NCBI GenBank assembly: GCA_019113395.1
Contig: DXHL01000019.1
Coordinates: 62,001-126,000 of the forward strand
From: Candidatus Rikenella faecigallinarum
Lineage (GTDB): Bacteria; Bacteroidota; Bacteroidia; Bacteroidales; Rikenellaceae
Direction of reading: 5' to 3'
Length of the DNA stretch: 64,000 bases
Below the pieces are notes generated by a model. That model did no database searches. It was not told where the DNA came from and saw only the letters and a program-made list of their open reading frames with translations. The position numbers and the translations under genes are program-made. Positions within the stretch are counted from its first letter, which is position 1, and each line of letters starts with the position of its first letter. Positions 1-64,000 of this stretch are shown piece after piece.

Positions 1-107
1 CGGGGTGAACTACAAAATTCGGATGATTAAGGATTAACCTGCGCTTGGCGGGAGAGCGCATATCTTGCCCTCTTCGCCCCACCTCTTATTGCCCTCGCTT
101 CGACCCT

Positions 108-809
108 ATGCCGCATAAAAAGACCGAACACCGCTCCATCAAAGAGTGGGATGAAGCCGACCGACCCCGCGAAAAACTGATGCACTGCGGGGCAGCTGCC
201 CTGACCGATGCCGAACTCCTGGCCGTGCTTATCGGGTCGGGGACGGTCGAACATTCGGCCGTCGAAATCGGTCATCTGCTGTTGGAGTCTGTGAACGGCA
301 GCCTCGTAGAGTTGGGGCGCAAACCGCTGTCGGAGCTGCAGACGTTCAACGGCATCGGGTTGGCACGGGGCGTTAGCATTGCGGCGGCGCTCGAACTGGG
401 TCGGCGCCGCCGCGCGGCCGACCTGCCCGTCCCCGAACACATCAGCGGCAGCACGGATATTGTCACGCTCTTTCAACCGCTCCTGGCCGACCTGCCCCAC
501 GAAGAGGTATGGATACTGCTGCTGGCCCGTTCGAAACGGATTATCGAGCGGTTCCGCGTCAGCCAGGGAGGCATTGAAGCAACCGTCATCGACCCGCGCA
601 TCATCATCCGCCGGGCGTTGGACCGCAATGCCTCGGGCATCGTGTTGGTGCACAACCACCCGTCGGGCGATGCCCGCCCCAGCGAGCAGGATATGCTGAA
701 CACACAAAAGGTGCGGCTGGCGGCCTCCTATTTCGACATACGCCTGCTGGACCACGTGATAATTGCCGAGAGCGACACCTTCAGTTTTGCCGAGCACGGG
801 CTGCTCTAA
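108..809 (+). CDS. radC: RadC family JAB/MPN-domain protein
   Basis: ORF 45..809, likely start at internal ATG 108 (MPHKKTEHRSIKEWDEADRPREKL); metal-binding motif HNHPSGDARPSEQD near C-terminus. Confidence 0.93.
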   Translation: MPHKKTEHRSIKEWDEADRPREKLMHCGAAALTDAELLAVLIGSGTVEHSAVEIGHLLLESVNGSLVELGRKPLSELQTFNGIGLARGVSIAAALELGRRRRAADLPVPEHISGSTDIVTLFQPLLADLPHEEVWILLLARSKRIIERFRVSQGGIEATVIDPRIIIRRALDRNASGIVLVHNHPSGDARPSEQDMLNTQKVRLAASYFDIRLLDHVIIAESDTFSFAEHGLL

Positions 810-874
810 CACTTATCCTCAGGCCTCTCCCACGCGACTGACGTAGCTTTTCGGCTCCTTTCCGCCAAAAATCC

Positions 875-882
875 TACCTTTG
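875..882 (+). promoter_or_regulatory. Bacteroidetes -7 element (TACCTTTG) upstream of RNase HI gene
   Basis: Exact match to TAnnTTTG just upstream of ATG 891; so close that the mRNA would be leaderless or have a very short leader. Confidence 0.45.
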
Positions 883-890
883 TACCCTCC

Positions 891-1388
891 ATGAACAACC
901 AGGTCACGATATACACGGACGGCTCCTCGCTCGGCAATCCCGGCCCGGGCGGTTTCGGGGTCGTACTGTTGTGGGGTCCCCACCGACGCGAAATCGCACA
1001 GGGATACCGCCTCACCACCAACAACCGCATGGAGCTGCTGGCGGTTATCACGGCTCTGGAGGCGCTCAAGCGCGACGGGCTGGAGGTGACGCTCTTCTCC
1101 GATTCGAAATATGTGATAGATGCCGTGCAGAAAGGATGGGTCTTCGGCTGGATGCGCAAAGGGTTTGCCGGCAAAAAGAACGAAGACCTCTGGCGGCGTT
1201 TTCTGAAGGTCTACGCCCGCCATCAGGTACGCTTCGTGTGGGTCAAGGGGCACAACAACAACGTGGAGAACGAACGTTGCGACCTGCTGGCCACCACTGC
1301 GGCCCGTGGCGGGGAGTTGCTCGAAGATACGGGCTATCGGCCCGAGGTCCCGACTCCGGCAGGCCTGCCGCTCGTCGAATCCCGATAG
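891..1388 (+). CDS. rnhA: Ribonuclease HI
   Basis: YTDGSSLGNPGPGGFGVVL, NNRMELLAVI, FSDSKYVIDA and NNVENERCDLLA motifs. Confidence 0.95.
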   Translation: MNNQVTIYTDGSSLGNPGPGGFGVVLLWGPHRREIAQGYRLTTNNRMELLAVITALEALKRDGLEVTLFSDSKYVIDAVQKGWVFGWMRKGFAGKKNEDLWRRFLKVYARHQVRFVWVKGHNNNVENERCDLLATTAARGGELLEDTGYRPEVPTPAGLPLVESR

Positions 1389-1417
1389 GCCCGTCTGCCT
1401 CAACCCCGTACAAAACA

Positions 1418-1456
1418 ATTCGGGTCGGATGAAGCGATGCTTCATCCGACCCGAAT
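1418..1456. terminator. Bidirectional intrinsic-terminator-like hairpin, 18-bp perfect stem, 3-nt loop
   Basis: attcgggtcggatgaagc-gat-gcttcatccgacccgaat between convergent rnhA and efp. Confidence 0.8.
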
Positions 1457-1527
1457 GTATTCTCGGCAAACAGGTCCCGTAAGACCGGGGCACTCTGCCA
1501 TGCCTTCAGGCGAAAATCCCGCCCTAA

Positions 1528-2094
1528 CTATTTGATGCGTTCGTAATATTCACGCGTACGAGTATCGACACGGATGCGTTCGCCTGTATTGATAAAAAGC
1601 GGCACCTTAATCGTAGCACCTGTTTCCACGGTAGCCGGTTTCAGGGCATTCGACGAAGCAGTATCCCCCTTCAGCCCCGGTTCGGTATAGGTCACCTCCA
1701 TTTCGACCAACTGAGGCAACTCGGCCGACAACACCTGTTCGTTGTCCGTACGGAACATCACTTCGACAATCTCACCCTCTTTCATCAGGTCAGCATTGTC
1801 AATCAAGTTTTTGTCAATGACAATCTGTTCGAAGGTCTCGGTGTGCATGAAGTTGGCCCCCATGTCGTCTTCGTAGAGGAACTGGTATGGGCGGCGTTCC
1901 ACGCGAACCGGCTCAATCGGAGCACCTGCCGTAAAAGTATTGTCGATAGTGCGGCCGTTTTCGAGGTTTTTGAGTTTGGTGCGCACGAAAGCAGGACCTT
2001 TCCCCGGTTTCACGTGTTGGAAATCGACGATTTGGCAGGTCTTGCCGTTGAATTCGATGCACATCCCGATTTTAATATCTGCAGTAGTTGCCAT
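1528..2094 (-). CDS. efp: Elongation factor P
   Basis: [47 protein letters not shown]; ends [13 protein letters not shown]. Confidence 0.97.
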
Positions 2095-2143
2095 GTATGA
2101 TAAATGTTTAGTGTAAGCTATGTATCATGTATTGCAAGCGCCG

Positions 2144-2151
2144 CAAAGTTA
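2144..2151 (-). promoter_or_regulatory. Bacteroidetes -7 element (minus strand TAACTTTG) for efp
   Basis: CAAAGTTA on + strand, ~50 bp upstream of efp start. Confidence 0.4.
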
Positions 2152-2166
2152 GGAAAAAAGCGTGCT

Positions 2167-2619
2167 TTACGCAAACCAGGGTTTCACCCACTCCACGACC
2201 ACGGCCCAGCCCACGAAGCGGGCCGTTTTTCCGATGAGCATGAAGAGTGCCACCTGCCAGGGGTTTACCTTGTAGAACCCGAGCCCCAGGGCAAAGAGGT
2301 CGCCCACCAGCGGCAGCCACGAGAGGAAAGCCAGCCACGCGCCCCAACGGTCGATGCGTGATTTTTGTTTTTCGAGGGTTTCGGGTTTTACTTTGAACCA
2401 CCGTTCAATCCACTCCCATCGTCCGGCATGCCCCATCCAGTAGGAAATCATCCCGCCGGCCCAGTTTCCGAGCGAGGCGACGATGACCGTCACCACGACA
2501 TTGCCGCCGGCAGCCAGCATTCCGACCAGCAGGAAATCCGAGCTGAAGGGGATAATGGTAGCGGCCAACAGGGCTCCGATAAAGAGCCCGAAATATCCTA
2601 AATCAAGCAGCCACTCCAT
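2167..2619 (-). CDS. YqaA/DedA-like small membrane protein (SNARE-associated superfamily)
   Basis: 150 aa, hydrophobic, MEWLLDLGYFGLFIGALLAATIIPFSSDFLLVGML...FLSWLPLVGDLFALGLGF. Confidence 0.8.
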   Translation of the reverse strand: MEWLLDLGYFGLFIGALLAATIIPFSSDFLLVGMLAAGGNVVVTVIVASLGNWAGGMISYWMGHAGRWEWIERWFKVKPETLEKQKSRIDRWGAWLAFLSWLPLVGDLFALGLGFYKVNPWQVALFMLIGKTARFVGWAVVVEWVKPWFA

Positions 2620-2667
2620 GGGTCAGGCAATTTGAATGTACAAACGGTCATTCAAGAGAGACGAGGG

Positions 2668-3276
2668 TTATAGTTCGATACTTCGGCAATGGAGCCCCTC
2701 GCGCTGGATAGCCTCCAGCACACGGGGCAGGGCATAATAGAGGTTTCGGGAGGCTTTGACCGAGTCGTGGAAGACGACAATGGAGCCTTCGTGAAGGTGC
2801 CGTGCGACATTGCGCACACAGGCTTCGGGCGAGACGGCCCGCGAATAGTCACGGCTCAACACATCCCACATGATAATGTGATAACGCTCCGAGAGGCGGC
2901 GAATCTGGCTGCGGGTGACCCGTCCGTAGGGTGGACGGTAGAGATTGGTTCGAATCAGTCCGTTGGCCAGGTCGGCATCCTCCAGATAACGCCCCGTCGG
3001 CGTCCCCCACCCTTTGATATGGCTGTAGGAGTGGTTTCCCACGGCGTGGCCCCGCGCCTTGATTTTCCGAAAAATATCGGGGTGCATCTCGACGTTTTTC
3101 CCAAGGCAGAAAAAGGTTGCCTTGGCGTCGTAACGGTCCAGCGTGTCAAGCACCCAGGGAGTCACCTCGGGCGTGGGACCGTCGTCAAAGGTCAGGAAAA
3201 TGGAACCCGGCTCCCGCAAGTTCCAGTGGAGCTCCGGGAAGAGGCGTTTGATAAATTTCGGCGGGCGAAAATACAT
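2668..3276 (-). CDS. Polysaccharide deacetylase (NodB) family protein
   Basis: TFDDGPTPEVTPWVLDTLDRYDAKATFFCLGKN, HAVGNHSYSH, RPPYG, FHDS; start chosen at MYFRPPKF. Confidence 0.93.
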   Translation of the reverse strand: MYFRPPKFIKRLFPELHWNLREPGSIFLTFDDGPTPEVTPWVLDTLDRYDAKATFFCLGKNVEMHPDIFRKIKARGHAVGNHSYSHIKGWGTPTGRYLEDADLANGLIRTNLYRPPYGRVTRSQIRRLSERYHIIMWDVLSRDYSRAVSPEACVRNVARHLHEGSIVVFHDSVKASRNLYYALPRVLEAIQREGLHCRSIEL

Positions 3277-3382
3277 ACCGGCAATGCAGCGCAAAGATTA
3301 GCTGCCAGACAAAGATAGCAAAAAGCACACCATTCTCACCGAAGGATACGAGACGCAGCAGGAGAGGTTCCAAAGATTTTCG

Positions 3383-3390
3383 TATATTTG
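3383..3390 (+). promoter_or_regulatory. Bacteroidetes -7 element (TATATTTG)
   Basis: 70 bp upstream of ATG 3460. Confidence 0.4.
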
Positions 3391-3459
3391 TCCATATAAG
3401 GCCGCCCGAGCCCTCGACCCACCACGGGCAGCCACCGAACCCTCGCTATCTCATCGCTT

Positions 3460-4455
3460 ATGAAAACCCTCCTGACCTCCTGCATGCTCACCGTCGCCCT
3501 GTTGCTGACGGGCTGTTTTTCGGGCGAGGTGAAAGTATCCTCGACCGGCAAACCGTATGAACTTTTTGTGGTCACCCCCTCCGACCTGTGGCAGGGTGTT
3601 GCCGGTGACTCCGTGCGTGCCTTTTTCGGCAGTCCGGTCGAGATGATTAACCAGCCCGAACCGCTGTTTACGCTCTTCAGCGTGCCGCCGGCAAGCTACA
3701 AGTCCACGGTCAGCAAACACCGCAACATCCTGATTCTGAAAACGGGCGACCAATACTCGAAATCCGACATGACCGCCAGCTACGATGTCAATTCGGCTCC
3801 GCAGCTCGAAGTGACCATCACCTCGCCTTCGGCCGACTCGCTGGCCGCCTTTGTCCACACCTACGGCAATGAACTGGTCAAACTCTTTGAGATTACCGAA
3901 CGGGAGCGACTCGTGACGCGGGCCATGAAATACAAAGACGCCAGGATTGCAGAGCGGATTCGGCAAAAATTCGGGTTCGAGATGAGTGTCCCCGAGGGGT
4001 ATCGCATTCGGCTGGACACCACCAATTTTCTGTGGATATCGCTCGAATTCCCCCTCTCGAGCGTGGGTTTCTCCATCTACACCTACCCGGCCGACACGGT
4101 GGCAGGACACTACCTTGGGGCTGGCAATATTCTTGCGGCGCGGAATGCGGCCGTGATGCAGATTCCAGGCCCATCGGACGGCAGCTACATGACCACCAGC
4201 ACGGCCATACTCCCCGACCAGAAACTCCTGACCGTCGGAGGACGAGAGTGGACCCAGTTGCGCGGCTTCTGGGACGTCAAAGGGGATTTCATGGGGGGCC
4301 CGTTCATCAACTACACCACCTATGATGCCAAAAACAATCGGATAATTGCCGTGGACGGGTACGTATACTCGCCTTCGCCCAACAATAACGTACCGATGCG
4401 GGATTATGTGCGGCAGGTCGAAGCGATATTTATGACGGTCGAGGTGCTGGAATAG
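3460..4455 (+). CDS. DUF4837-like lipoprotein
   Basis: Lipobox LLLTGC at N-terminus; family resemblance recognised by eye. Confidence 0.75.
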   Translation: MKTLLTSCMLTVALLLTGCFSGEVKVSSTGKPYELFVVTPSDLWQGVAGDSVRAFFGSPVEMINQPEPLFTLFSVPPASYKSTVSKHRNILILKTGDQYSKSDMTASYDVNSAPQLEVTITSPSADSLAAFVHTYGNELVKLFEITERERLVTRAMKYKDARIAERIRQKFGFEMSVPEGYRIRLDTTNFLWISLEFPLSSVGFSIYTYPADTVAGHYLGAGNILAARNAAVMQIPGPSDGSYMTTSTAILPDQKLLTVGGREWTQLRGFWDVKGDFMGGPFINYTTYDAKNNRIIAVDGYVYSPSPNNNVPMRDYVRQVEAIFMTVEVLE

Positions 4456-4532
4456 TTTTCCGCACCGCATCTTCGCGCCTTGGATTTTATGGCGGGGCGA
4501 CACTCTGCATCTTCACGCAGAGGGAAAATATC

Positions 4533-4568
4533 GCAGCGGCGCATCCCACCCGTGGGATGCGCCGCTGC
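4533..4568 (+). terminator. GC-rich hairpin, 17-bp perfect stem
   Basis: gcagcggcgcatcccac-cc-gtgggatgcgccgctgc downstream of DUF4837 gene. Confidence 0.65.
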
Positions 4569-4641
4569 CACTCAGCCCCCCTGCCCGTAACCGGCACATT
4601 GTGGCAAGCCTCATTCCGACAACCCTTTACACCTCCGCCCC

Positions 4642-5385
4642 ATGAACACCGCCCAACCCCTCAAACCCCTATATACCCGAATCATCGACGCCCTCAATGT
4701 GCTGGTGCTGCTCGGGGCACTGGCCATCGTCGCCTCCCTCTCCTACGACATCCTTACCATCGGCCGCTATCGACCCGAAAGCCCCCTGATGCTCGACATT
4801 CAACTCGTGGTCTGCACCATCTTCATTCTCGACTTTCTGGTGCGATGGATTATCAGCCCCCACAAAGGACGTTTCGTAGCCCGCAACTTCATGCTGCTGC
4901 TCTTCTCCATCCCCTACCTGAACATCCTCCACTACTCGCAAATTGAGGTATCGCACCAAGTACACTACCTGTTGGGCTTCGTGCCGCTGCTCCGGGGCGG
5001 ATACGGCCTGGTGATGATAACGCGCTGGTTCACACGCCGCAGCGCCACCAGCCTGATGGTCTCCTACCTCTCGATACTGGTGGCCGTCACCTACTTTATC
5101 AGTCTGATATTCTTTGTGGTGGAACGGGGCGTCAATCCGGGGGTTAAGGATTATTGGGATGCGCTGTGGTGGGCCTGTATGGATATGACCACCGTCGGCT
5201 GCGACATTGTGGCGGTGACCCCCATCGGAAAAATTATCTCCTTTATTTTAGCGGCGGCAGGGATAATGATGCTGCCCATCTTCACGGTTTACATCACGGA
5301 CCGGATTGCACACAGCCGCAACGGAAACGACAAGAATGCGACATCAGAGAGCGCGTCAGACGCAGGAGCAAAGACAAGCGAATAA
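4642..5385 (+). CDS. Six-TM ion transporter (voltage-gated channel superfamily) with non-canonical filter
   Basis: Hydrophobic 247-aa protein; pore-loop-like WDALWWACMDMTTVGCDIVAVTPIGKIISF. Confidence 0.85.
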   Translation: MNTAQPLKPLYTRIIDALNVLVLLGALAIVASLSYDILTIGRYRPESPLMLDIQLVVCTIFILDFLVRWIISPHKGRFVARNFMLLLFSIPYLNILHYSQIEVSHQVHYLLGFVPLLRGGYGLVMITRWFTRRSATSLMVSYLSILVAVTYFISLIFFVVERGVNPGVKDYWDALWWACMDMTTVGCDIVAVTPIGKIISFILAAAGIMMLPIFTVYITDRIAHSRNGNDKNATSESASDAGAKTSE

Positions 5386-5413
5386 CAGGCTTCTTGACAA
5401 AAGTGGTATGCCC

Positions 5414-5971
5414 CTACTGGTTCAGAAAGGTACGGCGCCAGCGCAACGGAGCCTCCAGTACTTGTTCCCAAGCCTGCTGCTGCCGATTGAGATAGGCCCC
5501 GAAGGTGTAGGTCGGTTCACCGCTGCGGCGCGACACCGCCCCCATATCGACGGCTGCCTGCTGCCAGTTGCGCCCCGCCAGGTCGTAACACATCACCACC
5601 TCCCGTAATGACAGTTTGGGGGAGGCGGCTTGCAAAGCCAACGCATAAGCCGTTGCGCCCCAGTTACGGTCGCAGCGTTCAAACAGCCAGGTCAGATTTC
5701 GTTTGTCCCCTTTCAGGACCTTGTAGGTAGAGAGCAGGTCGGTGCTGAAGTGCGCGACATCGCGTTCGGCCACCATCTCTCCCAGGCGGATAAAAGCCTG
5801 TGTTGGATTTTGCGACAGGGCAGGCTGCCGACGGGCATCACGAGCCACCGCCGCCGTGCTGTCGCCGCGGGGAAAAGCCTCGCCGCCATGCGCCACTGCC
5901 ACGCCTGCACACAAAAGCCAAATAAGAGAGGCACTACGCAAAAAAAGAGTGTGAAAATCGTGTTTCACCAT
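5414..5971 (-). CDS. Uncharacterised secreted protein
   Basis: ORF with signal-peptide-like N-terminus MVKHDFHTLFLRSASLIWLLCAGVAVAHG; no family recognised. Confidence 0.6.
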   Translation of the reverse strand: MVKHDFHTLFLRSASLIWLLCAGVAVAHGGEAFPRGDSTAAVARDARRQPALSQNPTQAFIRLGEMVAERDVAHFSTDLLSTYKVLKGDKRNLTWLFERCDRNWGATAYALALQAASPKLSLREVVMCYDLAGRNWQQAAVDMGAVSRRSGEPTYTFGAYLNRQQQAWEQVLEAPLRWRRTFLNQ

Positions 5972-6005
5972 AGGAAAAGTCTGCAGACAAGCGGAGGGCA
6001 GGCGG

Positions 6006-6473
6006 TTAATCTTCCATTTCGAGCACCCGGGTATCCTCATCCAGCGCCGTGAGCCGTACCCGCAGCGCATCCTCGGGTATCAGTTCTTCGATTTTCTCGG
6101 GCCACTCGACCAGACACAAATCACCGCTGAAGAAATACTCCTCATACCCAAAGTCGAAAGCCTCTTCGACCGACCGAATGCGGTAAAAGTCAAAATGGTA
6201 GACCGGACCGTCAAACCGTGGATTTTTCGGACGTTCATCGTCGTCGGTCGCGGTCTGCGGTTCATAGACATTGACTATCGCAAACGAGGGGCTGTTCACC
6301 TCCTGCGGGTCTATCCCGAGCTGTCGGCACATCTCTTTGATGAGCGTAGTTTTCCCGGCTCCCATCGCCCCGTAAAAAGCGATAATGGAGGCCTGGCGCG
6401 CAGCCGCCTCCGACAACAACACCTCGGCCGCCTCCGGCAAATCCGACAAACCCTTAATCGTAATACTCTTCAT
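6006..6473 (-). CDS. tsaE: tRNA threonylcarbamoyladenosine biosynthesis ATPase TsaE
   Basis: Walker A GAMGAGKTTLIKEMCRQLG, INSPSFAIVNVY-like motif, HFDFYRI, LVEWPEKI. Confidence 0.93.
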   Translation of the reverse strand: MKSITIKGLSDLPEAAEVLLSEAAARQASIIAFYGAMGAGKTTLIKEMCRQLGIDPQEVNSPSFAIVNVYEPQTATDDDERPKNPRFDGPVYHFDFYRIRSVEEAFDFGYEEYFFSGDLCLVEWPEKIEELIPEDALRVRLTALDEDTRVLEMED

Positions 6474-6516
6474 ACAGATGATTTGGGTGCAAGATACGAC
6501 TTTTGCCGCAATATCC

Positions 6517-8067
6517 CTATTTCGGGTTCAGGACAATGTAGGGCACCATCATCTCCTCCATCGAGATACCCCCGTGCTGAAAGGTATTCTTGTAGTAGCG
6601 CACATGCTGGTTGAAGTTGTTCGGATAGACCAGGAAATCGTGGTCGTAGGCAAAAATATAGGTCGAGGTGAGGTTCGACTTGGGCAGGTGCGCCTCTTCG
6701 GGTTTGGTGATGGCAAAGACCTGCTTGGGGTCGTAATTGAGGTTGCGCCCGCTCTTGTAGCGCAGGTTGGGCGAGGTCTCGCGGTCGCCGATAACCTTCA
6801 CCGGGTTGTCCACCCGAATGGTACCGTGATCCGACGTGATGACAATCGTATGACCGCGTTCCGAGAGCTGTTTCATGATTTCCCACAGGTCCGAGTGTTC
6901 GAACCACGACCGCGTGAGCGACCGGAAAGCCACCTCCTCTTCGGCCAATTCGCGGATTATCTCGCTTTCGGTGCGGGCGTGGGAGAGGATGTCCAGAAAG
7001 TTGTAAACCACCACCGAAAGGTCCACCGTCGAGAGACGGTCGATGTTTTCGAGCAATTTTTTGCCCTGTTCGGGGCGGATGAGTTTGTCGAAACTCATCC
7101 GATAGGGTTTGCCGAACTGTTGCAACTGCCGACGCAGGAAATCCTCCTCGTAGCGATTCTTGCCCCCCTCCTGGTTGTCGTTGAGCCAGAGGTCCGGCAT
7201 CAGTTTCGAAATAGCCAGCGGTGTCAGACCCGCAAACAACGCATTCCGTGCATACTGAGTCGCCGTCGGCAGAATGGCACAATAGAACTCCTCGCTGGCA
7301 ATATCGAAATAATTGTGCAACAGGGGGCGTATCATGAGCCACTGGTCGTAGCGGAAGTTGTCGATAAGCAGGAAAGTGGTTTTTTTCGACTTGTCCACCA
7401 CCGGGAAGAGCCGCTGCCGCAACAAGGTGTGCGAGAGAACAGGCCGCTCGGGGTCGCTGTCATCGAACCACCCGAGGTAGTTGCTCCGTACGAAGCGCGC
7501 ATAGAGGTCATTGGCCTCCTTGAACTGGTAGGAGAGGATTTCTCGGACACTGGTATCGCTCGACTCCGAAAGCTCGATATCCCACTGCACCAGTTTGCGA
7601 TAAATATCGGTCCACTCGGCAAAACTCTTCGCATCGGAGAGCGCCACGGAGATTTTCCCAAAGTCGGAACGGTAGTCTGCCGTGCTCTTCTCCGAGACGA
7701 GCTGCTGCTGGTGAACGTTCTTCTTTATCGAGAGCAGCACCTGGTTCGGATTGACCGGTTTTATCAGGTAGTCGGCAATTTTCGAGCCCACGGCACGGTC
7801 CATGATGTTCTCCTCCTCGGACTTGGTCACCATCACCACGGGCGTGGTCGGTGCATGGGCCTTGATTTGGGGCAGGGTCTCGAGCCCCGTCATCCCGGGC
7901 ATCATTTCGTCCAGGATTATCAGGTCAAAGGGTTTCTGCTGCACCAGGTCAACGGCATCATAACCGTTGTTGCAGGTCTCTACCTCGTACCCTTTGTTCT
8001 GCAGAAAGAGGATGTGGGGCTTGAGCAGTTCGATTTCGTCATCGACCCAGAGTATGCGTACGTTCAT
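6517..8067 (-). CDS. porX: PorX-like response regulator fused to PglZ (alkaline-phosphatase-like) domain
   Basis: Receiver MNVRILWVDDEIELLKPH...LIILDEMMPGMTGLE; PglZ-like FLLIDNFRYDQW...VITSDHGTI; start at internal ATG. Confidence 0.9.
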   Translation of the reverse strand: MNVRILWVDDEIELLKPHILFLQNKGYEVETCNNGYDAVDLVQQKPFDLIILDEMMPGMTGLETLPQIKAHAPTTPVVMVTKSEEENIMDRAVGSKIADYLIKPVNPNQVLLSIKKNVHQQQLVSEKSTADYRSDFGKISVALSDAKSFAEWTDIYRKLVQWDIELSESSDTSVREILSYQFKEANDLYARFVRSNYLGWFDDSDPERPVLSHTLLRQRLFPVVDKSKKTTFLLIDNFRYDQWLMIRPLLHNYFDIASEEFYCAILPTATQYARNALFAGLTPLAISKLMPDLWLNDNQEGGKNRYEEDFLRRQLQQFGKPYRMSFDKLIRPEQGKKLLENIDRLSTVDLSVVVYNFLDILSHARTESEIIRELAEEEVAFRSLTRSWFEHSDLWEIMKQLSERGHTIVITSDHGTIRVDNPVKVIGDRETSPNLRYKSGRNLNYDPKQVFAITKPEEAHLPKSNLTSTYIFAYDHDFLVYPNNFNQHVRYYKNTFQHGGISMEEMMVPYIVLNPK

Positions 8068-8228
8068 AAGGAGTGTAATCGTTAGGTTAGTTTTGTCGCC
8101 CGCAAGAGGATTTCCGCACCGTCGCCACACACCCCCCTCCTGCGAAGTATAAATATACTAAATAACGACGAAAACCGTAGCTTTTATTGTCTGTTCACGG
8201 GATTTCTCCCACCCACACCCCTAAAAAA

Positions 8229-8260
8229 CGGCGGCTCCTCCAAGAATGGAGGAGCCGCCG
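8229..8260 (-). terminator. Intrinsic-terminator-like hairpin, 13-bp perfect stem
   Basis: cggcggctcctcc-aagaat-ggaggagccgccg with adjacent A-run on + strand (T-run on - strand), just past metY stop. Confidence 0.85.
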
Positions 8261-8284
8261 CACAACACTTCAACAGGAACAAGC

Positions 8285-9577
8285 CTATCGCCCGCTCTGA
8301 GCCAGAGCCTGCTCGATGTCCGCAATAATATCGTCCGCATCCTCAATCCCCACCGAGAACCGTATCAGGTCGGGAGCCACACCAGCAGCAATCAGCTGTT
8401 CATCGGTCAGCTGCCGATGCGTATGACTGGCCGGATGGAGCACCGAAGTACGGGCATCGGCCACGTGCGTCACAATGGCGCATAGCTTCAGGCTGTCCAT
8501 AAAGTGAATCGACTCTTCGCGACCACCCTTCAACCCGAAAGTAATCACCCCGCACGTCCCGTTCGGCATATATTTCTGCGCCAATGCATGGTATTTGTTA
8601 CCCTCCAGCCCGGGGTAGTTCACCCAGGCCACCTTATCGGTCCGCGAGGCGAGGTATTCGGCCACCCGCTGCGCATTGGCACAGTGACGAGCCACCCGCA
8701 GGTGCAGCGTCTCCAGACCGATGTTCAGCAAAAAGGCGTTCTGCGGTGACTGAATCGACCCCAGGTCACGCATCAACTGGGCCGTGGCTTTCGTGATATA
8801 GGCACCTTTCCCGAAAGCCTTGGTGTAGGTCAGCCCGTGATAGGACTCGTCGGGTGCGGTCAGGCCCGGGAACTTGTCGGCATGCGCCTCCCAGTCAAAA
8901 TTCCCGCTGTCCACAATCGCCCCCCCGACAGCCGTTGCATGGCCGTCCATGTATTTGGTGGTCGAGTGAATCACAATGTCAGCGCCCCACTCGAACGGAC
9001 GGCAGTTAATCGGCGTCGGGAAGGTGTTGTCCACAATCAACGGCACCCCGTGAGCATGGGCAATCTGCGCAAATTTTTCGATGTCCAGTACGTTCAGCCC
9101 CGGGTTGGAAATGGTCTCGGCAAAAAGCGCCTTGGTATTGGGGCGGAAGGCACGGGCAATCTCTTCTGCCGGAGCATCCCCGTCCACAAAGGTCACCTCG
9201 ATGCCCATTTTCTTCATGGTCACGGCAAAGAGGTTGAAGGTTCCCCCGTAGATGGCCGACGCACTCACAAAGTGGTCACCCGCCGAACAGATGTTAAAGA
9301 TGGAGTAGAACGAAGCCGCCTGCCCCGACGAGGTAAGCATGGCCGCTACCCCACCCTCCAGCGCCGCAATCTTCGACGCTACGGCATCGTTGGTCGGATT
9401 CTGCAAACGGGTGTAAAAATAGCCCGAATCCTCCAGGTCGAACAGCCGCGCCATCTGCTCGCTGGTTTCGTATTTGAAGGTCGTACTCTGATAGATGGGC
9501 AACACCCTCGGCTCGCCCTTCTTGGGCTGCCAGCCGCCCTGCACACACAACGTCTCCCGCTTGAATTTCTTGTCCAT
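8285..9577 (-). CDS. metY: O-acetylhomoserine sulfhydrylase / aminocarboxypropyltransferase
   Basis: Cys/Met-metabolism PLP enzyme: FKRETLCVQGGW, YTRLQNPTN, PLP lysine in HSTTKYMDGH. Confidence 0.93.
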   Translation of the reverse strand: MDKKFKRETLCVQGGWQPKKGEPRVLPIYQSTTFKYETSEQMARLFDLEDSGYFYTRLQNPTNDAVASKIAALEGGVAAMLTSSGQAASFYSIFNICSAGDHFVSASAIYGGTFNLFAVTMKKMGIEVTFVDGDAPAEEIARAFRPNTKALFAETISNPGLNVLDIEKFAQIAHAHGVPLIVDNTFPTPINCRPFEWGADIVIHSTTKYMDGHATAVGGAIVDSGNFDWEAHADKFPGLTAPDESYHGLTYTKAFGKGAYITKATAQLMRDLGSIQSPQNAFLLNIGLETLHLRVARHCANAQRVAEYLASRTDKVAWVNYPGLEGNKYHALAQKYMPNGTCGVITFGLKGGREESIHFMDSLKLCAIVTHVADARTSVLHPASHTHRQLTDEQLIAAGVAPDLIRFSVGIEDADDIIADIEQALAQSGR

Positions 9578-9605
9578 AATAGTTTTGTACTTGGTATCTC
9601 CCCTC

Positions 9606-9847
9606 GGAGGGTACTGTTCTCTTTGTGAACAAAGAGAACCAGAAAAACTTTAGAGCGCATCCCTGTGGGATGCTACTTTCCGTGCCGCCTCACTGTTGGG
9701 GCGCGACGGAGCGGGCGGCATCATATTACTTTACCTTTTGCCGCCCACTCGGCGCACCCCAAACAACAGGTAGTAACAGAACGTAATGTCCCCCGGCAGC
9801 TCTGGAAAGTTTCTTTGGTTCTTTCTTTTCAAAGAAAGAACAGTCCC
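9606..9847. repeat. Structured interspersed repeat copy 1 (~242 bp)
   Basis: Near-identical to 11960..12201; termini inverted repeats (GGGTACTGTTCTCTTTG / GGGACTGTTCTTTCTTTG), terminal and central hairpins. Confidence 0.93.
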
Positions 9848-9871
9848 AGACGAGCCGAGACACTAAACACA

Positions 9872-10411
9872 CTACTGTTCGGCCTTGATTTCGATAAGCA
9901 CGTCGTCTTTGCCGACGGTCTGGCCGGGGACAACCGTCACCTTGGTCACCGTTCCTTTCATGTGGGTCGAGATGGCGTTCTGCATTTTCATCGCCTCCAG
10001 TACCAGCAACGCCTCCCCATTCCCAACGGTTTGGCCCTCCGACACGAAAACATCCAATATCTTGCCCGGCATCGGAGCCTTGATGACCTCTTTTTTCGAG
10101 AGACCGGCTTTGGCCGCCAGCATCCGTTTACGCGTCAGCGAGAAGGGCGTTTCGACCGAAAAATTGTAGCTCACCCCGTTCAGCGTTATGCTGTACGTAT
10201 TGGCACTCTGCTGCGTAACCTCGTACGGATAGCGCATCCCGTTGCACGAAAGGACATTCACTCCGTCGGCTTCCTGAACCAGGTCGATACGAATCGGTTT
10301 CCGTTGGTAACGGTACTCGTAATTGTTCTTGACCGAAAACTCAAACTCGGCATTGGTATCCGTGTTGAGCGCGATAAGTTTTGTAGTATTGCTCGGTTTC
10401 TTAGGTGTCAT
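9872..10411 (-). CDS. Biotin carboxyl carrier protein (acetyl/propionyl-CoA carboxylase or methylmalonyl-CoA decarboxylase type)
   Basis: Biotinylation motif LVLEAMKMQNAISTHMKGTV, biotinyl domain APMPGKILDVFVSEG. Confidence 0.92.
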   Translation of the reverse strand: MTPKKPSNTTKLIALNTDTNAEFEFSVKNNYEYRYQRKPIRIDLVQEADGVNVLSCNGMRYPYEVTQQSANTYSITLNGVSYNFSVETPFSLTRKRMLAAKAGLSKKEVIKAPMPGKILDVFVSEGQTVGNGEALLVLEAMKMQNAISTHMKGTVTKVTVVPGQTVGKDDVLIEIKAEQ

Positions 10412-10429
10412 GGTCAGAGTGGCTTAGGA

Positions 10430-11914
10430 TTACAAGTTACGGATACGACGGTTAAGCACCCAGGGGTCGATGCCTGTTTCAGGACCCACATCGGGCACCG
10501 TTTCGTGCGTGTACTGGTAGAGGGCCAGCATGGCGGCCATCAACTCTTCGTCGGGTTCGCGATAGACGAGCGATTCGAGTTTGGTTTCGATAAACGAAGT
10601 GTCGAAATCACCGCTGCAGAACGACGCATTGTGCAACACCGCCTTGCAGAACGGAATGGTCGTTTTGACCCCTTTGATATGGAACCGTTCGAGGGCCGAC
10701 AACGTCCGTTCGATAGCCTGATTACGGTCTTTGCCATGCACAATCAGCTTGGCAATCATCGAATCGAACCAGGGGGTAATCTCCGACCCCGGGACAATAC
10801 CCGTGTCGATACGGATGTTGTCACCCTGCGGCAGACGCAACTGTTTGATGGTTCCCATCGACGGGGTGAAGTTGGCCTGCACGTCTTCCGCATTAATGCG
10901 GCATTCGATGGCCCAACCGTTCAGTTTCACATCGCTTTGCCGGATGGGGAGTTTCTCGCCCGAGGCAATACGCAGCTGCAACTCCACGAGGTCAAGACCC
11001 GTAATGGCTTCCGTAATCGGATGTTCCACCTGGATACGGGTATTCATCTCCATAAAGTAGAAGTTTTTGTTTTTGTCCAGCAAAAACTCTACCGTCCCCA
11101 GACTTTCATAGCCGGCTCCTTTGGCCAGTTTCACCGCCACGCGCGCCATTTTATTGCGCAGGGTGGCATCCAGTGCCGACGAAGGAGCCTCTTCGAGCAG
11201 TTTCTGGTGTTTACGCTGCACGGAGCATTCGCGTTCGCCCAGGTGAACCACATTGCCGTGTGCATCAGCCACCACCTGGAACTCGATATGTTTGGGGTTT
11301 TCGAGGTACTTTTCGATGAATACCGACGGGTCGCCAAAAGCGCTCTGCGCTTCGGACGATGCCGCATGGAACATCCGTTCCATTTCGCTCTGCTTGTGCA
11401 CGATACGCATCCCGCGTCCGCCACCGCCCGAGGCTGCCTTGATAATCACCGGATACCCGATTTTCTTGGCAATCTTCACCCCCTCCTTCACATCCTTGAC
11501 ACTCCCCTCACTGCCCTGCAACATCGGTACTCCGTTTTTGGCGGCAATCTCCTTGGCGATAATCTTGTCCCCCATGTCCTTGATGAGTTTGGCGGGCGGA
11601 CCCACAAACTTCACCCCGGCATCCGTACACTTCTGGGCAAAATCGGCATTCTCCGACAAATACCCGTAACCCGGGTGCATGGCCTGAATTTTATTGTCCA
11701 CGGCCAGTTTTACCAGGTTGTCAATGTCCAGAAATTCAGGTGTCGTACCATCGGTTTCGGGAAAGTCCAACACGTGGTCCGCAAAATTCAGGTAGACCGC
11801 ATTGGGCTCCTTAACGGTGCGAATGACATAGGTCTTTATCCCCATGCGTTTGGCAGTGCGGCAGATGCGGATGGCAATCTCACCGCGATTGGCTATCAGG
11901 AGCGACTTTATCAT
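10430..11914 (-). CDS. accC: Biotin carboxylase subunit (AccC/PccA-like)
   Basis: MIKSLLIANRGEIAIRICRTAKRMGI, ATP-grasp KAASGGGGRGMR, EMNTRIQVEHPITE. Confidence 0.95.
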   Translation of the reverse strand: MIKSLLIANRGEIAIRICRTAKRMGIKTYVIRTVKEPNAVYLNFADHVLDFPETDGTTPEFLDIDNLVKLAVDNKIQAMHPGYGYLSENADFAQKCTDAGVKFVGPPAKLIKDMGDKIIAKEIAAKNGVPMLQGSEGSVKDVKEGVKIAKKIGYPVIIKAASGGGGRGMRIVHKQSEMERMFHAASSEAQSAFGDPSVFIEKYLENPKHIEFQVVADAHGNVVHLGERECSVQRKHQKLLEEAPSSALDATLRNKMARVAVKLAKGAGYESLGTVEFLLDKNKNFYFMEMNTRIQVEHPITEAITGLDLVELQLRIASGEKLPIRQSDVKLNGWAIECRINAEDVQANFTPSMGTIKQLRLPQGDNIRIDTGIVPGSEITPWFDSMIAKLIVHGKDRNQAIERTLSALERFHIKGVKTTIPFCKAVLHNASFCSGDFDTSFIETKLESLVYREPDEELMAAMLALYQYTHETVPDVGPETGIDPWVLNRRIRNL

Positions 11915-11959
11915 ATCTTTCCTTTTAGGTGTTCTTTGTGGGAATGGTGGTATGTGACT

Positions 11960-12201
11960 GGAGGGTACTGTTCTCTTTGTGAACAAAGAGAACCAGAAAA
12001 ACTTTAGAGCGCATCCCTGCGGGATGCTACCTTCCGTGCTGCCTCACTTGTTGGGGCGCGACGGAGCGGGCGGCATCATATTACTTTACCTTTTGCCGCC
12101 CACTCGGCGCACCCCAAACAACGGGTAAAGACTGAACATAGTCCGCCGGCAGCCTCTGGAAAGTTTCTTTGGTTCTTTCTTTTCAAAGAAAGAACGGTTC
12201 C
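11960..12201. repeat. Structured interspersed repeat copy 2 (~242 bp)
   Basis: Near-identical to 9606..9847, same orientation. Confidence 0.93.
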
Positions 12202-12251
12202 GGCAAATCACACACAACTCTCACAAAGAACGGTTAAAAAACAAATATCGA

Positions 12252-13796
12252 TTAAAGCGGTGTGTTACCGTGTTTGCGACGCGGCAGGCTCACCGATTTT
12301 TTCTCCAGCGTCTTGAGGGCGTTGATAATTTTTTCGCGGGTGAAACGAGGGTCGATAACCTCGTCGATAAACCCTTTTTCGTCCGCTACGTAGGGGTTGG
12401 CAATCTCCTCGCGGTATTTGGCCGAGAGTTCCTTTTTGAGAGCCGCCGGGTCTTCGGCTTCGGCCAGTTCCTTCCGGTAGAGGATAGCCGTGGCGCCGTC
12501 GGGTCCCATCACGGCGATTTCGGCCGTCGGCCATGCGTAGCAGAAGTCACCGCCGATACCCTTGCTGTTCATCACGATGTAGGCACCGCCATAGGCTTTA
12601 CGCAGGATAACGGTAATCTTCGGAACCGTGGCACGCGTGTAGGAGTAGAGCAGTTTAGCCCCGTGGCGGATGATACCGGCGTGTTCCTGGTCGGTACCCG
12701 GCAGGAAGCCCGGCACATCTTCGAACGTAACAATCGGGATATTGAAACTGTCGCAGAAGTTGATAAACCGCGCCGCTTTCACCGAAGCATCAATGTCGAG
12801 CGTCCCGGCCATCACCTTGGGTTGGTTGGCGATAACCCCGACCACATAGCCGCCGATACGGGTCAGCCCCGTCACGATATTGCGGGCATGCCCGGCCCCC
12901 ACTTCGAGGAAACGGCCGTGGTCCGTAATCAGACGAATCACCTCCAGCACATCGTAGGGTTTGTCGGGGTCATCGGGCACAATATCGAGCAGCGCCTCTT
13001 CGGCACGGTCAGCCGGGTCGTCGGTACCCACGAAAGGCGGGTTTTCGATGTTGTTGGCCGGCAGGAACGACAGCAGCATTTTAATCCCCTTGATGGTATT
13101 TTCATCGTCGCTGAAGACGAAGTCGGCCACCCCGGTGCGGGTCGAGTGTACCGAAGCACCGCCGAGTTCTTCGGCCGTCACCTCTTCGTTCAACACCTGC
13201 CGCACGACATCCGGCCCCGTAACGAACATGTAGCTGGTCGATTCGGTCATGAAGATAAAGTCCGTGAGGGCGGGCGAGTAGACAGCCCCCCCGGCAGCCG
13301 GACCCATGATGGCCGAGATTTGGGGAATCACGCCCGAGGAGAGGACATTCTGACGGAAGATGTTGGCATAGCCGTTCAGGCTGGTAATACCCTCCTGGAT
13401 ACGTGCACCGCCCGAGTCGATAAGGGCAATCAGGGGTGAGCCCGTTTTGAGGGCCATGCTTTGGATTTTGACAATCTTGGCCGCGTGGACCGAGCCGAGC
13501 GACCCCCCCAGCACGTTAAAGTCCTGCGAGAAGGCGTAGACCTGTTTGCCTCCCACCGTGCCGTAACCGGTAATGACCCCGTCGCCCAGTGCGTTGGTGG
13601 ACTTGCCGAATCCGCCGGCAGCAGCCGGTGTCGCATAGGCATCGACCTCTTCGAACTCACCGTTGTCGAAGAGCAGCTCCATGCGTTCACGGGCAGTCAG
13701 TTTCCCGCGGTTGTGCTGTTTTTCGTAATATTTCGCATCGTACTGTTTCTCCAGCGCGGCCTGGCGCGCCAGGAATTTTTCGTATGCTTTTCCCAT
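12252..13796 (-). CDS. Acyl-CoA carboxylase beta / methylmalonyl-CoA carboxyltransferase subunit
   Basis: Carboxyltransferase domain: NRGKLTARERMELLFDNGEFEE, GGSLGSVHAAKIVK, MGPAAGGAVYSPALTDF, FEDVPGFLPGTDQEHAGIIRHGAKLLYSY. Confidence 0.95.
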   Translation of the reverse strand: MGKAYEKFLARQAALEKQYDAKYYEKQHNRGKLTARERMELLFDNGEFEEVDAYATPAAAGGFGKSTNALGDGVITGYGTVGGKQVYAFSQDFNVLGGSLGSVHAAKIVKIQSMALKTGSPLIALIDSGGARIQEGITSLNGYANIFRQNVLSSGVIPQISAIMGPAAGGAVYSPALTDFIFMTESTSYMFVTGPDVVRQVLNEEVTAEELGGASVHSTRTGVADFVFSDDENTIKGIKMLLSFLPANNIENPPFVGTDDPADRAEEALLDIVPDDPDKPYDVLEVIRLITDHGRFLEVGAGHARNIVTGLTRIGGYVVGVIANQPKVMAGTLDIDASVKAARFINFCDSFNIPIVTFEDVPGFLPGTDQEHAGIIRHGAKLLYSYTRATVPKITVILRKAYGGAYIVMNSKGIGGDFCYAWPTAEIAVMGPDGATAILYRKELAEAEDPAALKKELSAKYREEIANPYVADEKGFIDEVIDPRFTREKIINALKTLEKKSVSLPRRKHGNTPL

Positions 13797-13826
13797 TGTG
13801 TTTTCCGGTTTACGTTTCTCAAGGAT

Positions 13827-14360
13827 TTATTGCAGGGCCCGCGTTTTTCGACGTGCTTTGGGTCGGAACAGACGGGTCATCATATAGGACTGTTTGTGGA
13901 AGAGGAACATCGGCAGCGCCACCCCCAACACCAGCGCGAAGAGCACGAACAGGGTGGTCAGGCCGTTGCGCATAATATCGGCAATGATTTCGGCGTTTTG
14001 TGTTTCGGCAGCCGGTGTGGTGAGGAATTTCATCAGGCCGAGGATGGTTTTGTAGGCGAACATCCCGGGAATCATCGGCAGCAGCGACGGGAAGGCGAAG
14101 ACTTCGGCCGGGCAGTGGATGCGGTCGGCAAACCAGAGGCTCAGCAGGCCGATGCTGAAGGCTGCAAAAAGGGAGGCGGTAGTGATGTCGAGTCCGAGCT
14201 GGTTAATAAGGAAGTATCTCAGCCCATGTCCGACAGCCGCGAGGATGGCACATCCCAGGAGGGCTTTTCGGGGCGGGTTCGAGATAACGGCAAAGCCAAT
14301 GGCAGCCACGGCGGCAAAGATACCGTCCAAAATCACTGCTATGATAATATCAAGGGTCAT
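13827..14360 (-). CDS. Threonine/serine exporter, ThrE second domain (YjjB-like)
   Basis: Multi-TM; FAFPSLLPMIPGMFAYKTI motif. Confidence 0.85.
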   Translation of the reverse strand: MTLDIIIAVILDGIFAAVAAIGFAVISNPPRKALLGCAILAAVGHGLRYFLINQLGLDITTASLFAAFSIGLLSLWFADRIHCPAEVFAFPSLLPMIPGMFAYKTILGLMKFLTTPAAETQNAEIIADIMRNGLTTLFVLFALVLGVALPMFLFHKQSYMMTRLFRPKARRKTRALQ

Positions 14361-14375
14361 GCGGTTTCGTAGGGG

Positions 14376-15161
14376 TTACAGTTTTTCGATGCCCAGGATG
14401 AGCAGCGTAATGGACAAGCCCATGGCGATGGCGACAATCAGCATGCAGGCATTGATGAGTCGCGACGTTCCGGCCAGCACATAGCCTTCGAGCAGGTCGA
14501 TAAACGAGTTGATAAGGGGCACGCCGGGGATAAGGAAGAGTACACTGGTCCCGAGCGCGATTTGAGGCGTTGCGGTATCCACGCCCCAAGTAAAGGCAGC
14601 GAGGCCCGCAATCATCGAAGCGATAAACGAGCAGACGACAAAGACAAAGAGGTGGTTGGCATGTCGGCTGGTCATCTCCTGTCGGACGTAGAAGGCGGCG
14701 AGGGTTGCCACAAAGACAATCGCCATGGCCACGGGGTCACCGCCGAAAAGGCGGCAGAAGGCCGCATTGGCGCAGGCCACCAGCCCCAGCACCGTCCACC
14801 GCGACATGCGGGGCGTGTTGATTATCCGGTTGTATTTTTCGCGGATTTGGTCGATGGTAAGGTGTCCGTCGTAGACCTCCCAGCTGAGGCTGCTCAGTTC
14901 GGAGATGGTACTGAAGTTCAGCGCCGTGGGTTTGATTTTCTTGACCGAGGTATGGCGGACGTTGTTGTCTTCGAGGTGCGTGATGGTCATCATCACGGTC
15001 TTCTGGAAGATAATGATGTCAATGCCGTAGCCGAATGACGAGGCGATACGGGAAACGTTGCGCGCCACGCGCGAGGTGTGTGTTCCGGCACCCATGAGGC
15101 TGACGGCAAAGTCAAGCAACAGGTCGGACACTTCGTGTATGTGCGGTTTTGTCGATGTCAT
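14376..15161 (-). CDS. Threonine/serine exporter, ThrE first domain (YjjP/DUF1212-like)
   Basis: DFAVSLMGAGTHTSRVARNVSRIASSFGY; FLIPGVPLINSFIDLLEGY. Confidence 0.9.
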   Translation of the reverse strand: MTSTKPHIHEVSDLLLDFAVSLMGAGTHTSRVARNVSRIASSFGYGIDIIIFQKTVMMTITHLEDNNVRHTSVKKIKPTALNFSTISELSSLSWEVYDGHLTIDQIREKYNRIINTPRMSRWTVLGLVACANAAFCRLFGGDPVAMAIVFVATLAAFYVRQEMTSRHANHLFVFVVCSFIASMIAGLAAFTWGVDTATPQIALGTSVLFLIPGVPLINSFIDLLEGYVLAGTSRLINACMLIVAIAMGLSITLLILGIEKL

Positions 15162-15170
15162 GAATGACGG

Positions 15171-15794
15171 TTAAAGGTAATCACGCACCAGGTCTCCCTC
15201 GCGGAAGGTCTGGAATCGGATTGTCTGCGGGGCAAACAGTGCTGACAGCGCCTCGGACAGTTCCGCCGCATGGACTCCCGGGATGAGGGTCGTTCGCAGT
15301 TGGCGTTCCACTTCGGGGTGTTCGCGAAGCAGGGCGAGGGTCTGACGGACAGCCTCCACCTGTGCTTCTGTCACAGTCGGCGTCACACGGGCATAATCCT
15401 CCTGTGTAACGAAATGTTTGACATCCAGCGCGACAAAATTAACCAATTTTTTCCAAAACAGTTCAGTCAATACCTCCGGATGTGTTCCGTTGGTGTCCAA
15501 CTTGACCGCTAAACCCAGTTGCTGCACCCGTTCCAGGAATTGCACCAGGTCGGGTTGGAGGGTCGGTTCACCGCCACTGACCACCACTCCGTCGAGCCAG
15601 TGGCGACGGGCCTTCAGGTAGGTCAGCACCGCTTCGGACGGAATGTCGGGCGTACACTCCACAAGACGGGGAATGACCAACGAAGGGTTGTGGCAGTAGC
15701 CACAACGGAAATTGCATCCCTTTGTAAAGACTACTGCCACCAGACGCCCCTCCCAGTCGATAAGGCTCTGTTTGAGAAATCCGCCTATTCGCAT
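15171..15794 (-). CDS. nrdG: Anaerobic ribonucleoside-triphosphate reductase activating protein
   Basis: Radical SAM CNFRCGYC, GGEPTLQPDLVQFLE; follows nrdD. Confidence 0.9.
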   Translation of the reverse strand: MRIGGFLKQSLIDWEGRLVAVVFTKGCNFRCGYCHNPSLVIPRLVECTPDIPSEAVLTYLKARRHWLDGVVVSGGEPTLQPDLVQFLERVQQLGLAVKLDTNGTHPEVLTELFWKKLVNFVALDVKHFVTQEDYARVTPTVTEAQVEAVRQTLALLREHPEVERQLRTTLIPGVHAAELSEALSALFAPQTIRFQTFREGDLVRDYL

Positions 15795-17932
15795 GATGCA
15801 CAACAACAGGTGGCGGAATCCAACACGCTACGGTCGAAAAGTTTTCGGTCACCGAATTCGGCCCGTTTCCCTTCGTTCCACTGGCTCACCGGACGCATAT
15901 ATCCGACAATGCGGCTGAAGACCTCCGAGGGCGCCCCGCACTGCGGACAGGTGAAGTGTTCGCCTGCCACGTAGCCGTGCGACGGACAGATGCTGAACGA
16001 CGGCGACAAGGTAATATAAGGCAGCCGGAAATTATCCGTCACGCGGCGCACCATCTGCTTGGCGGCTTCGGCCGTCATGGCGCTCTCGCCCGTAAAGACG
16101 TGGAACACCGTCCCGCCCGTGTAGAGGGTCTGCAACTCATCCTGCATCTCCAGCGCCTGGTAGAGGTCATCGGTCAGCCCCACGGGCAGGTGGGTCGAGT
16201 TGGTGTAGTAAGGTTTGGCACCCGCCTTGAACTGCTCCTGATTGGCCACAAGGATATCGGCATACTGTGCCGTATCGAGTTTCGCAAAGCGGTAGGCGGT
16301 ACTCTCGGCCGGCGTTGCTTCGAGGTTGTAGATGTTGCCGGTCTCCTCCTGGAATTCGGTCAGCACCTCCCGCATATAGTGCATCACGCGCTGTGCAAAG
16401 GCGCGCCCCTCGTCCGAGGCCAGCGGAACCCCAAGGAAGTTCAGACAGCACTCGTTCATCCCGTTGATGCCGATGGTCGAGAAGTGGTTTTTCCAGAAAC
16501 ACCCGAAACGGTCGTGGATATGACGCAGGTAGAATTTCGAATAGGGATACAACCCCCGTTCGGTGTACTGTTCAATCACTTTGCGTTTGATTTCGAGGCT
16601 CTGTTTGGCGAGCTCCATCAGGTGACGCAGGCGCTGGAAGAGCTGCTCCTCGGACGAGGATTCGTACCCCAGCCGCGGCAGGTTGATGGTCACCACGCCG
16701 ACCGACCCCGTGAGCGGGTTGGCCGCAAAGAGTCCGCCGCCGCGCTTCATGAGTTCACGTTTGTCGAGCCGCAGACGGCAGCACATGCTCCGCACGTCGT
16801 CGGGCTTCATGTCCGAATTGACGAAATTCGAAAAATAGGGAATGCCGTATTTGGCGGTCATCTCCCAAATACCCTCGTAGTCAGGATTCTGCCAGTCGAA
16901 GTCGGGCGTGATATTATAGGTAGGTATCGGAAACGAGAAGAGGCTTCCCGAAGCATCCCCCTGACACATCACCTCGGCAAAGGCACGATTCAACAGGGTC
17001 ACCTCGGCCTGAAACTCACCGTAGGTCTCGTTCTGCACCTGCCCGCCCCACACGATGGGTTCGTTGCGCAGGAAATCGGGCACCACCAGGTCCATCGTAA
17101 TGTTGGTGAAGGGGGTCTGAAATCCCACCCGCGTCGGCACGTTCAGGTTGAACAGAAACTCCTGCAGGCACTGTTTCACCTGTTCATAGTCGAGGTTGTC
17201 GTAACGGATATAGGGAGCCAAAAAGGTGTCGAAATTGGCAAAGGCCTGCGCACCAGCCGCTTCGCCCTGCATGGTGTAGAAGAAATTGACCACCTGTCCG
17301 AGCGCCGTGCGGAAATGGCGCGCCGGGGCACTCTGCGCCTTGCCCTCCACCCCGCGGAAACCGGTCAGCAGCAGGTCCTTGAGGTCCCAACCCACGCAAT
17401 AGACACTCAAAAAACCGAGGTCATGGATGTGCATCGCGCCGCTACGGTGAGCCTCGGCGATGCTGTCCGGGTAGAGGCGGTTCAACCAGTACTGTGCCGT
17501 TATCATCGTCGAGATGTGCTGGTTCAGCCCCTGCAGCGAGTAACCCGAATTGGCGCTCTCCTTAATGCGCCAGTCGTTCAACGAGAGATAGTCGTCTATC
17601 ACATCGAGGTTCGAGAAGAGCTCTTTCGAGGTGCGCAGCTGCTCGTGCTGTTTGCGGTAAAGCAGGTAGGCCTTGACCAGCGCAAAGTAGCCGTGATTAA
17701 AAAGGGTCTGTTCGACGGTGTCCTGCACCTGTTCGACGGTCGGCGTACCCAACCGTTTCTCTTCGGAGAGTTTGCGCACTACTTCGTCCGCAAGAGCATG
17801 AGCCGCCTTGCGGTCGGGGGCCTCGACGGCCCGCATGGCTTTGAAAATGGCCTGTTCGATTTTTTCGGCCTGAAAAGGCACAAGGGTTCCGTCACGTTTG
17901 ACGATTTGCTGAGGTGTGTTGCTGCCGTTCAT
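15785..17932 (-). CDS. nrdD: Anaerobic (class III) ribonucleoside-triphosphate reductase
   Basis: ATP-cone QQIVKRDGTLVPFQAEKIEQAI, Zn motif CPSHGYVAGEHFTCPQCG, glycyl-radical SRIVGYMRPVSQWNEGKRAEF. Confidence 0.95.
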   Translation of the reverse strand: MNGSNTPQQIVKRDGTLVPFQAEKIEQAIFKAMRAVEAPDRKAAHALADEVVRKLSEEKRLGTPTVEQVQDTVEQTLFNHGYFALVKAYLLYRKQHEQLRTSKELFSNLDVIDDYLSLNDWRIKESANSGYSLQGLNQHISTMITAQYWLNRLYPDSIAEAHRSGAMHIHDLGFLSVYCVGWDLKDLLLTGFRGVEGKAQSAPARHFRTALGQVVNFFYTMQGEAAGAQAFANFDTFLAPYIRYDNLDYEQVKQCLQEFLFNLNVPTRVGFQTPFTNITMDLVVPDFLRNEPIVWGGQVQNETYGEFQAEVTLLNRAFAEVMCQGDASGSLFSFPIPTYNITPDFDWQNPDYEGIWEMTAKYGIPYFSNFVNSDMKPDDVRSMCCRLRLDKRELMKRGGGLFAANPLTGSVGVVTINLPRLGYESSSEEQLFQRLRHLMELAKQSLEIKRKVIEQYTERGLYPYSKFYLRHIHDRFGCFWKNHFSTIGINGMNECCLNFLGVPLASDEGRAFAQRVMHYMREVLTEFQEETGNIYNLEATPAESTAYRFAKLDTAQYADILVANQEQFKAGAKPYYTNSTHLPVGLTDDLYQALEMQDELQTLYTGGTVFHVFTGESAMTAEAAKQMVRRVTDNFRLPYITLSPSFSICPSHGYVAGEHFTCPQCGAPSEVFSRIVGYMRPVSQWNEGKRAEFGDRKLFDRSVLDSATCCCASCE

Positions 17933-18091
17933 CTGTGTCAGATGTTTTAAGGAATGAAACAAAGGCAGCTTGCGGGGATAATGGGATGGCATCCACCAGA
18001 CCTCGACGAGGGTGCACCAACTCGATTCAGGAGTGCAGAAGGATGCGTGTCACCGGCTTTTCGCCCGAAAGCTACGGTTTACGGGGGTCGG

Positions 18092-18300
18092 CAAACGGCA
18101 GGTCTTCTGACTTGCTCCGGGGTCGTGCGGCCTTCCCATGCGTAAGATTTGGAAGCACAGTGGCCGATTCGGGTGAGATTGCACGCCCTGTCGTGGAACT
18201 TACAGCTACGGGGATAGTCCCTGAATTGCACAGGGTTCCCTTTTAATCCGCGGCCGCCGCACGTTGTAAACAACGTGAACGGCTGCCGCAGAACCGTTTG
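18092..18300 (-). ncRNA. Cobalamin (B12) riboswitch
   Basis: Minus strand: AAAAGGGAACCCTGTGCAATTCAGGGACTATCCCCGTAGCTGTAAG...GTCAGAAGACCTGCC; P1 stem CAAACGG (18300-18294) / CCGTTTG (18098-18092). Confidence 0.93.
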
Positions 18301-18626
18301 TCGATACAAAGGTGTGATTTTTCTTTGAGCTGTTTTCTTGCCCTGCCCGAAAATTTATTAACATTCTATCATCATTGCCTGCCGACATCCTGTTAGTGCG
18401 AGCCGCACGATTGCTGTGGCCGGGACCCGCGGTGGGGTAGAGGATTGTCCGCGCCGCAGCGGTTTTGTAAAAACCGCCGACCTATGCGCCCAGCGGCTCT
18501 GCCGCTTCGGGGGTGAGCGCAAGGTCGCAAGTATCTGTAGAAAGCATTACAAGAGGCCGAAGCCAGAGGGGGAATGAAAATAGCAGGGCTGTTTTCGGTC
18601 CTCCGCTCGGGGTGGCTTCGGACCGA

Positions 18627-18646
18627 CGGGTTGCCATGGCAACCCG
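18627..18646. promoter_or_regulatory. 20-bp perfect palindrome CGGGTTGCCATGGCAACCCG, candidate operator or structural element
   Basis: Exact reverse-complement symmetry read from sequence. Confidence 0.5.
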
Positions 18647-18716
18647 ATATATCTCGAACACGCCAAACAGGAGTACCCGGCTGCACCGGCCCTCCTCAAC
18701 TAACAAAAATTATAAA

Positions 18717-18724
18717 TATCTTTG
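18717..18724 (+). promoter_or_regulatory. Bacteroidetes -7 element (TATCTTTG)
   Basis: 18 bp upstream of ATG 18743. Confidence 0.55.
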
Positions 18725-18742
18725 TCCCCATAGCCACCCGGT

Positions 18743-19957
18743 ATGCTTTCGTTTTTCATTGCACGCAGGCATCTTTTCAGTCGGAAGGCTCACTCGGTCA
18801 TCAATCTGATAGCCGTGGTGAGCGTGGTAGCTATTGCCGTGCCCGTCATGGCACTGGTTGTGATACTGTCGTTTCACAACGGATTGAGCGAGTTTATCGG
18901 ACAGATGTACAGCGAATTCGACGCCGAAGTACGGGTCACTCCGCGCGAAGGGCTGTTTTTCGAGGGCGACACCCTGCGACGACAACTGGAAGCGCTGCCC
19001 GAAGTGGCGGCCGTCAGCGCCACCGTGGAACAGAACGTCCTGCTCACCTACTCCGACCGACAGTGGATAGCCACCCTGCGCGGCGTCGATGCCAACTACG
19101 ATTTTGTCGTCCCCATCGAGCAACGGGTGATACAGGGTCGCTACCGGCTGCAAAACGGCGACCTCAACGAAGCGGTGATAGGCAAAGGGATTGCCTATGC
19201 CCTGGGGGTGCAGACGGCACTGCTCGAACCGCTGCGCATCTACGCCATCCGTCCCGGCGGAGGATACACCTCGTTTTTACCCCGCTCGCTATACAACACG
19301 GCCAGCGTTCGTCCCTCGGGCATCTATGCGCTGGACGAACAGACCGATGCCCGATATCTCTTTGTCCCGATAGCACTGGCCCAAGAGTTGATTGGGACGG
19401 GACGCCGCATCTCATCGCTGGAGATTCGAATGATGGCAGGCATCTCGCCCGAAAGAGGGAAAGCGTTGATTCAGCGTGTCGCGGGCGAAGGATTCGACGT
19501 GCAGAGCCGTTTCGAACAGAAAGAGACCATCTACCGCATGGTGACCCAGGAGAAGTGGATTATCTACCTCCTGATGATGTTCGTGGTAGTGATAGCGGCC
19601 CTGAGTCTGGTGGGGTCACTGGTGATGCTGGCTGCCGACAAGGAGCAGGACCGCGAAATGCTGCTCGCCATGGGCGGTACACTGCGGCTGCTGCGAGGGG
19701 TTTTCACCTGGGAAGGCGTCCTGATTACCGCAACAGGGGTGATTATCGGCATCGGATTGGGCTTGGGCTTTGCCCTGTTCCAGCAACAGTTCGGTATCAT
19801 AAAAATGGCCGGCGAAGCGTTTTTAATGGATGCCTACCCAGTACGCCTGGAGGCGGGTGATGTGGTTGCCATTGCCGCTGGGGTAGGCATGTTGGGCACA
19901 GCGGTCAGCGCCCTGACGGCAGCGGGGCTGGTCGGCCGCAACAGGCAACGGAATTAA
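18743..19957 (+). CDS. LolC/LolE-type ABC transporter permease (FtsX family)
   Basis: MLSFFIARRHLFSRKAHSVINLIAVVSVVAIAVPVMALVVILSFHNGL; C-terminal FtsX TM region. Confidence 0.88.
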   Translation: MLSFFIARRHLFSRKAHSVINLIAVVSVVAIAVPVMALVVILSFHNGLSEFIGQMYSEFDAEVRVTPREGLFFEGDTLRRQLEALPEVAAVSATVEQNVLLTYSDRQWIATLRGVDANYDFVVPIEQRVIQGRYRLQNGDLNEAVIGKGIAYALGVQTALLEPLRIYAIRPGGGYTSFLPRSLYNTASVRPSGIYALDEQTDARYLFVPIALAQELIGTGRRISSLEIRMMAGISPERGKALIQRVAGEGFDVQSRFEQKETIYRMVTQEKWIIYLLMMFVVVIAALSLVGSLVMLAADKEQDREMLLAMGGTLRLLRGVFTWEGVLITATGVIIGIGLGLGFALFQQQFGIIKMAGEAFLMDAYPVRLEAGDVVAIAAGVGMLGTAVSALTAAGLVGRNRQRN

Positions 19958-19969
19958 CAGAAGACCATC

Positions 19970-20923
19970 ATGAAGAGAAACCACCCATACCATACGGCAC
20001 GAAACAACACTCCCCGACGCAAGGTGCATTGGCGGAGGGTAGCCGTTTTCTGTCTGCTGACCATTGCTGCCGTGCTGGCCGCCTGCAGCGAAAAGCCCAA
20101 AGCCATTCCCGACCACACCATGCGCTCCATTATGCGGGAGATGCTGATTAGTCAGGCCGTGCTGCGGGTGGACAAATCGCTGACGGCCGACAAACCGCTC
20201 GACTCGCTCGACGTGCATACCGCCGTGCTCCAAAAATACGGTTACACGCTGGAGGATTTTCGATATACGATACGCGAGATGTCGATGCGCAAGAGCAACC
20301 CGCTGGCCAACATTCTGGAGGGTGTAGCGGCCGACATCAAGCGTTCGAGTGAAGTGGCCGAGGGTCGCTACCGCCAGATGCTGCGCATCGATTCGATGGC
20401 TCAGGCGCGCACCTGCGACACGGTTTTCCGCAGCGACACGACCCTGGTGGGTTCTCTGCACAATTACAAAATTGTTTACACGGGGGTTAATTCCTCGGAT
20501 TCGCTGGTACCGGTAGGAACCTACAAGATTATGTTCGACTATTCGACAGGGAGTCATGCGCGTTCCTACACCAAGTCGTTGCGTTCAAAAAAGACCCCTC
20601 GGGAAGGGAAAGCCATTGAAAACACCATCTGGTTGCAGACGGCGCGTGACACGACCCATTACGAGAGCGAGATTGACATCACCACCGATACCAAGCAGCT
20701 GGACATCTGGCTGCAGGAGATACAGCGGCGCGACATCCCGAAGGACACCTGTTACCTGACAGGCGTACGGTTGATATATTATCGTCCGGCGCAGCAGGCG
20801 CGGGCCATTTTGCTGCGCCACTTCACCGGGTTCCCCGACCAACTCGAAGCATATTATGAACAACGCTACACCGACACCACCTCGCTCCCTCGCGGCACCA
20901 TACCTTTTGCTCCCCAACGGTAA
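19970..20923 (+). CDS. DUF4296-like lipoprotein
   Basis: Lipobox AVLAAC; PDHTMRSIMREMLISQAVL...FRYTIREMSMRKSNPLANILEGV. Confidence 0.75.
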   Translation: MKRNHPYHTARNNTPRRKVHWRRVAVFCLLTIAAVLAACSEKPKAIPDHTMRSIMREMLISQAVLRVDKSLTADKPLDSLDVHTAVLQKYGYTLEDFRYTIREMSMRKSNPLANILEGVAADIKRSSEVAEGRYRQMLRIDSMAQARTCDTVFRSDTTLVGSLHNYKIVYTGVNSSDSLVPVGTYKIMFDYSTGSHARSYTKSLRSKKTPREGKAIENTIWLQTARDTTHYESEIDITTDTKQLDIWLQEIQRRDIPKDTCYLTGVRLIYYRPAQQARAILLRHFTGFPDQLEAYYEQRYTDTTSLPRGTIPFAPQR

Positions 20924-22061
20924 GTTGCTGCGCAACGGCGTCCTGCACTTCGCCTCCGACGGCACCCTCCTGCGCGTCGAACAGAGCAACCGCCTCGACA
21001 GCCTCCCCCACACCGAATACCACAACGGCATCCTCATACCCGGCATGACCAATGCCCACTGCCATCTGGAGTTGTCCTTTTTCCGCGGGGCCATTCCGCA
21101 ACATGTGGGGATGGTAAAGTTTATCGAGCACGTGGTCTCCAAACGCAACGACTACTCGCGCGAGGAGCAGATTGCCTGCGCCATCGACCAGGACCGTCGG
21201 ATGTGGCAGTCGGGCGTGCAGGCCGTGGGGGACATCAGCAACGACACCACCTCGTTTCCCGCCAAGGTTCAGGCACAGAACGAGGGGCGGACACGCTACC
21301 ACACCTTTGCCGAATATTTCGGGATGCCGACCGACGATGAGACTGAGGCCTTCTACCATCGGTCGGTGGACGGGCTGCTGGAGGCCGCCGAACGGGACCG
21401 CCTGACCATCACCCCCACGCAACATTCGACCTACTTTGTATCGGACAAACTCTTCAAGCTGGGGGCCTTTTCGCCCCTGATGTCGATACACTTTATGGAA
21501 ACCCCTGCCGAGGTCGATTTCTTCGAGCGGCGGGGCGGAATCTACGACCTGGTGACCGCCTCGGCCGGTCGGGAACCCGATTTCCTCGGCTACGGCGGCC
21601 ACGCCGAACGGCTCGTGGGGTCGCTGCCCCGAACGGCACGCCTGCTCCTTATCCACAACGTCCAGATGCAGCCCAAAGACCTGAAGCTGATTCTCGACTA
21701 TTTTGAGGATGTCACCTTTGTGCTCTGCCCGCGGTCGAACTACTACATCGATGCCGACTTCCCGCCGGCCGAGATGCTCTACAAGGCGGGAGCACGGGTC
21801 GCCATCGGGACCGACAGTCTCTCCTCGAACACCTCGCTCGAGATGGTCGAGGAGCTCAAGTGGCTCGCCCGACACAACCCATCGATACCGCTGGAGGCCC
21901 TGTTGCAGTGGGCGACACTGGGAGGAGCCCACGGCCTGCGCATGGAGCGTGAAATCGGAAGTTTCGAACCCGGGAAACGCCCCGGAGCCGTACTGCTTAC
22001 GGGAGTGGATTTTGCGAGCCTCACCCTCACCGACGCAGCACAGACCACACGGCTGCTGTAA
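20856..22061 (+). CDS. Amidohydrolase family protein (TRZ/ATZ-type)
   Basis: Metal ligand motif TNAHCHLELS, HxxE and GTDSLSSN near C-terminus. Confidence 0.88.
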   Translation: MNNATPTPPRSLAAPYLLLPNGKLLRNGVLHFASDGTLLRVEQSNRLDSLPHTEYHNGILIPGMTNAHCHLELSFFRGAIPQHVGMVKFIEHVVSKRNDYSREEQIACAIDQDRRMWQSGVQAVGDISNDTTSFPAKVQAQNEGRTRYHTFAEYFGMPTDDETEAFYHRSVDGLLEAAERDRLTITPTQHSTYFVSDKLFKLGAFSPLMSIHFMETPAEVDFFERRGGIYDLVTASAGREPDFLGYGGHAERLVGSLPRTARLLLIHNVQMQPKDLKLILDYFEDVTFVLCPRSNYYIDADFPPAEMLYKAGARVAIGTDSLSSNTSLEMVEELKWLARHNPSIPLEALLQWATLGGAHGLRMEREIGSFEPGKRPGAVLLTGVDFASLTLTDAAQTTRLL

Positions 22062-22116
22062 CGCTTTCCAAATCGGATGCTCCCCCCTGCATCCGAAAAG
22101 AGACAAACCAGAAAAA

Positions 22117-25100
22117 ATGACCATAGAACAGTTGGAGCAGCACATCGGGCAGTGTGACTCGACCCGTGCGCTCGAACAACACCTCGCGACCGACCGCACC
22201 ATTCGCCTGAAGGGGATGGCGGGGTCGCTGCTGGCTCTGGTGGCGGGCAGTGTGGCCCGCCGCACGGGCGGCGTCCACCTGCTGGTGGCCGGCGACCGCG
22301 ACGAAGCCTCCTACCTCTGCAACGACCTGACCAACCTCGCTCCGGCGAAAGATACGGCCACCATTCTCTTCTACCCGACGGCCTACAAACGGTCGGTGCA
22401 GACCCTGCGCGAAGACCCTGCGGGTATCGTGCAGCGCACGGCCGTGCTGACCGCCCTCGGAAACCACAGCGACCCCAAACGGCCGCTGCTTATCTGTACC
22501 TATCCCGACGCCCTGGCCGAAAAGGTGGCCGACCGCAGCCGACTGACTGAAAACATCCTGCGCCTGCGCAAGGGACAGCATATCGGGATGGATGACCTCG
22601 AAAACCGCCTGACAGAGTACCGTTTCGAGCGGGTCGATTTCGTGGGCGAACCGGGACAATATTCGCGCCGCGGGGGGATTATCGACATCTTCTCGTTCGG
22701 CAACAGCAAACCCTACCGCATCGACTTTTTCGGGGATGACATCGAGTCCATCCGTCTGTTCAACGTGGGGACACAGCTCTCGACCGAGAGCTGCGATGCG
22801 GTGGAGGTGGTGCCGAACCTCAAAAATCCCGAGCTGGCCGAGCAGCGGGTGTCGCTGGCCGAATACATCGGCAGCGACCCCACTACGCTCTGGATGACAA
22901 ACGCCGTGCAGTGCCTGAGCCGCCTGGACCAGATTCGCACCAAACTGCTGGGCGAGTTGCCCGACCCCGCCGAAATCGATACGCTGGTGACCAGCCGCAA
23001 GCGTTTTCTGGCCGAGACGCGTTCATGGCAGTGGGTGACGCTCAACAGCAGTGCCCCGGAACGCACGGCAGACGGCGCCGACATCGACTTCGGCGCCGCC
23101 CCGCAGCCCCAGTTCAACAAAAACTTCGAGTTGTTGGCCAACGACATCCGTCAGGGCAACGACCACGGACGAACGACCTACATTCTGACCGAGAACCGCG
23201 CCCAGATGGAGCGGCTGGAGAATGTCTTCGAGTCGGTGGGGTTGGCACACGTAGGTTACGGCCACATCCCGCTGACCCTGCACGGCGGTTTTATCCTCCC
23301 ATCGCTGCAAATCGCCCTCTACACCGACCACCAAATTTTCGACCGCTACCACCGCTACACCGTCCCGAACGAAATCGACCGCCGCGAGAGCATGACCATT
23401 GCCGAGCTCAACGCCCTCCAAATCGGCGACTACGTGGTGCACATCGACCACGGGGTGGGACGTTTCGGGGGGTTGGTGCGGAGCACCACAAACGGCGTGA
23501 CACAGGAGTTTATCAAACTGATATACAAGGACAACGACATCCTGTTTGTGAACGTCCACTCGCTGCACCGCATCAGCAAGTACAAAGACAAGGATGCCCC
23601 GGAGCCCAAGGTGCACAAACTGGGGTCGGGTGCCTGGCAGAAACTCAAACAGACCACCAAAAACAAGGTCAAGGACATTGCCCGCGAACTCATCGCGCTC
23701 TATGCCAAACGCAAGGCCAGCACCGGTTTTGCCTTTTCGCCCGACGGTTTCCTGCAGCAGGAGCTCGAAGCGTCGTTCCTCTACGAAGATACGCCCGACC
23801 AGCAGAGCGCTACGCAGGCTGTCAAGGAAGATATGGAACAGGCCGTGCCGATGGACCGTCTCGTTTGCGGTGACGTGGGGTTCGGCAAGACCGAAATCGC
23901 CATCCGCGCCGCCTTCAAAGCGGCTACCGACGGCAAACAGGTGGCCGTGCTGGTGCCGACCACCGTCCTCTCACTGCAACACTACCGCACCTTCTCTCGC
24001 CGCCTGAAGGAGTTTCCCGTGCGGGTCGAAAACTTCTCGCGCGTCAAGTCGGCCAAGCAGACCCGCGAGATTCTCGACGACCTGGCCAACGGCAAAATCG
24101 ACATCATCATCGGCACCCACCGACTGCTCGGCAAAAACGTGCGGTTCAAGGACCTCGGACTGCTCATCATCGACGAGGAGCAAAAGTTCGGCGTGGCCAA
24201 CAAGGAGAAACTCCGCCACATGAAGGCCAATGTCGATACGCTGACCCTGACGGCCACCCCCATTCCCCGCACCCTGCAGTTTTCGCTGATGGGAGCCCGC
24301 GACATGTCGATTATCAACACCCCGCCGCCCAACCGCCAACCGGTGGCCACCGAGGTAGACGTTTTCGACGAGGAACTTATCCGCGAAGCCGTCGAGGCCG
24401 AGTTGCAGCGGGGCGGACAGGTCTTTTTCCTGCACAACCGCGTGCAGACGCTCGGCCGCATGAAAGAGATGCTCGAACGATTGTGTCCTGCGGTGCGGGT
24501 CGCCGTCGGCCACGGGCAGATGCCCGCCGGCGAACTCGAAAAGGTGATGATGGACTTTATCTACGGCGAATACGACGTGCTGCTGGCCACCACCATCATC
24601 GAGTCGGGCATCGACATTCCGAATGCCAACACGATAATCATCAACAACGCCCACATGTTCGGCCTCTCGGACCTGCACCAGTTGCGCGGCCGCGTGGGGC
24701 GCACCAACCGCAAGGCCTACTGCTACCTGCTTATCCCGTCGGAAGAGGCCGTCACCTCGGATGCCTATCGACGGTTGCGGGCGCTGGAAGAGTTCTCAGA
24801 CCTCGGGTCGGGCTTCAACATCGCCATGCAGGACCTCGACATTCGGGGTGCCGGCAACATCCTGGGAGCCGAACAGAGCGGCTTTATCTCCGACATCGGC
24901 TTTGAGACCTACCAGAAGATTATGGCCGAAGCCGTGGCCGAGCTGCGCGAAGAGCAGGGCCTCGAACCCGACACCTCGGCCATCGACTGCGTTATCGAGA
25001 GCGACTCGTCGGCCCACCTGCCCGACAGCTACATCGGCAACACGGCCGAAAAAATACGCCTCTACCGCGAGCTCGACGGCATCCGCTCGGAAGAGGCCCT

Positions 25101-25446
25101 GCAACAGTTCATCGCCCGCCTCGAAGACCGTTTCGGGACCCCTCCCGCACCCGTCGAAGAGCTCTTCGACGTGGTGCGGCTGCGCTGGACCGCCGAAGCC
25201 GACGGCATCGAACGCATCGTCCTCAAGGGCGGTGCCGCAACGCTCTACTTCGTGGCCAACGAACACTCGGCCTTCTACCGCAGCGACCGCTTCATGACCA
25301 TCCTGAAGGCCGTAACCGTCGCCCCGCAGAAGTTCAAACTCAACCAATCCAATAATAAACTATCTTTGTCGGTGCGCAACGTTGCCAACCTCACGGCGCT
25401 GCGCCACACGCTGGAGGGGCTTACCGCCTCCGCGCCCGAGGCATGA
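22117..25446 (+). CDS. mfd: Transcription-repair coupling factor
   Basis: Mfd: UvrB-homology region, CarD-like domain DYVVHIDHGVGRFGG, helicase GDVGFGKTEIAIRAAF, TATPIPRTLQFSLMGARDMSIINTPP; start at ATG 22117. Confidence 0.96.
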   Translation: MTIEQLEQHIGQCDSTRALEQHLATDRTIRLKGMAGSLLALVAGSVARRTGGVHLLVAGDRDEASYLCNDLTNLAPAKDTATILFYPTAYKRSVQTLREDPAGIVQRTAVLTALGNHSDPKRPLLICTYPDALAEKVADRSRLTENILRLRKGQHIGMDDLENRLTEYRFERVDFVGEPGQYSRRGGIIDIFSFGNSKPYRIDFFGDDIESIRLFNVGTQLSTESCDAVEVVPNLKNPELAEQRVSLAEYIGSDPTTLWMTNAVQCLSRLDQIRTKLLGELPDPAEIDTLVTSRKRFLAETRSWQWVTLNSSAPERTADGADIDFGAAPQPQFNKNFELLANDIRQGNDHGRTTYILTENRAQMERLENVFESVGLAHVGYGHIPLTLHGGFILPSLQIALYTDHQIFDRYHRYTVPNEIDRRESMTIAELNALQIGDYVVHIDHGVGRFGGLVRSTTNGVTQEFIKLIYKDNDILFVNVHSLHRISKYKDKDAPEPKVHKLGSGAWQKLKQTTKNKVKDIARELIALYAKRKASTGFAFSPDGFLQQELEASFLYEDTPDQQSATQAVKEDMEQAVPMDRLVCGDVGFGKTEIAIRAAFKAATDGKQVAVLVPTTVLSLQHYRTFSRRLKEFPVRVENFSRVKSAKQTREILDDLANGKIDIIIGTHRLLGKNVRFKDLGLLIIDEEQKFGVANKEKLRHMKANVDTLTLTATPIPRTLQFSLMGARDMSIINTPPPNRQPVATEVDVFDEELIREAVEAELQRGGQVFFLHNRVQTLGRMKEMLERLCPAVRVAVGHGQMPAGELEKVMMDFIYGEYDVLLATTIIESGIDIPNANTIIINNAHMFGLSDLHQLRGRVGRTNRKAYCYLLIPSEEAVTSDAYRRLRALEEFSDLGSGFNIAMQDLDIRGAGNILGAEQSGFISDIGFETYQKIMAEAVAELREEQGLEPDTSAIDCVIESDSSAHLPDSYIGNTAEKIRLYRELDGIRSEEALQQFIARLEDRFGTPPAPVEELFDVVRLRWTAEADGIERIVLKGGAATLYFVANEHSAFYRSDRFMTILKAVTVAPQKFKLNQSNNKLSLSVRNVANLTALRHTLEGLTASAPEA
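25361..25368 (+). promoter_or_regulatory. Candidate internal promoter -7 (TATCTTTG) inside mfd 3' end
   Basis: Exact TAnnTTTG, ~75 bp upstream of coaX start. Confidence 0.3.
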
Positions 25447-26174
25447 ATCTGATAATCGACATAGGGAACACGTTTGCCAAGACGGCTGTCATGGAGAGGT
25501 CGGAGATACTCCACAAGACGGTGGCCCGGGAGTTGAGTTGCACGGCTTTGGAGGAGGTGCTGCACACCCATCCCGCCATCGACCGCGCCATCCTCTCGAC
25601 CACCCGCAACCCCGACCCGGCGATAGAGGCCTATCTGCAAGAGCACGTCCCCTGCTTTGTGCGTTTCACGCCGGCCACACCGGTTCCGCTGGTGAACCGC
25701 TACGCCACGCCCGAGACCCTGGGCGCCGACCGGCTGGCGGCAGCCGTCGGCGCCTGGGACATCGCCCCCGAACGCGAACTCCTTATCGTCGACCTGGGGT
25801 CGGCCATCACCCTGGACCGCGTGAGCGCCGCCGGCGAATACCTCGGCGGCAACATCTCACCCGGCATGGCCATGCGTTTCGAAGCCCTCCACCGCCTCAC
25901 CGACCGCCTGCCGCTCTGCACCACACCACAACACGTGGACCTCACCGGCACCTCCACCCGCAACGCCATCGAAAGCGGCGTGGTGCTCGGAATCCTGCAC
26001 GAAATCGAAGGATACATCGACCGACTCGGCGAAAAAAATGAGACCCTGACGGTCTTTTTTGCCGGTCGCGACGCGAATTTCTTTGCCGAAAAAGTAAAAA
26101 AACCGATATTTGTAGCTTACGACCTGGTTATTAAAGGTCTGAACCGAATACTTGAGTATAATGCCCAACCCTAA
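25443..26174 (+). CDS. coaX: Type III pantothenate kinase
   Basis: MNLIIDIGNTFAKTAVM, LGADRLAAAVGAW, VDLGSAITLD, GGNISPGMAMRFEALHRLTDRLP. Confidence 0.93.
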   Translation: MNLIIDIGNTFAKTAVMERSEILHKTVARELSCTALEEVLHTHPAIDRAILSTTRNPDPAIEAYLQEHVPCFVRFTPATPVPLVNRYATPETLGADRLAAAVGAWDIAPERELLIVDLGSAITLDRVSAAGEYLGGNISPGMAMRFEALHRLTDRLPLCTTPQHVDLTGTSTRNAIESGVVLGILHEIEGYIDRLGEKNETLTVFFAGRDANFFAEKVKKPIFVAYDLVIKGLNRILEYNAQP

Positions 26175-27510
26175 ATCGCGGACATTGATTCATTATCGTC
26201 ATACCCGCAGCGTTGTACGGACCGTTATCGGTCTGTGGAGTGTCGTATGTCTGTTGTGTGTGGTCCCTGCGCGTGCACAAATCAGCGACCTGAATATCTT
26301 TTCGCCCTACACCATGTACGGCATCGGCGACCTGGCCGTCGGCGGTAACGCCTTCAACCGACCTATGGGTGGCGTGGGGATTGCCATACGGGACCCCTAC
26401 ACCTTCAACTACCGAAACCCCGCCTCGATGAGTGTCATTCCCCGACAATCCGCCATCTTCAACTTCTCGGGCGAAGGCAAAAACATCTACGCTAAAAACG
26501 ACTACACCTCCACCACATACAACACCTTCAACATCCACGACCTGGGGCTCGCCGTACCCCTGGGACGAGGAATAGGTCTGGGATTCTCGCTGACCCCCGT
26601 CAGCTCCGTGGGATACACCAGCCGACTGGTCTACAACAACCCCAGCATCGACGAGAACATCGGCAGCACCATCTACAACTATGCCGGCGACGGCGGTATC
26701 TCGCAGGTGGCCATGCACTTCGGCATTAACGTCACCCCTCAGTTGTCGCTGGGTGCCAGCATGAACTACTGGTTCGGAAACATCGAACGACAATACAACT
26801 CGATGGTCACCTCCTACCTCGACGCGACCGTCTATCGCAGCGTCGTCTCCTCCGAAAATCAAAATCTCAGCAAGATTTTGTTTACCTTTGGAGCACAGTA
26901 CGCCTTCAAAGTAGGCCAAGGCAACGCCCTCATCCTGGGGGTAACCTACCAACCCAAAACGACCGCCTCCATTAAACAGACCCGCCTGACCCTCTCGTAC
27001 AACACCACGGTCTCGGATACGGTCTACTCGGGCAGCAGCCGCTGGGACATGGACATCCCCGCCAAACTGGCCGCCGGAGTCAGTTTCCAGACCAATAAAC
27101 TGACGGTGGCTTTCGACTACAGCCGCCAGAACTGGAAAGGAGCATTCGAAATCCCCAAAGACCAGGACATTACCCTCGGTCTGCAACAGGATTTCCGCCT
27201 GGGTGCCAGCTACACCCCGAACCGATACGACATCCGCAATGCCCTGAACCGCTGGACCTACAAGGCCGGGGTGCGTTACAGCACCAGCTACCTCTCCAAA
27301 GCCGGACACCAACTGAGTGATGCCGCCGTGTCGATAGGGGTGGACTTCGGCCTCAAAAAAGGAACCTTCTCCAAAGTGGGTATCGGTGTCGAATACGGCG
27401 AACGAGGCTCGCGCGCCGCAGGACAGGTGCGCGAACGATACTTCAACATCGTAGCGGCCCTGAGCCTCTTCGGCAAAGACTACTGGTTCGTCCGACCCAA
27501 ATACAATTAA
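26161..27510 (+). CDS. Outer-membrane beta-barrel protein of unknown function
   Basis: Signal peptide ending VVPARAQ; alternating amphipathic strand pattern; downstream of coaX. Confidence 0.75.
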   Translation: MPNPKSRTLIHYRHTRSVVRTVIGLWSVVCLLCVVPARAQISDLNIFSPYTMYGIGDLAVGGNAFNRPMGGVGIAIRDPYTFNYRNPASMSVIPRQSAIFNFSGEGKNIYAKNDYTSTTYNTFNIHDLGLAVPLGRGIGLGFSLTPVSSVGYTSRLVYNNPSIDENIGSTIYNYAGDGGISQVAMHFGINVTPQLSLGASMNYWFGNIERQYNSMVTSYLDATVYRSVVSSENQNLSKILFTFGAQYAFKVGQGNALILGVTYQPKTTASIKQTRLTLSYNTTVSDTVYSGSSRWDMDIPAKLAAGVSFQTNKLTVAFDYSRQNWKGAFEIPKDQDITLGLQQDFRLGASYTPNRYDIRNALNRWTYKAGVRYSTSYLSKAGHQLSDAAVSIGVDFGLKKGTFSKVGIGVEYGERGSRAAGQVRERYFNIVAALSLFGKDYWFVRPKYN

Positions 27511-27576
27511 ACCGACAACCGAAATCCAACGTCTAATATTTAGAATAACCGCATCATAAAACACTAACCACAACCC

Positions 27577-28902
27577 ATGAAAAAACGCATTTGTTTATTG
27601 CTGGCCGCCCTGGCACTGACCGGCAGTGCTCTGGCACAAGACTACAAAGACGACCCCAAATACGGAGCCGACCCCGCTTCGCGTGAAGAAAACGTGCGTA
27701 TCCTCAACTTCTTCAGCGACGCCTACAAAGCCAAAGACTATGCCCTGGCAACGGTATATCTCCGCCAACTGATTGCCAACGCACCGCAGGCTTCGGAAAA
27801 CATGTACATCCGTGGTATCGACATCTACAAAAACAAAGCCGTCGGTGCGCAAACCAAAGAGGAACGCCGCATGTATGTGGACAGTATCCTGTGGGTATTC
27901 GACAAGCGTATCGAAGCCTTCGGCGAACACCCCCAGCGCGGCGAAGCATACCTGCGTGGGGAAAAGGCCAAAATGTTCCTCACGATGATGCCGGCTGACC
28001 GCGAACGACTCTTCAAACTCTTCCGCGAAGCCCTCGACGAAAAACACCCCTTTGAACCGGCTCTGGCCGTGCTCTATTTCAACTCGGTGGTCGAAAGCTA
28101 CAAACTCGACGATGTAACTCCGGAAGAGCTCATTGAAACTTACGAACAACTCAGCCAACGCGTCGAAAACAACACCAGCGACGAAGCCGCTGAAGCTGCA
28201 AAAGCACTCGACGACCTCTTTGCCACCAGTGGTGCCGCCAACTGCGAATCGGTCGAAAAAATCTACCGCCCCAAATACGAGGCCGACCCCGAAAACCAAA
28301 AGCTGATTGAAACCATCGTCACGCTCTTCTCGCGTGGACAATGCACCAACGATTTCTACGTGTCGGTACTCGAAAAATACTACCAAATCAACCCCAAAGC
28401 GGAAGTGGCCGTGATGCTGGCAACCGTATTCCAGGAAAAGAAAGACTTTACCAAAGCCCTCGAATACCTCCGCATCGGTATCAACAACGAAACCGACCAG
28501 GCCAAGAAAATCAACTTCCTGCTCCAGGCCTCTACCATGTCCAGCGCCTCGGGTTCCTATCGTGATGCGGCCTCGTTTGCACAACAGGTTATCTCGCTCG
28601 ACCCGAACAACGGTGTAGCCTACCTGCTGCTGGGTTCGGCCTACGGTAGCGGTGCGGGCAGCGCCTGCAGCGCCTTCGACAGCCAAACCGCCATGTGGCT
28701 TGCCGTGGACAACCTGGCCAAAGCCCGCCAACTGCTTGCTGCCGACGACGCACAACAGGAACAAATCAGCCTGATGATTGCCAACTACAGCGCCAACTTC
28801 CCGAAAACCGAAGAGACCTTCATGCGCGGACTCAACCCCGGCGACCCCTATACGGTAAGCTGCGGCTGGATTAGCGGACGAACCACCGTTCGGGAACGAT
28901 AA
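27577..28902 (+). CDS. Tetratricopeptide-repeat exported protein
   Basis: Signal peptide MKKRICLLLAALALTGSALAQ; helical repeats. Confidence 0.75.
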   Translation: MKKRICLLLAALALTGSALAQDYKDDPKYGADPASREENVRILNFFSDAYKAKDYALATVYLRQLIANAPQASENMYIRGIDIYKNKAVGAQTKEERRMYVDSILWVFDKRIEAFGEHPQRGEAYLRGEKAKMFLTMMPADRERLFKLFREALDEKHPFEPALAVLYFNSVVESYKLDDVTPEELIETYEQLSQRVENNTSDEAAEAAKALDDLFATSGAANCESVEKIYRPKYEADPENQKLIETIVTLFSRGQCTNDFYVSVLEKYYQINPKAEVAVMLATVFQEKKDFTKALEYLRIGINNETDQAKKINFLLQASTMSSASGSYRDAASFAQQVISLDPNNGVAYLLLGSAYGSGAGSACSAFDSQTAMWLAVDNLAKARQLLAADDAQQEQISLMIANYSANFPKTEETFMRGLNPGDPYTVSCGWISGRTTVRER

Positions 28903-28917
28903 CCATCGATTGTGACC

Positions 28918-28962
28918 GAGTGCTCCGGCCGTTTCGCACGATGCGAAACGGCCGGAGCACTC
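28918..28962 (+). terminator. 21-bp perfect-stem hairpin
   Basis: gagtgctccggccgtttcgca-cga-tgcgaaacggccggagcactc; followed by C-run rather than T-run. Confidence 0.5.
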
Positions 28963-29013
28963 CCCCCCACTCAATACCAAGGGCGGCACGCACTGCGCAG
29001 CTGCCCTTTGCCT

Positions 29014-29673
29014 ATGAAACAGAGACATATCTTTTCCTTTCCTGCGGTGCTTGCCGTCCTGCTGACGGCAAGCACGCTTTGTCTGTCGGCCTGCGGAGAC
29101 AAAGAGCCCGAACCGACCGTCAAAGACCCCAACACCACCCCCACGCAAATCAGCTACAACCACCGCAGCATCAACTCCATAGACGGGAAACGACAGTACC
29201 GCATGGAGACCCCGCTGCTCGAACGCTACGAACTGGCCGAAGAGCCCTTCACCGAGTTTCGCAAAGGCATCAAAATCGAGACCTACGACACCTCGCTGCG
29301 CGTGCAGAGCGACCTTGTGGCCGATTACGCCCGCCTGAACGAAGTGACCGAGCTGTGGGAGGCTCGGGGAAATGTGGTGGCGCACAACTATACGGGCGAA
29401 AAGGGAGGACGTACCCTCTTTACGGAGCGGCTCTACTGGGACCAGAAAGCCAAGAAAATATACAGCGACACTACGGCCCGGGTCATCGACGGGGGCAGTG
29501 TGCACGTGGGACGTAATTTCGAAGCCGATGAAAACTTCGAGACCTGGACCTTCCACAACACCTCGGGCCGCATCGAGGTCGATGCTGCGACCCTGCGCGA
29601 CAGTACGGCCAACGGACCGACGGCCACGGCAGATTCCCTCTCCGCAGACACCACCCGCAGAGCCAACCCCTAA
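29014..29673 (+). CDS. lptC: LPS export ABC transporter periplasmic protein LptC
   Basis: Lipobox-like LCLSAC; LptC pattern PLLERYELAEEPFTEFRKGIKIETYD...VRSDLVADYA, WEARGNVVAHN. Confidence 0.85.
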   Translation: MKQRHIFSFPAVLAVLLTASTLCLSACGDKEPEPTVKDPNTTPTQISYNHRSINSIDGKRQYRMETPLLERYELAEEPFTEFRKGIKIETYDTSLRVQSDLVADYARLNEVTELWEARGNVVAHNYTGEKGGRTLFTERLYWDQKAKKIYSDTTARVIDGGSVHVGRNFEADENFETWTFHNTSGRIEVDAATLRDSTANGPTATADSLSADTTRRANP

Positions 29674-29703
29674 GCCTTATACCCGACCCACACCATCCGC
29701 CAC

Positions 29704-30975
29704 ATGGAGACCCTGATTATCGTTATCGTTGTTTCGCTGCTGTTGTCTGCCTTCTTCTCGGGCATGGAGATTGCCTTTCTCTCATCCAACAAACTGAGGC
29801 TCGAAATCGAACGCAAGCAGAGCAAAACCTACGACCGCATCGCCGCACGCTTCCTAAACGACCCGGGACAGTACATCTCGACCATTCTGGTCGGAAACAA
29901 CATTGCCCTGGTCATCTACTCCATCTTCATGAGCTCCCTCTACGTTGCGGTGACCGGGAGCTCGAACTACGCCCTGGAGACCCTGATTTCCACACTCATC
30001 ATCATCTTCACGGCCGAATTTCTCCCCAAAGCGGTGGTCAAAGCCAATCCGAACTTCTACCTGCGCACCTTTGCCGTGCCGCTCTACGGATTTTATATTC
30101 TTTTCTATCCCATTGCCCGCTTCACGACCGGGCTTTCGACCCTTTTTCTGCGCATTCTGGGGCGACGCGTCGAAGCGACTCCCGCAGGCGGTAATTTCGA
30201 CAAGGTGGACCTGGCCTCCCTGGTCGAAGAGGCTTCCGCTGACAACACCGACAAAGAGCAGCAGGAGGAGAACGAACAACGCATCCGACTCTTTCAAAAT
30301 GCCCTGGACTTTTCGGAGCTGCGCGTGCGCGACTGCATGGTTCCCCGCACCGATGTGGAAGCCATCGAAGTGAACGAAAGCGTGGATGAATTGCGGCGCC
30401 TTTTTGTCAGCACGGGATACTCACGGCTGCCCGTCTACGAAGGGACCATCGACCACATCATCGGCTATGCCAACCTCAAAAGCCTTTTTCAACATCCGCA
30501 GAGCATCCGTTCGATTCTGCGTCAGGCGCTCTACGTCCCGGAAACCATGCCGCAGCAAAAACTGCTCGACGAGCTGACCCGCACCCACAAATCGCTGGCC
30601 ATCGTCATTGACGAGTTCGGCGGAACGGCCGGCATGGTGACCCTCGAAGACCTGCTGGAGCAAATCTTCGGGGAAATCGAAGACGAACACGACGCCGACT
30701 ATCTGGTCGAAAAACAGGTCGGAGAGCACGAGTACATATTGGCCGGGCGGCTCGAGATAGAACATCTGAACGAGGCCTACGACCTGCACCTTCCCGAATC
30801 GGAACGCTACGACACCCTGGCCGGCTACATCCTCGACCAGAGCGAAGAGATACCGAAACCGGGCGATTGCATCTATGCCAATGGATTGAAAATCAAAATT
30901 CTTCGCACCAGCCGCACCCGCATCGAGCTGGTGCAGGTCACAAAAGCACGCGCTGCGGGCAACGAGGCTTCATAA
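29704..30975 (+). CDS. Hemolysin/CNNM-CBS-CorC family transporter
   Basis: CNNM TM domain, [39 protein letters not shown] pair, CorC domain. Confidence 0.92.
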
Positions 30976-30991
30976 TATCGAAAAAAAACAG

Positions 30992-30999
30992 TACATTTG
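30992..30999 (+). promoter_or_regulatory. Bacteroidetes -7 element (TACATTTG)
   Basis: ~90 bp upstream of PPIase start. Confidence 0.35.
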
Positions 31000-31090
31000 C
31001 CCCCATTAGGCTCTCTGCATGAGGCCTTGAGCCTGCGCTCCCGTGCGCAAGCGGCAAAACACGGAAAATAAAAACGGACTCTATAAACAC

Positions 31091-33154
31091 ATGGTAACTC
31101 TCAACACCCTCAGAAACAAAGGCGGCGTACTGCTCGCCATTGTGATTGGCGTGGCGCTGCTCGCCTTCGTGCTCGGCGATATGCTCACCTCGGGCAGCAC
31201 CCTGATGAACAGTGCTAAAATGAATGTCGGCACCATCGACGGCGAAAAGGTATCCACTCAGGAGTATGCCCAAGCCATCGACCAGCTGACCGAAGTACAG
31301 CAAATCACCACCGGCACCCAAGGCTCCAGCGAACAGCAGAATGAGATGATTCGCACCCAGGCCTGGGACCTGATGATTCGTCAAAAGGCCCTCAATCCGG
31401 CCCTCGAAGCCCTGGGGCTCACCGTATCGGAAGATGAACTGGTCAGCCTGCTGAGCGGGACAAACCCCTCTCCGATTATCGCCCAGATGTTTGCCAATCC
31501 GCAAACCGGTATGTTCGACCCGACCCTGTTGCGCCAGTTTGTGGCCAACGTAGACCAGGACCCCACCGGACGGATGCATACTTTCTGGAACTACCTCCAA
31601 ACGGAAGTGGCCGACCAGAGCCTGATTTTCAAATTCAAAAACCTCATCGACAAGGGTTCTTACATTACGACCTTCGAAGCTGAGCAACTTGCCGGCATCG
31701 AATCGAAGACCTACAGCGTGGAATACCTTGTCAGCCGCTACGAAAGCATTGCCGACAGTACCGTTACGGTGACCGATGCCGAACTGCGCAAATACTACGA
31801 CCAGCACCGCGGGATGTTCAAACAGGAAAACCTGCGTGATATCAAATACGTCACCTTCGAAGCACTGCCCTCGACCGATGACTATGCTGCGGCGGAAAAA
31901 ACCGTACGCGACCTGGCGGAAGGTCTGAAAACGGCAGCCAACGTACAACAGTACGTCTCGATGAACTCGCAATCGACCTTCGATACGCGTTACTACAAAC
32001 CGGGTGAAATTGGCGGTGAACTGGGCACTTTTGCTTTCAGTGCAACCCCCGATATGGTCTATGGACCGGTGCTCAACGGCGACCAGTGGACCATGGCCCG
32101 CGTGGCCGACGTGGCCGTGATTCCGGACAGCATTCGCATCAGCAACATCGTACTGGCTGCTGCTCAACAGAGCGTGGCCGACAGCCTGACTCAGGCTCTG
32201 AAAAACGGCGGTGACTTTGCCGCTGCTGCTCAAGAGTTCTCGCTCGACACCCAAAGTGCCGCAGAAGGCGGTGACCTCGGGATGATGGACCCGCAGACCC
32301 TCGCTCCGCAATTTGCAGAAGCCCTGAAGGGGGTATCGGTGGGCAGCATCACGACCGTGACCACTCCCGAAGCCATTTTTATCGTGAAAGTAACCGACTC
32401 GAAAGGTGCTTCACAGAAAGTTCAGCTCGGGGTGATTACCTACAACGTGGAAGCGAGTGAACTCACCCGCAACCAGGTATATACCGAAGCCAACAAGTTT
32501 GCTACGGCAGCCAACGGAAACGGATTCGACAAGGCAGCTAACGATGCGGCTCTGGCCGTGCGGGTGGCAACGGTTGGCCCCAATGACCCGACCGTCGGCG
32601 GTATGCAGCAGTCGCGTGAACTGGCTCGCTGGGCCTTCAATAACGAAGTGAATGCCATTTCAGAGGTACAGGAGTTCGGCAACAACTTTGTGATTGCCAC
32701 CATTACCACCGCACGTGAAAAAGGCATTGCTCCGTTCGAACAGGTCAAAGAAGACCTCCGTACCCTCGTTATCCGCGAAAAGAAAGGCCAGATGCTGGCT
32801 GAAAAGATGGCCGGAGCAACGTCCGTAACGGCACTGGCCTCGACTTTAGGCGTGGATACGCTGGCAAACAACGACATCAACTTCCAAGGCTTTATGGCGC
32901 CTGAGGTGGGCTTTGACCCGGCCTTTACGGGCGGTGTATCGGGGATTGCCAAAGAGGGTGTCGTATCGAAACCGATTGTGGGACGCATCGGGGTCTATGC
33001 TGCTCAAATCACCGGCGAACGCGAAAACGAGATGAACACCGCGGTGGAAAAAGCGCGGCTGGCTGCAGAAGCACAGCAGAGTGCCTTTATGGCCGCTTAC
33101 CAGGCATTCCTGGATATGAGCGACATTCAGGATACCCGCTATCGTTTCTATTAA
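31091..33154 (+). CDS. PpiD/SurA-like peptidyl-prolyl isomerase
   Basis: N-terminal TM anchor MVTLNTLRNKGGVLLAIVIGVALLAFVLGDML, SurA-N-like region, parvulin region EFSLDTQSAAEGGDLGMMDP. Confidence 0.9.
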   Translation: MVTLNTLRNKGGVLLAIVIGVALLAFVLGDMLTSGSTLMNSAKMNVGTIDGEKVSTQEYAQAIDQLTEVQQITTGTQGSSEQQNEMIRTQAWDLMIRQKALNPALEALGLTVSEDELVSLLSGTNPSPIIAQMFANPQTGMFDPTLLRQFVANVDQDPTGRMHTFWNYLQTEVADQSLIFKFKNLIDKGSYITTFEAEQLAGIESKTYSVEYLVSRYESIADSTVTVTDAELRKYYDQHRGMFKQENLRDIKYVTFEALPSTDDYAAAEKTVRDLAEGLKTAANVQQYVSMNSQSTFDTRYYKPGEIGGELGTFAFSATPDMVYGPVLNGDQWTMARVADVAVIPDSIRISNIVLAAAQQSVADSLTQALKNGGDFAAAAQEFSLDTQSAAEGGDLGMMDPQTLAPQFAEALKGVSVGSITTVTTPEAIFIVKVTDSKGASQKVQLGVITYNVEASELTRNQVYTEANKFATAANGNGFDKAANDAALAVRVATVGPNDPTVGGMQQSRELARWAFNNEVNAISEVQEFGNNFVIATITTAREKGIAPFEQVKEDLRTLVIREKKGQMLAEKMAGATSVTALASTLGVDTLANNDINFQGFMAPEVGFDPAFTGGVSGIAKEGVVSKPIVGRIGVYAAQITGERENEMNTAVEKARLAAEAQQSAFMAAYQAFLDMSDIQDTRYRFY

Positions 33155-33241
33155 CGGCACAGGCTATCTCCCTCGGCTGCGAAGAGCACGACTTCAATAG
33201 AGGCGGCTTCTCTCCACGGGATACCATTCATACTACGCATT

Positions 33242-33286
33242 AGCGGCGCGGCAGGTTTTCACTTAATGAAAACCTGCCGCGCCGCT
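33242..33286 (+). terminator. 20-bp perfect-stem terminator hairpin
   Basis: agcggcgcggcaggttttca-cttaa-tgaaaacctgccgcgccgct followed by ttct. Confidence 0.8.
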
Positions 33287-33371
33287 TTCTTCCCGCACAC
33301 GCCCCTGCCACAAAACGCCCCTTTTTCGGAAAACTACCCTCGAACATTCCCCTCCCCTGCCCATTTTTCCC

Positions 33372-33379
33372 TATATTTG
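33372..33379 (+). promoter_or_regulatory. Bacteroidetes -7 element (TATATTTG)
   Basis: ~75 bp upstream of symporter start. Confidence 0.4.
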
Positions 33380-33455
33380 TACCCCGTGTGTCCTGCGCAG
33401 ATGTCAAGCACATGTACCGCAGCCTGCACACCACGCCTAAACCTAACGCAACACC

Positions 33456-34724
33456 ATGAAATTCAACCGCCTGCCCCTGTACCTCAAAATCCTGATTGGA
33501 ATGGTGCTCGGGATACTGCTCGGCATCGTCTCGCTGCAGGCCGGCTTTGCCGACGGAATCACCAACTGGGTCAAACCCTTCGGCGAAATCTTCATGCGGC
33601 TGCTCAAACTTATCGCCATTCCGCTGGTGCTCATCTCGCTGGTAAAAGGGGTAGGCAACCTCAGCGACATCGCCACCCTCTCACGCATCGGCCTAAAGAC
33701 CATCGGCATCTATGTGTGTACCACGGTGCTGGCCATTCTGGTCGGCCTGATGCTGGTCGGCGTGATTGGCCCCGGACGCATGGTCAGCCCCGAAAGCGCT
33801 GCCGCCATGCAGGCCAACTACCGTACCACCGTCGCCGAACAGAGCTCACAGGCCGAAGCCATGGCCGAAACACCCCCGTTGCAATTTCTGGTCGATATCT
33901 TCCCCGACAACATGGTCGGAGCACTGGGAAACAATGCGGGCATGCTCCAGGTGATTGTCGTAGCCATCCTGATTGGTGTGGCAACACTGCTCGTAGGCAA
34001 GGAAAAGGCTGCCCCGTTCCTGAACCTTATCAACTCGCTGGACCATATCGTACTGAAACTTATCGACATCATCATGCAGTACGCCCCCATAGGCGTGCTG
34101 GCGCTGATGGCCGGCATGGTGGCCGACACCGCCGGAAACATGGAACTGCTGGGTGCGCTGGGGCTCTACGTGCTGACCGTGGTACTGGGACTCCTGCTGA
34201 TGATTTTCCTCTTCTACCCGCTCCTGCTCCACTTCTTCTCCAAAACGCCGGTCCGTAAGTTCCTCACGACGATGCCGCCCGTCCAACTGCTCGCCTTTAC
34301 GACCAGTTCGAGCGCCGCCACCCTGCCGCTCAACATGGAGACCGTCGAACAGAAACTGGGCATTTCGCAGCGCGTCACCTCCTTCGTCCTCCCCATGGGG
34401 ATGACCATCAACATGGACGGCACCAGCCTCTACCAGGCTGTGGCTGCGGTCTTTATTGCCCAAGTCATGGGGATTGAACTGACCGCCGTACAGATTCTGA
34501 CCATCATCATCACCACCACGCTTTCGTCTATCGGGACCCCGGGCGTACCGGGCGGTGCCATCGTCATTCTGATTATGGTTCTCTCGTCCGTAGGGCTGCC
34601 GGCCGAAGGCCTCGCCCTGATTCTCGGCCTCGACCGACCGCTCGACATGCTCCGCACGGTGGTCAATGTCACGGGCGATGCCACCGTTGCCTCGATTGTC
34701 GATGCACACACCAAATCCGAATAA
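33456..34724 (+). CDS. Dicarboxylate/amino acid:cation symporter (DAACS, GltP-like)
   Basis: FTTSSSAATLPLNMETVEQKLG, NMDGTSLYQAVAAVFIAQ, GTPGVPGGAIVIL. Confidence 0.95.
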   Translation: MKFNRLPLYLKILIGMVLGILLGIVSLQAGFADGITNWVKPFGEIFMRLLKLIAIPLVLISLVKGVGNLSDIATLSRIGLKTIGIYVCTTVLAILVGLMLVGVIGPGRMVSPESAAAMQANYRTTVAEQSSQAEAMAETPPLQFLVDIFPDNMVGALGNNAGMLQVIVVAILIGVATLLVGKEKAAPFLNLINSLDHIVLKLIDIIMQYAPIGVLALMAGMVADTAGNMELLGALGLYVLTVVLGLLLMIFLFYPLLLHFFSKTPVRKFLTTMPPVQLLAFTTSSSAATLPLNMETVEQKLGISQRVTSFVLPMGMTINMDGTSLYQAVAAVFIAQVMGIELTAVQILTIIITTTLSSIGTPGVPGGAIVILIMVLSSVGLPAEGLALILGLDRPLDMLRTVVNVTGDATVASIVDAHTKSE

Positions 34725-34737
34725 TCTCTTCCGTCTC

Positions 34738-36804
34738 ATGAATCGATACACGCTCCTCCGTTTCACCTGCATCTGCGGCGCCGTGGCACTGGCAGCCACC
34801 GCCTGCCGCAAAGAGGCCAAAGCTCCCGACCCCGTCTATCCCATCCCGACCCAGGCACAGATAGATTGGCAAAAGATGGAGACCTATGCTTTCGTGCACT
34901 TTGGTCTGAACACCTTTAACGACCTCGAATGGGGCTACGGCGACACCCCGGCCGAGACCTTCAACCCGACCGACCTCGATGCCGAACAGTGGGTTCGCAT
35001 TATTCAGGCAGCCGGATTCAAAGGAGTTATCCTCACGGCCAAACACCACGACGGTTTCACCCTCTGGCCCTCGAAATACACGGAGTACAGCGTCAAGAAC
35101 TCCCCGTGGCGCAACGGCGAGGGGGATATGGTACGCGACCTGGTGAATGCCTGCCGCAAATACGGGCTGAAGTTCGGCCTGTACCTCTCGCCGTGGGACC
35201 GCAATCACGCGGAATACGGACGTCCCGCCTACACAGAGTACTTCCAGAACCAGATTCAGGAGTTGATAAACGGCTACTGCGACAGCATCGAACTCTTTGA
35301 GTATTGGTTTGACGGAGCCAACGGCGGGGACGGCTATTATGGCGGAGCGCGCGAGAAACGTTCGATTGACCCTAACAGCTACTACCAGTACGAACGGGCT
35401 GTGGCCACGATTCACGCCAAGTTCCCGAATGCCATGATTTTCGGGGGCACCGAACCCACCATCCGCTGGGTCGGCAACGAAGAGGGGTGGGCCGGGCAAA
35501 CCGACTGGGCTCCCTACAAAACGGGCGACAACCCCCACTACGGTTCGCCGAACGGAACGGAGTGGCTGCCGGCCGAGTGTGACGTGTCGATACGCCCCGG
35601 GTGGTTCTACCACCCCCGCGAAGACCAGGCCGTACGGTCACTCTCCCACCTGGTCAATATCTATTACCAGAGTGTCGGTCGCAATGCCACGCTGCTGATG
35701 AATTTCCCCGTAGCGCTCAACGGCAAAATCCATCCGCTCGATTCGGCACGCATCATGGAGTGGCGGCAGGTGCTCGACGAACAGTTCCAGACCAACCTGT
35801 TGGCAGGCATTGAAGCAGAGGCCGGCAATGTGCGCGGCTCGAACTTTGCCCCCGAGGCGCTGACCGATGGTGATTGGGACACCTATTGGGCCACGGACGA
35901 CAGCGTCACCCGCACTGCCGTAACCTTTACCTTCGACAGCCTCACCCCCGTCAATCGTCTCCTGCTGCAGGAGTACATTCCGCTGGGACAGCGCGTATCG
36001 AAATTTGCGGTCGAATACCTCGACTCGCTGAACCAATGGCAGCCGATTCAGACCGAGGATACCATGACCACCATCGGATACAAACGCATTATCCGTTTCG
36101 AGACGGTGGCCACCGAAGGGTTGCGCGTACAGTTCCAGGAGGCTCGCGGACCGCTCTGTATCAACAACATCGAAGCTTACCTGGCTCCGGTGCTGATGGT
36201 CGAGCCGTCGATACGGCGCAATGCGGCAGGAACGGTCTTCCTCAGCGCACCGATAGGGGCGGAAATCCACTACACAACGGATGGCAGTACCCCTACACCG
36301 CAATCCAAGCTCTTCACCGAGCCTTTTGAGATGCCTTACAAAGGGACAGTTCAGGCCATCTCCTACGACCCGACCTTCCACAAGAGCAGTGCCGTAGCTT
36401 CGCACACGTTCGACATTCCGACCGCAGCCTTCAGCGTGGTTACCCCCGAGGGCGAAAAGGCCTCAGCCGCTTTCGACGGCAACCCCAGTACGGCCTGGTA
36501 CCTGCTGCTCTCCAAGAGCCGCGAGTTGGAGTTCGACCTCGGCGGCACCTACACCCTCACCGGGCTGACCTACGCCCCCGATGCCAACCGCTGGGGGATG
36601 GGTCCCGTCTCGAAATACCGCATTTTTGTGGATAACCGGGAGGTAGCGCACGGCGAATTCTCGAACATCAAAGCGAGCCCCATTGAACAACTCGTGACCT
36701 TCCCGCAACCGATTGAGGGACGTCGCGTACGCTTTGTGGTCGAAGCCACGGCCGACGATGCCGCCAGCGCCTCGTTCGCCGAAATCACCGTCCTCACCCG
36801 ATAA
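34738..36804 (+). CDS. GH29 alpha-L-fucosidase with chitobiase-C-like and F5/8 type C-like modules
   Basis: VHFGLNTFNDLEWGYGDTPAETFNPTDLDAEQWVRI, LTAKHHDGFTLWPSKYTEYSVKNSPWRNGEGDMV, EYWFDGANG; lipobox AATAC. Confidence 0.93.
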   Translation: MNRYTLLRFTCICGAVALAATACRKEAKAPDPVYPIPTQAQIDWQKMETYAFVHFGLNTFNDLEWGYGDTPAETFNPTDLDAEQWVRIIQAAGFKGVILTAKHHDGFTLWPSKYTEYSVKNSPWRNGEGDMVRDLVNACRKYGLKFGLYLSPWDRNHAEYGRPAYTEYFQNQIQELINGYCDSIELFEYWFDGANGGDGYYGGAREKRSIDPNSYYQYERAVATIHAKFPNAMIFGGTEPTIRWVGNEEGWAGQTDWAPYKTGDNPHYGSPNGTEWLPAECDVSIRPGWFYHPREDQAVRSLSHLVNIYYQSVGRNATLLMNFPVALNGKIHPLDSARIMEWRQVLDEQFQTNLLAGIEAEAGNVRGSNFAPEALTDGDWDTYWATDDSVTRTAVTFTFDSLTPVNRLLLQEYIPLGQRVSKFAVEYLDSLNQWQPIQTEDTMTTIGYKRIIRFETVATEGLRVQFQEARGPLCINNIEAYLAPVLMVEPSIRRNAAGTVFLSAPIGAEIHYTTDGSTPTPQSKLFTEPFEMPYKGTVQAISYDPTFHKSSAVASHTFDIPTAAFSVVTPEGEKASAAFDGNPSTAWYLLLSKSRELEFDLGGTYTLTGLTYAPDANRWGMGPVSKYRIFVDNREVAHGEFSNIKASPIEQLVTFPQPIEGRRVRFVVEATADDAASASFAEITVLTR

Positions 36805-36841
36805 GACACATTCCGAAATTCAATATCTTACATCAGCATAA

Positions 36842-38464
<1,623 letters not shown>

Positions 38465-38509
38465 CTGCTATATTTGTTTGGGCGACACACTACGGCCCAA
38501 TAATAACAG

Positions 38510-38544
38510 AATGGGTAGAGAAACCTTGTGTTTCTCCACCCATT
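38510..38544. terminator. Bidirectional terminator-like hairpin (one mismatch)
   Basis: aatgggtagagaaac-cttgt-gtttctccacccatt between convergent genes. Confidence 0.7.
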
Positions 38545-38574
38545 ATACTTTTATACGAACCAGAGGTACCCCCC

Positions 38575-39078
38575 CTACAACAGTTTCATCGCAATTCTGG
38601 CGCACCCCTCGGCATCAGCCAGCGCATCGTGGTGGTGGTCAAACGGAATACCCAGATAAGCGCAAACCGTCGGCAAGCGGTGATTTCCAATCACCGCTTT
38701 CGGAATGGCCCGCCGAGCCGCCACCAACGTACAGTAGAAACGATACGAAGCGGGATACTCCATCCCATAGGCCGCATGCGTAGCCCGCAGCACCCCCTCA
38801 TCAAAAGCCGCATTATGGGCCACCATCGGAATCCCCTCGACCCACGGGGCCACCTCAGCCCATATTTCGGGGAAAAGCGGCGCATCCTCTGTATCGGCCG
38901 CACTGATGCCGTGAATCTGTTCCGTAAAGTAACGATAGTAGTAGTTGGGTGTCGGGTGTACCAGGCGGTGCAGGCGGCGCACAATCTCCCCGCTCCGAAC
39001 CACCACCAATCCCACCGAGCAGATGCTCGACCGCTGGCCATTGGCCGTCTCAAAGTCTATGGCTGCAAAGTCCTGCAT
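38575..39078 (-). CDS. DnaQ-like 3'-5' exonuclease
   Basis: FAAIDFETANGQRSSICSVGLVVV, AHNAAFDEGVL, HDALADAEGCARI (ExoI/II/III motifs). Confidence 0.93.
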   Translation of the reverse strand: MQDFAAIDFETANGQRSSICSVGLVVVRSGEIVRRLHRLVHPTPNYYYRYFTEQIHGISAADTEDAPLFPEIWAEVAPWVEGIPMVAHNAAFDEGVLRATHAAYGMEYPASYRFYCTLVAARRAIPKAVIGNHRLPTVCAYLGIPFDHHHDALADAEGCARIAMKLL

Positions 39079-39131
39079 GGCCTTGGTTCGTAAAAATTCG
39101 GGGTCGACCTCCTCCCAATGCCCATCCTGCC

Positions 39132-40802
39132 CTATGCCGCGGCAAAGAGTATCAGGAGCTGCGCCGTCAGAATCCGCAGAAACATCGTCAGCGGGTAAAC
39201 CGTCGCATAGCTCACGGCAGGCAGGTCATTACCTGCCACGGCATTGGAATAGGCCAGCGCGGGCGGGTCGGTCATGCTCCCGGCCAGCAGCCCGGCCAGG
39301 GTAAAGTAGTTAATCTTGTAGAAGAGTCGGCCGATAATCCCGACCAGCAACAGCGGCACCATCGTAATAATCACCCCGTAGCCAACCCACTTATAACCGC
39401 CGCCATCGACAATCGTTTCGACAAATCCTTCGCCGGCACCCAATCCCACACCGGCCAGGAAGAGTGCAATCCCGATTTCCCGCAGCATCAGGTTGGCACT
39501 CATGGTGGTGTAGGTCACCACCTTGTATTGGGGTCCGAAGCGGCTGATAAGAATCGAGACAATCAACGGTCCGCCGGCCAGCCCCAGTTTCAGAGGCTGA
39601 GGTATCCCCGGCAACAGAATCGGGATACTGCCCAGGAAGACACCCAGGAAGATACCCACAAAAATCGGTATCAGGTTGGGTTCGCGCAAGCGCCGCATGG
39701 AGTTCCCCAGCACTTTGGTAGCCTCAGCCACCCCTGTCTCGGTCCCTACGACCGTCACCCGGTCACCCATCTGGAGCTGCAAACTGCGGTTCGCCACCAA
39801 ATCCACCCCGGCACGATTCACCCGCGTAATGTTAATCCCGTAGGTGCTGCGCAACCGCAGGTCTCCCAGCCGTTTACCGTTCAACTCGGGTTTCGTAATC
39901 ATTACCCGACGGGCGATAAACTGACTGTCCAGTTTCTCCCATTCGGAGAAGTCCATGTCAATCTTATGCCCCAGAAAAGCCACTAACGCCTCCTCATCCT
40001 TATGCGCCGCAATGACAAAGAGTTTGTCGCCGAGGTTCAGCTGTGTCGTGTTGCTGGCAATCTCAATACGCCCATCGGCGTGGCAGACCCGCGACAGCAC
40101 AAACGTCCGGTCAATCAGTCCCGAGATATCACCCACGGTACGCCCGGCAATCGCCGGATTCTCCAGCACTATCGAGATACGCTGCGCCCCGCTGTCATCC
40201 GAGTCACCACCGCGTGCCGCTTCGGCCTCCTTGTCGAGTTTGATGCGGAAGAAGACCCGCATCGCCATAATCGACACGATAATCCCGATAACCCCTAACG
40301 GATAGGCCACGGCATAACCGAGCGGTATCGAGGGGTCGTTAATGCCCGTCATGTCGCTGTAAGCCTGTTGCGCCGCCCCAAGACCCGGGGTGTTGGTCAC
40401 CGCTCCCGAGAGGATACCCACCATGGTGGTAATCGGAATGCCCGTCACCACATGCAGGACGTAGGTAATCGCCACCCCCAGAAAAACAATGGCCGAGGCC
40501 AGCATATTGAGCGTCAGCCCCCCTTTTTTGAGTGAAGAGAAGAAACTGGGCCCCACCTGCAGACCAATGGAGTAGACGAAGAGTATCAGGCCGAACTCCT
40601 TGACAAAATGGAGGGTCGAGGGGTCGATGCGCATACCGAAGTGGCTCAGGGCAATCCCGACGAAGAGAATCCAGGTGATACCGAGCGAGATTCCGGCAAT
40701 TTTGATTTTCCCGAGGGCAATCCCCACGGCAATCACCAGGGCGATAAGCAGGATTGAGTGTGCGACACCGCCTCCGAAGAAGAGGTTGTTAATCCATTCC
40801 AT
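39132..40802 (-). CDS. AspT/YidE/YbjL-type putative transporter with TrkA-C domains
   Basis: Duplicated TM domain, [16 protein letters not shown] and [18 protein letters not shown], two RCK-C-like segments. Confidence 0.92.
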
Positions 40803-40837
40803 AGCTTACTATACTACGAGCAATCGTTAAGAAAGGA

Positions 40838-40845
40838 CAAAGGTA
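40838..40845 (-). promoter_or_regulatory. Bacteroidetes -7 element (minus TACCTTTG)
   Basis: CAAAGGTA on + strand ~36 bp upstream of transporter start. Confidence 0.4.
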
Positions 40846-40942
40846 CTCTTTTCCGCGCGATTGAAAAAGCGGCAGCGGTCGTTGTATTTTTTCAAAATCG
40901 GAACAAGGGTGTTCTTTTTACGTCCAGTCCCGGAAAAAGAGC

Positions 40943-40973
40943 GGCGGTCGGAATGGGTTACATTCCGACCGCC
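40943..40973 (-). terminator. Intrinsic-terminator-like hairpin, 13-bp perfect stem
   Basis: ggcggtcggaatg-ggtta-cattccgaccgcc flanked by AAAAAGAG/CTCTTTTT. Confidence 0.75.
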
Positions 40974-41040
40974 ATCCAACTCTTTTTCAACTATCTACTG
41001 CTACACCACCCCTACACAACGTTCCACCTGACAGCCGCAG

Positions 41041-41802
41041 CTAATAGAGGTACTTGTCATACCAGTTCACCTGTCGTCCGGTACTGGTACGTCCGTCCTT
41101 GAGGACCTTACCGACCTTCAGTTTCAGTCCGGCTGTCACATAACCCGTGAAGCCGTATCCGCCTTCCACAAAGAAACAGAGCTTGCCTTTCCCCATCTCC
41201 ACTCCAAGCGGAGAGATTTGGTATCCCAAGAGCGCTTTGGTTGTTTGGTCAGCGTCGCACGCCACCCACCGGCTGCCAATGCCCAACCCAATCCCCGCAC
41301 GGGTATAGAGCGACAACCAGTTGTTCCGCATCCAGTTGATGCGGAGCGAAGGCAGCAGTGTCAACCAGTCATCCACCTGTCTGCCGGAGTTGTCCTGCGT
41401 ATCCGTAATACGACACTCCTGCCATCCTTTGTTGTGGGAATAGACAAACGGAATATTCAACTCCAGCCAGGGAGTAATTTCGTAATTGAACCCAATGCTG
41501 ACTGTCCCGAAATTGCTGTTAATCCGCCCGGCCGGGAAAGGTTCATTGGGCAACGGATTGTAATGGAACGGAAAATGTTTGTTCGCATAGCTGTCGAACG
41601 AGGTCACCGCCCCGTAGCCGTAACTGAAAGTCACCGCAATACGGCTCTGCCGTTCGCGCTGAGGCTGTACGTAAACCTTTTTGCCGGTCGAATCAATCTC
41701 CCTCGGTGTAAAGGGCGTCACAATACGCCCACTCTGCGCCCACACCCCCGTCACGGACATCACCCCTACAACACAAAAACCTAAAAATTTATACACGTTC
41801 AT
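41041..41802 (-). CDS. Outer-membrane beta-barrel protein
   Basis: Signal peptide MNVYKFLGFCVVGVMSVTGVWAQ; C-terminal barrel-like repeats. Confidence 0.75.
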   Translation of the reverse strand: MNVYKFLGFCVVGVMSVTGVWAQSGRIVTPFTPREIDSTGKKVYVQPQRERQSRIAVTFSYGYGAVTSFDSYANKHFPFHYNPLPNEPFPAGRINSNFGTVSIGFNYEITPWLELNIPFVYSHNKGWQECRITDTQDNSGRQVDDWLTLLPSLRINWMRNNWLSLYTRAGIGLGIGSRWVACDADQTTKALLGYQISPLGVEMGKGKLCFFVEGGYGFTGYVTAGLKLKVGKVLKDGRTSTGRQVNWYDKYLY

Positions 41803-41849
41803 AATCGAGTTGGTTAGGTTAGCAATGAAGAAGAGAATAGGGATTTTCT

Positions 41850-41857
41850 CAAAGATA
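41850..41857 (-). promoter_or_regulatory. Bacteroidetes -7 element (minus TATCTTTG)
   Basis: CAAAGATA on + strand ~48 bp upstream of start. Confidence 0.45.
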
Positions 41858-41921
41858 AGAAAAATTTGAAATTCCAAGCCAAAATTCGTAACATTGTCCA
41901 ATGAATTTCGTCTGCCCGTCC

Positions 41922-43205
41922 ATGACAAAAACCATACTCCCGGGTCTGTTTTTCTCGCTGTGCATCCTGACCGCAACGGCTCAGGAGTACCCCCTGACCC
42001 TCGACGAGTGTCGCAGAGCAGCCGTCGAACATTCACCCCTGACGGTTCGCCAACGCCTGGCCGCCGACAAACGCGAAGCGAAAGACCGGGCCACATCGGC
42101 AGCCCTTATTCCCCAGTTCGAAATCAATGCTCAGGCCAGTTACCAGAACCAGACCGTGGAACTGCCCGGCGAGCTGAATCTCCCCTTCTCCATCGACCTT
42201 CCGCTCGACCAATATCGTGCCACGGTAGATTTCAGTCAGGTGATATACGGGGGCAACAGTGTCCGCAACACCAAAAGGGTCAATGCCGCCACCGAGGAGG
42301 TCGAAACGCTGTCACTGGAGGTGCAACTCGACCGCCTGCGCGACCAAATCAACGAAATTTACCTGAACATCCTGCTCACCAACCGTCAGTTGGATGTCAA
42401 TCAGCTGATGCGCCAGACCCTCGCGGCCGACATGAAGGCCGTATCGGCACAAGTGAAACACGGCACCACCACAGGCGGCACACAGGCTGCTCTGGCGGCA
42501 CGGATGCTCGAACTGGAGCAGGAAAAGACCTCGCTTCAGGGGACTCGCGAGAAATTGTTGCAAACGCTGCGTACGCTGACCGGGCTTAGCGTAACCGAAA
42601 GCACGCCGCTGGTGCTGCCTGAAGTGCCCTCGGAAGCCCCCACCACCGACAATCGTCCCTTCCAACGCACCGAACTCAAACTCTACGACAGCCAACGCGA
42701 ACAACTCGACATGCAAAACCGACTGCTCAACAGCCGGGCTAATCCGCAGTTGTCGTTGTTTGCCAGCGGCGGGTACGGACGACCGGGATACAACCCCCTG
42801 GAGTCGAACTTTTCGCTGATGGCCATTGGTGGAGTGCGGTTTCGGCTGCCGCTGACCGCCTGGGACGCCACCCAAAAGGAGAAACAGGCCAATCGATTGC
42901 TGAGCCGTGACATCGACCAGCAACAACGCGATTTCGAGCGGAACACATCCATCGAAATCGCCCAATATGCCACCGACATTCAAAACCTTCAGGAGATAAT
43001 CACCCTCGACCCGCAAATTGTGGTAGCCCGCACCATTATCCGTGAACAGGCACTCGCCCAACTTAAAGGGGGCGTTATCACGGAATCGGAATACCTGACC
43101 GAATTCAACAACGAAGCGACGGCACGCATCCAGGCCGAGACCAATGCCCTGCTGTTGATACAGGCCTGGATACGCTATAACGCTGCACGCGGCATTTACG
43201 AATAA
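41922..43205 (+). CDS. TolC-family outer-membrane efflux protein
   Basis: Signal peptide; LTLDECRRAAVEHSP; coiled-coil TolC repeat architecture. Confidence 0.9.
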   Translation: MTKTILPGLFFSLCILTATAQEYPLTLDECRRAAVEHSPLTVRQRLAADKREAKDRATSAALIPQFEINAQASYQNQTVELPGELNLPFSIDLPLDQYRATVDFSQVIYGGNSVRNTKRVNAATEEVETLSLEVQLDRLRDQINEIYLNILLTNRQLDVNQLMRQTLAADMKAVSAQVKHGTTTGGTQAALAARMLELEQEKTSLQGTREKLLQTLRTLTGLSVTESTPLVLPEVPSEAPTTDNRPFQRTELKLYDSQREQLDMQNRLLNSRANPQLSLFASGGYGRPGYNPLESNFSLMAIGGVRFRLPLTAWDATQKEKQANRLLSRDIDQQQRDFERNTSIEIAQYATDIQNLQEIITLDPQIVVARTIIREQALAQLKGGVITESEYLTEFNNEATARIQAETNALLLIQAWIRYNAARGIYE

Positions 43206-43240
43206 CTCCACTCAACTCCCCGGACAACACACCCACCTTC

Positions 43241-44155
43241 ATGAACAGACTGCTCACCCTCGGAACCGCTCTCGTGATGACCGCCACGGTCGGCACCTCC
43301 TGCACACGGGGCCCGCAACCCGACGCCTACGGCAACTTTGAAGCCGTCGAAGTCCTCGTCTCGGCCGATGCCAACGGGAAACTGTTGGAATTTAACGTGG
43401 ACGAGGGATATCGTTTTCATCGAGGGGAGATTGTCGGCTGGGTGGACACCACGCAGTTGGTGTTGCAACGCAATCAGTTGCAGGCCGAGTTGGCCGTATG
43501 CCGGGCCCAGCTGCCCGACAAGCAGAAGCAGCTCGAGGTCATCCGCGAGCAACTGGCAAAGACCATGCACGAGTTGGCACGATTCAAGGCGCTGGCCGAG
43601 GCCGACGCCTCCACCGAACAGCAGGTCGATAACCTCTCCTACGATGCGGACATTTTGCAGCGGCAGCTGGACGCCTCGGAATCCGACCTGAACATTCGGA
43701 CACGGACGCTTCTGGCGCAAATGGAACCGATTCGGCAGCAGATACTGCAAATACAGGACCGCATCGACAACGCGTATGTGGTCAATCCGGTCGAGGGGAC
43801 CGTACTGGCCAAATATGCCGAACAGTATGAGTTGGCAGCTATTGGCAAACCGCTCTACAAGGTAGCCAATCTGGATACGTTGATTTTGCGCGCCTATGTC
43901 GAAGAGCCGCAGTTGGCCGAGGTACAGTTGGGACAGGAGGTTGTGGTGGCGGTGGACAGCACTTACGCCGGGCAGACCCGCTTCACGGGGCGCATCGGAT
44001 GGATTGCCGACAAGGCCGAATTTACCCCCAAAGTGATTCAGACGCGCAACGAGCGGGCCAATCTGGTCTATGCCCTGAAGATATATGTAGCCAATCCGGG
44101 CTTATTGAAGATTGGCATGCCGGCCGAGGTCTATTTCAACCGACAAGAGCAGTAG
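43241..44155 (+). CDS. HlyD/YbhG-type periplasmic adaptor subunit
   Basis: Lipoprotein-like N-terminus; GNFEAVEVLVSADANGKLLEFNVDEGYRFHRGEIVGWVDTTQL; coiled coil; AYVVNPVEGTVLAKYAEQYE. Confidence 0.92.
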   Translation: MNRLLTLGTALVMTATVGTSCTRGPQPDAYGNFEAVEVLVSADANGKLLEFNVDEGYRFHRGEIVGWVDTTQLVLQRNQLQAELAVCRAQLPDKQKQLEVIREQLAKTMHELARFKALAEADASTEQQVDNLSYDADILQRQLDASESDLNIRTRTLLAQMEPIRQQILQIQDRIDNAYVVNPVEGTVLAKYAEQYELAAIGKPLYKVANLDTLILRAYVEEPQLAEVQLGQEVVVAVDSTYAGQTRFTGRIGWIADKAEFTPKVIQTRNERANLVYALKIYVANPGLLKIGMPAEVYFNRQEQ

Positions 44156-44238
44156 GAGACCGTTATACGCAGGACTTTTAGGGCTTTGGGACGTTTCCCT
44201 GCCTTTTGTATTTTTTTCACTTTTTCGGTACAACCACT

Positions 44239-46254
44239 ATGTTTCGTCGATTGTCTCACATCGTTTGTATCGTCCTGCTCGTCTGGGGAATCGGTAGCGC
44301 AGCAGCGGCTACCGTATCGAAGCCTTTCACCATCCCCGAAATCCGCGAATGGAGTGCCGGGAAAGGGTATTTTCAACCGCGTGAAACTACGCGCATTGTC
44401 TGCAGCAGTTCGGCCTCGGCCGAACTGCTGCAGGTGGCCGAGCGTTTTGCCGAGGATTATGAGGTGATGTTCGGACAGCGGCTGCCCGTGGTCCAGGGAC
44501 GGGGAACGAAGGGAGACTTTATTTTTGCTCTGGCCGATGACAAGGGACTGGGCGAAGAGGGTTACGCCGTGCGCATCACGGACCGTGTGCAGCTTACGGC
44601 TCCGACCACCCGCGGACTCTACTGGGGGACCCGCACGCTGCTCCAACTGGCCGACCAGAACGAAATGCAGACCCTGCCCAGCGGCACCATCCGCGACTGG
44701 CCCGACTACGCTTTTCGGGGGTTTATGCTTGACTGCGGACGAAAGTTTATCCCGCTCGACTACCTGCGGAAACTGGTCCGCATCATGGCCTACTACAAGT
44801 TGAACGTCCTCCAAATCCACCTCAACGACAACGGCTTCAAACAGTACTACGAACACAACTGGGACAAGACCTACTCGGCCTTTCGCCTCGAATCGGAGAC
44901 CTTCCCGGGGCTCACGGCCCGCGACGGGTCGTACTCCAAACGGGAGTTCATCGACCTGCAGCAAGAGGCGGCAGCCTGCGGCGTGGAGATAATCCCCGAG
45001 ATTGACATTCCGGCTCACTCCTTGGCCTTCACACAATACATGCCCGAAATCGGCAGCCGTGAGTACGGCATGGACCACCTCGACCTTTTTGCGCCGGAGA
45101 CCTACCGTTTCGCCGATGCCCTCTTTCGGGAGTACCTGACGGGCGACGAACCGGTCTTTATCGGCCCGCGCGTCCACATCGGAACCGACGAATATTCGAA
45201 TGCCCGCAAAGAGGTGGTCGAACAGTTCCGCGCCTTTACGGACCACTACATTCGCCTGGTCGAAGAGCTGGGGAAACAGGCCGTGGTGTGGGGAGCGCTG
45301 ACCCATGCGGCGGGAGAAACTCCCGTAAAGGCCGACAGCGTGATTATGAGCGCCTGGTACAACGGATATGCCGACCCGGCGGCCATGATGGAGGCGGGCT
45401 ACAAACTGGTAAGCATTCCGGACGGGATGGTTTACATTGTGCCTGCAGCGGGCTATTACCACGACTATCTGAACGAAGCCTACCTCTACGACCACTGGAC
45501 ACCCGCACATATTGGACAGGCCGTTTTTGAGGAGCGACACCCTTCGATACTCGGCGGCATGTTTGCCGTGTGGAACGACCATGTGGGGAACGGCATCTCG
45601 GTCAAAGACATCCATCATCGGCTTTTCCCTGCCCTGCAGACCCTGTCGGCCAAGATGTGGGACGGAACCCATGTTTCATTCGCTTATCCCGTGTTCAACA
45701 GCCTCCGCCAGCCGCTGGCCGAAGCCCCCGGGATTAACGAACGGGCACGGATTGGGCTGACTCCGACGTGTGTCTACACGCAGGCCGAGGTGCAGCCCGG
45801 CGACACACTCCCTTTTGCGGAGATTGGCTACGACTATACGGTCAGTTTCGACATCGAGGGAGGCCATGAAAGTCTAGGAGCCGTTCTGTTCCGCTCGCCG
45901 AACGCCACCTTCTACCTGAGCGACCCCATTGGCGGGATGATGGGCTTTGCACGCGACGGATACCTCAACACCTTCCGTTATCGGGTGCTGCCGGGCGAAA
46001 AGGCACACATCCGTATCGAGGGTGACAACCGCAGCACATCCCTCTATGTCAATGACCGCCTGGTCGAGGAGATGAACATCCAGCGGCGCTACTACAACAG
46101 CGGCCGCGACTCGATGAACTATGTCCGCACGCTGGTCTTCCCGCTGGAGGTGGCGGGTCGTTTCAACAGCCGCATCCACAACCTCACAATAGAGAACTAC
46201 CGGGTGAGCCGCTCTGCGTCTCCCGCCCGAAAAGAGGAGACCCCCGCCCGATGA
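44239..46254 (+). CDS. GH20 beta-N-acetylhexosaminidase
   Basis: RGFMLDCGRKFIPLDYLRKLVRIMAYYKLNVLQIHLNDNGF; catalytic DE in HIGTDEYSN. Confidence 0.9.
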   Translation: MFRRLSHIVCIVLLVWGIGSAAAATVSKPFTIPEIREWSAGKGYFQPRETTRIVCSSSASAELLQVAERFAEDYEVMFGQRLPVVQGRGTKGDFIFALADDKGLGEEGYAVRITDRVQLTAPTTRGLYWGTRTLLQLADQNEMQTLPSGTIRDWPDYAFRGFMLDCGRKFIPLDYLRKLVRIMAYYKLNVLQIHLNDNGFKQYYEHNWDKTYSAFRLESETFPGLTARDGSYSKREFIDLQQEAAACGVEIIPEIDIPAHSLAFTQYMPEIGSREYGMDHLDLFAPETYRFADALFREYLTGDEPVFIGPRVHIGTDEYSNARKEVVEQFRAFTDHYIRLVEELGKQAVVWGALTHAAGETPVKADSVIMSAWYNGYADPAAMMEAGYKLVSIPDGMVYIVPAAGYYHDYLNEAYLYDHWTPAHIGQAVFEERHPSILGGMFAVWNDHVGNGISVKDIHHRLFPALQTLSAKMWDGTHVSFAYPVFNSLRQPLAEAPGINERARIGLTPTCVYTQAEVQPGDTLPFAEIGYDYTVSFDIEGGHESLGAVLFRSPNATFYLSDPIGGMMGFARDGYLNTFRYRVLPGEKAHIRIEGDNRSTSLYVNDRLVEEMNIQRRYYNSGRDSMNYVRTLVFPLEVAGRFNSRIHNLTIENYRVSRSASPARKEETPAR

Positions 46255-47222
46255 TTGAAGCCAAAGGGATAACCAAACGCCGAGGGCAGACGCTGGCACT
46301 GGAAAACGTATCGCTCAGCGTTCCCGCAGGCTCCATCCACGGCCTGATAGGGGCGGTGGGAGCGGGGAAAAGTACGCTCTTCGAGATACTGGTGACCCTG
46401 CTTCGTCCCGACAGTGGAGAAGCTACGGTGGGAGGGTACGACATTGCCCGGGAGTGGCGCGCAGTGCGACGGACGGTGGGGTATATGCCTGCTGTCTTTT
46501 CGCTTTACGGAGACCTCACAGTGGCTGAAAATCTGCGCTTCTTTGCCCGCATCTACCATCAGGACCCGACTCACATCCGAAAATTGGTGGGCGAGATTTG
46601 GTCGCAAATCGAGCCCTTCTCGAACCGCCCCGCAGCACACCTCTCGGGAGGCATGAAACAGAAACTGGCTCTCTGCTGCGCCATGGTACACGACCCGCAG
46701 GTGCTGATGCTCGACGAACCCACCACGGGCGTAGACCCCACCTCGCGCCATGAGTTTTGGACGGCGCTGCACCGATTGGCCGACCAGGGAAAGACCATCC
46801 TGGTCTCGACCTCCTACATGGACGAGGCGGCACAATGCGACCGCATCACCCTGCTGCACGAGGGGAGTACGCTGGCCACGTTGGCTCCGCACGAAGCTCC
46901 GGACCTCTATCACGGCACCCTGTACGAAATCACGCTGCAGGAGGGGAGCCTCGGGAGTGAGAGACTGCTGCCGCTGCTGCGCGACTGGTCGCTGAGCCGC
47001 GGCTGCTACTCCTTCGGCGACCGCATCCACCTGAGCATCGCCCTGCCCGATATCCGCACCGAAACCGTCGAGAGCTACCTCCGCGGACAGGGTGTTTCCG
47101 TAGAGGGCCTGCATATTGTCCCCGTCCGTCCATCGGTCGAAGACCTCTTTATACAACTCGCCTCGAAGGGCGAAACCACCGACTCGCTGAACCCCGATAC
47201 AACAAACGCCTTGCATGCCTAA
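46251..47222 (+). CDS. ABC transporter ATP-binding protein (YbhF N-half-like)
   Basis: Walker A GAVGAGKST, signature LSGGMKQKL, Walker B VLMLDEPTTGVDP, H-loop position VSTSYMDEAA. Confidence 0.93.
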   Translation: MIEAKGITKRRGQTLALENVSLSVPAGSIHGLIGAVGAGKSTLFEILVTLLRPDSGEATVGGYDIAREWRAVRRTVGYMPAVFSLYGDLTVAENLRFFARIYHQDPTHIRKLVGEIWSQIEPFSNRPAAHLSGGMKQKLALCCAMVHDPQVLMLDEPTTGVDPTSRHEFWTALHRLADQGKTILVSTSYMDEAAQCDRITLLHEGSTLATLAPHEAPDLYHGTLYEITLQEGSLGSERLLPLLRDWSLSRGCYSFGDRIHLSIALPDIRTETVESYLRGQGVSVEGLHIVPVRPSVEDLFIQLASKGETTDSLNPDTTNALHA

Positions 47223-47985
47223 TTCCACCATTACCGCTCAAGCCCTCACGCGTCGTTTCGGCAGCTTCACGGCTGTGGATGCGCTCACCTTTTCGGTCGA
47301 GCGGGGGGAGGTATTCGGCTTTTTGGGAGCAAACGGAGCCGGGAAAACAACCGCCATCCGGATGTTGTGCGGTTTGCTGAAGCCGACCTCGGGGAGCGCT
47401 CTGGTGGCAGGGTATGACGTAGCCCGACACCCCGAACAGGTCAAACGACGCATCGGGTACATGAGCCAACGGTTTTCGCTCTACGACGACCTCACCGTAC
47501 ACGAAAACCTCCAAACCTTTGGCACCATCTATGGGTTAGGGCGTTCGGCTCTGCGCGAACGAATCGCGGAGATGTACCGCCGACTCGAGATGGAGCCGCT
47601 CCGAGGCCGAATGGTGGGGAGTCTGCCCCCGGGGTGGAAACAGAAAATTGCGTTGGCAGCGGCCATGCTGCACCGCCCGCAGGTACTGTTTCTGGACGAG
47701 CCGACCGGCGGCGTGGACCCGCTCGGACGGCGCAACTTTTGGGAGTTGATATTGGATGCAGCCGCCGAGGGGACTACCGTACTGGTCACCACTCACTACC
47801 TGGACGAAGCCCTCTACTGCCACCGTACGCTTATCATGGCCGACGGACAGATGAAAGCGCTCGACTCTCCGCGCCGCCTGATGGAGCAGCACGGGGTCAG
47901 CACCATGGATGAACTTTTTGGCCGCCTCATACGACCCCAAGACTCGGCCGCAAACCACGCTACACCCTCATCGGAACAACCATAG
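47215..47985 (+). CDS. ABC transporter ATP-binding protein (YbhF C-half-like)
   Basis: Walker A GANGAGKTT, degenerate signature LPPGWKQKI, Walker B VLFLDEPTGGVDP, H-loop VTTHYLDEA. Confidence 0.93.
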   Translation: MPNSTITAQALTRRFGSFTAVDALTFSVERGEVFGFLGANGAGKTTAIRMLCGLLKPTSGSALVAGYDVARHPEQVKRRIGYMSQRFSLYDDLTVHENLQTFGTIYGLGRSALRERIAEMYRRLEMEPLRGRMVGSLPPGWKQKIALAAAMLHRPQVLFLDEPTGGVDPLGRRNFWELILDAAAEGTTVLVTTHYLDEALYCHRTLIMADGQMKALDSPRRLMEQHGVSTMDELFGRLIRPQDSAANHATPSSEQP

Positions 47986-47987
47986 CC

Positions 47988-49118
47988 ATGCAGAGCAGTT
48001 TTGTCACATTCATGAACAAAGAGTGGCGCCACATCCTGCGGGAGCGGCGAACACTGGTGATGATTTTTGCCATTCCGCTGGCCCTGGTGCTGCTTTTCGG
48101 CTACGTGATTTCGACCGACATCGACCACACGCCGATTGCCGTATTGGACTCATCGCACGGCGACCCCCTGGCACGAAAACTGATGCACAAACTCTCGGCA
48201 GCCGACCAGTTTCACATTGTGGACCAGGTGAATTGCGAAGCCGACATCGACCGCGCCTTCAAACGGGGAGTGGTGAAGATGGTGGTGGTCATTCCGTCGG
48301 ACATCGGTTCCGACGCACGCCGATACGGAGGAGCAGAGGTGCAACTGGTGACTGACGCTTCGGACCTGAATGTGGCAACCACCGTGATTAGCTATGCCAC
48401 GGCCATTATCTCCGACCTCAACGCCGAACTCAATACCCAGGCGGGTCATTTGACGGCTGACCAGCCCGTGCTGCGAACCAACGTGCGGATGATGTACAAC
48501 CCGGAACTCAAATCGGCCTATATGTTCGTCCCGGGGGTGATTGCCCTGATTGTGATGATTGTGGCCGCCATGATGACCTCCGTGACACTGGCACGCGAAA
48601 AAGAGAGCGGTACGCTCCGCCTGCTGACCGTGTCGCCGCTCAAGGCGCACACGATTGTACTGGGGAAAATGGTCCCCTACTTTATCCTCACCGCCGTCAT
48701 TACCGGGCTGATTATGGTGCTCGGCACGTGGGTCTTCGAGGTGCCGTGCTACGGCACGCTGTGGGGAGTGGCGCTGCTCTGCTCGCTCTTTATCCTCGCA
48801 GCCATCGCCCTCGGCATCCTCATCTCGTCGCTGGTCAAAACCCAACAGTCGGCCCTCACCTCGTCGCTGCTTGGGCTTTTCCTGCCGACTATGCTCCTCT
48901 CGGGCTTCATCTTCCCCATCAGCAACATGCCGCAGGTGATGCAGGGACTTTGTCAGGTGGTGCCCGCCACCTGGTTTATCGAAGGCATCAAGGGACTGAT
49001 GCTCAAGGGACAGACCGTCACAGAACTCTGGCTGCCGATGACCGTGCTGGGCGGAATGACCCTCGTACTGGGCGGAGGGGCACTCTGGATGTTCGCCCGC
49101 CGTACACGACCCCGATAG
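47988..49118 (+). CDS. ABC-2 type transporter permease (YbhS/YbhR-like)
   Basis: MNKEWRHILRERRTLVMIFAIPLALVLLFGY; C-terminal LLSGFIFPISNMPQVMQGLCQVVPATWFIEGIKGL. Confidence 0.93.
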   Translation: MQSSFVTFMNKEWRHILRERRTLVMIFAIPLALVLLFGYVISTDIDHTPIAVLDSSHGDPLARKLMHKLSAADQFHIVDQVNCEADIDRAFKRGVVKMVVVIPSDIGSDARRYGGAEVQLVTDASDLNVATTVISYATAIISDLNAELNTQAGHLTADQPVLRTNVRMMYNPELKSAYMFVPGVIALIVMIVAAMMTSVTLAREKESGTLRLLTVSPLKAHTIVLGKMVPYFILTAVITGLIMVLGTWVFEVPCYGTLWGVALLCSLFILAAIALGILISSLVKTQQSALTSSLLGLFLPTMLLSGFIFPISNMPQVMQGLCQVVPATWFIEGIKGLMLKGQTVTELWLPMTVLGGMTLVLGGGALWMFARRTRPR

Positions 49119-49171
49119 ACGATGCTACACAACATACTATTTGGCGTATAATCACGTTAGAAAATAAAAAC

Positions 49172-49519
49172 ATGGACAGAGAAGAATCAACCCGGCAACA
49201 GAAAGTCGGACGACAGATACAGAAAGACATCAGCGACATTTTTCTGAAGGAGGCGCGACACCTCGTACAGGGAGTTATGGTTACCGTTTCGAAGGTGCGG
49301 GTCAGCCCCGACCTGACCTTTGCGAAGGTCTATCTGAGCATCTTCCCCTTCGACAAGGGCGAAACGACTCTCGCCACCCTCAAGGAGAACATCCCGATGA
49401 TACGTTACGAACTGGGGAAACGCGTGCGGAACCAGTTGCGGACAGTGCCCGAAGTGGCTTTTGCCCTCGACGATTCGCTGGAATACGTAGACCGCATCGA
49501 AAAACTGATAAAAGCGTAA
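49172..49519 (+). CDS. rbfA: 30S ribosome-binding factor A
   Basis: RQQKVGRQIQKDISDIFLKEA; VRVSPDLTFAKVYLSIFP; ATG 49172. Confidence 0.92.
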   Translation: MDREESTRQQKVGRQIQKDISDIFLKEARHLVQGVMVTVSKVRVSPDLTFAKVYLSIFPFDKGETTLATLKENIPMIRYELGKRVRNQLRTVPEVAFALDDSLEYVDRIEKLIKA

Positions 49520-49583
49520 CACACACCTCGGAGCCTCCATCGCTCTACACGAGGCTCCTCACCCGTCACACAAACCGACCCTT

Positions 49584-51890
49584 ATGCAACGCTCCCGCTC
49601 TTTCCTGCGCATGGTGCTGGCCTTAGCCAGCGCGTGGACGGTAACCGCCTGCGGAACACAGGAGGTTACTCCGCCTGCCGTTCATATCATTCCCCAACCG
49701 GCCTCAATCACCACCGGGCAAGGCGTTTTCAAACTCAAAAGCGGCATGACCATTGCCGCCGACTCCTCGCTGGAGCGGGTAGCCGACTACCTCGACCAGA
49801 CACTGCGCAACACCTCAGCCCTGCAAATGGAACGGGCAGAGGCGGGCGAGGCGGGCAACATCAACCTGCGGCTGGGGCTCGACCATCCGAGTCGGGAGGC
49901 TTATACGCTGACGGTCGATGCCGACGGAATAACGATTCAGGGGGCAACGCCTCGGGGTGTGCAGATGGGTATTGCCACGCTGCGGCAGCTGATTCCGTTG
50001 GATTCGCGCGACAGCCGTATTCCCTACGTGACGATAAGCGACGCGCCACGCTTCGAGTGGCGCGGCGCCCTGCTCGACGTCAGCCGACACTTCTACACGC
50101 CGGAGCAGGTCAAACGGTTCCTCGACCTGATGGCCCGCTACAAGCTCAACAAATTCCACTGGCACTTGACCGACGACCAGGGGTGGCGCATCGAAATCAA
50201 GCAATATCCGCTGCTGACCGAACGGGGCGCATGGCGAAAGTTGAACAGCCAGGACAGCACCTGCCTCGAGATGGCGGCACGGGAAGAGAACCCCGACATG
50301 CTGCTGCCGCAGGAGTTGATGCGGGTCGTGGATGGCGATACACTCTACGGCGGATACTATACCCAGCAGGAGATTCGCGACATTGTGGCCTATGCGGCCG
50401 AACGCGGTATTGACGTCATTCCCGAACTCGATATGCCGGGACACCTGATGGGGGCCCAACAGGGCTACCCGTGGATAACCTGCACCGGAGAGTCGAGCTG
50501 GGGCAAGAGTTTCTCGTCGCCCTTGTGCCCGGGAAAAGACTCGGCTCTGATGTTCGTCAAAAATGTCTATAGCGAAGTCTTTTCGCTCTTCCCCTACCGC
50601 TACGTGCACCTGGGCGCCGACGAGGTCGAAAAGACCAACTGGAAACAGTGCCCCGACTGTCAGGCCCGTATCAAAAAGTATGACCTAAAGGACGAAAACG
50701 GTCTTCAGGCCTGGTTCGTGCACGACATGGAACGCCACTTCAACGCCAACGGCAAACAACTTATCGGCTGGGACGAGATTGTGGAGGGCGGTTTATCCCC
50801 GACGGCAACGATTACGTGGTGGCGCGACTGGGCGCCGACCGCCGTCCCGACCGCAACGGCTCAGGGCAATCAGGTTATCCTGTGCCCCGATTTTCTGCTC
50901 TATCTGGACTTTATCGAGCAGCCGAACGACCTGCGGCGCATCTACGAAACCGAACCTACGACCTACCGTGCCGACTGGAATCTCACTCCCGAACAGCAAC
51001 GGAACATTTGGGGTGTGCAGGCCAACATATGGTGCGAACGCATCCCGAGCGAACGGCGGATGCAGTATCAGGCGCTGCCGCGGCTGCTGGCCTTGAGCGA
51101 GATGGGCTGGAGTCGGCCCGAGGTGAAGTCGTGGGAAGATTTCGAGCAGCGTTTTGCGGTTCAGGTCGATTATTTTGACCGCCACGGCATCAACTACCGC
51201 ATCCCGACGCTGACGGGTTTCAACGACCTGAATGTGTTTGTAGATACGGCGATTGTCGAGGTGAAGAGCCTGCTGCCGAACATCACCATTCGCTATACGA
51301 CGGACGGAACAACGCCTACGGCTGAATCGGCGGTATACCAGGAGCCGCTCACCGTTACCGAGAGCCGGACGCTGCAATTCCGCCCGTTCCGACCAGACGG
51401 CACGGCCGGAGAGACGCAAAAGGCCGAGTATCGCAAAGAACCGCTATCGGCAGCGCGGACACTGCCCGACGAGGAAGAGATGGAAACAGGAATTCGGATG
51501 ATGTATCACGAGTTCAAGGGTCGGCGCTGCGAGGAGATTGCCGATGCCAAGGTTGTACGTCGTTATACGCTGGACAGCATTACCATTCCCTCACGGATTC
51601 ATGAGTGGTTGGGCTTAATTTATAGCGGGTGGTTCGAGGTACCCACGGACGGGGTTTACACGTTTGCCCTGACCTCGAACGACGGGTCACGCCTCTGGAT
51701 TGACGACCAACTGATTATTGACAACGACGGCCCCCACAGCGAGATACGCAAAACGGGACAACGCGCCCTGGCCAAAGGGTGGCACGAGGTGCGGGTCGAA
51801 TACTTCGACATGAACAACGGCGGCATGGTTTCGCTGCAGTGGGCGCCTCCGGGCGAGGCATTGCGGACCATGACCGGTTTTATGCACTAA
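49584..51890 (+). CDS. GH20 beta-N-acetylhexosaminidase with C-terminal PA14-like module
   Basis: FEWRGALLDVSRHFYTPEQVKRFLDLMARYKLNKFHWHLTDDQGWRIEIK; HLGADEVEKTNW; PA14-like WLGLIYSGWFEVPTDGVYTFALTSNDGSRLWIDDQLIIDNDG. Confidence 0.95.
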   Translation: MQRSRSFLRMVLALASAWTVTACGTQEVTPPAVHIIPQPASITTGQGVFKLKSGMTIAADSSLERVADYLDQTLRNTSALQMERAEAGEAGNINLRLGLDHPSREAYTLTVDADGITIQGATPRGVQMGIATLRQLIPLDSRDSRIPYVTISDAPRFEWRGALLDVSRHFYTPEQVKRFLDLMARYKLNKFHWHLTDDQGWRIEIKQYPLLTERGAWRKLNSQDSTCLEMAAREENPDMLLPQELMRVVDGDTLYGGYYTQQEIRDIVAYAAERGIDVIPELDMPGHLMGAQQGYPWITCTGESSWGKSFSSPLCPGKDSALMFVKNVYSEVFSLFPYRYVHLGADEVEKTNWKQCPDCQARIKKYDLKDENGLQAWFVHDMERHFNANGKQLIGWDEIVEGGLSPTATITWWRDWAPTAVPTATAQGNQVILCPDFLLYLDFIEQPNDLRRIYETEPTTYRADWNLTPEQQRNIWGVQANIWCERIPSERRMQYQALPRLLALSEMGWSRPEVKSWEDFEQRFAVQVDYFDRHGINYRIPTLTGFNDLNVFVDTAIVEVKSLLPNITIRYTTDGTTPTAESAVYQEPLTVTESRTLQFRPFRPDGTAGETQKAEYRKEPLSAARTLPDEEEMETGIRMMYHEFKGRRCEEIADAKVVRRYTLDSITIPSRIHEWLGLIYSGWFEVPTDGVYTFALTSNDGSRLWIDDQLIIDNDGPHSEIRKTGQRALAKGWHEVRVEYFDMNNGGMVSLQWAPPGEALRTMTGFMH

Positions 51891-51947
51891 CCTGCCTGTC
51901 CCAACGACTTTTCACCCAACACTCACTGACCCTAAAGACATACGGAG

Positions 51948-52607
51948 ATGAAATTCTTTTTGGACACCGCCAACCTCGAGCAGATACGTGAGGGGATGGC
52001 ACTCGGCATTATCGATGGCGTAACGACCAATCCCTCGTTGATGGCCAAGGAGGGTATTGAAGGTACGGAGGCCGTGCGGGCACACTATCGGCGCATCTGC
52101 GAACTGGTACAGGGGGATGTGAGCGCCGAGGTGCTGAGCACGGATTACGAGGGGATGATTGCCGAGGGAGCCGCTCTGGCGGCGCTCGATGAACACATCG
52201 TGGTGAAGGTGCCCTGCACCGAAGCGGGGATTCGGGCTATCCGCCACTTTGCCAATCGGAATATCAGCACAAACTGCACGCTGATATTCTCGTTGGGACA
52301 GGCCGTACTGGCAGCTAAGGCGGGGGCTTCATACGTATCGCCTTTCGTGGGCCGGCTGGACGACATCTCGGAAGATGGCGTGGGGCTGGTAGCCTCGATT
52401 GTCGAGACATTCCAGACTTACGGTTACGACCGAAACTGCCAGGTGCTGGCGGCCTCGATACGCCACACGCGCCACATCATCGACTGCATGGAGGTAGGAG
52501 CCGACGTGGTGACCTCGCCGTTGAAAGCGATTTTGGGACTGCTGCAACACCCGCTGACAGACAAGGGGCTGGCGCAATTTGTGCGCGACAGCGAAAAATT
52601 GCGGTAG
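51948..52607 (+). CDS. Fructose-6-phosphate aldolase / small transaldolase
   Basis: MKFFLDTANLEQIREGMALGIIDGVTTNPSLMAKEG; Schiff-base Lys in VVKVPCTEAGI. Confidence 0.95.
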   Translation: MKFFLDTANLEQIREGMALGIIDGVTTNPSLMAKEGIEGTEAVRAHYRRICELVQGDVSAEVLSTDYEGMIAEGAALAALDEHIVVKVPCTEAGIRAIRHFANRNISTNCTLIFSLGQAVLAAKAGASYVSPFVGRLDDISEDGVGLVASIVETFQTYGYDRNCQVLAASIRHTRHIIDCMEVGADVVTSPLKAILGLLQHPLTDKGLAQFVRDSEKLR

Positions 52608-52652
52608 TTCCGCACGGGACAATACATTCGGGGCAATACCCCTCATACCGCA

Positions 52653-52688
52653 GCGGGGGCGATACACACTCTTGTGTATCGCCCCCGC
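52653..52688. terminator. Bidirectional terminator-like hairpin, 16-bp perfect stem
   Basis: gcgggggcgatacaca-ctct-tgtgtatcgcccccgc between convergent genes. Confidence 0.8.
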
Positions 52689-52714
52689 CACTGTTTATGG
52701 CCTTCCACGGTAGG

Positions 52715-53158
52715 TTACGGCAGCGCCTCCTCCGATACCTTCACCACCTCGATGCCCGCACGCTCCAACAACTCCACCCCGTCCCGCGAATGGTAGTCGT
52801 CACAAAAGACCACACGCCGTATCCCCGCCTGAATAATCAGTTTAGCACACTCGATACAGGGCGATGCCGTCACATACAACGTCGCCCCGAGCGAACTGTT
52901 GTTCGACTTGGCCACCTTGGTAATGGCATTGGCCTCGGCGTGCAGCACATAGGGTTTGGTGAGCCCCGTTGCCTCGTCCTCACACACGTTCTCAAAGCCC
53001 TGCGGCGTACCGTTGTACCCGTCCGAGATAATCATCTTGTCGCGCACAATCAGTGCCCCCACCTGCCGCCGCACGCAATAGGAGTTCTCGGCCCATATCC
53101 GCGCCATGCGGATATAGCGGCTGTCGAGCAATCGTTGTTTCTGTTCCTGATATCCCAT
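52715..53158 (-). CDS. dCMP deaminase family protein
   Basis: HAEANAITKVAKSNNSSLGATLYVTASPCIECAKLI zinc-deaminase motif. Confidence 0.93.
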   Translation of the reverse strand: MGYQEQKQRLLDSRYIRMARIWAENSYCVRRQVGALIVRDKMIISDGYNGTPQGFENVCEDEATGLTKPYVLHAEANAITKVAKSNNSSLGATLYVTASPCIECAKLIIQAGIRRVVFCDDYHSRDGVELLERAGIEVVKVSEEALP

Positions 53159-53209
53159 CTGTCAAGAAAAGGGTATTATATGCCCTGTCGTATCGTAAGG
53201 TCTCGCGGA

Positions 53210-54154
53210 TTACTGTTGATTCCGCAGCCTTTCGCCGAGCACCTTAATCATGTCGGTGGTCATTTCGGACAAGCCCCATTTCGGCGCCCAGTCCCATTCG
53301 GCCCGAGCCACACTGTCGTCCATCAGATTCGGCCACCCTTCCGATATGGCATCCTTCACCGGGTCAATTTCATACACCATCTCGAGCGAGGGAATATGTT
53401 TTTTGATTTCGGCATAGATAATCTCAGGCGAGAAGCTCATCGAAGCCACGTTGTATCCGTTGCGATGAACAAGGCGCGTGGGGTCAGCCTCCATCAGCTG
53501 TACCATGGCATTCAGCACATCGGGCATATAAATCATGTCCATGAAGCGGTCATGCGGCACGGGGCAGACAAATTTTTCGCCTTTGAGAGCCGCATAGAAG
53601 ATTTCCACGGCATAGTCGGTGGTTCCCCCGCCGGGCAGTGCCTGCGACGAGATAACCCCCGGCAGGCGCACGCTGCGCGTATCGACTCCGAAGCGTTGAT
53701 AGTAGTAGTTGCTCAGCAGTTCGCCCGTCACCTTGCAGACCCCGTAAATCGTATTGGGGTGCATGGGGGTGTCCTGCGGCGTTTTGTCTTTCGGGGCATC
53801 AGGGCCGAAAGCACCGATAGAGCTCGGCGTAAAGACCGCGCAGTGGTATTCGCGTGCAATTTCCAGCGCATTCATCAGCGCACCCATGTTCACCCGCCAG
53901 GCTTTCTGCGGATTGGCCTCACCCGTGGCGGAGAGCAGTGCCACAAGGTTGAAAATCGTATCGATTTTATCCTCCCGCACCACCTTGGCCACCGCCTCGG
54001 CATCCAGTGCATCGAGTTGCACGAAGTCGTTATCCTCGCGGTCGCCGTGGATATCGGCAGCAATTACATTGTGTTGGCCGTAGATGCCCCGCAGGTGGGT
54101 GGTCAGTTCGGAGCCGATTTGTCCGCCGGCACCGACGATGAGTATTTTTTTCAT
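53210..54154 (-). CDS. NAD-dependent epimerase/dehydratase, L-threonine 3-dehydrogenase-like (SDR type)
   Basis: MKKILIVGAGGQIGSELTTHLR; YGVCKVTGELLSNYYYQRFGVDTRSVRLPGVIS. Confidence 0.88.
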   Translation of the reverse strand: MKKILIVGAGGQIGSELTTHLRGIYGQHNVIAADIHGDREDNDFVQLDALDAEAVAKVVREDKIDTIFNLVALLSATGEANPQKAWRVNMGALMNALEIAREYHCAVFTPSSIGAFGPDAPKDKTPQDTPMHPNTIYGVCKVTGELLSNYYYQRFGVDTRSVRLPGVISSQALPGGGTTDYAVEIFYAALKGEKFVCPVPHDRFMDMIYMPDVLNAMVQLMEADPTRLVHRNGYNVASMSFSPEIIYAEIKKHIPSLEMVYEIDPVKDAISEGWPNLMDDSVARAEWDWAPKWGLSEMTTDMIKVLGERLRNQQ

Positions 54155-54179
54155 GGGTTGATACTGAATTTTCGTGACA

Positions 54180-54187
54180 CAAATTTA
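54180..54187 (-). promoter_or_regulatory. Bacteroidetes -7 element (minus TAAATTTG)
   Basis: CAAATTTA on + strand ~26 bp upstream of TDH-like start. Confidence 0.45.
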
Positions 54188-54199
54188 TCGGTTTTTCTT

Positions 54200-54207
54200 T
54201 ACATTTG
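54200..54207 (+). promoter_or_regulatory. Bacteroidetes -7 element (TACATTTG) for gdhA
   Basis: 50 bp upstream of ATG 54258. Confidence 0.45.
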
Positions 54208-54257
54208 ATAGTGGATTTGTTAAAAAAATCCCGACCCTACAACTCAACTACTAACCC

Positions 54258-55598
54258 ATGAAAACCAACGAATTACTGGCTCAGTTATCGGCCCGTCACC
54301 CGGGCGAGACTGAGTATCTGCAGGCTGTCGGCGAAGTGCTGCACTCCGTCGAGGCTGTTTACAACCGCCATCCCGAGTTCGAGGCGCTCGCGATTGCCGA
54401 GCGGCTGGTCGAACCCGACCGCATCTTTACGTTCAAGGTGCCCTGGGTCGATGACCGCGGGCGCGTACAGGTCAATACGGGCTACCGCGTACAGTTCAAC
54501 AACGCCATTGGCCCCTACAAGGGCGGACTGCGGTTCCACGCTTCGGTGAACCTGAGTATCCTGAAGTTCCTGGGCTTCGAACAGATTTTCAAGAATGCCC
54601 TCACGACCCTCCCCATGGGGGGCGCCAAGGGCGGGTCGGACTTCAGCCCCAAAGGGAAGAGCGACGGTGAGATTATGCGCTTCTGCCAGGCCTTTATGAC
54701 CGAGCTGTGGCGGTACATCGGTCCCGAGACCGATGTACCGGCGGGCGACATCGGGGTCGGCGGACGCGAAATCGGCTACCTCTACGGGATGTACCGCAAA
54801 CTGGCTCACGAAAATACGGGAGTGCTCACCGGCAAGGGGATGACCTATGGCGGTTCGCGCATCCGCCCCGAAGCTACGGGCTTCGGAGCGGTCTATTTCA
54901 CGGCGCAAATGCTGGCCGACAAAGGCGACACCCTCCCCGGGAAACGGATAGCTATCTCGGGATTCGGGAATGTAGCTTGGGGCGTAGCCCTCAAAGCAAC
55001 CGAACTGGGTGCCAAAGTGATAACCGTATCGGGGCCCGACGGATATGTCTCGGTACCTGACGGGCTGACCCGGGAGATGATTGACTACCTGCCGGAGCTG
55101 CGGGCCACGAACAACGACGTGGTGGCACCGTTCGCCGAGGAGTTTTCGGGGGCAGCCACCTTTGTGGCGGGACGCAAGCCGTGGGAGGTACCGTGCGACA
55201 TAGCAATGCCGTGCGCCACGCAAAACGAACTGGAAGGGAATGACGCTGAAACACTGGCAGCCAACGGCGTGCGTTACGTGGCCGAAGTGTCGAACATGGG
55301 GTGTACACCCGAGGCTATCGAGACCTTTGCCCGCCACCGCATCCCCTATGGGCCGGGGAAAGCGGTCAATGCCGGCGGCGTGGCAGTCTCGGGGCTGGAG
55401 ATGTCGCAGAACGCCATGAAACTCAACTGGACCTCGGCCGAAGTCGATTCGCGTCTGCAGGAGATTATGCATGCCATTCATGCAGCCTGCGTGGAGTACG
55501 GCACGGAGCCCGACGGATTTATCAACTACATGAACGGAGCCAACATTGCCGGGTTCATGAAGGTGGCGCGGGCGATGGTGGAACAGGGGGTTTTATAG
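54258..55598 (+). CDS. gdhA: NADP-specific glutamate dehydrogenase
   Basis: GPYKGGLRFHASVNLSILKFLGFEQIFKNALTTLPMGGAKGGSDFSPKGKSDGEIMRFCQAFMTEL; GFGNVAWG. Confidence 0.97.
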   Translation: MKTNELLAQLSARHPGETEYLQAVGEVLHSVEAVYNRHPEFEALAIAERLVEPDRIFTFKVPWVDDRGRVQVNTGYRVQFNNAIGPYKGGLRFHASVNLSILKFLGFEQIFKNALTTLPMGGAKGGSDFSPKGKSDGEIMRFCQAFMTELWRYIGPETDVPAGDIGVGGREIGYLYGMYRKLAHENTGVLTGKGMTYGGSRIRPEATGFGAVYFTAQMLADKGDTLPGKRIAISGFGNVAWGVALKATELGAKVITVSGPDGYVSVPDGLTREMIDYLPELRATNNDVVAPFAEEFSGAATFVAGRKPWEVPCDIAMPCATQNELEGNDAETLAANGVRYVAEVSNMGCTPEAIETFARHRIPYGPGKAVNAGGVAVSGLEMSQNAMKLNWTSAEVDSRLQEIMHAIHAACVEYGTEPDGFINYMNGANIAGFMKVARAMVEQGVL

Positions 55599-55622
55599 CG
55601 GAATACCTCTCCCCGATAACAG

Positions 55623-55655
55623 CAGCAGCGAGAAAGAGACTCTTTCTCGCTGCTG
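55623..55655. terminator. Bidirectional terminator-like hairpin
   Basis: cagcagcgagaaag-aga-ctttctcgctgctg then gtgtattttt; between convergent gdhA and panD. Confidence 0.8.
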
Positions 55656-55690
55656 TGTATTTTTCAGAACAAGTCTTATCGACACATTCC

Positions 55691-56044
55691 CTATCGAATC
55701 AACCGATTGGTCTCCGTGTCCGGGAAAACCACACTCGGGCGAAAACGCTTCGCCTCCTCGAAATCCATCAACCCGTAGGAGATGATAATCACCACATCGC
55801 CCACCATCACGCGCCGCGCCGCCGCACCATTCACACAGATACAACCGCTGCCCGGCTCGCCCTCAATCACATAGGTCTCGAAACGTTCGCCGTTGTTGTT
55901 GTCCACCACCTGCACCTTCTCGCCGGGAATAATCCCCGCCGCATCCATCAGTTCGCGGTCAATCGTGATGCTCCCCACATAATCGAGGTTCGCTTCGGTC
56001 ACCCGCACGCGGTGTATCTTGGATTTGAGTACCTCTATCATCAT
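55691..56044 (-). CDS. panD: Aspartate 1-decarboxylase
   Basis: [38 protein letters not shown] (GS self-cleavage site). Confidence 0.96.
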
Positions 56045-56097
56045 GGTCTGTCCGATTTTAATGTCCCTTATCGATATTCAGCCGGATATTCCGTCCG

Positions 56098-56922
56098 CTA
56101 AATCGCCACGTTGTCAATCAGGCGAATCGGTCCTGCATGCACCGCCACGAAGCAGCGCAAATCGCCTATCTTCTCGCCCCACGTCTCGGCCGGTTTCAAA
56201 GTGTCTGCCTCGGCAATCTCTACGTATTCGGTTTTCAGCAGAGGATTGGCATCGATGCGTCGGGCAATGATTTGCTTGGCCTCCGCCACGGTCACCGTAC
56301 CGCGCAACGTATCGACCGCTTCGCGCAAAACGGCATAGATATGGGGTGCCGCCTGACGATGTTCGGGTGTGAGCAGCATATTGCGCGAGCTGCGGGCCAG
56401 CCCGTCGCTGTCGCGCACTATCGGGCAGCCGACAATCTCAATCGGCAATCCCAACTGCTGCACCATATATCGAATAATGGCCAGCTGCTGAAAATCTTTC
56501 TCGCCAAAGAAAGCGCGGTTGGGTTTGACGATGTCAAACAGGCGCGAGACGACCTGTCCCACCCCGTTGAAGTGTCCGGGTCGGTGTGCCCCCTCCATGA
56601 CGCTGTCCAGCCCCCCGAAGTCAAAGACCCGCGTGTCGGGCTCGGGATAGACCTCTTCGACCGACGGTGCAAAAACATAATCCACGCCGGCCGCCTCGAG
56701 CAGTTTGAGGTCCGCCTCTTCGGTTCTGGGATAGTTTTTCAGGTCGTTGGGGTCGTTGAACTGGGTGGGATTGACAAAGATGCTGACCACGACGGTATCA
56801 CACGTTTTGCGACACTGTTCGACCAGTGAGAGGTGGCCGGCATGGAGGGCCCCCATGGTGGGGACGAAGCCGACCGTTCCCCGAAATCCTGCGAGCTCTG
56901 CGGCTCGTCTGCAAAGTTTCAT
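56098..56922 (-). CDS. panC: Pantoate--beta-alanine ligase
   Basis: GFVPTMGALHAGHLSLVEQ; VVSIFVNPTQFNDPNDL; FFGEKDFQQL. Confidence 0.96.
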   Translation of the reverse strand: MKLCRRAAELAGFRGTVGFVPTMGALHAGHLSLVEQCRKTCDTVVVSIFVNPTQFNDPNDLKNYPRTEEADLKLLEAAGVDYVFAPSVEEVYPEPDTRVFDFGGLDSVMEGAHRPGHFNGVGQVVSRLFDIVKPNRAFFGEKDFQQLAIIRYMVQQLGLPIEIVGCPIVRDSDGLARSSRNMLLTPEHRQAAPHIYAVLREAVDTLRGTVTVAEAKQIIARRIDANPLLKTEYVEIAEADTLKPAETWGEKIGDLRCFVAVHAGPIRLIDNVAI

Positions 56923-56987
56923 TGTAGTCGTAAGTTAATACCCATCGGCTGTTCAGAGCCTGAACGGTCGGTCGGAATAAAAGCGGA

Positions 56988-56995
56988 CAAAAGTA
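56988..56995 (-). promoter_or_regulatory. Bacteroidetes -7 element (minus TACTTTTG) for panC-panD
   Basis: CAAAAGTA on + strand ~65 bp upstream of panC. Confidence 0.4.
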
Positions 56996-57111
56996 AGTAA
57001 TATCCACGAAACGAAAAAATCGTGCGGGTATCTTCCCGGCAGGGAAAAACACCCACACGATATGAGAGCGTCATGCTGCGCGCTTACACCAGCGTGTCAG
57101 CGTCTGTGTGC

Positions 57112-57489
57112 TTACAGTCCTTTGGGGTTGTCGCCGAAGCGGTTTTGGCCGGGTTGTCCCTCCTGCGCCCACCAGATAATCAACAGGATGGCTCCTACCA
57201 CAGGAATGAACGAGATGAAATACCATCCGAATGCCCGTCCCGTGTCGTGCAGACGTCGCGATACGATAGCCAGATTAGGAATAAGCACAGCCACCCCAAA
57301 CAACATCGCGAGAATGGGGATAAACGATAAAATAGAGCCCAAAATGAAGTTGAAAAGCATGGGCCACCAGAACTCACTGCGGCGGGCACGCCCCTGAAAG
57401 GTAGCGTAGTTTTTCCAGAAGAGTTTGTAGCATTCCAAAGCATCGTTCGGATGCACAGTGGGTGTAACGTTTTCCTCCATAGACAGCAT
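57112..57489 (-). CDS. DUF805 family membrane protein
   Basis: FWKNYATFQGRARRSEFWWPMLFNFILG; RLHDTGRAFGWYFISFIPVVGAI. Confidence 0.9.
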   Translation of the reverse strand: MLSMEENVTPTVHPNDALECYKLFWKNYATFQGRARRSEFWWPMLFNFILGSILSFIPILAMLFGVAVLIPNLAIVSRRLHDTGRAFGWYFISFIPVVGAILLIIWWAQEGQPGQNRFGDNPKGL

Positions 57490-57524
57490 AGGTTAAAGGG
57501 TTAGTAATTGGGTAATGACACATA

Positions 57525-57532
57525 CAAAGATA
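57525..57532 (-). promoter_or_regulatory. Bacteroidetes -7 element (minus TATCTTTG)
   Basis: CAAAGATA on + strand ~36 bp upstream of DUF805 start. Confidence 0.45.
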
Positions 57533-57730
57533 AATTCTTTCCTCGGATAAAAAAGCGAATACTCCTGTTTTTTGTCACTCTTTCATGGCAGTGTCGTAAT
57601 CTTTACGAATTTCGCATGTCGATGCGGAAACTGTGCCCGTTACCCCTTCAGCTGCTTATGATGTCGCTTGTCACAAGAGAATTTTTCCGTAATTCACACC
57701 GAAAGCTGCCCCCGCCGCTGAATAAATCAC

Positions 57731-57738
57731 TATCTTTG
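57731..57738 (+). promoter_or_regulatory. Bacteroidetes -7 element (TATCTTTG) for rnr
   Basis: 24 bp upstream of ATG 57762. Confidence 0.5.
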
Positions 57739-57761
57739 AAGCGAATAATAGCGATGTATAG

Positions 57762-60143
57762 ATGTTAAAGAAGCTCAAGAAAAAACTGGGGCTGTCGGGT
57801 GACAGCCTCGAACCAACCGTAAACACAGAAAACGCTGCCGAAGCGCGCCCCAACATTCCGGAGGTGGCTGTCCGCGAAATCAAGCGGATGCTTTTCGAGG
57901 CCTTTGCCAACCACCCCTCGCGCATCTACGACTCGAAGATGGCTGCCAAACAGATTGGCATCCAGGGGAACGACGGACGCAAGATGGTGCACGACCTGAT
58001 GCGTGAAATGGCTGCGGAAGGCGTATTCGAAAAAGTAGGCGCGGGGCAGTACCGCCTTGTACGGAAACAACTCCCCACGCGCACGGGACACGTAGATATG
58101 ACCGCCAGCGGCATGGCATACATTATCGTAGACGACGCTGCGGAGGGTGAAAAGGATATCATTGTCGAACCGCGCAACACCCACCACGCCATGCACGGCG
58201 ACCATGTTCGGGTGGCAATTATCGGTCGCCGACGCGACGGGCGCATCGAGGGCGAGGTGGTCGAAACCCTTGAAGAGGGAAAACGCACCTTTGTGGGGCG
58301 CATTGAGGTGTCGGACAAATATGCCTTTGTCATCATCGACTCACGGACCATGCCGGCGGATATTTTTGTGCCGCTGCGGTCGCTGAACGGCGCCCAAAAC
58401 GGGCAGAAGGTGATTGTGCGCATCACCGAATGGCCCGAAACAGCCAAAAATCCCACGGGCGAGGTGGTAGACGTGTTGGGGAACTCGGGAGACAACAACA
58501 CCGAGATGCACGCCATTCTGGCCGAATTCGACCTCCCCTATCACTTCCCCGAAGAGCTCGAAAAAGCCGCCGACAAGATTAAGGCCGGCATTACGAAAGC
58601 GGAAATCAAACGCCGCAAGGATATGCGCGGGGTGACCACCTTCACCATCGACCCGGCCGACGCCAAGGACTTCGACGACGCCCTCTCCATTCGCCAGCTC
58701 CCCAACGGGAATTGGGAGGTGGGGGTGCATATTGCCGACGTGACCCACTATGTGCGTCCGGGCGACGCGATTGACACCGAAGCGGTCAATCGCGCCACGA
58801 GCGTCTATCTGGTGGACCGCACCGTGCCGATGTTGCCCGAGAAACTCTCGAACGACCTCTGTTCGCTCCGCCCCAACGAAGAGAAACTCACCTTCTCGGC
58901 CATCTTCGAGCTGGACGATGAAGCGAAAGTCCTCAACGAGTGGTTCGGACGGGCCGTGATTCTCTCCGACCGTCGTTTTACGTACGAAGAGGCGCAAAAC
59001 GTTATCGAAGGAAAAGATACGGACAACCCCTTGAAAGATGCCGTACTGACCCTCGACCGACTGGCCAAGAAGCTGCGAGCCGAACGGTTCCGCCACGGCT
59101 CCATCGGCTTCGAACGCGACGAGGCGAAATTCGTGCTGGACGAACACGGCAAACCGCTAAGCGTCTATTTCAAGGAGATTAAGGATTCGAACCAGCTGAT
59201 TGAAGAGTTCATGTTGCTGGCCAACCGCAAGGTGGCCGAGTTTATCGGTCGCAAACGCCCCGGACAACGCACCGAGCGGACCTTTGTCTACCGTGTTCAC
59301 GACAAACCCAACGAAGAGAAACTGGCCAACTTCAAATCCTTCATCACCCGTTTCGGCTACAACTTCAAGGCCGACAAGGGGCGTGCCGTGGCCAAGGAGA
59401 TGACCCGCCTGCTCACCACCATCAAGGGGCGCAAAGAGGAGAACCTCATCTCGACCCTGGCCATCCGTTCGATGGCCAAAGCGGTCTACTCCACCACCAA
59501 CATCGGCCACTACGGGCTGGCTTTTGACTACTACACCCACTTCACCTCGCCCATCCGCCGCTACCCCGATATGATGGTGCACCGCCTGCTGCAACACTAC
59601 CTCGACGGCGGCAAAAGCGAAGACAAAGAGACCTACGAAAAGCTGTGCGACCACTCCTCGGCCATGGAGATTCGGGCAGCCGATGCCGAACGGGCCTCGA
59701 TTAAGTACAAGATGGTCGAATTCATGGAGGACAAAATCGGACAGGAGTTCGACGGGTCGATTAGCGGCGTGACCGACTGGGGTATCTATGTTGAGTTGGC
59801 CGACAATAAAATCGAAGGGATGGTTGCCCTGCGGGACATGTCGGACGACTATTACGCTTTCGATGCCGAGAACTACGCCGTGGTGGGTCACACCACGGGT
59901 CGTCGGTTCATGCTGGGCGACGAGGTGCGCATCCGCATCAAACGAGCCGACCTGAGCCGCAAACAACTCGACTTCGAGATGGTGGGAGCCATCGACTTCC
60001 ACACCCGCAAGCTCGACCGTCTGCCCGAGCCGACCACCTCTGCTGGTGAGTTGGGGGCTACACCTGCGGAGGCACGGCGGGCGGCACAAGGGCGCAGCCG
60101 AAGCGGAAAATCGCGTTCGCGCGGCGGAAAACGGAAACGGTAA
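57762..60143 (+). CDS. rnr: Ribonuclease R
   Basis: RNB domain TIDPADAKDFDDALSI, HIADVTHYVRPG, YTHFTSPIRRYPDMMVHRLL, S1 domain; basic C-terminal tail. Confidence 0.96.
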   Translation: MLKKLKKKLGLSGDSLEPTVNTENAAEARPNIPEVAVREIKRMLFEAFANHPSRIYDSKMAAKQIGIQGNDGRKMVHDLMREMAAEGVFEKVGAGQYRLVRKQLPTRTGHVDMTASGMAYIIVDDAAEGEKDIIVEPRNTHHAMHGDHVRVAIIGRRRDGRIEGEVVETLEEGKRTFVGRIEVSDKYAFVIIDSRTMPADIFVPLRSLNGAQNGQKVIVRITEWPETAKNPTGEVVDVLGNSGDNNTEMHAILAEFDLPYHFPEELEKAADKIKAGITKAEIKRRKDMRGVTTFTIDPADAKDFDDALSIRQLPNGNWEVGVHIADVTHYVRPGDAIDTEAVNRATSVYLVDRTVPMLPEKLSNDLCSLRPNEEKLTFSAIFELDDEAKVLNEWFGRAVILSDRRFTYEEAQNVIEGKDTDNPLKDAVLTLDRLAKKLRAERFRHGSIGFERDEAKFVLDEHGKPLSVYFKEIKDSNQLIEEFMLLANRKVAEFIGRKRPGQRTERTFVYRVHDKPNEEKLANFKSFITRFGYNFKADKGRAVAKEMTRLLTTIKGRKEENLISTLAIRSMAKAVYSTTNIGHYGLAFDYYTHFTSPIRRYPDMMVHRLLQHYLDGGKSEDKETYEKLCDHSSAMEIRAADAERASIKYKMVEFMEDKIGQEFDGSISGVTDWGIYVELADNKIEGMVALRDMSDDYYAFDAENYAVVGHTTGRRFMLGDEVRIRIKRADLSRKQLDFEMVGAIDFHTRKLDRLPEPTTSAGELGATPAEARRAAQGRSRSGKSRSRGGKRKR

Positions 60144-60216
60144 TCCAACTTTTGGAGGAGAGCACCGTTCCTTAGCGTCTTTCCGCAGCCTCCGCCATAT
60201 CTCAGGAGGGGAGCCT

Positions 60217-61179
60217 ATGACCGACTACATTGCCCTTTTCGGACGTTACCTGTCGGCCGAGCGTCGCTGCTCGGCCGACACCGTAGATATATACACCCGC
60301 GACCTGCGGGACTTCGAGCGCTACCTGCAACAGAGCGGCGACACGGACGACAACGACCGCTGTTCCGCTCCGATGGACCCTGCGGCCGTCTCGCTGAGGG
60401 ATGTGCGCGGTTGGGTCATGCGCAACGTCGAACAGGGCATTGCCCCGGGCAGCGTCAATCGCAAAATATCCACCCTGCGCTCCTTTTTCCGCTACCTGAT
60501 GCGCGAAGGTGTCGTTACGAAAAATCCCGTCCACGACATCAAGGCCCTGCGCCAGGGGCGTCACCTGCCCGTTTTCGTCGAAGAGAGCCGCATGGACCAA
60601 CTGGTACGCGTACTCGAAGAACCCTCCGAAGAATTTTCCGTCGAACGGGATGCCGTTGTCATCCTGCTGCTCTACGCCTGCGGCCTGCGGCGCTCCGAAT
60701 TGGCCGGACTGACCCTCAACGGATTAGACCTGACAAATCACACCCTGCGCGTTATGGGGAAAGGGGCCAAAGAGCGTATTCTGCCGCTGCTGCCCGCCGT
60801 GGCCGAACGTTTGGAACACTATTTGCAGCTCCGAACACAAGAAAAGATTTGCGAAAACGATAAAGATTTTTTATTTTTAACCAACAAAGGGAGACGATTG
60901 ACCGATGCAGGTGTTTACCGCATCGTACGGATGTACCTCTCGTCGGCCGGGGTGCAGGGCAAACGCTCGCCACACGTGCTGAGGCATACCTTTGCCACCC
61001 ACCTGATGCAACACGGCGCCTCGTTGCGCGTGGTACAGCAACTGTTGGGACACGCCTCGCTCGCCGCCACGCAGATTTACACCCACAACACCATCGAATC
61101 CCTCAAAAAAACCTATTTCCAGGCTCATCCCAGAGCCCATACGAACCATTACCAATCTAAGAAGGAGGACAAGGTATGA
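60217..61179 (+). CDS. Tyrosine recombinase XerC/XerD family
   Basis: YACGLRRSELAGL; HVLRHTFATHLMQHGASLRVVQQLLGHASLAATQIYTH; start ATG 60217. Confidence 0.95.
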   Translation: MTDYIALFGRYLSAERRCSADTVDIYTRDLRDFERYLQQSGDTDDNDRCSAPMDPAAVSLRDVRGWVMRNVEQGIAPGSVNRKISTLRSFFRYLMREGVVTKNPVHDIKALRQGRHLPVFVEESRMDQLVRVLEEPSEEFSVERDAVVILLLYACGLRRSELAGLTLNGLDLTNHTLRVMGKGAKERILPLLPAVAERLEHYLQLRTQEKICENDKDFLFLTNKGRRLTDAGVYRIVRMYLSSAGVQGKRSPHVLRHTFATHLMQHGASLRVVQQLLGHASLAATQIYTHNTIESLKKTYFQAHPRAHTNHYQSKKEDKV

Positions 61180-61463
61180 ACATCCAGATTCAATCCGTGA
61201 AATTCGACGCCGACCAAAAACTGCTCGATTTCGTACAACATAAAGTGGGAAAACTCGACCGAATGATTGACAACAGCACCGGAGCCGAAGTAACCCTGAA
61301 ACTCGACAAGGACGATGCCGCAGGGAACAAGGTGGTGGTACTGAAACTCTCGGTGCCGGGAAATGAACTGGTGGCCGAACGCCGCAGCAAAACGTTCGAG
61401 GAATCGGTAGACCTGTGTGTGGATGCCATTAAACGGCAGATTGAACGCTACAAGGAACGATAG
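61176..61463 (+). CDS. hpf: Ribosome hibernation promoting factor, short HPF/RaiA family
   Basis: MNIQIQSVKFDADQKLLDFVQHKVGKLDRM; 95 aa; overlaps xer stop. Confidence 0.92.
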   Translation: MNIQIQSVKFDADQKLLDFVQHKVGKLDRMIDNSTGAEVTLKLDKDDAAGNKVVVLKLSVPGNELVAERRSKTFEESVDLCVDAIKRQIERYKER

Positions 61464-61509
61464 ACTCACTCCCGGCTGCTATCGCCTCCGTTTTTTCACC
61501 TTTACGTAT

Positions 61510-61544
61510 GTGCTCAGGTACGCTGTGTGCCTGAGCACTTTTTT
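61510..61544 (+). terminator. Rho-independent terminator after rnr-xer-hpf
   Basis: gtgctcagg...cctgagcac followed by tttttt. Confidence 0.88.
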
Positions 61545-61628
61545 ATCCTGCCAGCGGCACTGACAAGGAAGGCGTATTCATTGCCTCCTTCCCTTCCCTC
61601 TCCGCAGCCCATAAACGTCCAACAAAAC

Positions 61629-61676
61629 AGGCGAGGGGCGAAAAAGAAAACGGATTTTCTTTTTCGCCCCTCGCCT
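61629..61676 (-). terminator. 22-bp perfect-stem terminator hairpin
   Basis: aggcgaggggcgaaaaagaaaa-cgga-ttttctttttcgcccctcgcct downstream of minus-strand receptor gene. Confidence 0.8.
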
Positions 61677-61739
61677 TGTCTTGCACCACGGTCTGTTGCG
61701 GCAGCCGTTGGCCTGCCGCAACAGGCCCGACCCCGCCGA

Positions 61740-64000
61740 CTACCTCGGTCCGCGGCCGCCGCCGGGCCGCGGACCGCCGCCCATAGGGCCCGCCGGACGG
61801 TCTTCCGTACCATAGTTGTCCGCATTGCGCCCTTTACGCGTATCGAACTTGTAAGTGAAGCTCACCATAAAGTAACGCTGCAACACATTCGACAACGTCG
61901 TCTGGATATAGCTGCTCTGGGTCGACTGGCGGAACGCACGGTTCTGGTTCAGCAGGTCATAGCCCGAGATACGCACCTCGGCCTGACGATACTTCAGGAA
62001 CTTATACCCGATACCCGCATTGAGCAGTGCATAGTGCTGCGAATAGGAGGCCTGCGTCCCGAAGGAGTTGCGCCACGTGGCATCGAGGTTGATAAAGAGC
62101 CCCTTCCACAAATAGAGGTTCAGGAAGGCCGACAGGTCACTGCGGATGTAGCGGTCGAAGGTACGGCTTTGGGTCTGTTGGTCACGGCCCGTGGTAAAGG
62201 TGATACCCGGACGGTAGGCCACCGTGAAATCGACCGCCTCCGAGATGTTACTCGTCAGCGACAGGTTCAGGTTCACCCGGTTGCTGTTGGTACGATATTC
62301 GATATTGTCCTCGATGGAGGGAGTGCGCGTGTACATATACATCAACCCGATGTTCAGGTTACTGCGGATGGGGTTAATCGAGAAACCGTACATCGAGAAG
62401 AGGTTGGCGCTGATATACCCGTTGAGGTTCACCGGACTGGAGAGTTGAGCCCCCTTGACAATCGTCGTTCCGTCCACCACCATATCCTCCGTCAGGAAAC
62501 GACGGTGGGTCGAGATATAATTCTGAATGAAGTTCACCCGTCCGAAGAGGTGGAAATAGTTGGACTTTTCGGGGTTCGCACGGTTGTAACGGATGTCAAT
62601 GCGGTCCGTGTAGCTCTGTTTCAGGTTCGGATTCCCCACCGAAACATTCAACGGGTCGCTGATGTCATACAAATCCTGCAACTGATTGACCGTCGGCGTC
62701 GAAGTCGTCCGGCGATACTCGATGTTGAGGTGTTCCATCTGGCTGGGGTTGAACTCGAACCGCACGCGAGGCAACCAGGCATCAAAGTTGTACTGACTGG
62801 TCAGCATACGCGGATAGGTCTCATCGTCATTCAGCGTCGAGTACTGATAACTGATGGAAGCATTCAGATTCATCTTTTTTTGTTTCACCCAGTTGTACCC
62901 GATGGTCCCCACGTGACGCGTCTGGTCACGATTAAAGAGGTTCGAGGTGGTCGGGTCGGGGTCCAGTCCCAACTCCGTAATCAGGTCCCGAATGGCATCC
63001 AGCGACGCCAGTTCATCCGTCAGGTTGTAGCTCAACTTTTTGGAGTCGCTCTGGTCGTAGCTGAAACGGTAGCTGAACTGCAGACGCGACGATTTCGACA
63101 GCGGTTCGGAGTAACTGATACGCCCCGACAGGTCATACCCCGGCGCATCGAGAATCCCGATTTGGTTCAGTTCGTTGTAGGTCAGCCCGATGGTCTGCGC
63201 CACACTCTGGTTCAGCGACTCGTCGTCGGAAATCGAACCGTAGACCGACTCCTGGGTGCGTTCCCCCCAACCGTTCGTCCCGCCGCCCGAACCGCCGATA
63301 GAGAGCGTCCGTCCCGCCTTCTCGAAACGGTGCATCCAGAAGAGATTGGCCGAAGCGTCGTAAGTCCCTAACTGAGTCGCATAACGGTTGTTACCCGAAG
63401 TGTTCGGCATTCCGTTGAGCAGGCTCAGCGACATGCTGCTGCTGTTCCCGTGGTTGGTGGAGTAGGTAATACGCGGAGTGAAGAAGATGCGGTTCGTCTC
63501 GTTGGGGTTCCACTCGATGCGCAGATTGGCCCGATGCTGGTAGTTGTACCCCTGCGAACGGGTCGTGTCGTTCTGCAACAGGTCCTGAGACTGATACTCG
63601 CGACCCACAATCTGCCAAATATTGGCATTCACATTGTTAAAAAAGTAACTCCCGCTGATTTTGACCTTTTCGAAATCTCCCTGATAGTTCAAACCCGCCA
63701 TCGTCGTGGTCTGAATCCCCCCGCGGACATTGGTCGTAAACTGGCTCGCGTCGATACCGCCCCCCATGCCGCCGCGGCGACCCGTCATCGCACCCGCAAT
63801 GTCATTCAGCGTAAAACCCTGGTTATTCACATTGTTGCTCGAGGCCAATACGGTCCACCGCTGGTCGGCATTGAAAATATTGGCCGCCACACCGGCCGAG
63901 TAGCGGTTGTCGGTACCGTAACCGGCATAAGCCTTCCCGAAAACACTGTTGCTCACCCCGTTCTGGGTCACGATATTAATGGCCTTGATGCGTTCGCCGT
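61740..64000 (-). CDS. TonB-dependent receptor/outer-membrane beta-barrel family protein, truncated by window edge
   Basis: Reading frame continues through 64000 (GERIKAINIVTQNGVSNSVFGKAYAGYG); barrel strands; ends MVSFTYKFDTRKGRNADNYGTEDRPAGPMGGGPRPGGGRGPR. Confidence 0.88.
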   Translation of the reverse strand, partial: GERIKAINIVTQNGVSNSVFGKAYAGYGTDNRYSAGVAANIFNADQRWTVLASSNNVNNQGFTLNDIAGAMTGRRGGMGGGIDASQFTTNVRGGIQTTTMAGLNYQGDFEKVKISGSYFFNNVNANIWQIVGREYQSQDLLQNDTTRSQGYNYQHRANLRIEWNPNETNRIFFTPRITYSTNHGNSSSMSLSLLNGMPNTSGNNRYATQLGTYDASANLFWMHRFEKAGRTLSIGGSGGGTNGWGERTQESVYGSISDDESLNQSVAQTIGLTYNELNQIGILDAPGYDLSGRISYSEPLSKSSRLQFSYRFSYDQSDSKKLSYNLTDELASLDAIRDLITELGLDPDPTTSNLFNRDQTRHVGTIGYNWVKQKKMNLNASISYQYSTLNDDETYPRMLTSQYNFDAWLPRVRFEFNPSQMEHLNIEYRRTTSTPTVNQLQDLYDISDPLNVSVGNPNLKQSYTDRIDIRYNRANPEKSNYFHLFGRVNFIQNYISTHRRFLTEDMVVDGTTIVKGAQLSSPVNLNGYISANLFSMYGFSINPIRSNLNIGLMYMYTRTPSIEDNIEYRTNSNRVNLNLSLTSNISEAVDFTVAYRPGITFTTGRDQQTQSRTFDRYIRSDLSAFLNLYLWKGLFINLDATWRNSFGTQASYSQHYALLNAGIGYKFLKYRQAEVRISGYDLLNQNRAFRQSTQSSYIQTTLSNVLQRYFMVSFTYKFDTRKGRNADNYGTEDRPAGPMGGGPRPGGGRGPR

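Follow-up and report, generated by a model that had tools for sequence, protein, structure and literature searches.

What are the two structured repeats that flank the accC- and accB-like genes of Candidatus Rikenella faecigallinarum, and by which processes did they spread and take shape? In the window, i.e., the 64,000-nt stretch analysed here (contig DXHL01000019.1, positions 62,001 to 126,000), a sequence-only reading had described a near-identical, co-oriented pair of about 242 bp and placed it in a MITE/REP-type family. The pair holds up: the two copies are 93% identical across 242 bp and lie on the same strand (E=4e-100). As outlined below, the repeats are members of a dispersed, non-coding, MITE-like family of the Rikenellaceae, which is built as concentric palindromes comprising an outer stem, terminal hairpins, asymmetric boxes and a central stem.

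Two repeats in a minus-strand gene cluster

Every gene surrounding the repeats is encoded on the minus strand, where the order is mmdA/pccB-like, copy 2, accC, accB, copy 1 and metY-like. The names metY, accB and accC, initially proposed from the letters only, are backed by Pfam. The repeats do fill intercistronic gaps as had been suggested, yet their placing needed correction: the accB-metY gap holds copy 1, and the gap between mmdA/pccB and accC holds copy 2. Downstream of copy 1 the metY start (9577) follows after 28 nt, and the accC ATG (11914) follows copy 2 after 45 nt, which agrees with the spacing given before.

8285-9577, minus strand: metY-like PLP enzyme (PF01053), downstream neighbour of copy 1
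9606-9847, plus strand: core of copy 1, in the accB-metY gap
9616-9639, plus strand: left terminal hairpin of copy 1, GTTCTCTTTG-TGAA-CAAAGAGAAC
9640-9651, plus strand: left subterminal box CAGAAAAACTTT; the right box AAAGTTTCTTTG, its imperfect partner, directly precedes 9818
9657-9673, plus strand: second, small hairpin of copy 1, GCATCCC-TGT-GGGATGC
9696-9762, plus strand: central stem-loop of copy 1 (arms 9696-9719 and 9740-9762, loop 9720-9739)
9818-9841, plus strand: right terminal hairpin of copy 1, GTTCTTTCTTT-TC-AAAGAAAGAAC
9872-10411, minus strand: accB-like biotin carrier protein (PF00364)
10430-11914, minus strand: accC-like biotin carboxylase (PF00289/PF02786/PF02785)
11924-12237, plus strand: copy 2 with its outer stem, a palindromic unit of 314 bp (arms 11924-11943 and 12219-12237)
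11960-12201, plus strand: core of copy 2, in the mmdA-accC gap
11970-11993, plus strand: left terminal hairpin of copy 2
12011-12027: small hairpin of copy 2, GCATCCC/GGGATGC
12051-12117, plus strand: central stem-loop of copy 2 (arms 12051-12074 and 12095-12117)
12172-12195, plus strand: right terminal hairpin of copy 2
12252-13796, minus strand: mmdA/pccB-like carboxyltransferase (PF01039), upstream neighbour of copy 2

Architecture of the element

The terminal hairpins, the GCATCCC/GGGATGC hairpin and the long central stem of the initial description are all located in both copies. Along the core follow the left hairpin, the box C(A/G)(G/A)AAAAACTTT, the small hairpin, a variable spacer, the central stem, a second spacer, the right box and the right hairpin. 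The left box is conserved throughout the genus and slightly altered in related genera; left and right box are imperfect mirror images, and their asymmetry is preserved in other genera. The central stem is near-perfect, with arms of up to about 25 bp and a loop of about 20 nt. As single strands, the 242-mers fold far more stably than shuffled sequences (z of -8.7 and -10.2).

The 242-bp unit is real but does not represent the whole palindrome, being a core inside an outer stem. In most cases the core is enclosed by such a further stem, which in copy 2 closes a multi-branched structure (DNA fold z of -7.6). In R. microfusus DSM 15922 the outer stem belongs to the conserved portion of the repeat and carries the fixed tip TTAAYCGTTCGTTTATTYGTAC across 102 ends; the same tip also encloses quite different interiors. 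Additional modules sit within the loops of hairpins. In several R. microfusus copies (L190, L197, L201, L247 and L250) the left terminal hairpin harbours, within its loop, a second module (CCGACGCTGCCAGCGAATCC...GCGAAGTTAAAGAGAAC), and two R. microfusus sites (L238 and L240) have another repeat (GGCGACYATATACGACCTTACRCAAGTCCCG...) in common, with the same tip GCACGAATAAACGAAYGRTTAA at its end. At L215:1202-1295 a 93-nt outer stem has one composite hairpin and lacks an interior, as would result from loss of the core between the two hairpins.

A dispersed family in the Rikenellaceae

A copy-number check across the source genome and its relatives, as had been proposed, uncovers a dispersed family that extends beyond the two local copies and underwent lineage-specific expansion. 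The window genome (Rikenella, G000, 2.07 Mb) contains five full copies plus a solitary hairpin. In R. microfusus the query gave 80 partial matches, and hairpin or tip pairs point to about 54 separate elements. Copies are also present in other Rikenella species and in Millionella. The same architecture, with different hairpin sequences, recurs in other genera of the Rikenellaceae (g4, g6, g10 and g13) and also in a second family of the Bacteroidales (G174). A phylum-wide pattern search matched two of 396 genomes, which we count as no evidence of wide spread. The plasmids and phages searched yielded no match to the family, and viral contigs none to one terminal hairpin. Many contigs of Rikenella sp. 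HAN023 (L074, L081, L092, L094, L099, L112, L113, L123, L130 and others) stop inside an element; draft genomes therefore undercount the family.

The copies lie merely 2.35 kb apart, as a segmental duplication confined to the accCB region would have it, but that origin is scarcely credible and is refuted by the unduplicated neighbouring genes and by the further copies elsewhere in the window genome and in many relatives.

One gap, different interiors

Orthologous gaps permit the comparison of elements at the same site. At the mmdA-accC gap a palindrome of 227-391 bp is present in all seven species readable there, none of which offers a clean empty site. The interiors differ, and the outer arms vary in sequence among species while their pairing is kept. 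Twelve gaps, matched on both flanks, are common to at least two species, and at seven of them the core is flipped in one species or more; this sample is enriched, as the loci were picked because a hairpin was present. Gaps occupied in several species could reflect an ancient insertion or repeated insertion. The context of gene orientation derived from longest ORFs was discarded, since antisense frames are long and the assignment hence unreliable.

At mmdA-accC, the window genome, R. microfusus, Lapin015 and SC0320 have copies that score higher against other copies from the same genome (median local scores 126-162) than against each other (70-116). This order is reversed for Lapin016 and U127164, whose copies resemble each other (150) and are unlike the few other copies compared. 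In most species tested, interiors thus mostly match the consensus of their own genome over the orthologous copy, a pattern of concerted evolution.

Arm covariation, loop inversion and a proposed role of template switching

Among 33 R. microfusus copies, both partners of a pair had changed in 119 cells of the proposed helices, compared to 32 in shuffled controls (none of 500 as high) and at most 31 with partners slid. Likewise, 93% of the cells are paired, versus at most 57% upon sliding the partners. The covarying helices include the counterpart of the central stem of copy 1, and chimeras that join two copies lose the central stem (score 10 versus 22). Loops are inverted as well: among 87 pairs of similar loops, 34 are in inverted and 53 in the same orientation, while shuffled loops gave 12 of 14360.

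Abraham and Hazkani-Covo identified the homogenisation of arms and the inversion of spacers as the two outcomes of a polymerase switching templates at inverted repeats (PMC8604942), and according to Monttinen and Loytynoja, template switching is able to create and maintain hairpins (PMC8794818). Both marks, covarying arms and spacer inversion, are present in the Rikenella family, along with flips at the level of the core. The systems described in these studies are single hairpins in genes, whereas the present elements constitute a dispersed family in which several layers are nested and loops measure 20 nt. The family is new in sequence and architecture, its nesting being unusual, and the mechanism proposed for its remodelling is already known.

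Judging from the pattern of sequence change, template switching appears to be the best-supported and most economical account of the remodelling. During replication, switching between the arms of inverted repeats would hold the arms identical, and the same process would invert loops and whole cores. Spread and homogenisation of the family would be due to ectopic exchange among its copies, to transposition by some enzyme, or to both. Taken together, the best explanation, which we hold to be probable, is a family of concentric palindromes that is remodelled by template switching and spread by ectopic exchange and/or transposition. At known orthologous sites it provides a natural record of palindrome evolution in bacteria, in which arms are locked, loops and cores flip and layers are exchanged.

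Empty sites and the mode of spread

The element sites of R. microfusus were looked up in the window genome, of which about 0.9 Mb was compared. Among 14 orthologous gaps, 11 lack the element, two are occupied in both genomes and one has other gene content. At one empty site beside a stop codon, ..AAATAA|CCGTTCG... with the element corresponds to ..AAATAA|TTAATCC... without it. These are genuine empty sites, and hence copies come and go. The second sign anticipated from such a comparison, a target-site duplication, was not detected: for stretches of 2-6 nt, at offsets from 0 to 7, flank identity is near chance; a palindromic TA/TTAA duplication could stay hidden. The family is multi-copy, non-coding and short, possesses terminal inverted repeats and is missing from most of the orthologous sites compared, all of which are attributes of MITEs.

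Transposases were sought with three Pfam families in eight Rikenella genomes, several of which are incomplete drafts; positive controls match in known genomes. PF01609 (DDE_Tnp_1, IS4/IS5) and PF01797 (Y1/RAYT) were undetected in all eight, and PF00665 (rve) yielded one match in R. microfusus below, and none above, the curated cut-off. IS4/IS5 and rve transposases as movers were dropped, given that no match exceeded the cut-off in the eight genomes. No autonomous copy occurs among the tip-flanked units inspected, and the one 2-kb tip pair (L245) comprises an element and an ordinary gene. On the scale of these eight genomes and three Pfam families, common transposases appear to be scarce in the genus.

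A classic MITE, i.e., an internally deleted DDE insertion sequence with the tip TTAAYCGTTCG..., which is moved in trans and whose palindromes are remodelled as a side effect, is a possible but rather doubtful alternative. It accommodates the empty sites, the conservation of the outermost tip across 102 R. microfusus ends and the occurrence of this tip around quite different interiors. Yet there is neither a target duplication nor, among the tip units inspected, a transposase between tips, and the outer arms sometimes consist of local gene sequence, which a transposon would not carry. The lack of DDE_Tnp_1 and of rve matches over the cut-off also speaks against it, in a search that covered these two families and PF01797.

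The missing target duplication and the arms composed of local sequence speak for a transposase-free family, in which nested palindromes would spread, homogenise and re-orient by ectopic template switching and conversion, with hairpins as the points of landing and switching. The mosaic modules nested within loops, the concerted evolution and three major transposase families without a match over the cut-off point in the same direction. We nevertheless regard this option as unlikely: a constant tip over about 50 R. microfusus sites resembles a defined transposable unit, and the search covered three transposase families only. Overall, the conserved tip and the empty sites seem to favour a transposable unit, while local arms, the lack of target duplications and undetected transposases leave room for transposase-free copying.

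Possible roles in RNA or gene regulation

As a further alternative, the palindromes might be cis-acting RNA or DNA structures under selection, which would function in mRNA stability, processing, mmdA/accC attenuation or as a boundary, and the covariation would be ordinary compensatory evolution. The very strong predicted folding is in keeping with such a role, as is the occupation of the mmdA-accC gap in every readable species, even though the window genome lacks the element at most of the R. microfusus sites compared. However, covariation and loop inversion are equally predicted by template switching in the absence of selection, and the majority of sites are not conserved between species. Scans for intrinsic terminators and sigma-70 promoters gave site counts equal to those of shuffled sequences, for which reason these functions were dropped; a riboswitch or other known RNA was also dropped, since an Rfam 15 scan at the gathering score returned chance-level miRNA matches only. 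In view of these results, selection on structure is improbable as the main cause of the pattern. On the preferred reading of a palindrome family remodelled by template switching, transcribed copies should nonetheless form very stable hairpins according to the folding models, and a co-transcribed copy, e.g., in the mmdA-accC-accB operon, might affect the mRNA.

Strong covariation of stems is commonly taken as proof of a functional RNA. A note of caution is warranted, because such covariation may also arise from template switching. In a related genus (L023 and L024, 1171-1700 in each) an outer arm copies the final eight codons of the adjacent gene (KAIVKTQ* and KAVVKVG*, respectively), and between the two species the coding arm and its non-coding mirror arm differ in concert, so that arm homogenisation extends into a coding 3' end.

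Relation to known repetitive elements

The Bacteroidales MITEs of P. gingivalis comprise MITE239, MITE464, MITE700 and BrickBuilt; BrickBuilt shares its terminal inverted repeats (TIRs) with IS5-family ISPg elements, and internal tandem repeats are found in BrickBuilt and 464/PgRS (PMC4596501). Like these MITEs, the Rikenella elements are intergenic and non-coding, number at most some tens of copies per genome, form long predicted hairpins and have TIR-like ends, and some loci are conserved between related species. In contrast to BrickBuilt, they contain no internal tandem repeats and no partner insertion sequence with matching ends was found, DDE_Tnp_1 being undetected in the eight Rikenella genomes. 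The published TIR sequences (PMC4596501) differ from the Rikenella tip, and nested palindromes, covarying arms and inversions of loops and cores set the family apart from the P. gingivalis MITEs.

A REPIN-type origin, with mobilisation by a RAYT/TnpA-REP enzyme (HUH Y1), perhaps of the Bacteroidetes subclass 2.6 with 'atypical' structures, is very improbable. The elements do share with REP/REPIN sequences (BIMEs) two inverted hairpin units, mosaicism and intergenic position in many copies (PMC6006769, PMC3733652), and Bacteroidetes TnpA-REP genes are flanked by atypical hairpins that recur elsewhere in the genome (PMC6006769). However, upon inspection the terminal hairpins lack the GT[AG]G tetranucleotide at their foot, and the elements are much longer and possess a hypervariable, near-perfect central stem. 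The search for a TnpA-REP proposed at the outset also came back negative: apart from its absence from all eight Rikenella genomes, PF01797 is present in four of 150 genomes of the family, and in the sole element-bearing one (G016) the match is broken by stops. The RAYT/REPIN reading was dropped, as PF01797 is missing from the eight genomes of the genus. The initial MITE/REP classification is hence supported in outline in its MITE-like part, through the many copies and the empty sites in relatives, and not in its REP/RAYT part.

Mitochondrial hairpin elements of sponges reportedly combine multiple hairpins, an intergenic location and apparent mobility without a known enzyme. The Rikenella family shares these traits. 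It differs from the repetitive, hairpin-forming mobile elements of sponge mitochondria (PMC2800124) in that it resides on a bacterial chromosome, is larger and nested, and has conserved subterminal boxes.

For the type strain R. microfusus DSM 15922 a genome is publicly available, which renders both the rates of remodelling and the mobilising enzyme testable. Within the window, positions 28905-28975 form another inverted repeat with 34-nt arms, which are 82% complementary and 3 nt apart and apparently unrelated to the palindrome family.
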